DNA of 27,188 nucleotides from a virus. The stretch lies in the IMG/VR virus record IMGVR_UViG_3300034103_000628, positions 1-27,188 of that record; one strand, 5' to 3'. Positions within the stretch are counted from its first letter, which is position 1; each line of letters begins with the position of its first letter. Positions 1-27,188 of the stretch are shown here, one piece after another. Made by a program: the position numbers and the translations under genes. The notes beneath the pieces are model-generated. The model did no database searches. It was given only the letters and a program-made list of their open reading frames with translations, and was not told the origin of the DNA.

Positions 1-549
1 CAGTTCAAGTATGGACTTCAAGGCGAAATCGACAAGAAACAAGTATCTACTAGAACTCAGAATGTACGATACAAAGATGGATCAGTCGATAAAGAAAGCT
101 ACGCATATGGCGGTTACGCAATGCGTGGTGGAAAGAATATCCTTAGAGTAACGAACTCGTTGTACAAAGTGGCTACTGGTAGGGCTGACTCAGCTGGAAG
201 CGGCAAGGGGAAGCTCTCAATCAGGAGAACAACTGGTCCAGCGCAGTTTATGTCCAAAGGCGGTCAAGTAAGGGCAAGGTTCGGCATCGAAGCTGAGCAC
301 GGATGGAAATGGCTTCACAACACTGGCTACATGGCAAATGTCTTTGGCACTGGTGTAAAGAAGAATGTTTATCCTCGTGTCTTCTGGCCCACAGGACAAT
401 TCAGCAATCCACGCAGCCCAATCGTGAGATACCTTCGCGAGAATGTAAGCGCAAGGCTGCTTGAACAAATGATCCACAACAGGAACACTGTGCCTGCGAT
501 GAATCGCGGTATGGAGCACCTTGTTGAGTCTGGAAAGATCTTCAGGTGA
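1..549 (+). CDS. Putative head-tail connector / minor capsid protein, 5' truncated by window edge
   Basis: The reading frame is open from base 1 without a start codon, so the true start lies upstream; the ATG at 121 is internal (the 40 codons before it read as ordinary protein). The visible 182 residues are basic and mixed alpha/beta, with Trp-containing stretches in the middle and a helical C-terminus. I recognise no motif. The call rests on position: it sits immediately before a probable tail terminator and the major tail protein, where HK97 gp10-like connectors or neck proteins usually lie. The stop codon overlaps an AGGTGA that serves as the ribosome site of the next gene, so the two are probably co-translated. 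It could equally be an unrelated structural protein. Confidence 0.6.
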   Translation, partial: QFKYGLQGEIDKKQVSTRTQNVRYKDGSVDKESYAYGGYAMRGGKNILRVTNSLYKVATGRADSAGSGKGKLSIRRTTGPAQFMSKGGQVRARFGIEAEHGWKWLHNTGYMANVFGTGVKKNVYPRVFWPTGQFSNPRSPIVRYLRENVSARLLEQMIHNRNTVPAMNRGMEHLVESGKIFR

Positions 550-554
550 TGTAA

Positions 555-1025
555 GTGGAAGAAGTCATTAATAGGCTCATAGAAGAAATTAAAGCGTTAA
601 CAGCGCTTCCAAGGTCGTCCGATGGCATCTCGGATATCCTTGAAGTGAAAGAAGTATATTTTGGCGATCCTGGGATTATTCCCTCAAGCCTGATGCCAGC
701 AATTATCGTCGAACCACAAGCAGAAACCCCACAGTCGGAGACAACTGGGTACGACCGCAGGACGATCAACGTAGATATTCTCGTTATGATCGATGCCCGA
801 CAGTACTTTGAACTTGACTCTAGCGAGGCACTGGGAGATCGCATATTGGTTCAGACTGCGGAACAGATTTCTAGATGGTTCCGCAAATCGGAAAAGCGTC
901 AACTCGACGGTCTGGTGAGCGACACAATGGTTGTCGACACCACTTACGATGTCGAGCCACGCGGTAACGCCATCGTAAAAACAAGTCGGGTCAGCCTAAT
1001 GATTTCAAAGGGTTTCGCCCGCTGA
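555..1025 (+). CDS. Probable tail terminator / tail completion protein
   Basis: This 156-residue protein starts with GTG. AGGTGA (544-549) lies 5 nt upstream; an ATG at 549 is followed at once by a stop. The N-terminus is an amphipathic helix. Beta strands follow, with runs such as AIIVEP and INVDILVMID, then a second helix near residues 90-110 and a final strand. This layout and length fit the tail terminator family (lambda gpU / HK97-type), which caps the tail tube and joins it to the head. The position just before the major tail protein gene supports this. No catalytic motif is expected. Assignment is by fold pattern and synteny, not by a signature motif. Confidence 0.6.
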   Translation: MEEVINRLIEEIKALTALPRSSDGISDILEVKEVYFGDPGIIPSSLMPAIIVEPQAETPQSETTGYDRRTINVDILVMIDARQYFELDSSEALGDRILVQTAEQISRWFRKSEKRQLDGLVSDTMVVDTTYDVEPRGNAIVKTSRVSLMISKGFAR

Positions 1026-1043
1026 TTATGGAGAACAATAGCC

Positions 1044-2042
1044 ATGGCTAACAACATCGGAGTCGGCGCACTTGGTTACGTTGGTTTCGGCAAGGAAACG
1101 ACTGAGGGTACATTTGCTACCGTCGATAAGTTCCTTTCTGCAACGAACGTCTCGTTCGACGATTCAAACGACTACCTCTCACCAATGACCATTCGCGGTT
1201 CCCGCGACATGGTGCATGCGCTTCCAGCACCGTTCATTGTGAACGGCTCGCTCGAAATGCCACTCGTCTCTGAGGACATTGAAGTCCTTCTCCAGTCTGC
1301 GTTTGCAGCATCAGTCGCTTCGACTGCTGGCTCAAACTCTTCGTACAGCCACGTCTTCACCCCTGGCAATGCCAGCCCAACGATGACGTTTGAGACGTAC
1401 GCTGCTGGTGCTGACGGCGGCGCTACTGGCGCACTTCAGATGCAGTATTCTGGTGTTCGTGTGAACACGCTTGAGCTTCGCGCATCGTACGGCGAAATCG
1501 TAACGGCTTCGGTCGGACTCGATGGCGTTGACCGACAGCGAATCAGCCCAGTTTCTGCGCTCACTCCTTCTTACGCTGCAGTATCGGTGAACCCATTCCA
1601 CTTCAATGGTGCGAAGGTTTCTATCGGTGGTTCTGACAGCGCAGTGGTCCGCGATGTCACCCTTTCGGTGAACAACAACGTCGAGCACATCGGTACGCTT
1701 CGCCAGACGCGAGCGTACAGCCGAGTTGCTCTTGGCGCTCGCGAAATCACGATGTCCATGAGCATGGACTTCCAGGACGGTACGGAATATGACCGACTCC
1801 TGAACGACAGCGAGTTTGCTGTGACGCTGACCTTCCGTGGTCCGCTCATCGGTGGCTCGACCTACCACAGCCTTGTGGTATCACTCCCACGAGTTAAGTA
1901 CCGCACCGTTGGCGTTCCGCTCTCGGCTGGCGACTTCATCTCGCAGGATGTTGAATGCACCGTTCTCAAGCCTGTCAGCGGCGACATCGCCACGGTCACG
2001 CTTGTGAACACCAAGTCGGCAGCTGCTGCTGATCTTGTCTGA
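1044..2042 (+). CDS. Major tail protein (tail tube subunit)
   Basis: This 332-residue protein would polymerise into the tail tube through which DNA is injected. The start is ATG with GGAG about 10 nt upstream. The sequence is almost entirely beta-rich, alternating polar and hydrophobic residues with many Gly, Ser, Thr and Val and no cysteines, and opens with a GVGALGYVGFGKETTEG-type segment typical of tail tube proteins that start with 'simple tube' domains. It lies between the tail terminator and the chaperone pair, the standard position. Codon choice is noticeably more C/G-ending than in the downstream fibre genes, as expected for the most highly expressed tail gene. Confidence 0.85.
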   Translation: MANNIGVGALGYVGFGKETTEGTFATVDKFLSATNVSFDDSNDYLSPMTIRGSRDMVHALPAPFIVNGSLEMPLVSEDIEVLLQSAFAASVASTAGSNSSYSHVFTPGNASPTMTFETYAAGADGGATGALQMQYSGVRVNTLELRASYGEIVTASVGLDGVDRQRISPVSALTPSYAAVSVNPFHFNGAKVSIGGSDSAVVRDVTLSVNNNVEHIGTLRQTRAYSRVALGAREITMSMSMDFQDGTEYDRLLNDSEFAVTLTFRGPLIGGSTYHSLVVSLPRVKYRTVGVPLSAGDFISQDVECTVLKPVSGDIATVTLVNTKSAAAADLV

Positions 2043-2070
2043 AATTAATCAATAGATATAAGAGAGGGGT

Positions 2071-2475
2071 ATGACTCCCATGGCTTTCCTTAAACCCGTT
2101 GACTCAAATGAGACCAAGCGATACACTCACTCAGAAGGTGACTGGCTTGACCTCAGGCAGAATCTCTCCAAGCGAGAGGTAAATGCAATCCTGAAAGTGA
2201 TGCCAGTTTCTGGCATTGATCAGGAAGACGCTCAGAAGATGATCTCGACAGTCGAGGGAATCACTGACACGCTCTTTAAGAACCTTGTTGTTGGCTGGTC
2301 AGTCAATGATAAGCCCTCACTGGAAGTGTATTATTCACTCTCAGGCGAAGCCGCGACGTGGATCGACAATACGTTGTTTGAACACTTCAATGCTCAGTCG
2401 CTGAGCAAGGCGGAAGAGGGAAAGCCTTCGACCTCGCTAAAGGGGCAGCCGAAGGATACAACCGATCAAGCGTGA
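2071..2475 (+). CDS. Tail assembly chaperone, upstream (gpG-like) frame
   Basis: This 134-residue protein is the in-frame product of the chaperone pair that wraps and loads the tape measure during tail assembly. ATG codons at 2071 and 2080 are both possible; AGAGAGGGG (2061-2069) is 1-3 nt from the first and about 10 nt from the second, so the 2080 start (protein opening MAFLKPV) is a real alternative. The centre is helical and acidic, and the last 25 residues are polar and low complexity. Codons Gly-Lys at 2419-2424 lie on a GGGAAAG heptamer, where about 16 codons remain before the stop. This is the classic layout for a -1 frameshift into the next frame. Confidence 0.85.
   Translation: MTPMAFLKPVDSNETKRYTHSEGDWLDLRQNLSKREVNAILKVMPVSGIDQEDAQKMISTVEGITDTLFKNLVVGWSVNDKPSLEVYYSLSGEAATWIDNTLFEHFNAQSLSKAEEGKPSTSLKGQPKDTTDQA
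2418..2424 (+). promoter_or_regulatory. Programmed -1 ribosomal frameshift site (GGGAAAG)
   Basis: The heptamer reads G-GGA-AAG in the upstream frame and becomes GGG-AAA after a one-base backward slip, matching X-XXY-YYZ. The same heptamer drives the lambda G/G-T frameshift. The -1 frame is open from here through the downstream chaperone ORF to the stop at 2724-2726, giving a predicted fusion of 118 + 100 = 218 residues. I did not identify a downstream pseudoknot; lambda functions without an obvious one. Confidence 0.8.
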
Positions 2476-2726
2476 TCGAGCAGTATCCTAGGCTTGGCGA
2501 GGCGTACGCCCTTTACGACCAATGCCGATCGAGGCAAATGGTCATCCACGAAGTACCAAAGCAGGGAGGCAAGCAGACGGAAATCCGAATGGTGTCATTA
2601 CCAGTCGGTTACGCCTGCTTGCCATACTCTGGCGGACTGTTGGATCAGCCTTCCTTTCTCGTTGATTCGTTCACCCAGTTCATGCTGGCTGAGCGGACCA
2701 TCGCAATGAAGCAACTGACGAAATAG
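2472..2726 (+). CDS. Tail assembly chaperone, downstream (T-like) frame, made as a -1 frameshift extension
   Basis: As an independent ORF this is 84 residues starting at a GTG that overlaps the preceding TGA (GTGA). However, its frame is open upstream to the slip site at 2418-2424, so the likely product is the C-terminal 100 residues (from 2424) of a 218-residue fusion. The extra in-frame residues between 2424 and 2471 read as normal coding sequence. The domain contains conserved-looking VSLPVGYACLPYSGG and ends with a hydrophobic helix. In lambda and relatives the fusion form binds the tape measure while the short form binds the tail tube subunit. No ribosome site of good quality precedes the GTG, which favours frameshifting over independent initiation. 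Confidence 0.8.
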   Translation: MIEQYPRLGEAYALYDQCRSRQMVIHEVPKQGGKQTEIRMVSLPVGYACLPYSGGLLDQPSFLVDSFTQFMLAERTIAMKQLTK

Positions 2727-2737
2727 CCCGCAGACGA

Positions 2738-2776
2738 GCCCACCCCGTCTGTCGGGGTGGGCATCTCTTTTTATTT
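2738..2776 (+). terminator. Rho-independent terminator between chaperones and tape measure
   Basis: A perfect 9-bp stem, GCCCACCCC (2738-2746) with GGGGTGGGC (2754-2762), encloses a 7-nt loop and is followed by a T-rich run (2765-2776). It starts 12 nt after the chaperone stop and ends just before the tape measure ribosome site (TGAGG, 2776-2780). It probably attenuates, rather than fully ends, transcription into the downstream late genes, because no clear promoter was seen after it. Confidence 0.8.
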
Positions 2777-2787
2777 GAGGTAAAAAC

Positions 2788-5700
2788 ATGGCAGAACGCG
2801 GCGCAGCTGGAATTCATATTGTCTCCAGCGCCGACCTAAGGGCGCTAGATAGGCTTCAGCAAAAGCTTGTAGCAGTTACTAAAGCCGCTCGGTCGAGCGC
2901 TGGCGCACCAGGAGCCGCTGCGTCTGCAGCAACAAATTCACAAACCCGATCCCAGCAGAAGCTTGCTGCAGCTCAGGATCAGACCGCAAAGAATGCACGC
3001 GGCGCTTATCGCGACAATCAGCGTGCAATTGACCAGTCACGACGGCAGGCGTACGCGCTCTCCGTTGCTGGATTCCAGGCTCAGGCTCTTGGACGTGCCG
3101 CAATGGACACGGCAAAGCGATGGGTAGACTCCTTTGCAAAGATTGACTACCAGGCACGTCGTGCTGCAGCAGCATTCGACATGCCAGCCAAGGGCATCGA
3201 CCAGACGAGGCAGTCGGTTGACATGCTCATCGCATCCTCCAATGATCTTGCGCGCTCGTTCGGTATGTTCGACGCGCTAACGATCACCGAGGGTCTATAC
3301 TTCTACGCCTCGACGACAGGCGCTACGATCAAGAGCCAAGAAGAGCTGAACGCCGTAATGGAGAAGTTCACGCCGATCCTGAAGGCTGCTGGTATCACGT
3401 CCACTGGACTTGAAACCGCAATCAAGGGCGTGAACGGTATCATCAATGAGTTCGGCATGTCGATGGAAGAAATTCCATTGGTAATGGCAAAGCTCTACTC
3501 TGTCACTCAGAAGTCTGCGGCGGAGTTGACGGACTACTTTGAATCGTTCAAGATGGTCGGTCCTATCGCCAAGCAGATGGAAGCGTCCTTCGACGACGTT
3601 CTCATTCTGCTCTCCGAGTTCTCGGACGTTCAGATCAAGGGCGGTATGGCAGGGCGAGCGCTCCGCCAGACACTCGCCAAGATGGTTGCTCCAGCAGGTG
3701 TAGCACGCAAGGCGCTCGACAACCTCTTCGCCTCCACCAACGGTGTTGGCATGACCTTCGACAAGGTTATGAGGAAGGGTGGCTCATTCGTCACCTTCCG
3801 AGAGTATATTGATAATTTGACCCTTGCCTTGTCAAAGGTCTCTGACGCGCAGCGCGAAGAGATCTTGGCAATCATGACCACGCAGAACGAGTTTGCGCCT
3901 TTGGTGGAAACCGTCAACGCTGGCATCGCTTCATACAAGGAATACGGCAAGAGCCTATTCGAGACAAGCAAGTACACCGAAGTTCTCGCCAACGCAACCA
4001 AGGACTTCGAGGGCGACCTCGAGACGATTGGTCGTTCGGCACAAGCCTCGAGCACCCGCATCACTGCGTCCTTCGAGGCGATTAGGATTGCTATGGGTAA
4101 TGCCATGGCTCCTGCTCTCGCTGATGCTGCAGACATTATGGAGAAGTTCTCGCGCAAGTTTGAGAATCTGTTGAACAATAACAAGCAGATTGCTGGCTTC
4201 GTAGGCGGACTCATGATGTTCGGCGGCGCGCTTCTGAGCATCGTTGGTTCACTTCTGATCTTCTCTGGTACGATCGCGCTTCTATCGGTCGGATACCGAG
4301 AATCAAAGTACATGCTTGATGAGTTTACTAAGGCTGCAGCGAAGCAAGGCAGCACTATTGGCGGGCTTCAGCGATCTTTCGCTACGATGCTTGAGACCAA
4401 TAAGTGGAGCGTATTCTTTAAAACACTCACAAGTGGATTTAAGCGTCTCCTTCAACCAATTGACAATGTTACAGTTTCACTGCTTAGGCTGATTGGTCTC
4501 AAGGTTCCAGAAGGAACTGGTCTAAAGACTGGCAGCATGCTCAAGCAGGGAATCCTTCGGGCTGAGCAATCACGCCCAGTTCAGGCTGTTTATAACAGAA
4601 TCGCTCCGTTCACTACGAATCCTGGCGGATACATTGCTAACCAAGTTGGCAGAGTAACCGACAGGATGCGTCCAGCGTTTGATAGGGTTCGGGCAATCCG
4701 ACCTATGGACAGGCTGCAGGGGGCAATCGAGCGAGCACGAGCAGTACAGCCATCAATCGTTCAGCGTGGAATCGATGTCGTAGAGAAGCGCCGCCCAGTG
4801 CAGAGTTTCTACGGCGGCATCTCAGCACGCGGTACGATGACACCGACTCAGGCAATCCCTAAGGCGGTAATGGCACAGGCGAACGTTGCATGGGAAGCGT
4901 ACATCCGCAAGGGTGGCGACCTCATGATTCGCACGCTTGAGGCTGGCGAAAAACTTATTACTAAGACGATCCCAAGCATCGGACCAATCCTAAACAACGC
5001 ATGGGAAGCGTACATCCGCATCGGCGGGGACCTGATGATTCGGGGACTCGAGCGCGGAGAGCAGATCCTACTATCGACCAGTGCGTCGATTAACGCAGCT
5101 GCAAATGCTGCGAAGGCAAGGATTCTTAAGGTCGGTCCAGCACTCGACAAGTTTATTCTTAACTTCTATGACGCTACGTTCGGTAGCCTTCAGAAGTTTA
5201 ACTTCGCAGCAACACTCGACTCTATCCGCGCTGCTCTGCAGAACGGTCTTGATCGAGCACGGTCTGCGGTCCAGTACTTTAAGAGCGGCGGCGCAAGGCG
5301 AACCATCGTCAGCGCGTTTGACTCAATGCAGGCTGGAATCAAGAACTTCGCCGCAGCAGCAAAGAGGCAGGTTGCATTCGTCGCAGAGGCGATCAAGCCT
5401 GTACTATCTGGCGCTGCTGGCGCAGTGAAGTCCGCTGGTGGCGCAGTTGTCACAGGCGGAAAGGCAGCCGCTAGCGCAGCTGGCGGTGGCTTGGCAGCAG
5501 CAGGGAAGACCGTTCTCACGGGAATCTTTGCAGCTGGTAAAAAGCTTGAGCCGCTGTTCAAGAGGGTAATGGGATTCATTACCAAGATTGCATCTGGCGG
5601 CGTTAGGCTAGTTAAGGCTATTGTTAGCCCAATCGCAGTTATTTTTGAAGTAGTCATCGGATTCCTCATTGGTCTCTTCAAGGGATTCACTGGTGGAATG

Positions 5701-7938
5701 AAGGATGGCGCAAAAGAGTCAGCAGACGGATTTAACATCCTCGGTGCTGCAATCGAGATCATCGGCGCAATTATCAAGCCAGTTATCGTGGCTTTCGAGA
5801 TTATCCGAAAGCTCTTTGAGACTCTCGGTATCTTGACAGCCAAGCTAGTACAAGCCCTAATGGACTTGCCAATCGTTGGCAATGTTATTAAGGGTGTTGG
5901 CGACTTCGTTAGCGGAGTTGGCGATGCATTTGGGTGGGTCGGCGAACAAGTCGACAGCGCACTTGGGAGTTGGGACAATTTCAATACCGAGATTGCAAAC
6001 AATATCCCTCAACTAACGGAAGAATTTGGCAAGAATGCTGCAGCAATTGCAAACATGCAGGCTGCGCTTGAAGGTCAATCTTACCTACCTCAATCAGAGA
6101 GGGAGCGACTCCAAACGGAGCTCGATCTCCTCAAGAAGCGGAACTCTGAGATCCAGGCGTTTATCGACCTGATCAAGCAGAAGCAAGCACTAGAAAGCGG
6201 AAACGTTTCTACCGTCCTTCGTGGACCAGGTGGACGTTCAGTTAGCGGCACTAGGCTCGCAGAAGCTTTCGCTGCTGCTAAAGCGGCTAAAGATGAGTCT
6301 GGTGCTTATCTTGACTCTCAAGAAGAAGCAAAGACCGAGCTTGAAAAGGCTCTCGAGGTCGCACGACAGGGCGCAGATCTCAAGAAGGCAATCGCAGAAG
6401 TCGGGAACACGAACCTCCAGGCAATCGTCAAGCGTTCGCTTGGTGGCATTGCTAAAGGTGTTCGTCTCGCCGTCAAGATTGTCGCTGAGATCTCATCTGA
6501 TCTAAGTGTTACACTGCAGCAGCAGGCTGCCGACTTTGCTGGTCATGCCGAAAAGGTAGTGTCAGCGATCGGCGCAGCCGCGACTGCATTCAAGGGACTG
6601 GGTTCAGTCCCAGTTCCTGGAACGGGAAAGATTAAGGCAATCGTCAATGCGATGAACAAGATCGTTACGATCTTCGCATCCGCATCGAAGAGCCTATCCG
6701 CTCAGGCGGTAGCAAATGCGTCTGTTCTTGCTGAGCCAGCCTCGCAGATTGTCTCCGCAGTTGGAAGCGTCGTTGACGCTTTCAAGAGCCTGACCGAGAA
6801 GGTCACGTTCCAACCAAAAGCATATATCAAGGAATTCATTGCCAACATCAGGACGACTGTGAAGTTGTTCATGAGTGGAATGAAGGACATCAAGTTGTCT
6901 GTCGCCAAGAAGCGCGGTCAGCTTGCAGAGGCTGTGGACCAGATTGTCGGTTCGATTAGCACGGCAGTCGACTTGTTCCAGAGTCTCAAAGACGGCGTAT
7001 ACCAGCCTCCGAAGGCGCTCATCCGACAGATCATGGACTCCATGGTCATGGCGGCGAAGGTCTTCGTTGTTCAGTCCAAGAAGTTCGCATCACTTGCCAA
7101 GATGGAAAAGGCTGCGAAGTTCGCTGAGCCAGTAGAGGCAATCCTAGGAGCACTCGGGTCTGCTGCATCAGCCTTCAAGGACATGAAGGACTTCGTAGCG
7201 CCGATGCCTGAAGTAATCGACGAGATTGTTAAGGCAATCGAGATGACGACTCGCAAGATCGTCGAACTCGACCGCAGGCTAGGATATACAGCACTTACCC
7301 TCGAGGGAGTCAAACTCTTCTCCGAGACGGCGAGCGCGGTGGCAAACGCAATCAGTTCAACGTACGATGCCTTTGTTAAGACAATCGACTTCGTGAATCA
7401 GTTCAGGGAAGAGATTGACTACAACAAGGTGTTCGGATGGATTGAAATCGGACTGACAAGGATGAATGCCTTGTCCGCACGATTCAGCGCTCCTCAGATG
7501 GAGCAGATCAGGGCAGCAGCAGATGCTGCCCAGGCTGTGGCTGGAGCAATCCAGTCGTTCTTTGACATCGCTGGTGCGATGCTGGAGGACCCAACGAGGC
7601 TAGGCACATCTATCGAGTACGCAGTAAACGCAGTAATCGACGGGATCAACCAGTTCAACGAAGGAGTCAGCACGTCTGGCGCAAACTTCGTAGACCAGTT
7701 GATTCTCGGAATGCAGTCCCGCGAGTCTGCACTTGAAGCTCAGGTCGGTCGACTTACCCAGATCATGGGCACTGTTGGATCGTCTGTCACTGTTGGTTCT
7801 AACCAGAAGATGGAGATCACCCATGTGATCAAGGACCCAGGTGGCGCTCTGAAGAACGCAAGTGCAACAGAGGTCGCGGCTCTCCTCAGCGGAGATGCTT
7901 TTATCTCAAACTTGCAGCACAGCATTAAGACCCAGTAG
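2788..7938 (+). CDS. Tape measure protein
   Basis: This 1716-residue protein sets tail length and is the largest gene in the window. TGAGG lies 7 nt before the ATG. Residues 1-130 are Ala/Gln/Arg-rich helix. Residues about 130-430 resemble the TP901-type tape measure core, with a DDVLILLSEFSD...GGMAGRALRQTLAKM-like segment. A long hydrophobic stretch lies near 465-505, and two more near 925-975 and 985-1040, as expected for a protein that enters the host membrane. A 37-residue repeat occurs at about 701 and 738 (AWEAYIR, GGDLMIR). From about 1250 to 1640 there are six degenerate copies of a roughly 66-residue helical repeat anchored at residues 1255, 1316, 1381, 1447, 1513 and 1579. At about 0.15 nm per residue in helix, tail length would be roughly 250 nm (inference). 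Confidence 0.92.
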   Translation: MAERGAAGIHIVSSADLRALDRLQQKLVAVTKAARSSAGAPGAAASAATNSQTRSQQKLAAAQDQTAKNARGAYRDNQRAIDQSRRQAYALSVAGFQAQALGRAAMDTAKRWVDSFAKIDYQARRAAAAFDMPAKGIDQTRQSVDMLIASSNDLARSFGMFDALTITEGLYFYASTTGATIKSQEELNAVMEKFTPILKAAGITSTGLETAIKGVNGIINEFGMSMEEIPLVMAKLYSVTQKSAAELTDYFESFKMVGPIAKQMEASFDDVLILLSEFSDVQIKGGMAGRALRQTLAKMVAPAGVARKALDNLFASTNGVGMTFDKVMRKGGSFVTFREYIDNLTLALSKVSDAQREEILAIMTTQNEFAPLVETVNAGIASYKEYGKSLFETSKYTEVLANATKDFEGDLETIGRSAQASSTRITASFEAIRIAMGNAMAPALADAADIMEKFSRKFENLLNNNKQIAGFVGGLMMFGGALLSIVGSLLIFSGTIALLSVGYRESKYMLDEFTKAAAKQGSTIGGLQRSFATMLETNKWSVFFKTLTSGFKRLLQPIDNVTVSLLRLIGLKVPEGTGLKTGSMLKQGILRAEQSRPVQAVYNRIAPFTTNPGGYIANQVGRVTDRMRPAFDRVRAIRPMDRLQGAIERARAVQPSIVQRGIDVVEKRRPVQSFYGGISARGTMTPTQAIPKAVMAQANVAWEAYIRKGGDLMIRTLEAGEKLITKTIPSIGPILNNAWEAYIRIGGDLMIRGLERGEQILLSTSASINAAANAAKARILKVGPALDKFILNFYDATFGSLQKFNFAATLDSIRAALQNGLDRARSAVQYFKSGGARRTIVSAFDSMQAGIKNFAAAAKRQVAFVAEAIKPVLSGAAGAVKSAGGAVVTGGKAAASAAGGGLAAAGKTVLTGIFAAGKKLEPLFKRVMGFITKIASGGVRLVKAIVSPIAVIFEVVIGFLIGLFKGFTGGMKDGAKESADGFNILGAAIEIIGAIIKPVIVAFEIIRKLFETLGILTAKLVQALMDLPIVGNVIKGVGDFVSGVGDAFGWVGEQVDSALGSWDNFNTEIANNIPQLTEEFGKNAAAIANMQAALEGQSYLPQSERERLQTELDLLKKRNSEIQAFIDLIKQKQALESGNVSTVLRGPGGRSVSGTRLAEAFAAAKAAKDESGAYLDSQEEAKTELEKALEVARQGADLKKAIAEVGNTNLQAIVKRSLGGIAKGVRLAVKIVAEISSDLSVTLQQQAADFAGHAEKVVSAIGAAATAFKGLGSVPVPGTGKIKAIVNAMNKIVTIFASASKSLSAQAVANASVLAEPASQIVSAVGSVVDAFKSLTEKVTFQPKAYIKEFIANIRTTVKLFMSGMKDIKLSVAKKRGQLAEAVDQIVGSISTAVDLFQSLKDGVYQPPKALIRQIMDSMVMAAKVFVVQSKKFASLAKMEKAAKFAEPVEAILGALGSAASAFKDMKDFVAPMPEVIDEIVKAIEMTTRKIVELDRRLGYTALTLEGVKLFSETASAVANAISSTYDAFVKTIDFVNQFREEIDYNKVFGWIEIGLTRMNALSARFSAPQMEQIRAAADAAQAVAGAIQSFFDIAGAMLEDPTRLGTSIEYAVNAVIDGINQFNEGVSTSGANFVDQLILGMQSRESALEAQVGRLTQIMGTVGSSVTVGSNQKMEITHVIKDPGGALKNASATEVAALLSGDAFISNLQHSIKTQ
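4888..5050 (+). repeat. Tandem 111-bp repeat unit inside the tape measure gene
   Basis: A 22-bp stretch at 4888-4909 recurs exactly at 4999-5020, and flanking sequence remains similar. The encoded units share AWEAYIR, GGDLMIR and Glu-Gly-Glu patterns 37 residues apart. The offset is in frame. It is probably a recent internal duplication in the tape measure. Confidence 0.7.
6541..7710 (+). repeat. Six degenerate ~66-residue repeats in the tape measure C-terminal part
   Basis: Each unit has a helix with an Ala-Glu/Asp anchor, then small residues and an Asp-Ala-Phe-like end (for example AVDLFQSL, ASAFKDM, TYDAF), a Pro-containing turn, and a second helix beginning Ile-x-x-Ile-(hydrophobic). The anchor acidic residues are spaced 61, 65, 66, 66 and 66 residues apart. 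At the DNA level the copies have diverged. A spacing of 66 equals six 11-residue helical periods. Confidence 0.7.
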
Positions 7939-7949
7939 AAGTTTAGCAA

Positions 7950-7976
7950 GGGGGCGGGGTTCACCGCCCCGCCCCC
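7950..7976. other. GC-rich perfect hairpin after the tape measure gene
   Basis: GGGGGCGGGG (7950-7959) pairs exactly with CCCCGCCCCC (7967-7976) around a 7-nt loop. No T-run follows, so it is not a standard intrinsic terminator. It may be an attenuator, an RNA-stability element, or a terminator of a type using no U-tract. It lies between the tape measure stop and the GAGAGG ribosome site of the next gene. Confidence 0.6.
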
Positions 7977-7994
7977 AACCTAACGAGAGGTCAC

Positions 7995-10973
7995 ATGGCA
8001 ACTACGACAGTTAACACGACCAAAGACGCGAGCGCAATCGGCAACGTCGACAACTCCGCTGTTACGTTCGACTGGAACGGGAAAGACCCGCATCATCCAG
8101 TCGGAGTACTTAACGGTGCTGTCTACAAAGGGCGAAGCATAATCTATTTCCCGATCTCATTCACTGGGATTAATAAGATTACGTCGGCGGTAATGACAAT
8201 TCGTGCAACTTCATATCACAACGCCTTTGGTAGCAACAGCAGCAAGACGCTTAAGGTCGCTCGTCACCTCAGAAGCTGGACTGAAAACAGCGGAGATGGC
8301 GGAGAGAACGACTGGAGCAACTCATCCGCTACCTACGAAGCGTGGAGCGGCGTGAATAGCGCTGGTGTTGACTACGCCACCTATGCGGGCGGCACTGACC
8401 AGTACGGTGTGGAGATTACCACCACCAATGGACTGGACTCTAACGAGGTCTCCAAGAGTGTTGGCGTTCTCTCTGACGGCGACACGATCACGGTAAACAT
8501 TACTGGTATTGTTCGCTCGTGGCAGAGTGGATCTGCGAATAACGGAGTTCTCCTTTACAACAACAACGAAACTGCTGAGACTCACTATATGGAGTTCGGC
8601 AGCCGTGAGCTTAGCGGCTATACTCCGTCGCTGACCATCACATACGATACCAACACTGGTCCAAGTGCAACCACGATCAATAGTCCTACTGGCGGAGCAC
8701 GTCAGGACGGCAGGGTCGTCTTCAACATGACGATGGTTGATGCTGACACGACGGACTATGTAACAGAGTATGAGATCCAGGTATCTCCAACGAGTGCCTT
8801 TACGACAATTGCATACTCGAATACAAGCACTATCAGCACCACGAGCAAGACAATCACCGTTAGCGTGAACGGTACGCTTGGTCTTAACACCCTGACTCTC
8901 TACTACTGGAGGGCGAGGCTAAAGGACAGCGGAGGCGTATGGAGCCCATACAGCGCTGGGACAGACACGTTCCAGATTAACTCTGCTCCAAGCACACCGA
9001 CTGGGCTTAGCCCAACTGGTGGAACTGTAGTGAGCACACAAACTCCAAGCTTCTCTGGCACATCATCTGACTCTGACGCTGGCGACTACACCAAGTACGT
9101 CAAGGTCACGATCTACAACTCATCGACGAATGCAGTCGTATGGGATAGCGGCGATGTCCTGCTGACTGCTAACGGCGCGTTTGCCGTGACATCTGGAGTT
9201 TCTCTGGCGCTTGGTACTTCTTACTACTGGAGAGCCTCGACGAAGGATACCTTCGGTCTGACCTCATCCACGTCTTCGAGCGCATCGTTCTCAACGTTTG
9301 CTGGTGGCGCAAGCCTCACTACGCCGAACGATGATACGGGAACTGGATGGGTGAAGACTCTGACCCCAGTACTGACGTTTACAACGCCAGCATCAATTAC
9401 AAACTATACGATTAAGATTTATGACACCAGCGGCGCTCCGTACCGAACCATCGGTCCGACATCAGCCACTGGAACAACGGTCAGCTATACCTATGCTGGA
9501 ACGCCAGCCCTGAACTGGAACAACCGATACTTCTGGACGGCACAATACACTGCCTCTGGAGTAGCATCGGCTGAGTCATCTCAGGCAATGTTCCATGTAA
9601 ACTCCTCGCCAGTCGCGGTGCAAATCTCACCGACAGACGGGCAAGCAGTTGGCACAGTTGATCCTTCCTTTGAGCTTCAGTTCTCTGACGCAGATCTCTC
9701 TGCTGGGCTAGCAGACTCTCCAACAAAGTTGGAAGTCGAGGTTACCCGAGTGACAGACGGCGAAAAGATGTATGATCTTGCCAAGACGACAGGTCTTACG
9801 ACAGGAACAAACACAATGAATAAGGCGAACTCAACAGTGACCGCTGGTCCTGGTGGGGCTACGCTAACAAAAGAGATTCTCTACCGATACCGAGCGCGCT
9901 ACACGGATAACTCTGGGACAGCGCTATCTAATCTCGGGGCTTACAGCTCCTATAGGACATTCAAGCCAACGGACGGACCAGTGAATACCGTCGTTGTTGT
10001 TAATTCAACAGACCTAACAAGCGGCGCGATCAACAAGCCAAACCCGACGGTACAGTACACTTACACTGGATTCAACTCTAAGGCTCAGATTCAGAGCCGA
10101 GTGATTATCCGAAACAGTTCTACAAACGCTGTGATTTATGACAGTGGATTCCTTGTGAACGCGGCAGCAAGCGCGACAACGGCAACGATGTCGATCCCTG
10201 CTGGGTATCTTGTGAACACGACGAGTGTGATCTTTGATATCATCTCGCGAGACTCTGACTCCGTTGACTCAGCAATCGCAAGCAGCCCTACCTACACTAC
10301 CGCCTGGACGGTTCCAGGCGGAGTAGACGGCGTGTCTGCAACAGTGGAAAACGGCTCTGTGGTCATTCGATGGGACGAGTCTACAAACGCACTCTTTGCA
10401 AAGTACCGAGTGTACCGACGAGAATACGGACTGACTGGAGCTTGGTCGACACTAGGAGATGTCTCTGTCAAGGAAACAAATTTCTACACGGACTACACGT
10501 CCGCTGTAAACAAGTCGTACGAGTATCGAGTGACACAGTTCGTTGACTACGGAGCATCTACCCTTGTGGAGTCGAGCTTTGACGAGGCGATTACTTCGGT
10601 GTCCAACCCGTCAGGAGACAACTGGTTCATTGTTCCGCAGGGTCGTTCTGACCTTGCAATTGAGCTTTACGCTCAGGGCGAGGATCGACAGGCTCCGTTC
10701 CAAGAAGAAATCTTTGAGCCATTTGGCAGGGAGCGCAAGGTCGTTGTGCGAACCGCACGCTATGGAACTGAGGGTTCATTTGAAGCCTTCATCCCAAGCG
10801 ATGAGGTCGCAGATAAAATGTCAAAGATCAATGAGATCATTGACCTTATGACTCCAGTGTACCTGAAGGACCCGTTCGGAGCGGTCCTTAACGTGTACAT
10901 CGGAGCACCATCACTTTCCTATCAGCCGACTGGTCATCTAGTAGCAAACATTAGTTATATCGAGGTAAGATAA
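7995..10973 (+). CDS. Distal/minor tail protein with DNRLRE-like N-terminus and repeated fibronectin-like domains
   Basis: This 992-residue protein probably forms part of the tail tip. GAGAGG precedes the ATG by 4 nt. Residues 1-220 resemble the DNRLRE/CBM-like beta-domain (an early Asp-Ala, a central V-x-RHLRSWTE, a late VNITGIVRSW and GVLLYN). Five beta-sandwich units follow, starting near residues 222, 331, 438, 536 and 660, with recurring YYWRA/RYRARY strands and SPTGG-type turns. A clear fibronectin III-like unit lies at about 774-870 (VIRWDES, YRVYRRE, YEYRVTQF). Residues 873-992 form a separate C-terminal domain with PVYLKDPFG, a pattern common at the ends of actinophage minor tail proteins. 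The modular beta-domains could contact host surface glycans. It is 1 nt from the next gene. Confidence 0.75.
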   Translation: MATTTVNTTKDASAIGNVDNSAVTFDWNGKDPHHPVGVLNGAVYKGRSIIYFPISFTGINKITSAVMTIRATSYHNAFGSNSSKTLKVARHLRSWTENSGDGGENDWSNSSATYEAWSGVNSAGVDYATYAGGTDQYGVEITTTNGLDSNEVSKSVGVLSDGDTITVNITGIVRSWQSGSANNGVLLYNNNETAETHYMEFGSRELSGYTPSLTITYDTNTGPSATTINSPTGGARQDGRVVFNMTMVDADTTDYVTEYEIQVSPTSAFTTIAYSNTSTISTTSKTITVSVNGTLGLNTLTLYYWRARLKDSGGVWSPYSAGTDTFQINSAPSTPTGLSPTGGTVVSTQTPSFSGTSSDSDAGDYTKYVKVTIYNSSTNAVVWDSGDVLLTANGAFAVTSGVSLALGTSYYWRASTKDTFGLTSSTSSSASFSTFAGGASLTTPNDDTGTGWVKTLTPVLTFTTPASITNYTIKIYDTSGAPYRTIGPTSATGTTVSYTYAGTPALNWNNRYFWTAQYTASGVASAESSQAMFHVNSSPVAVQISPTDGQAVGTVDPSFELQFSDADLSAGLADSPTKLEVEVTRVTDGEKMYDLAKTTGLTTGTNTMNKANSTVTAGPGGATLTKEILYRYRARYTDNSGTALSNLGAYSSYRTFKPTDGPVNTVVVVNSTDLTSGAINKPNPTVQYTYTGFNSKAQIQSRVIIRNSSTNAVIYDSGFLVNAAASATTATMSIPAGYLVNTTSVIFDIISRDSDSVDSAIASSPTYTTAWTVPGGVDGVSATVENGSVVIRWDESTNALFAKYRVYRREYGLTGAWSTLGDVSVKETNFYTDYTSAVNKSYEYRVTQFVDYGASTLVESSFDEAITSVSNPSGDNWFIVPQGRSDLAIELYAQGEDRQAPFQEEIFEPFGRERKVVVRTARYGTEGSFEAFIPSDEVADKMSKINEIIDLMTPVYLKDPFGAVLNVYIGAPSLSYQPTGHLVANISYIEVR

Positions 10974-10974
10974 T

Positions 10975-12180
10975 ATGTGGACTCCAACAGATGTGAGCCT
11001 TAACGAATATAAGGATGCGCTTCTCGCTGGAGTTCGTGAGGTCAAGATTCGGGTAACCGCTCTTGACGCGAACCTGAATAAGATTAGCGACGACGCTGAC
11101 ATTACCGACGACACCGTTGAAGGTACTGTTTACGTTGACGCTGACCGAGCGACGCGCAGGACGTGCCAACTCAGGATCATTGATACTAATGGCAAGTACA
11201 CGCCGCGCGGAGCATCGTACGAATCTTACGGGACGAACTCCTTCTTTTACTGGGACAAGACATTCAAGGTTGAATACGGTCTCAGGATTGGTGGTCAGTA
11301 CTACTACGTTACGCTTGGCATCTTTATGGTTGACCGAGTGGAAGTAGTGGCTGAGCGCGGAGCGGCGGTTATCAACATCGACGGCAGCGACCTATGGAAG
11401 AAGATTACCTTCTCCGAGTGGACTGCCTCCGAAACAATCGCACATACAGAGACGATTAACTACACGATTAACAAGATCCTTATCGATGCCTACCCAACAG
11501 CGAAGATCATTCTTGACCCACTTACGTCGAGAGCATCAAACCTGCTTGGCATCCCGTTCTACGCCTCGCTCGGCGACAACCGTGGCGAGCGCCTCCTCTC
11601 CCTTCTGGAAGAGTGGTCCATAGACATCTTCGTGGACAGGAACGGAAACTTTGTCACGAGAGACAAAACGCAAGCGCCCTACACGGGCGGCACGAGCGCA
11701 CCAGACTTCGAGTTTACCGCTGGTGAGAACGCGGTCATGCTCGGTGTCGTCAAGTCACAAAGCGGCGATACGATCAAGAACCACATCCTTGTCTACAACG
11801 ATAAGCCCAGCACTTCCGCGAGGTTCGCTGAAGCATTCGATGGCAATGGCACTTCAACCTCATCTAAGTACTATACCAATAGCGGAAGCCCGACATCTAT
11901 CGAGAACCTCGGTGATCGAGTCATGATTGTCAAGGCACAAACGCTCGCAAGCACCGAGGCTTGCTTGGCAAGGGCTAAAGACGAGCTTGCAAAGAACATC
12001 TTCATCGAAGAAGAGATTAGGTTGCCAGCAATTGTCAACCCCCTGTTTGATGCTTATGATACAATCTCAATCGTTGAGACAAACAGCATGATTCAGGATA
12101 GCTATCAACTAAAAGCATTTGATGTGCCGATGCAAGGCAGCAGACAAGAAATGGTTGTTAAGAAGACGAGGGCATTGTAA
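10975..12180 (+). CDS. Baseplate hub-like minor tail protein (DUF5047-like / tail-associated)
   Basis: This 401-residue protein starts at ATG one base after the preceding stop, with GAGG 9 nt upstream. Residues 20-125 match the pattern of DUF5047-type tail proteins: strands with VRE-VKIRV, then ATRRTCQLRIID near residues 59-70, then a YGL-x(5)-YYVTLGIFMVDRVE strand pair near 101-124. The middle part (about 190-300) has GERLLSLLEEW and DRNGNFVTRD segments typical of gp27-like hub folds. Such proteins form the ring between the tail tube and fibres. The stop overlaps the next start (TAATG), so translation is coupled. No peptidase or lysozyme domain is visible, unlike many tail-associated lysin proteins. 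Confidence 0.65.
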   Translation: MWTPTDVSLNEYKDALLAGVREVKIRVTALDANLNKISDDADITDDTVEGTVYVDADRATRRTCQLRIIDTNGKYTPRGASYESYGTNSFFYWDKTFKVEYGLRIGGQYYYVTLGIFMVDRVEVVAERGAAVINIDGSDLWKKITFSEWTASETIAHTETINYTINKILIDAYPTAKIILDPLTSRASNLLGIPFYASLGDNRGERLLSLLEEWSIDIFVDRNGNFVTRDKTQAPYTGGTSAPDFEFTAGENAVMLGVVKSQSGDTIKNHILVYNDKPSTSARFAEAFDGNGTSTSSKYYTNSGSPTSIENLGDRVMIVKAQTLASTEACLARAKDELAKNIFIEEEIRLPAIVNPLFDAYDTISIVETNSMIQDSYQLKAFDVPMQGSRQEMVVKKTRAL

Positions 12181-13247
12181 TGGCGAGCATTGGAGATAAG
12201 TCTTTTACGACGCAGATGGTAAGTGCCATCGAGACCGTCGTAGGTCAGAGCATCGGCAACGACGCTGGGACCAATCGCTTCACGGCTGAAGTTACGGCAG
12301 TTGATTCAGTGAACTCGACCGTATCTGTCTTGCTTCCTGGAGCTTCTGCTGCGGCTTCTGGGTTTACCGTTAACGGAATCCAGATGCCAGTTATCGGCGA
12401 TTATGTGATCGTCTACATCAACGAAAGCGAACGCTGGGTAGATAACGTATATAGAACTGCAACGAGCAGCCCATATCTATCAGTTACTAGCGGTTCGTTA
12501 AATGCTTACGGTGCAAACAACTTTGGCGCTCCAACTGGAGCAGTCATGGGCTGGCTCACAGCAACGGCTCCTACGGGCTGGCTTTTCTGTGATGGCACTT
12601 CATACGCATATAACACCTACCCAGCCTTAGGAGCGCTCCTAGGCGGGTCTGCGGGGGGAAATTTCACCACCCCAGACATGAGGGACAGGTTTCTTGGGTC
12701 TCTAGGGACTGTTGGGGCTTGGTCAAATACCAGTGGTACTATTGGACCAAACTCGACAATTACCAACGATCGGGCGCACACGCACTCAACTTCTCATGAT
12801 CATACATTTAGCGGATCATTTAGCGGTTCAGGTCATACACATGGTGCAACTGGGTTAAACCCTACGGCAACAACAATTGGATTATTGTCAAGCACTCAAG
12901 CTGGTTTACATAGCCACACTGCTCCAATCGTTACTGAATCTAGCGGTTCGCCGTCTTCAGTGGTTAACAGGGTTACTACAACAAGTACAAGTGCTACTGC
13001 ATCTTCAACACATACGCATAGTTTTTCCGCTGGCGCATGGACAACAACAACTGCAACTTCTCATGACCATGATGTAACAGTTCCTTCTCACGATCATGGA
13101 ATTAACGGCGATACAGCTAGCGCGACTGCTGGCGGTACAGTTTCTGGAACAGTAGGAACTGATACAACGGCAACTGGTGCAGCAACCTATGGAGGTTCTG
13201 CAATTTCGCCAAAAGCCACAAGGCTAAACTTTATTATTAAAACCTAA
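12180..13247 (+). CDS. Tail-collar fibre protein with OB-like N-terminus and His-x-His-rich tip
   Basis: This 355-residue protein begins with a region (about 30-95) patterned like a gpV/gp5 OB-fold, with EVTAVDSVNSTVSVLLPG and a GDYVIVYIN strand. A phage tail collar domain follows at about 117-175 (GAVMGWL, APTGWLFCDG, TPDMRDRFLGS). The C-terminal part is Thr/Ser/Gly-rich and contains seven His-x-His motifs at residues 200-202, 206-208, 219-221, 244-246, 278-280, 295-297 and 304-306. In T4 long and short fibres, similar motifs coordinate iron along a trimeric needle. The final LNFIIKT is the usual ending of collar fibres. It probably forms a trimeric receptor-contacting or central spike element. 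Confidence 0.8.
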   Translation: MASIGDKSFTTQMVSAIETVVGQSIGNDAGTNRFTAEVTAVDSVNSTVSVLLPGASAAASGFTVNGIQMPVIGDYVIVYINESERWVDNVYRTATSSPYLSVTSGSLNAYGANNFGAPTGAVMGWLTATAPTGWLFCDGTSYAYNTYPALGALLGGSAGGNFTTPDMRDRFLGSLGTVGAWSNTSGTIGPNSTITNDRAHTHSTSHDHTFSGSFSGSGHTHGATGLNPTATTIGLLSSTQAGLHSHTAPIVTESSGSPSSVVNRVTTTSTSATASSTHTHSFSAGAWTTTTATSHDHDVTVPSHDHGINGDTASATAGGTVSGTVGTDTTATGAATYGGSAISPKATRLNFIIKT

Positions 13248-13256
13248 GGAGGGCTT

Positions 13257-13610
13257 ATGCCTGCTGGAAAGCACGACATTATTATCGAGCAAGGGGCTAC
13301 CTTCCGACGGGTTATTACCTGGAAGGACTCGGCTGGAGTTCCAATAAATCTCACAGGCTATACCGCCAAGATGCAGGTGCGAGAGCGAGTTGGCTCTAGC
13401 ACAGTTGTACTTGAATGCAGCACTGCGAATACTAGGATTACGCTCGGCGGGTCTGCTGGGACAATCACGATCGTTGCACAAGACGAGGTAACTGTTTTGC
13501 TCACTGCAATGCCAAAAGCTGTGTACGATCTTGAGCTTACCTCTCCTGGTGGAGAAGTTACTCGACTTCTTCGTGGGTCTGTGGAAATCATTGGAGAAGT
13601 AACAAGATGA
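13257..13610 (+). CDS. Small baseplate/fibre accessory protein, BppU N-terminal-like
   Basis: This 117-residue protein has AAGGAGG 4 nt before its ATG, one of the strongest ribosome sites here. It shows the pattern IEQGATF-x(3)-ITW, then INLTGYTAKMQVR, a central Ser/Thr-rich turn and a final YDLELTSPGGEVTRLLRG-x-V. This is the all-beta pattern of the N-terminal domain of BppU-like upper baseplate proteins, which anchors fibres to the tail tip in Gram-positive phages. Such proteins are often encoded next to collagen-like fibres, as here. The stop overlaps the next start by 4 nt (ATGA), suggesting stoichiometric translation. Confidence 0.6.
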   Translation: MPAGKHDIIIEQGATFRRVITWKDSAGVPINLTGYTAKMQVRERVGSSTVVLECSTANTRITLGGSAGTITIVAQDEVTVLLTAMPKAVYDLELTSPGGEVTRLLRGSVEIIGEVTR

Positions 13611-13966
13611 GTACCAACACTACTATTGAGCAGCCAGCCAATGTAGTGGTCGTGGACGAAGAAAATATTACCGTTGAAGTTCAGACAAATGCCTTTGAGG
13701 TAGTGCTAGCTGAAGTTGGTCCGCAAGGAGTTACTGGACCAGCTGGACCACAAGGTCCTTCGGGTGCTTCGCACGCTACATACATTCATAATCAAAATGC
13801 ACCGTCCACAACATGGACAGTTACACATAATCTTGCGTGTTTTCCATCGGTTTCGGTGGTTGATAGCGCAAGTAATGTTGTTTATGGAGAAGTTAATTAC
13901 ATCTCCAATAACAGCTTAACTCTTACCTTCTCTGGGGCTTTCTCAGGGCAGGCATTTCTGAACTAA
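13607..13966 (+). CDS. Short collagen-like tail fibre protein
   Basis: This 119-residue protein has three parts. Residues 1-37 are beta-rich and acidic. Residues 38-55 are six uninterrupted Gly-x-y triplets (GPQ, GVT, GPA, GPQ, GPS, GAS), expected to form a collagen-like triple helix. Residues 58-119 form a compact beta-domain with WTVTHNL, a VVDSASNVVYGEV segment and a final strand-rich end. The last domain recurs at the end of the next gene in altered form. Phage proteins of this design are trimeric side or tip fibres. Translation is probably coupled to the preceding gene by the ATGA overlap. Confidence 0.75.
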   Translation: MSTNTTIEQPANVVVVDEENITVEVQTNAFEVVLAEVGPQGVTGPAGPQGPSGASHATYIHNQNAPSTTWTVTHNLACFPSVSVVDSASNVVYGEVNYISNNSLTLTFSGAFSGQAFLN

Positions 13967-13975
13967 GGAGTACAC

Positions 13976-15427
13976 ATGGCTACCAAATTTCTTGCTAATC
14001 TAAACCTGAGCCAGAATGAGCTTCAGAATGCCCGCATTCAGAACCTCACGACGACTCAGATCAATGCAATCTCTTCACCAGTCGACGGTCAGATCGTTTT
14101 TGATACGACTACTGATAAACTTAAATACTACAATGGAACTGCATGGGTTGCTGTAGATGACGGCGCTATCAAGACAGTTTCTGGTACTGCTCCTATTCAG
14201 GTCAGCACCTCTGGTTCTACCGCTACAGTTTCTATCGACGCAGCAGATTCAGATAGCGCTGGATCGATGTCCTCGACGCACTTCAACCTGGTTGACGGTG
14301 CAACGAACTCGAACACGGTTTCAACAATTGTTAAGCGAGACTCTAGCGGAAACTTTTCTGCTGGAACGATTACCGCTGCGCTTACTGGTACTGCCTCTAA
14401 CGCGAGCCAGCTAAATAACCAGAACGCATCGCACTACCTCGACCGAACAAACCACACTGGAACTCAGGCATCGAGCACCATCTCTGACCTTGCAACAACG
14501 GTTAAGGGATATCGACTTGATGAGTTTGCAACGCCAAATACGAACGTTGCATTTGGTAGCAACAGGATTACTGGTCTTGCAGATCCTCAGAATGCTCAGG
14601 ACGCTGCAACCAAGGCATACGTTGACGCTTCACGACTTGGACTTGATATCAAGGATAGCGTGCGAGTTGCGACGACTGCGGCGGTCGTTCTTTCCTCTGA
14701 GCTAGAGGCTGGCGATACGCTCGACACAGTAACGCTGGTTGCTGGCAACCGAGTACTCGTCAAGAATCAAGGCACTGCTTCTGAGAACGGAATTTACGTT
14801 GTTCAGGCAACTGGTGCTGCTGTCCGCGCTACGGACTTTGACTCTACCGCCGAAGTAACCCCTGGAGCATTCGTCTTCGTTGAAGAAGGATCTCAGGGTG
14901 ACAGCGGGTGGGTTGTTACAACCGACGGCACTATCACCGTTGGATCAACTGCAATTGCATGGGCTCAGTTCTCTGGCGCTGGTCAGATTACTGCTGGCTC
15001 TGCTCTTAGTAAGTCTGGCAATACGCTTGATGTCAACGTTGATAACTCAACGATTGAAGTCTCAAGCGATGCTCTCCGCGTCAAGGACGCTGGCATCACT
15101 GCTGCAAAGCTTGCTGTTTCTGCAGTTGACCTTGCAACCTCAACGGTAACTGGAACGCTTCCTGTACTAAACGGTGGTACTGGCGCAACGACTGCGGGTG
15201 GTGCTAAGACGAGCCTCGGGTTTATGACCCGATACACTGAGACGATCACGGCTGTGGCAAACACGCCATACACTGTGACCCATTCTCTTGGAACAAAGAA
15301 CGTGATCGTAAATGTCTACGACACCAGCGACGCGATGGTAATTGCAGACATTGTAACAACGTCCACAAACGCAATCACTCTTACCAGCAGCCTCGCTGCT
15401 GACTATCGCGTAGTAGTTATCGGCTAA
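13976..15427 (+). CDS. Tail fibre protein with shared C-terminal tip domain
   Basis: This 483-residue protein has AAGGAG 5 nt before the start. The N-terminus (MATKFLANLNLSQNELQNA) is a typical fibre attachment segment, followed at about 37-58 by a DGQIVFDTTTDKLKYYNG-type fibre module. Residues 135-230 hold a Thr/Ala/Asn-rich shaft with HYLDRTNHTGTQ and a NAQDAATKAYVDA motif. A beta-module follows (about 230-330), then the GGTGATTAGGAKTSLG motif seen before the tip of many fibres. The last 50 residues (YTVTHSLGTKNVIVNVYDTS onward) resemble the C-terminal domain of the preceding collagen-like protein. Expected to be trimeric and to reach cell-surface receptors. Confidence 0.8.
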   Translation: MATKFLANLNLSQNELQNARIQNLTTTQINAISSPVDGQIVFDTTTDKLKYYNGTAWVAVDDGAIKTVSGTAPIQVSTSGSTATVSIDAADSDSAGSMSSTHFNLVDGATNSNTVSTIVKRDSSGNFSAGTITAALTGTASNASQLNNQNASHYLDRTNHTGTQASSTISDLATTVKGYRLDEFATPNTNVAFGSNRITGLADPQNAQDAATKAYVDASRLGLDIKDSVRVATTAAVVLSSELEAGDTLDTVTLVAGNRVLVKNQGTASENGIYVVQATGAAVRATDFDSTAEVTPGAFVFVEEGSQGDSGWVVTTDGTITVGSTAIAWAQFSGAGQITAGSALSKSGNTLDVNVDNSTIEVSSDALRVKDAGITAAKLAVSAVDLATSTVTGTLPVLNGGTGATTAGGAKTSLGFMTRYTETITAVANTPYTVTHSLGTKNVIVNVYDTSDAMVIADIVTTSTNAITLTSSLAADYRVVVIG

Positions 15428-15445
15428 TAACCTAAGGAGGTTAAG

Positions 15446-16156
15446 ATGCCCAAGTTTACAGCCTCACTAAACGTACCGAAGTATTCATCCGAGCCAACTT
15501 CCGCTCAGAATGGCGACATCTATTACAACAGTACTACGAATATCCTTTACGGGTACATCGGCGGTATTTGGACTGATCTCGCTGGGGGCGGAGGAGGCGG
15601 CGGTGGCGGCGGATCTCTAATTGCAGAGTCCGTCCGAGCCTCGGTAAGAAACGTTAGTGGTTCACAGATTTTGAAAGGTTCAATTGTCCGACTCTCAGGA
15701 GTAAACGGAGAAAAACCAACTGTCCTAAAGGCTATCGCAACTGCAGATGAATTTTCTGCAGAAACGTTAGGATGGGCTGAGAACAACATCGACAATAACT
15801 CTGATGGGTATGTCACGACTTTTGGAATTCTTAACAATGTGAATACTCAGGGGTTCGCAGATGGAGATTATCTATATCTCTCTGGAACAACTGCTGGCTC
15901 TTACACAAATGTTAAACCGTATGCGCCAGTTCACAACGTCACTGTTGGCTTTGTTGTGAAGGGCGGATCAGTCGGAGCTGGTCAAGTATTTGTTATGATA
16001 AAGAACGGATTTGAGCTAGAAGAACTGCATAACGTTGATGCGCAGTCTCCTGCAGATGGTCAAGTTCTTACATACGATTCTACAACTTCACTATGGAAGC
16101 CACAAACACCTTCTGAAGGAATCCAAATCGCAATGGTTTGGTGGATGGGGTCATAA
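15446..16156 (+). CDS. Tail fibre protein with ten-glycine linker
   Basis: This 236-residue protein follows AAGGAGG by 5 nt. Residues 1-46 contain the fibre module NGDIYYNSTTNILYGYIGG, related to the one in the preceding fibre. A run of ten glycines (about 47-56) forms a flexible hinge. The rest is a beta-domain with GFADGDYLYLSGTTAGSYT and an ending LHNVDAQSPADGQVLTYDST, a motif that often closes fibre modules. The last residues overlap the next gene (TAATG). It may act as a branching or adaptor fibre rather than a complete receptor-binding protein, since it lacks an obvious tip domain. Exact role unknown. Confidence 0.65.
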   Translation: MPKFTASLNVPKYSSEPTSAQNGDIYYNSTTNILYGYIGGIWTDLAGGGGGGGGGGSLIAESVRASVRNVSGSQILKGSIVRLSGVNGEKPTVLKAIATADEFSAETLGWAENNIDNNSDGYVTTFGILNNVNTQGFADGDYLYLSGTTAGSYTNVKPYAPVHNVTVGFVVKGGSVGAGQVFVMIKNGFELEELHNVDAQSPADGQVLTYDSTTSLWKPQTPSEGIQIAMVWWMGS

Positions 16157-16476
16157 TGTCACTTATTACTAGACTAGCTATTTCCAATCCAGCCGACGAC
16201 ACAGAAACCGTTGGGTTTACCTCAGCGTCGACGTATCTCGTTTCGGTTATTGCGACAAACAAAAGTGGATACGAGTCATCTCGTATTTATATCTGGATTG
16301 CTCCATTAAATGATAATACAGAGGGAAATAGGGGATATGTTGCTCACAACATTACCCTTGATCCTTCGAACAGTTACGAAACATTTAAGTTTGCAGTAAT
16401 TAACACCGACAAAATCTACGTCAAGGCAACGAATGGTCACACATCGTTTGTTATCAATGGCGTAAATCAGCTATAA
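16156..16476 (+). CDS. Small beta-rich fibre-associated protein, unknown function
   Basis: I place the start at ATG 16156, overlapping the preceding stop, because ATGGGG (16145-16150) lies 5 nt upstream. A TTG at 16138 is possible but has no suitable site. The product is 106 residues, predicted all-beta, with alternating hydrophobic strands (TYLVSVIATNKSG, RIYIWIAPL, KIYVKATNG) and no signal peptide. Its lengths and strand pattern suggest a single jelly-roll or Ig-like domain. It lies among fibre genes and is probably a tip or chaperone component, but I recognise no family. Confidence 0.55.
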   Translation: MSLITRLAISNPADDTETVGFTSASTYLVSVIATNKSGYESSRIYIWIAPLNDNTEGNRGYVAHNITLDPSNSYETFKFAVINTDKIYVKATNGHTSFVINGVNQL

Positions 16477-16485
16477 GGAGTATCT

Positions 16486-16749
16486 ATGGCGTACGCACGA
16501 ACTAAAGAGTCGCTTACCCCGATCCTTATCGCTGGGGGTAAGAACGTCCTGGGCAAAGCGTTTTACGGATTTCGCCTTGAAGACGATGGCACGTTGACTG
16601 TCAACAAAATTGCTGATGGTACAGCAGTATATCTACCAGAAAACGGTCTTACCAATCGGTCGTCAGATTACGACCAGTGGGTGTGGACACAAAATAAGCT
16701 GGTGTTTTCTTTTAGTAACTCAGGACATCTTTTAATGGAGGTAAAGTAA
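16486..16749 (+). CDS. Small fibre-region protein, unknown function
   Basis: This 87-residue protein has AAGGAG overlapping the preceding stop and 5 nt before its ATG. It contains a DGTLTVNKIADGT strand-turn-strand and an aromatic DYDQWVWTQNKL segment. No signal peptide, transmembrane segment or known motif is seen. A GGAGG near its own 3' end serves as the ribosome site for the next fibre gene. The context suggests a virion or fibre-assembly role, but function cannot be assigned. Confidence 0.5.
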   Translation: MAYARTKESLTPILIAGGKNVLGKAFYGFRLEDDGTLTVNKIADGTAVYLPENGLTNRSSDYDQWVWTQNKLVFSFSNSGHLLMEVK

Positions 16750-16750
16750 C

Positions 16751-18535
16751 ATGGCAGAACTGATCGATCTTGGTAAAATTAGGTTTGATTTCAAGGGTGC
16801 ATATAGCGCTGAAACAACCTATGAGCGCAATGATGTAGTGCTCTATAACGGAAGCTCATATGTTTATAAGAACGCAACATCTGAATCTGGAAATCTTCCT
16901 ACAGATGTAGCGTACTGGGATAAGCTTTCTCAGGGGGTAAATGTTAGCGCTGGCGACAGCGGGTATATTCTTACCAACAATGGAACTTCAACTACCTGGA
17001 CAACGAATCCATCCGTCACTACTGTCACTGCAAGCGGAGATATTACTGCTGGCGATGACCTGATTGCTTCTGACAGCGTTCTTGCTGGGTCTGGCGCGTC
17101 AACATTTTATGACACGCTGACAAATCCTAAAACTGTTATTCAGACTTCTGCAACTGACTACGCACAGGTTGCTTTCCGAAATACTGGAAACAGCGCAGAT
17201 TCATCTACTGACTTTATTGCGTATGCAAACAATGGTACAGATGACGCTGGCTGGATTGATATGGGGATTACTGCCGCAAACTTTTCGGATGAAGAGTTCA
17301 CGATTACTGGTGGTCATGACGGATATATTTTCCTAGAAGCTCCTGCTGGCACGTCTGGAAGTGGGAACCTGGTTCTTGCTACTGGCGCGAATGGTACTGA
17401 AAACAGGATTGTTTTTGCTGCTGGTGGTCTGTCAAGCGACAACACGCAAATGATTATTATCCCAGACCAGAATATCCACATTGAAATCCCTACCGCTTCT
17501 ACGAGCCCAACGACTGGCGCTCTTACTGTAGTTGGCGGAGTTGGTATCCAGGGAGATGTCAACATTCAGGGCGCGATTTCATTCGGCGGATCTGGCACTT
17601 CGGTAACAACCGACAACCTTGCCGTAGAAGACGCAACGATTACTGTCGGATCTAACAACGTAACAGATGTTGTTGACCTTGGTCTTGTTCTTGAATACGG
17701 CATTGCAGCCACGCCATCAACAAAAACAATTACGAACAAAGCACTCACTTCAAATGTTGCAACCCTTACCACTGGCACTACCCACGGGTATGCAATTGGC
17801 GATATTGCAGTAATCACGGGCGTTGATGCAACCTTTAACGGAACGTATCCAATTGCTAGCGTTCCTACGACCACCACGTTTACCTATGCTAAGACAGCAG
17901 CGAACGTCACGTCTGCAGCTGTTTCACCTGCTGGGTCCGTTACGGTCTCGGCAAAGCGACGATTCGGTGGAATGGTCAGGGATGCTTCTGATGGTGTTAT
18001 TAAGGTATTCGAAGAGGCGACAACTAAGCCATCCAACACCGTTAACTTCAGTGAAGCTGGTCTTATTAATGGAGACTTCCAGACTGGCGCACTTACAGCA
18101 TCAACAATTTCTGCCAGCGGACTGGTAACATTTACTGGTGGATCTTCATTCACTGGAACCACAGATGTCCAGGAAATGCGTGAACAAGTTGTAGATGTAA
18201 CACTTTCTTCAAACGTCGGAACACTGAGCTGGACATCGGGCAACATTTATTACATCGCTACTGCGCCAACTGGTGCAATGACGTTTAACGTAACGAATGT
18301 CCCGACCACAGCATCCCGAGTAATGACCATTAACGTGTTTGTAACTCAGGGATCTACTGGCTACGTCCCAACAACGTTCCAAATTGACGGATCAACTCAG
18401 ACTCTTAAATGGGCTGGTGGATCTACGCCATCTGCAACAAACGGAGCTGGAAAAATTGACATTTTCACCTTTACAATGATGCGCACAAGCGGCGGATCTT
18501 GGATTGTATACGGCGGAGCAATGAACAACTTCTAG
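16751..18535 (+). CDS. Tail fibre protein, first copy of fibre/glycine-rich adhesin cassette
   Basis: This 594-residue protein starts 1 nt after the preceding stop, with GGAGG 9 nt upstream. Residues 11-60 resemble a CBM5/12-like carbohydrate-binding module (YERNDVVLYNGSSYVYKN and a late AYWDKL). Residues 65-300 are a repetitive Gly/Thr/Asn-rich shaft. A module near 290-420 has VEDATITVG, DLGLVLEYG and RRFGGMVRDASDGVIKVFEEA, but is interrupted at about 323-400 by an inserted domain (ALTSNVATLTTGTTHGYAIGD to FTYAKTAANV). Residues about 478-594 form a tip domain nearly matching the C-terminus of the gene at 19645-20499. It immediately precedes a glycine-rich protein, as fibre and adhesin genes do in T4-like phages. 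Confidence 0.8.
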   Translation: MAELIDLGKIRFDFKGAYSAETTYERNDVVLYNGSSYVYKNATSESGNLPTDVAYWDKLSQGVNVSAGDSGYILTNNGTSTTWTTNPSVTTVTASGDITAGDDLIASDSVLAGSGASTFYDTLTNPKTVIQTSATDYAQVAFRNTGNSADSSTDFIAYANNGTDDAGWIDMGITAANFSDEEFTITGGHDGYIFLEAPAGTSGSGNLVLATGANGTENRIVFAAGGLSSDNTQMIIIPDQNIHIEIPTASTSPTTGALTVVGGVGIQGDVNIQGAISFGGSGTSVTTDNLAVEDATITVGSNNVTDVVDLGLVLEYGIAATPSTKTITNKALTSNVATLTTGTTHGYAIGDIAVITGVDATFNGTYPIASVPTTTTFTYAKTAANVTSAAVSPAGSVTVSAKRRFGGMVRDASDGVIKVFEEATTKPSNTVNFSEAGLINGDFQTGALTASTISASGLVTFTGGSSFTGTTDVQEMREQVVDVTLSSNVGTLSWTSGNIYYIATAPTGAMTFNVTNVPTTASRVMTINVFVTQGSTGYVPTTFQIDGSTQTLKWAGGSTPSATNGAGKIDIFTFTMMRTSGGSWIVYGGAMNNF

Positions 18536-18543
18536 GAGGAGTT

Positions 18544-19629
18544 ATGCCTCTACTTTCAACAGTTCGAGGGTCATACGGACCGCAGGGAAGATTTCAAGCA
18601 AAAGAAGAATTGTATTCGTTTACAACGCATACATTTACAAATGCTGGAAAGTTCGGTAGGTTTGGTCCGACTTTAGCGCAAATGCTTTCTGCTTATTCTG
18701 GAGCTTCTTGGACAACAAATAGTGCAAATTTTAATATTGGTAGAGCAGACGGATATCAATTGTGGACAGTTCCAGCAACTGGGATCTACTCCATCACTGC
18801 TCGGGGTGCTCAGGGAAGCTACGGAAGCTTGACTAATCCAGGTCTTGGAGCTGTTATTACCGCAAGATTTAACTTAACAGTTGGTCAAAAACTAGAAATG
18901 GTTGTTGGTCAAGCACCTGGCGATACTGCAGATAACCGAGTTATTGCAACATCTGGCGCAGCTGCTGGTGGCGGAGGATCATTTGTATGCCTTGGATCAA
19001 CAAATACCCCACTTCTGATCGCTGGTGGCGGAGGTGGGCACTATACCACTGATGTTGGTCGTCAATATCGAGACGGTCAAAATAGGCGACGGCCAATTTG
19101 GGTAGGAAACTATAGCCCAGCTGTATCAGGAACCAACCCAGTAATCGGCTATGGCGGATCTGGATACCATGCTGGCGGTGGCGGCGGTTTGCTTGGCGCA
19201 GGAACTGGATACCCAGGACGGACAGTTGCCGATGCGGTCGCTGTTGCTGATACAAGAGGTCAGCAATATACGCATGGAGGATCATTTAGCGGTTCTAGCG
19301 AATTCGGAACCTGGTATGCAACTGGTGGTGGTATGGCTAGCTATACAACCGTTGGTGGTGGATTCGGTGGCGGTGGCGGCGGTCACGGCGGAAACAACGC
19401 TGCAGGCGGTGGCGGTGGCTACTCTGGTGGTCATGGCGGTCAAACATCCCTTGGTGGAACTTTTAATGATGGTATTGGAGGCGGTTCATTTATTGACTCA
19501 ACCGCAACAAATGTTGCTACCAATACAGGATTGTACGATGACTCAAGCACATTCAATGGCGTAGTCATCACTAACAATAATTTGTTCAATACCCTTGATG
19601 GAAGTATTACAATTACTCGAATTTCCTAA
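18544..19629 (+). CDS. Glycine-rich fibre-tip adhesin, ALK/LTK-like glycine-rich domain
   Basis: The start is ATG 18544, because AGGAGG (18534-18539) precedes it by 4 nt; an in-frame upstream ATG at 18499 lies inside the preceding gene. The product is 361 residues. Residues 1-16 (MPLLSTVRGSYGPQGR) are almost repeated in the gene at 20509. Residues 72-165 match the Gly_rich pattern also found in the ALK/LTK receptor ectodomain: W-x-VP-x-TG-x-Y, ARGAQG, F-x-L-x-VGQ-x-L, VVGQ, GGGGSFV, PLLIAGGGGG. Gly runs continue to residue 315 and could pack as polyglycine-II helices. I propose it caps the preceding fibre and binds the receptor, like gp38 adhesins. Receptor unknown. Confidence 0.75.
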   Translation: MPLLSTVRGSYGPQGRFQAKEELYSFTTHTFTNAGKFGRFGPTLAQMLSAYSGASWTTNSANFNIGRADGYQLWTVPATGIYSITARGAQGSYGSLTNPGLGAVITARFNLTVGQKLEMVVGQAPGDTADNRVIATSGAAAGGGGSFVCLGSTNTPLLIAGGGGGHYTTDVGRQYRDGQNRRRPIWVGNYSPAVSGTNPVIGYGGSGYHAGGGGGLLGAGTGYPGRTVADAVAVADTRGQQYTHGGSFSGSSEFGTWYATGGGMASYTTVGGGFGGGGGGHGGNNAAGGGGGYSGGHGGQTSLGGTFNDGIGGGSFIDSTATNVATNTGLYDDSSTFNGVVITNNNLFNTLDGSITITRIS

Positions 19630-19644
19630 GAAGTGGAGATACAA

Positions 19645-20499
19645 ATGGAAGCAACGGTAAATTTCTTTCTAAACCCGCAGGACCAGGAAGCATCTCTACA
19701 GATTCGTCGTGCGACCTCGATCCAATGGGATGCAGATAATCCAGTGCTTCTTGAGGGTGAACTAGGGGTCGACACTACGACTGGCTTTATTAAGGTCGGG
19801 AATGGTGTCGACAGCTGGTCCTCTCTTCTGCCACAGGCACAACTAACAAACGAAATTGATAGCACCTCTACAACCGTTGGGGCAAGCGCTCTTGCGGTAA
19901 AGACTGCCTATGACCATGCAGCGAGTGCAATCCGCCCATCAATCGTTGATGCGAAAGGTGACTTGATTGTCGGTACTGCTCCAGATACCGCTACAGTGTT
20001 ACCAGTAGGTCAAAATAACAGCATACTTGTCGCAAATTCTTCGGCAGCTTCTGGAGTTAGCTGGACTTCTTCAATCTCAATTGCTGGCGCAGCGACATTT
20101 GATGGCTCTGCAACATTTAACGGCACTCTTAACGCACAAGAACTTTCTGAGACTGTAGTTCCAGTAACTCTTTCTTCAAATGTTGCTTCTCTCGATTGGT
20201 CTTCTGGGAATGTTTATTACATTGCCACTGCACCTACAGGAAACATGACATTTAATATTACCAACATCCCAGTAACGACCAACACGATTAAGACTATCAA
20301 TGTTATTGTTACGCAGGGAACTACTGGATATCTACCAACATCTATTACGGTAAATGGGTCAGCCCAAACGATTCTCTGGGTTGAAGGTTCAGCTCCTTTG
20401 CCCACATCTACGTCTGGAAAAATTGATATATTTACATTTTCTTTGCAACGCACAGCAAGCACATGGCTTGTTTATTCATCTGCAGCTAAAAATTTCTAA
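19645..20499 (+). CDS. Tail fibre protein with Mtd-like N-terminus, second cassette copy
   Basis: I choose ATG 19645 (GGAG 6 nt upstream) over a GTG at 19633 that is part of the ribosome site. The 284-residue product has an N-terminal domain at about 17-63 with QIRRATSIQWDADNPVLLEGELG and GFIKVGNGVDSW, the pattern of the major tropism determinant N-terminal domain, an attachment module common in fibres. A short shaft follows, then a tip domain (about 170-284) homologous to the end of the 594-residue fibre: VTLSSNV, YYIATAPTG, VTQG-T-GY, GKIDIFTF, final NF. The glycine-rich gene follows directly. Despite the Mtd-like domain, no reverse transcriptase or template repeat is present in the window. 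Confidence 0.8.
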   Translation: MEATVNFFLNPQDQEASLQIRRATSIQWDADNPVLLEGELGVDTTTGFIKVGNGVDSWSSLLPQAQLTNEIDSTSTTVGASALAVKTAYDHAASAIRPSIVDAKGDLIVGTAPDTATVLPVGQNNSILVANSSAASGVSWTSSISIAGAATFDGSATFNGTLNAQELSETVVPVTLSSNVASLDWSSGNVYYIATAPTGNMTFNITNIPVTTNTIKTINVIVTQGTTGYLPTSITVNGSAQTILWVEGSAPLPTSTSGKIDIFTFSLQRTASTWLVYSSAAKNF

Positions 20500-20508
20500 A
20501 GGAGTATC

Positions 20509-21441
20509 ATGCCACTACTTTCTAGCGTACGAGGTTCATTTGGACCACAGGGAAAATATACTGTCGGATCAAAAATTGTTGCTACTGGCGGCGATGTTGT
20601 AGGATCGTATGATGGGTTTAAATATCACATCTTTAATAACTCTGGAACGTTTGCAGTAACTCAGTCTTCAAGCACACAGTTTGTAGAAATTATCCTTGTA
20701 GGCGCTGGTGGAAATGGAAACTCTGGCTCGAGCGCTGGTCCAGGTGGCGGAGCTGGTGCTTTGTATTGGAGAACTAATTTTCTTATTTCCGCAGCAGGTA
20801 ATTATCCTATTGTTATTGGTCAGCCTGGAACAACTGGTGGAGTTGCTGGCGCAATGGATAGTATCAATGCCAGGGGGGGTAATACTACTGCTTTTGGCAT
20901 TGTTGCATATGGTGGTGGTGGCGCAGGAGCCTCAGTTAATACAAACTATGGAGCATTTGGAAATTTTTCATCAACGCTACTTGGTGATGGCGGATCTGGC
21001 GCTTCCTTTTATAACGGAACGAATCTAGTACATCCGATGGATGGTAATACCATCGGAATCGGAAGAACCGTTGTGGCTGGTCTGCAATACTATTACGGAA
21101 ATAACTCTGGAGACGGCGACTCTGGAGCTGGCGGTGGCGGCGGTGGTGCTGGCGGCGCTGGGCAAACTGGAGTTTCTTCAGCAGTTGCAGGTCATGGTGG
21201 AGTTGGTCTTTCATTTAACTGGACAGGAACTACTCAGTGGCTTGCTGGTGGTGGCGGAGGCGGAAACGGCACTGCATCATTAGGCGGAATTGGAGGATCT
21301 GGTGTCGGCGGAAATGGCGGCGGATCAAGTAATCCTGGAGCAAATGCCGCGGCTAACACTGGATCTGGCGGAGGTGGATCTGGATCGGGTGTTCCTGGAT
21401 TTGGATCTGCTGGAACAGTCTGGATTAGGTACTCAGAATAA
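20509..21441 (+). CDS. Glycine-rich fibre-tip adhesin, second copy
   Basis: This 310-residue protein has AAAGGAG before the ATG. Residues 1-17 (MPLLSSVRGSFGPQGKY) nearly match the other glycine-rich protein's N-terminus, while the rest has diverged. A strand-rich section (about 35-70, YHIFNNSGTF, FVEIILVGAGG) leads into long Gly/Ser/Ala-rich stretches with AYGGGGAG, AGGGGGGAGGAG and a final strand VWIRYSE. This is the layout of glycine-rich phage receptor-binding proteins and T4-like gp38 adhesins. I infer that the conserved N-terminal peptide docks onto the tip domain of the preceding fibre and the Gly-rich part carries receptor specificity. Confidence 0.75.
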   Translation: MPLLSSVRGSFGPQGKYTVGSKIVATGGDVVGSYDGFKYHIFNNSGTFAVTQSSSTQFVEIILVGAGGNGNSGSSAGPGGGAGALYWRTNFLISAAGNYPIVIGQPGTTGGVAGAMDSINARGGNTTAFGIVAYGGGGAGASVNTNYGAFGNFSSTLLGDGGSGASFYNGTNLVHPMDGNTIGIGRTVVAGLQYYYGNNSGDGDSGAGGGGGGAGGAGQTGVSSAVAGHGGVGLSFNWTGTTQWLAGGGGGGNGTASLGGIGGSGVGGNGGGSSNPGANAAANTGSGGGGSGSGVPGFGSAGTVWIRYSE

Positions 21442-21452
21442 AGGAATCAATA

Positions 21453-21638
21453 ATGACTAAAGATAATTTATCTCAGATTATTGAGCGGCTCGACCGCATT
21501 GAAAAAGATCTTAACGACATTAAACTAGAGATGGCAGAGACACGCGGGGCATACCGACTTGCTAAGTTTGTGATTGCCCTACTGGGCTTGAGCGGACTTG
21601 GCGGTATCACCGCGTGGCTTGCAGGGCAGGGTAAATAA
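21453..21638 (+). CDS. XhlA-like holin / lysis membrane protein
   Basis: This 61-residue protein has AAAGGA 7 nt before its ATG. Residues 5-30 form a charged amphipathic coiled coil (ERLDRIEKDLNDIKLEMAET), and residues 36-57 one hydrophobic span (LAKFVIALLGLSGLGGITAWLA) ending in a short GQGK tail. This is the architecture and size of XhlA/haemolysin-type proteins, which work with a holin and an endolysin at lysis. It opens the lysis region right after the fibre genes. The stop overlaps the next start (TAATG). Confidence 0.7.
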   Translation: MTKDNLSQIIERLDRIEKDLNDIKLEMAETRGAYRLAKFVIALLGLSGLGGITAWLAGQGK

Positions 21639-21886
21639 TGACAACAGAAGTAACGTGGTGGGTAACTTACCATGATGACTACCCTGGAAAAGAAGGCATC
21701 ATGCATGGATACTTTGCCAATGCAGATTGCGGGACTAGCAAACTAAGAAATTGTGTTATTGAACTTCATCCAGCAAGTGGATGTCTAATTGACCATGAGT
21801 CAAGAATTTCAGACGTAGAAGTTCCAGAATGGATTAAGACCCATTTACATCGAACCCATTGGGAGAACGAAAACAACAACTCGTAA
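21638..21886 (+). CDS. Hypothetical protein, lysis region
   Basis: This 82-residue protein starts on the last base of the preceding stop codon, with AGGG 6 nt upstream. It begins TTEVTWWVTYHDD, has two cysteines in the middle (NADCGTSKLRNC) and ends in a His/Asn-rich tail. No signal peptide or membrane span is present. It has no motif that I recognise. Position between two lysis-type genes suggests a linked role, but this is only context. Confidence 0.5.
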   Translation: MTTEVTWWVTYHDDYPGKEGIMHGYFANADCGTSKLRNCVIELHPASGCLIDHESRISDVEVPEWIKTHLHRTHWENENNNS

Positions 21887-21907
21887 ACATACCCTGAGGA
21901 GGTGCGT

Positions 21908-23098
21908 ATGAACCGACTCAGAGTTACTATAGTAACCACGATTATCTTTACCGCCGCGTTTACTGCGGCACTATTCTCCGCCACCCCAGTCAAGGGACTG
22001 GAAGATGCGGATAACTGGGATCAGCAGGTTGATGCCAATGGCACGATCACGCTGACCGATGGGACGATTCTTATTGAAGGCAGCAACTACCCAAGTGGTG
22101 TTGGATTGCCAGATCAACTGTGGCAGAACACTGTCACTGGAATCACGACTGATTCTTCGCAAGGAGAGACGGTCACATTCGGGTGGTCATACTGGACAAC
22201 CGATAACGCATACTTTGACCGACCACAGATGCTTCTCGATGGAGCATGGTCAGACCTCGCTAATGGCGTGCAGTCTGCTGGCGGTACGGTCCAGGTCTAT
22301 GTTACGGCAAGTGGCGCTTTCGGATTTAGAGTCCTCTCATTGGACTCATGCTGTGGCGCTGGCTACCTACAGATCTCGGATACCTCTTGGGTAATCGGGT
22401 CTCCCGTAGAGCCTAGCCCAAGCCCAGAGCCAACCCCAGAACCAACCCCAGAACCAACCCCGACTCCTGAGCCGACACCAGAGCCAACGCCTGAGCCGAC
22501 ACCGACTCCTGAGCCTACGCCTGAGCCCACGCCAGAGCCAACACTGCCACCTACTCCTGAGCCCACGCCAGAGCCAGAACCAGAGCCGACTGTAGAGCCG
22601 ACTCCTGAGCCTGAGCCTGAGCCAGAGCCAACGGCAGAACCAAGCGAGGAGCCGTCAATTGAACCAGAACCAGAGCCAGAGCCGTCTACCGAACCCGAAC
22701 CGTCGCCCGAAGAAACAGAGGAGCCTGAAGAGTCTCCTGTGGTATCTCCTGATCCCACTGATGTACCTGATCCTGAATCCGAATCCTATTTGCCAGATCT
22801 AGGCGACGTAGGAGAAGCGGTTGAGGCTGTGGCAGAGGCTATCGGAGAAACATTCGGAGAGGCTTTAGAAGCGGTGGTAAATCTTGGCGCTGACCTTTCC
22901 GAAGAGGAGAGAGAAGAAGTCCAAGCACCAATTGTATCAGCGATTATCGTAACGCAAGTCGCTCAAGCGGCTGTCTCGATGGCTATTGCTGCACGACCAA
23001 CACCTCCAAGCGCACCAACCCCAACGCCTTCAGGCGGTGGCGGAGCGCCTGTCGGTGATGCAAAAAGTAGTGGATCAACGAAGAGGAGCCGTGAATGA
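21908..23098 (+). CDS. Secreted Pro/Glu/Thr-linker protein with C-terminal hydrophobic segment
   Basis: I choose ATG 21908: GAGGAGG (21896-21902) lies 5 nt upstream, and the GTG at 21902 is inside that site. The 396-residue product opens with a signal peptide (MNRLRVT, then a hydrophobic run to about residue 30). Residues 31-166 form a beta-domain with [19 protein letters not shown] and [21 protein letters not shown], like modules in secreted bacterial surface proteins. Residues 167-292 are a Pro-Glu-Thr repeat linker. Then come acidic amphipathic helices ([21 protein letters not shown]), a hydrophobic segment near residues 344-365, a Pro/Gly hinge and a basic end (TKRSRE). It could span or crosslink the cell wall from a membrane anchor. 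The ATGA overlap couples it to the next gene. Function unknown. Confidence 0.7.
22409..22786 (+). repeat. Pro-Glu-Thr coding repeat array
   Basis: Tandem, degenerate hexa- to nonanucleotide units (variants of gag-cca-acg-cct) encode [16 protein letters not shown] and PSTEPEP runs. The units vary mainly at third codon positions, so the peptide pattern is conserved more than the DNA. Such an array could expand or shrink by recombination in steps that keep the frame. Confidence 0.85.
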
Positions 23099-23265
23099 TT
23101 AAGAAGATTATTAATGAAATCGTAGCAACTGGCTGGACTGTTTTTGGTCTTGCTATTGCATGGGCAGTTCTGCCCGATGGAGCAACCCGCGACTTTGTTG
23201 GCGCGACTCTGTTGTTCCTGACACTAATCTGGGGTCTTACGATGCCCCTTCGCATCAAGGAATAG
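23095..23265 (+). CDS. Small two-span membrane protein, holin-like candidate
   Basis: This 56-residue gene overlaps the preceding stop by 4 nt (ATGA), with GAGGAG 6 nt upstream of the ATG. It has a basic N-terminus ([10 protein letters not shown]), a first span (about residues 11-26, [14 protein letters not shown]), a short loop (DGATRD) and a second span (about 34-51), ending in a basic tail (RIKE). Size and topology fit a small holin or antiholin. It stands between the secreted PE-linker protein and the endolysin, and its translation is coupled to the former. It is easy to miss because of its length. Confidence 0.7.
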
Positions 23266-23274
23266 GAGAGACTC

Positions 23275-23889
23275 ATGAAGTTTAAGGTCAAGTCACAACT
23301 CGACCACGTTGAAAAGGGCGGCATTCTTGACGACTGCGGTCCTTCTAGTGCCGCTGCCGCTGTTGCTTGGGCGACCAAGTACAAGTTGGACCCAAGTGCT
23401 GGAGACGGCATCAAGGCGAAGGAGAAGGCAACTGGCTTCGTTGAGAAGCAGGGCGTATCCGACAACGGTTCGTCTCTCGGCGACCTCATTAAGACGGTCA
23501 AGCACCTTGGTGCAACCGCCCGACCTGCAAAGTCTTGGGATGATGTTGTCGCATCTGCCGCTCGCGGTGCTGCGCTAATCGTCTGGGTACAACAGGCTGT
23601 TGGATATCCAGATGTGGAGATCTCAGAGTGGCACAAGAAGTGGGCGAACTACTGGAAGAAGTCTGGTCCATCACACATCAAGGAAGGCTACGGTCACATG
23701 ACTGCGGCTGGCTTTGATGCGGTGGAAGGCTGGCAGTGGGCATGCCCGACTCGCTCAGGCAAGGGCAAGGAAAAGTTTGCCGTGAAGGTGACGGAAGCGC
23801 AGTTGAAGGCTATCGCAGACTCCAAGAGGGTCGCTGGCAAGGACAAGGCTCTTCCTCACAAGCACGTCGTCATCGTAGAAGTAAAGTAG
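23275..23889 (+). CDS. Endolysin, C39-like cysteine peptidase
   Basis: This 204-residue protein has AGGAG about 6 nt before its ATG. Near the N-terminus is DDCGPSSAAAAVAWATKY, with candidate nucleophile Cys21 followed by Gly-Pro-Ser at the start of a helix. A GYGHMTAAGFDAV segment holds candidate His141 and Asp148. This Cys/His arrangement fits the papain-like C39 peptidase domains found in actinophage lysin A proteins, which cut peptidoglycan peptide bridges. There is no signal peptide, so release through a holin is expected. The C-terminal part is Lys-rich (GKGKEKFAVKV) and may bind the wall, but no known wall-binding repeat is visible. It is flanked by two membrane protein genes, as expected in a lysis cassette. 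Confidence 0.75.
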   Translation: MKFKVKSQLDHVEKGGILDDCGPSSAAAAVAWATKYKLDPSAGDGIKAKEKATGFVEKQGVSDNGSSLGDLIKTVKHLGATARPAKSWDDVVASAARGAALIVWVQQAVGYPDVEISEWHKKWANYWKKSGPSHIKEGYGHMTAAGFDAVEGWQWACPTRSGKGKEKFAVKVTEAQLKAIADSKRVAGKDKALPHKHVVIVEVK

Positions 23890-23898
23890 GAGTATTGA

Positions 23899-24192
23899 AT
23901 GTATCAAGATATTAAGAACGGTATTCGCTGGGTTATTGATAACACTGGAGTTGATGAGGCTCTCATTGAGTTCTTCCGAACGTTTATCACCGTATCAATC
24001 TCAGTTGCGCTCGGACTCGGCATCCCTCTGCTTGACATTACGGGTGGAGACTTCCGCACTGTCCTGTCGGCTGGCATTGCTTCTGGTCTTCAGGTTCTAG
24101 TAAAGTTCCTTGACCCAAAGAACTCCGCATTCGGCATCAAGGATAAGTCTGCTGGCGCTGAAGTGGATGACGACAACCAGTTCAAGATTTAA
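23899..24192 (+). CDS. Holin
   Basis: This 97-residue protein has AGGAG overlapping the endolysin stop and 6 nt before its ATG. It has an amphipathic N-terminus, a hydrophobic span at about 27-46 (FITVSISVALGLGIPLLD), a second weaker span at about 52-71 (AGIASGLQVLVKFL) followed by LDPKNSAFGI, and an acidic, polar C-terminal tail. This design, including the LDP ending after the second span, is common in actinophage holins next to lysin genes. It is the last rightward gene and ends 7 nt before a bidirectional terminator. Confidence 0.75.
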   Translation: MYQDIKNGIRWVIDNTGVDEALIEFFRTFITVSISVALGLGIPLLDITGGDFRTVLSAGIASGLQVLVKFLDPKNSAFGIKDKSAGAEVDDDNQFKI

Positions 24193-24198
24193 CTGACA

Positions 24199-24246
24199 CA
24201 GTAAAAATCCCCCCTTGGCAGCGATGCCTTGGGGGGAAATTTACTG
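24199..24246. terminator. Bidirectional terminator between convergent operons
   Basis: A 48-nt imperfect palindrome has CAGTAAA (24199-24205) pairing with TTTACTG (24240-24246), TCCCCCC (24208-24214) with GGGGGGA (24231-24237), and an inner GGC/GCC, separated by symmetric aa/aa and tt/tt bulges. For leftward transcripts the 3' side gives a T-run (ATTTTTACTG on the minus strand); for rightward ones it is weaker (AATTTACTG). The distal arm includes the stop codon of the leftward 24241-24411 gene. Confidence 0.8.
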
Positions 24247-24411
24247 TTTCCAGAGGACGTAGGTCGCCAGTAGATTGCTACCAAGTGCGATGAAGTAGAT
24301 GGCTCTTGACTTCATCTTCGTGCCGTCCTGCTTATTCTCTGCCCTGTGGATCATGGCTATCGCTGAGACGAACCATCCAAAGAGCAAGTATGCGAATGCG
24401 ATGTTTTCCAT
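24241..24411 (-). CDS. Small two-span membrane protein, last gene of the leftward operon
   Basis: This 56-residue gene has AAAGGAGG (24418-24425) 6 nt before its ATG, one of the best ribosome sites in the leftward operon. It has a hydrophobic span at about residues 4-21 (IAFAYLLFGWFVSAIAMI), a basic polar loop (HRAENKQDGTKMKSR), a second span at about 37-54 and a KQ end. It overlaps the 3' end of the metalloprotease-like gene by 55 nt. Its last two codons form part of the terminator stem. Function unknown; small early membrane proteins often act in superinfection exclusion or membrane takeover, but nothing here proves it. Confidence 0.65.
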   Translation of the reverse strand: MENIAFAYLLFGWFVSAIAMIHRAENKQDGTKMKSRAIYFIALGSNLLATYVLWKQ

Positions 24412-24818
24412 GCTCGTCCTCCTTTCCGCTGTCGCGGCTTAATCTTCGCGTTCATGTAGGTTTCGCTGGTGTACTTGCGGTACTCTGCTGCCTTCTCTGG
24501 GACGTACTCGTCGTAGAGTCGGTAGAGCGCTCGCGCCCACTTCTTGCTATGGTACTCGTTCATCCAGATGTGGGCGATCTCGTGTAGCGCAGTGTCAAAG
24601 TCGCTGGCACACAGAACAATTGTTTTGTAGTCAAAATCAGCTTCGCCAAGCGCATGATCTGTTCTCATACCGTTCGGGTGGTAATGAATCCTGACCTTCT
24701 TGACCTTGATGTTCTTGTCGGTGATTACTCGGTCAATCAACTCAAGCGTGGCGAGCCAAGGAATCAACGCCTCGTCTGGCATTGCCTTTGGCTTTATTAG
24801 CCTGAAGGTATAGTTCAA
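24357..24818 (-). CDS. HExxH zinc metalloprotease-like protein
   Basis: This 153-residue protein contains HEIAH at residues 79-83 (DTALHEIAHIW), with His79, Glu80 and His83 as expected zinc ligands and catalytic base; His90 is a possible third ligand, though its spacing (HExxH plus 6 then H) is not a standard metzincin. The region and size recall SprT-like or other minimal zincins. Residues before the motif form strands (VRIHYHP, TIVLCASDFD), as in that fold. The last 30 residues are Lys/Arg/Ser-rich and lie largely in the overlap with the next gene. It overlaps the methyltransferase stop by 4 nt. Possible targets are unknown. Confidence 0.6.
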   Translation of the reverse strand: MNYTFRLIKPKAMPDEALIPWLATLELIDRVITDKNIKVKKVRIHYHPNGMRTDHALGEADFDYKTIVLCASDFDTALHEIAHIWMNEYHSKKWARALYRLYDEYVPEKAAEYRKYTSETYMNAKIKPRQRKGGRAWKTSHSHTCSLDGSSQR

Positions 24819-25468
24819 GAAATCCTTTTGAGAACGAAGAAACGTCCAGCCCAGTCGCTCTCAGCAAAGCGCTTGTCCAGTTTGATGTGGGTATCTTCCT
24901 CCAGCAGGCGGGCTTCTTCTGTGAAGATTCTTTCCCACCAAGCGCGCGGCTTGACGTTGATGTGCGTCGCGTCCTTGTCGGTTTCTTGAGAGGCTCCGTC
25001 GCTCAGGGCAATGCGCAGCCACAACTCACCGCCAACCTTTAGGCAGTCGATCATGCTGTGCAGGACCTCGAGAGATTCCTCTTCGTCGATGTGCTCAAAG
25101 AACTCCCACGAGCACACGATGTCAAACTTGTTCTTGCCAAACGGCAAGCCCTCAGTCGCATCGCCTCGTTTGAGGAAGCCACGAGCAAGTGGCGCGCAGT
25201 TGTCTACGGCGTACTTGCTTACATCAATCCCCTCAGCGCGGTGACCTCGCAGGTTCGCGTGGTGGATAAACCAGCCCTTCGCTGCGCCAACCTCTAGCAT
25301 AAGAAGTTCGCGGTCGTTGTGCTTGTCCTCCATCTCCTTGAGGATCTCGACCCAGCGAGGGTCGTCGGAGTAGTTGTGGTAGTTCGAGCCTTCTCCGCGC
25401 TCGAAGTATCCCTCTCCGTACATCTCCTCGTTGGCTTGACTAATCGCCAAGTCTTTCATTGCTCCCAT
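24815..25468 (-). CDS. Class I SAM-dependent methyltransferase
   Basis: This 217-residue protein has AAGGAG 4 nt before its ATG (a second ATG three codons in is less well placed). The SAM-binding motif I is LEVGAAKGW (58-66), the acidic residue binding the ribose is Asp82 in GIDVS, and the motif IV-like region is FDIVCSWEFFEHI (115-127). The N-terminal YGEGYFERGEGSNYHNYSDD pattern (residues 17-36) occurs in methyltransferases of phages and bacteria that act on small molecules or glycans rather than DNA. There is no DNA-target recognition domain or DPPY/NPPF catalytic motif. The substrate is unknown. It overlaps both neighbours and is translated with them. Confidence 0.75.
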   Translation of the reverse strand: MGAMKDLAISQANEEMYGEGYFERGEGSNYHNYSDDPRWVEILKEMEDKHNDRELLMLEVGAAKGWFIHHANLRGHRAEGIDVSKYAVDNCAPLARGFLKRGDATEGLPFGKNKFDIVCSWEFFEHIDEEESLEVLHSMIDCLKVGGELWLRIALSDGASQETDKDATHINVKPRAWWERIFTEEARLLEEDTHIKLDKRFAESDWAGRFFVLKRIS

Positions 25469-25667
25469 TGGTCTCCTTCAATTCTTTTGCCATCTTCGTG
25501 ATAGGATTCGGATTGATTGGCTTGAGGAAGTGAATCTCTGATCCCTTGTCAACCTCTTCGTCAAGCATCGCGACAACCACCGCAAGCGTCGAGCGCTGCA
25601 ACTGGTTCTCCGTACGTCCGATCATAGCCATCAACTGGTTTCGTAACCTAAGGATTGGTTCGCTCAT
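25440..25667 (-). CDS. Small hypothetical protein
   Basis: This 75-residue protein overlaps the previous gene's stop by 4 nt (ATGA) and the methyltransferase start by 29 nt. It is helical in its first half (PILRLRNQLMAMIGRTENQLQRSTLAVVVAMLDEE is split by charged residues and may form a coiled coil) and has a Pro/Asn-rich second half. I see no signal peptide or known motif. Its tight overlaps mark it as a real, co-translated gene. Confidence 0.5.
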   Translation of the reverse strand: MSEPILRLRNQLMAMIGRTENQLQRSTLAVVVAMLDEEVDKGSEIHFLKPINPNPITKMAKELKETNGSNERLGD

Positions 25668-26149
25668 TCTATCACCGTAATCTCTACCCGCATAACCCCA
25701 TGACCAAGCGGCAGACCTAGCGCTTCAAATGCGGACGGGGAAAGGTCGATTGTCTTCTCGTTCTTACCCCCACGGCACTGACACCAGTCTACCACCCAGA
25801 CCACGATACTTCGCCCAGTCTTGACTGAAGTGACGATGGCTTGGTATGGCTTCATGTTCCATGCGAATCGCTTGACATCTCGTAGTGCTGGACCAGCAGC
25901 AGCGTAGAAGGCGTATGGACCTTCCTGCTGGTTATCCGTCATCTTGCGGTCTGTCTTGCGTGTATACCACGCATTGTTCTTCGTCGCGTCGTACCAAGTG
26001 GCTACCCCACTGATCGTGTTGGCTCGAGCGCTAGGCGCTGGCTCTGGGGTGGGCTGCACCACCTCAATGACAACCCTCTGCGGCTCCAAGGCTGGAGCGA
26101 AAAGGATGACTGCCAGCGCAACAACAACAGACTGCACAATGAACTTCAT
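25664..26149 (-). CDS. Secreted RlpA-like double-psi beta-barrel protein
   Basis: This 161-residue protein begins with a signal peptide (MKFIVQSVVVALAVILFAPA) and a short Pro/Glu linker (PTPEPAPS). The rest matches an RlpA/expansin-type double-psi barrel: SGVATWYD (47-54), a central AAAGPALR (83-90), VTSVKTGRSIVVWVVDWCQC (106-125) and DLSPSAFEALGLPLG (135-149). In RlpA lytic transglycosylases an Asp (here Asp121 in VVDWC) and a His in AAHxxLPFG contribute to catalysis; the latter motif is AAAGPALR here, so that His is absent. Cys123 and Cys125 flank the Asp and could form a disulfide. It is encoded in a regulatory-type operon, away from the lysis genes. It might remodel or bind peptidoglycan; activity is uncertain. 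Confidence 0.7.
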   Translation of the reverse strand: MKFIVQSVVVALAVILFAPALEPQRVVIEVVQPTPEPAPSARANTISGVATWYDATKNNAWYTRKTDRKMTDNQQEGPYAFYAAAGPALRDVKRFAWNMKPYQAIVTSVKTGRSIVVWVVDWCQCRGGKNEKTIDLSPSAFEALGLPLGHGVMRVEITVIE

Positions 26150-26151
26150 GA

Positions 26152-26391
26152 CTACTTCTTCTTTGCGTATTCTAGGAAGTAGCGCGCAACGTACTCGCCC
26201 TTGACAGGGAGTCGGTGTCGCTCGCTCTTAATCGCGTGACCATCTTCGCGAAGGTCGTGGATGCGTGCGGCAAGGCGGAAGCATCCGAACTTGCTGAGTG
26301 CCTCAATCGGGGTGATGCCCTTCTTGCGGTACTTCTTCATGTACGAGAGAATCTGCTCTGACTGGCTTGGGTTCTTTTTCTTCTTGTCCAT
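26152..26391 (-). CDS. HTH_39-like DNA-binding protein
   Basis: This 79-residue protein starts on the overlapping last base of the preceding stop (TGATG) and ends 2 nt before the next gene. It shows a Lys-rich N-terminus, then SEQILSYMKK, GITPIEALSKFGCFRLAARIHDLREDGHAI and a final YVARYFLE. This is the pattern of the PF14090 HTH_39 winged-helix domain that is frequent in phage genomes: GITPIEAL and the RLAARI-x-DLR recognition region are characteristic. It probably binds DNA and regulates transcription. Its targets cannot be told from sequence. Confidence 0.75.
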   Translation of the reverse strand: MDKKKKNPSQSEQILSYMKKYRKKGITPIEALSKFGCFRLAARIHDLREDGHAIKSERHRLPVKGEYVARYFLEYAKKK

Positions 26392-26744
26392 CAGTCGGTT
26401 CCTCCATATCCTGCATGTTGTTCTACGCGCTCCATCAGAATGATCGGCATGCAGTGTCCGTCTTTCTGGGCGTACATTGAGAGGATATTAAAATCAATCC
26501 ACTCAATAGCCTCCATGTAGTGGTCGCACTCACATGGATTGAGATCGCAAGAATCCTTGAAATCTGTGTAGAAGTGCTCAATCATTTTCTCGTAATCGTA
26601 GACTGGAAGATCTTCGCGGTATCCTTTACCGCTAAAGTGAGTCGTTAGCCCAACGATGCAGTCGTCAAGACCTGTGAAGGTCATCGTGCCGACCTCAAAC
26701 ATTATGCCATTGATCTCCACCATTTCATCTTTTACGTTAGTCAT
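26391..26744 (-). CDS. Acidic cysteine-containing hypothetical protein
   Basis: I place the start at ATG 26744 rather than an upstream ATG at 26807, which would lie inside the preceding gene by 71 nt; GGAGG lies about 12 nt upstream, a long spacing. The product is 117 residues and acidic. It includes FEVGTMTFTGLDDCIVGLTTHF, then a cysteine group (DSCDLNPCECDHY, about residues 66-78) that could bind metal, and YMEAIEWIDFNILSMYAQKDGHC. The rest is unfamiliar. The stop overlaps the next start by 1 nt. Its neighbours are DNA-binding proteins. Confidence 0.5.
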   Translation of the reverse strand: MTNVKDEMVEINGIMFEVGTMTFTGLDDCIVGLTTHFSGKGYREDLPVYDYEKMIEHFYTDFKDSCDLNPCECDHYMEAIEWIDFNILSMYAQKDGHCMPIILMERVEQHAGYGGTD

Positions 26745-27159
26745 CTTCGTACAAGTCCTCCAGACTAATCTTGAGTAGTCGGCAGAGTGGCAGGAGCATG
26801 TATGCACGAGGAGAGGCTGTTCCCATCTCCCACGCGCTTACGGTAGCCTGCTTGACTCCTAGTGCGCGACCTACATCCTGCTGGCTCATATTCGCTGCCT
26901 TTCGGAAGGAGCGGATATTCTTTGCCATAGACGAGCGACTCTCGTCCAAGTCCTTGTCCCTGAGACGATGGCGAGTTACCTCATAGGTTCGCACTGAACT
27001 GGACGCTACGATGATAGGGTTGTCGTTTCCTTCTACCCTAACGACGTAGTAGTCCAGTTTGGCTCCGTCTGCCGTCTCCGCTTTCATGCGGGACTTCAGT
27101 ACTTCGCCGACGATGAGAACCTTGTGTCCAGACTTGTGCGAGAAATCAATTTCTGACAT
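26737..27159 (-). CDS. XRE-family HTH regulator with an extra N-terminal domain
   Basis: I choose ATG 27159, with AGGGG 6 nt upstream, over a TTG at 27177. The product is 140 residues. Residues about 78-138 form an XRE/Cro-type helix-turn-helix: NIRSFRKAANMSQQDVGRALGVKQATVSAWEMGTASP, ending in LCRLLKISLEDLYEDD. The first 65 residues are beta-rich (KVLIVGEVLKSR, DYYVVRVEG, IIVASSSVRTYEV) and unlike the usual XRE partner; they might sense a ligand or DNA state. A frame ending in TGA overlaps the start (TGATG), so another gene probably lies upstream beyond the window. It may be a lysis-lysogeny or early-gene repressor, but no operator was identified. Confidence 0.7.
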   Translation of the reverse strand: MSEIDFSHKSGHKVLIVGEVLKSRMKAETADGAKLDYYVVRVEGNDNPIIVASSSVRTYEVTRHRLRDKDLDESRSSMAKNIRSFRKAANMSQQDVGRALGVKQATVSAWEMGTASPRAYMLLPLCRLLKISLEDLYEDD

Positions 27160-27188
27160 CACGCACCCCTGAACCAAGAGGCTTTCGC

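Follow-up and report, generated by a model that had tools for sequence, protein, structure and literature searches.

Repeats in tape measure proteins are usually treated as marks on a ruler. In two studies, the known repeat units are 11 or 18 residues in length with W or F as markers (PMC5099701, PMC3271669), and each tape measure residue corresponds to 0.145–0.15 nm of tail, the value for TP901-1 being 0.145 nm (PMC5099701). PMC5099701 also describes a longer unit of 40 residues in the tape measure of lactococcal phage p2, which is divisible into 11 or 11-11-18 residues. I found that the best self-offset is 44 residues (4 × 11), with its multiples, in four of the nine named tape measures compared: those of Gordonia phage Kvothe, Microbacterium phage Huwbert, Rossellomorea phage phiT1, and Parageobacillus phage vB_PtoS_NIIg3.2. 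The lambda tape measure gpH has a C-terminal helical end, and its C-terminus is located in the tail tip as a trimer (PMC10721106).

The repeat analysed here is a tandem array of 64–66-residue units in the C-terminal region of a viral tape measure protein. It resembles the 11/18-residue aromatic repeats of TP901-1 and of the Belcaid et al. (2011) set in that tandem units of a tape measure have been gained or lost as wholes and that some F pairs lie 18 residues apart (F1250/F1268, F1445/F1463, and F1511/F1529). It differs from them in its 64–66-residue unit, its heptad-like character, its C-terminal position, and its near-constant array length; no ladder of 11 (or 18) residues was found beyond these F pairs. 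The p2 repeat is also longer than usual, but the unit studied here lacks the division described for p2. The tape measures of Kvothe, Huwbert, phiT1, and vB_PtoS_NIIg3.2 likewise have significant internal repeats but differ in the 44-residue offset, and the unit has no match in any of the four (the best stretch is in Huwbert with an E value of 0.0029, the others being 0.1 or worse). The likeness to lambda gpH is an analogy of orientation, taken from its description rather than from sequence comparison.

The tape measure locus and its database matches

The window is a stretch of 27,188 nucleotides constituting a fragment of an uncultured tailed phage. Over the first 13,935 bases, it shares 99.9% identity with IMG/VR contig 3300042891_000930. 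The tape measure gene lies at 2788–7938 on the + strand and encodes 1716 residues with Pfam and PHROG matches. A conserved PhageMin_Tail core (3241–3870, + strand, aa 152–361) was recognised by Pfam above the cut-off (E 1.3e-21), and several PHROG tape measure families match the ORF, down to E 3.7e-25. The position of the gene is also that of a tape measure, 3′ of a tail-tube gene (1044–2042, Pfam Phage_tube_2) and of a putative chaperone pair with a −1 frameshift. The pair consists of two small overlapping ORFs (2071–2475 and 2472–2726) with a Lambda-type slippery heptamer GGGAAAG at 2418–2424, in phase for a −1 shift from the first ORF to the second. The heptamer before the tape gene is GGGAAAG in seven of eight loci and GGGAAAA in the eighth (L037). 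The two ORFs were not matched to any family, and a PHROG search with ORF 2071–2472 gave no match. Downstream of the tape gene, a 992-aa protein carries an Ig-like domain; it is accompanied by a DUF5047-like protein, whose match falls short of the curated cut-off, and by a tail-collar protein. Further downstream, imperfect tandem repeats at 22418–22701 encode a Pro/Glu/Thr-rich stretch of ORF 21902–23098.

Does the unit occur in described families? A search of named phages with the array gave no match up to E 1, and none of the nine named tape measures has a convincing unit of this type. The whole protein matched 39 records of named phages with a coverage of 20% or less, all within aa 115–569. 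A Pfam search of the array gave nothing above the cut-off, and among solved structures the best array match was a designed binder (E 0.015). No credible match came from the family libraries or from the solved structures. The family phrog_788 matches the array in the window (E 4.7e-5) and in 8 of 11 members, but it was rejected as a relative and regarded as uninformative because it is promiscuous, matching 9 of 14 control genomes. The tape measure family phrog_305 matches the array in one of the 11 members (E 1.1e-5). Neither the tape measure nor the tail-tube alignment gave a confirmed match in pattern-based scans of genome contigs, and the scan with the DUF5047-like protein returned only the kin contig of the window itself. 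A tape measure unit of 64–66 residues was not found described in the full-text literature searched, subscription papers being outside its scope.

Repeat units, structure models, and periodicity

The original prediction was of six copies of about 66 residues at 6541–7710. A tandem long repeat in the C-terminal region was borne out. In aa 1231–1660, the mean BLOSUM62 self-score peaks at an offset of 66 (−0.093); this score was reached at some offset of 20 or more by one of 2000 plain shuffles, and by none of 2000 shuffles preserving the hydrophobic/polar pattern, either at 66 itself or anywhere in that range. The boundaries had to be shifted, as the model-based units span nt 6493–7665 (aa 1236–1626). 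On the + strand, unit 1 lies at 6493–6684 (aa 1236–1299), unit 2 at 6685–6879 (aa 1300–1364), unit 3 at 6880–7077 (aa 1365–1430), unit 4 at 7078–7275 (aa 1431–1496), unit 5 at 7276–7473 (aa 1497–1562), and unit 6, which is diverged, at 7474–7665 (aa 1563–1626). A C-terminal tail of about 90 residues follows (7666–7935, + strand). The model gives spacings of 64, 65, 66, 66, and 66, so that the last four predicted spacings (65, 66, 66, and 66) stand and the first (61) does not; the anchor at residue 1255 agrees with the model, and the other five lie three residues short of it.

The copies of the window were compared in pairs, each pair being scored against 500 pattern-preserving shuffles. Among copies 1–4, five of the six pairs stood at 0/500 and the remaining pair (1-3) at 9/500. 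Copy 5 scored 0/500 against copies 2 and 4 and 14/500 against copy 3, and shows no tie to copy 1 (94/500). For copy 6, the only tie is with copy 5 (0/500), the other copies giving 43 to 439 of 500. When a model was made from copies 1–5, copy 6 scored just 3.7 bits (E 0.045); the score rises to 40 bits after model iteration, a figure that is partly circular. In relatives with complete ends, the model of copies 1–5 finds four or five units at a spacing of about 65 residues, some of them with E values only near 1e-3 to 1e-6. In addition, a profile of each slot was made from eight sequences and run against the other slots, with 1700 pattern-preserving shuffles each and a 1% threshold. Slots 1–4 recognise one another above the threshold in nearly every case, although the slot-4 profile misses the extra unit of the six-copy sequences (0/2). 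Slot 5, corresponding to window copy 6, is recognised by profiles 1, 2, 3, and 4 in one, three, none, and four of eight sequences, respectively. Thus, on the cross-slot recognition, copies 1–5 are clear members of the repeat, and copy 6 is a probable one with weak homology to the other units. By the pattern-preserving shuffles, the pairwise tests, and the cross-slot profiles, chance and general helical composition were ruled out as the source of the similarity for units 1–5. A seventh half-unit before unit 1, which seemed possible by eye (model helices at aa 1184–1203 and 1208–1234), gave no profile match.

Certain residues recur in the 46 aligned units. F is conserved at column 15 (32/46), columns 32–33 are A-F with the F kept in 40 of 46, P occurs at column 44 in 30 of 46, and A/I/V/G positions occupy columns 19–27. 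The two-helix pattern claimed for each copy appears in two AlphaFold2 models, each unit having one helix longer than the other (units 1–6 in the first model, units 4–6 in the second, where the last helix runs on); the mean pLDDT is just 40.7 and 37.6, too low to fix the geometry of the turn, an extended state, or the tertiary arrangement. These low-confidence models suggest that a unit may consist of two helices, the first longer than the second, joined by a turn in which proline is frequent.

It had also been proposed that each unit equals six 11-residue periods. The arrays argue against it. Local hydrophobic periodicity peaks at 3.45–3.58 in all eight arrays, closer to 3.5 than to 3.67, and in every one of them the hydrophobicity autocorrelation at 7 exceeds that at 11, if only just in L015 (0.13 versus 0.11). 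The autocorrelation is weak at 11 and near zero at 22 and 33. Self-offsets of 22, 33, and 44 are low except for L015 at 33 (−0.29), and an offset of 11 ranks among the eight best in four of the six arrays listed. The periodicity of the array is heptad-like and shows nothing of the pronounced 44-residue ladder seen in true 11-residue tape measures. Since the peak lies at 3.45–3.58 and the 22/33 signal is near zero, 66 = 6 × 11 is arithmetic rather than structure, and this reading was rejected.

Copy number and length among the relatives

Relatives were sought in IMG/VR by tail-tube, tape-core, and C-terminal searches, which yielded ten distinct tape measures with complete ends, the window included; the relatives too come from uncultured phages. 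Six units are present in the window, L004, and L064, and five in L009, L010, L035, L015, L016, L037, and L076. The difference is exactly one whole unit, so that units of about 66 residues vary in number as wholes (six versus five), as in the known tape measure repeats. In alignment A1, it appears as a single block of 66–67 residues found in the window and L004 only. Unit spacing across the relatives is 64, then 64–67, 66, 66, and 66, with one spacing of 70 in L015. Three truncated loci were omitted from the count: L003 (tape measure cut at 632 aa) and L006 and L014 (cut inside the array), L014 having four units above 8 bits plus a cut fifth. L011, L012, L013, L017, L077, and L078 are near or full repeats of other rows. 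Outside the ten-sequence comparison, L005 has five units in a 946-aa ORF without the N-terminal part. The reading frame of that tape (L005 9816–12653) starts late, with the core elsewhere on the same contig (L089), which indicates either a frame break or an assembly error.

The copy number needs a single change on both the tail-tube tree (nine labelled rows) and the tape-core tree (ten labelled rows), a count with few lineages behind it, L009, L010, and L035 being close kin. Units 2 and 3 mark the site of the extra copy in the six-copy group. In one unit tree, units 2 and 3 of this group are sisters (support 79/73), and in a fuller tree with L064 added, window unit 3 joins the five-copy slot 2 (support 88/86). 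Midpoint rooting differs between the tail-tube and tape-core trees, and none of four clade tests on gain versus loss of the extra unit rejects (p 0.167–0.423).

How far does the array extend beyond these relatives? The core search gave 77 loci, 44 of which were examined; 19 were contigs already seen and 14 were left out (L093, L095, L100, L101, L108, L113, L115, L116, L118, L119, L125, L126, L130, and L136). The array is present in four of the 44 (L064 and L076–L078), representing two distinct sequences because L076–L078 have identical coordinates and scores. It is absent in the other 40, some of which are truncated and four of which have isolated weak matches. Among the core-found tape measures without the array, repeats of other kinds occur, for instance at offsets of 40, 44, 87, 92, and 111, so that a long repeat is not an uncommon feature of a tape measure. 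Strong repeats were seen in L081 (offset 87), in L104, L106, and L110 (offset 92), in L086 (offset 40), and in L127 (offset 44). The z-values of the self-offset tests on named, relative, and other tape measures are flattering since the shuffle nulls were made on the stretch chosen as best. What is particular to the window family is the 64–66-residue unit itself and the constant array length.

From model-anchored unit starts, the array is 324, 325, 326, 326, 326, 326, and 329 residues long in the seven five-copy sequences and 391, 392, and 393 residues in the three six-copy ones. The post-array tail is 76–101 residues in the ten sequences. The distance from core to array is 411–812 residues in the five-copy sequences (a span of 401) and 732–883 in the six-copy sequences, and the N-terminal part up to the core mark also varies, from 459 to 694 residues. 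The total length is 1494 to 1762 residues with five copies and 1682, 1716, and 1831 with six, so that copy number does not order it. Among the long parts of the tape measure protein, the repeat array is the one that varies least in length, and copy number was rejected as the main source of length differences because the large ones sit upstream of the array. With five or six whole copies and a near-constant length in the relatives, the array looks old and fixed and is not the most length-variable part.

Other repeats lie in the variable middle of these proteins. In the window, a 37-residue stretch that starts with WEAYIR is encoded twice at 4891–5120 (aa 702 and 739). L009 and L035 have best self-offsets of 53 and 99 in the middle region from aa 606, outside the array, and L006 has no significant repeat in the self-offset test (61/300 shuffles).

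Possible roles of the array

On the favoured reading, the last 480 residues or so constitute an old C-terminal module of five or six tandem 64–66-residue units plus a tail of about 90 residues. The units would lie end to end as heptad-like helices of the tape oligomer in the distal tail tube, with the C-terminal tail, by analogy with lambda gpH, probably at the tail tip. The near-fixed length of the array may reflect a need for correct register when the tail tip assembles or during ejection, and the array would change by whole units only, and rarely. A step of about 10 nm per copy, as had been predicted, does follow from the published 0.145–0.15 nm per residue (PMC5099701) if the unit is extended in the tube; a fully extended unit would take up about 9.6–9.9 nm. 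Most tail-length evolution in this family would then happen in the variable segment before the array. I regard it as the likeliest reading, and somewhat more probable than not, that the array is such a module, in which register matters and only whole units change, with tail length mostly set elsewhere. A stronger version is put forward tentatively, as a possibility on the lesser side of even: the array would be an end piece of the tape, quantised and bound to register, that owes its fixed length to the way it fits the tail tip or the machinery of ejection and can change only by one whole two-helix unit, about 10 nm of tube, the free length varying in a separate segment upstream.

Each unit might instead be a docking site for the tail assembly chaperone, with the units counting chaperones along the tape. 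Belcaid et al. describe W/F anchors that recur at regular intervals and serve small auxiliary proteins (PMC3271669), the F residues at columns 33 and 15 are well kept here, and the tape gene follows an overlapping gene pair that carries a −1 slippery site. The unit is confined to the C-terminal quarter of the tape measure, however, and this role seems unlikely. Similarly doubtful is the idea that the units are hairpins which, during ejection, refold to form a channel across the cell envelope; their Ala/Gly-rich sequence would suit it, but no membrane prediction or fold was obtained for them. A length ruler of 11-residue periods, tuned by gain and loss of copies, was the reading of the original prediction. 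It is in line with the whole-unit difference between relatives, with the ranking of offset 11, and with the known 11- or 18-residue aromatic repeats (PMC5099701, PMC3271669), but not with the 3.45–3.58 periodicity in place of 3.67, with the low offsets at 22, 33, and 44 where four named tape measures peak at 44, or with the total lengths of six-copy (1682–1831 aa) and five-copy (1494–1762 aa) proteins. With one change at most on the trees and the length differences mainly upstream, only the whole-unit difference survives from the claim that copy number tunes length, and the ruler is distinctly improbable. It is hardly credible that units 1–5 share helical composition only, though for the diverged unit 6 this may still apply, since, despite 11–30% identity between window units and the one plain shuffle in 2000, no pattern-preserving shuffle reached the score, profiles cross between slots, and ten sequences have the same spacing plus a clean whole-unit indel.

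Returning to the C-terminal module, the repeated part is here the most length-conserved one, and the variable length lies elsewhere in the tape measure. If true, the reading as a register-bound end piece would give the tape measure two parts, one tunable, the other modular and fixed. If it holds, five- and six-copy relatives with very different upstream lengths could show which part of the tape sets the length.
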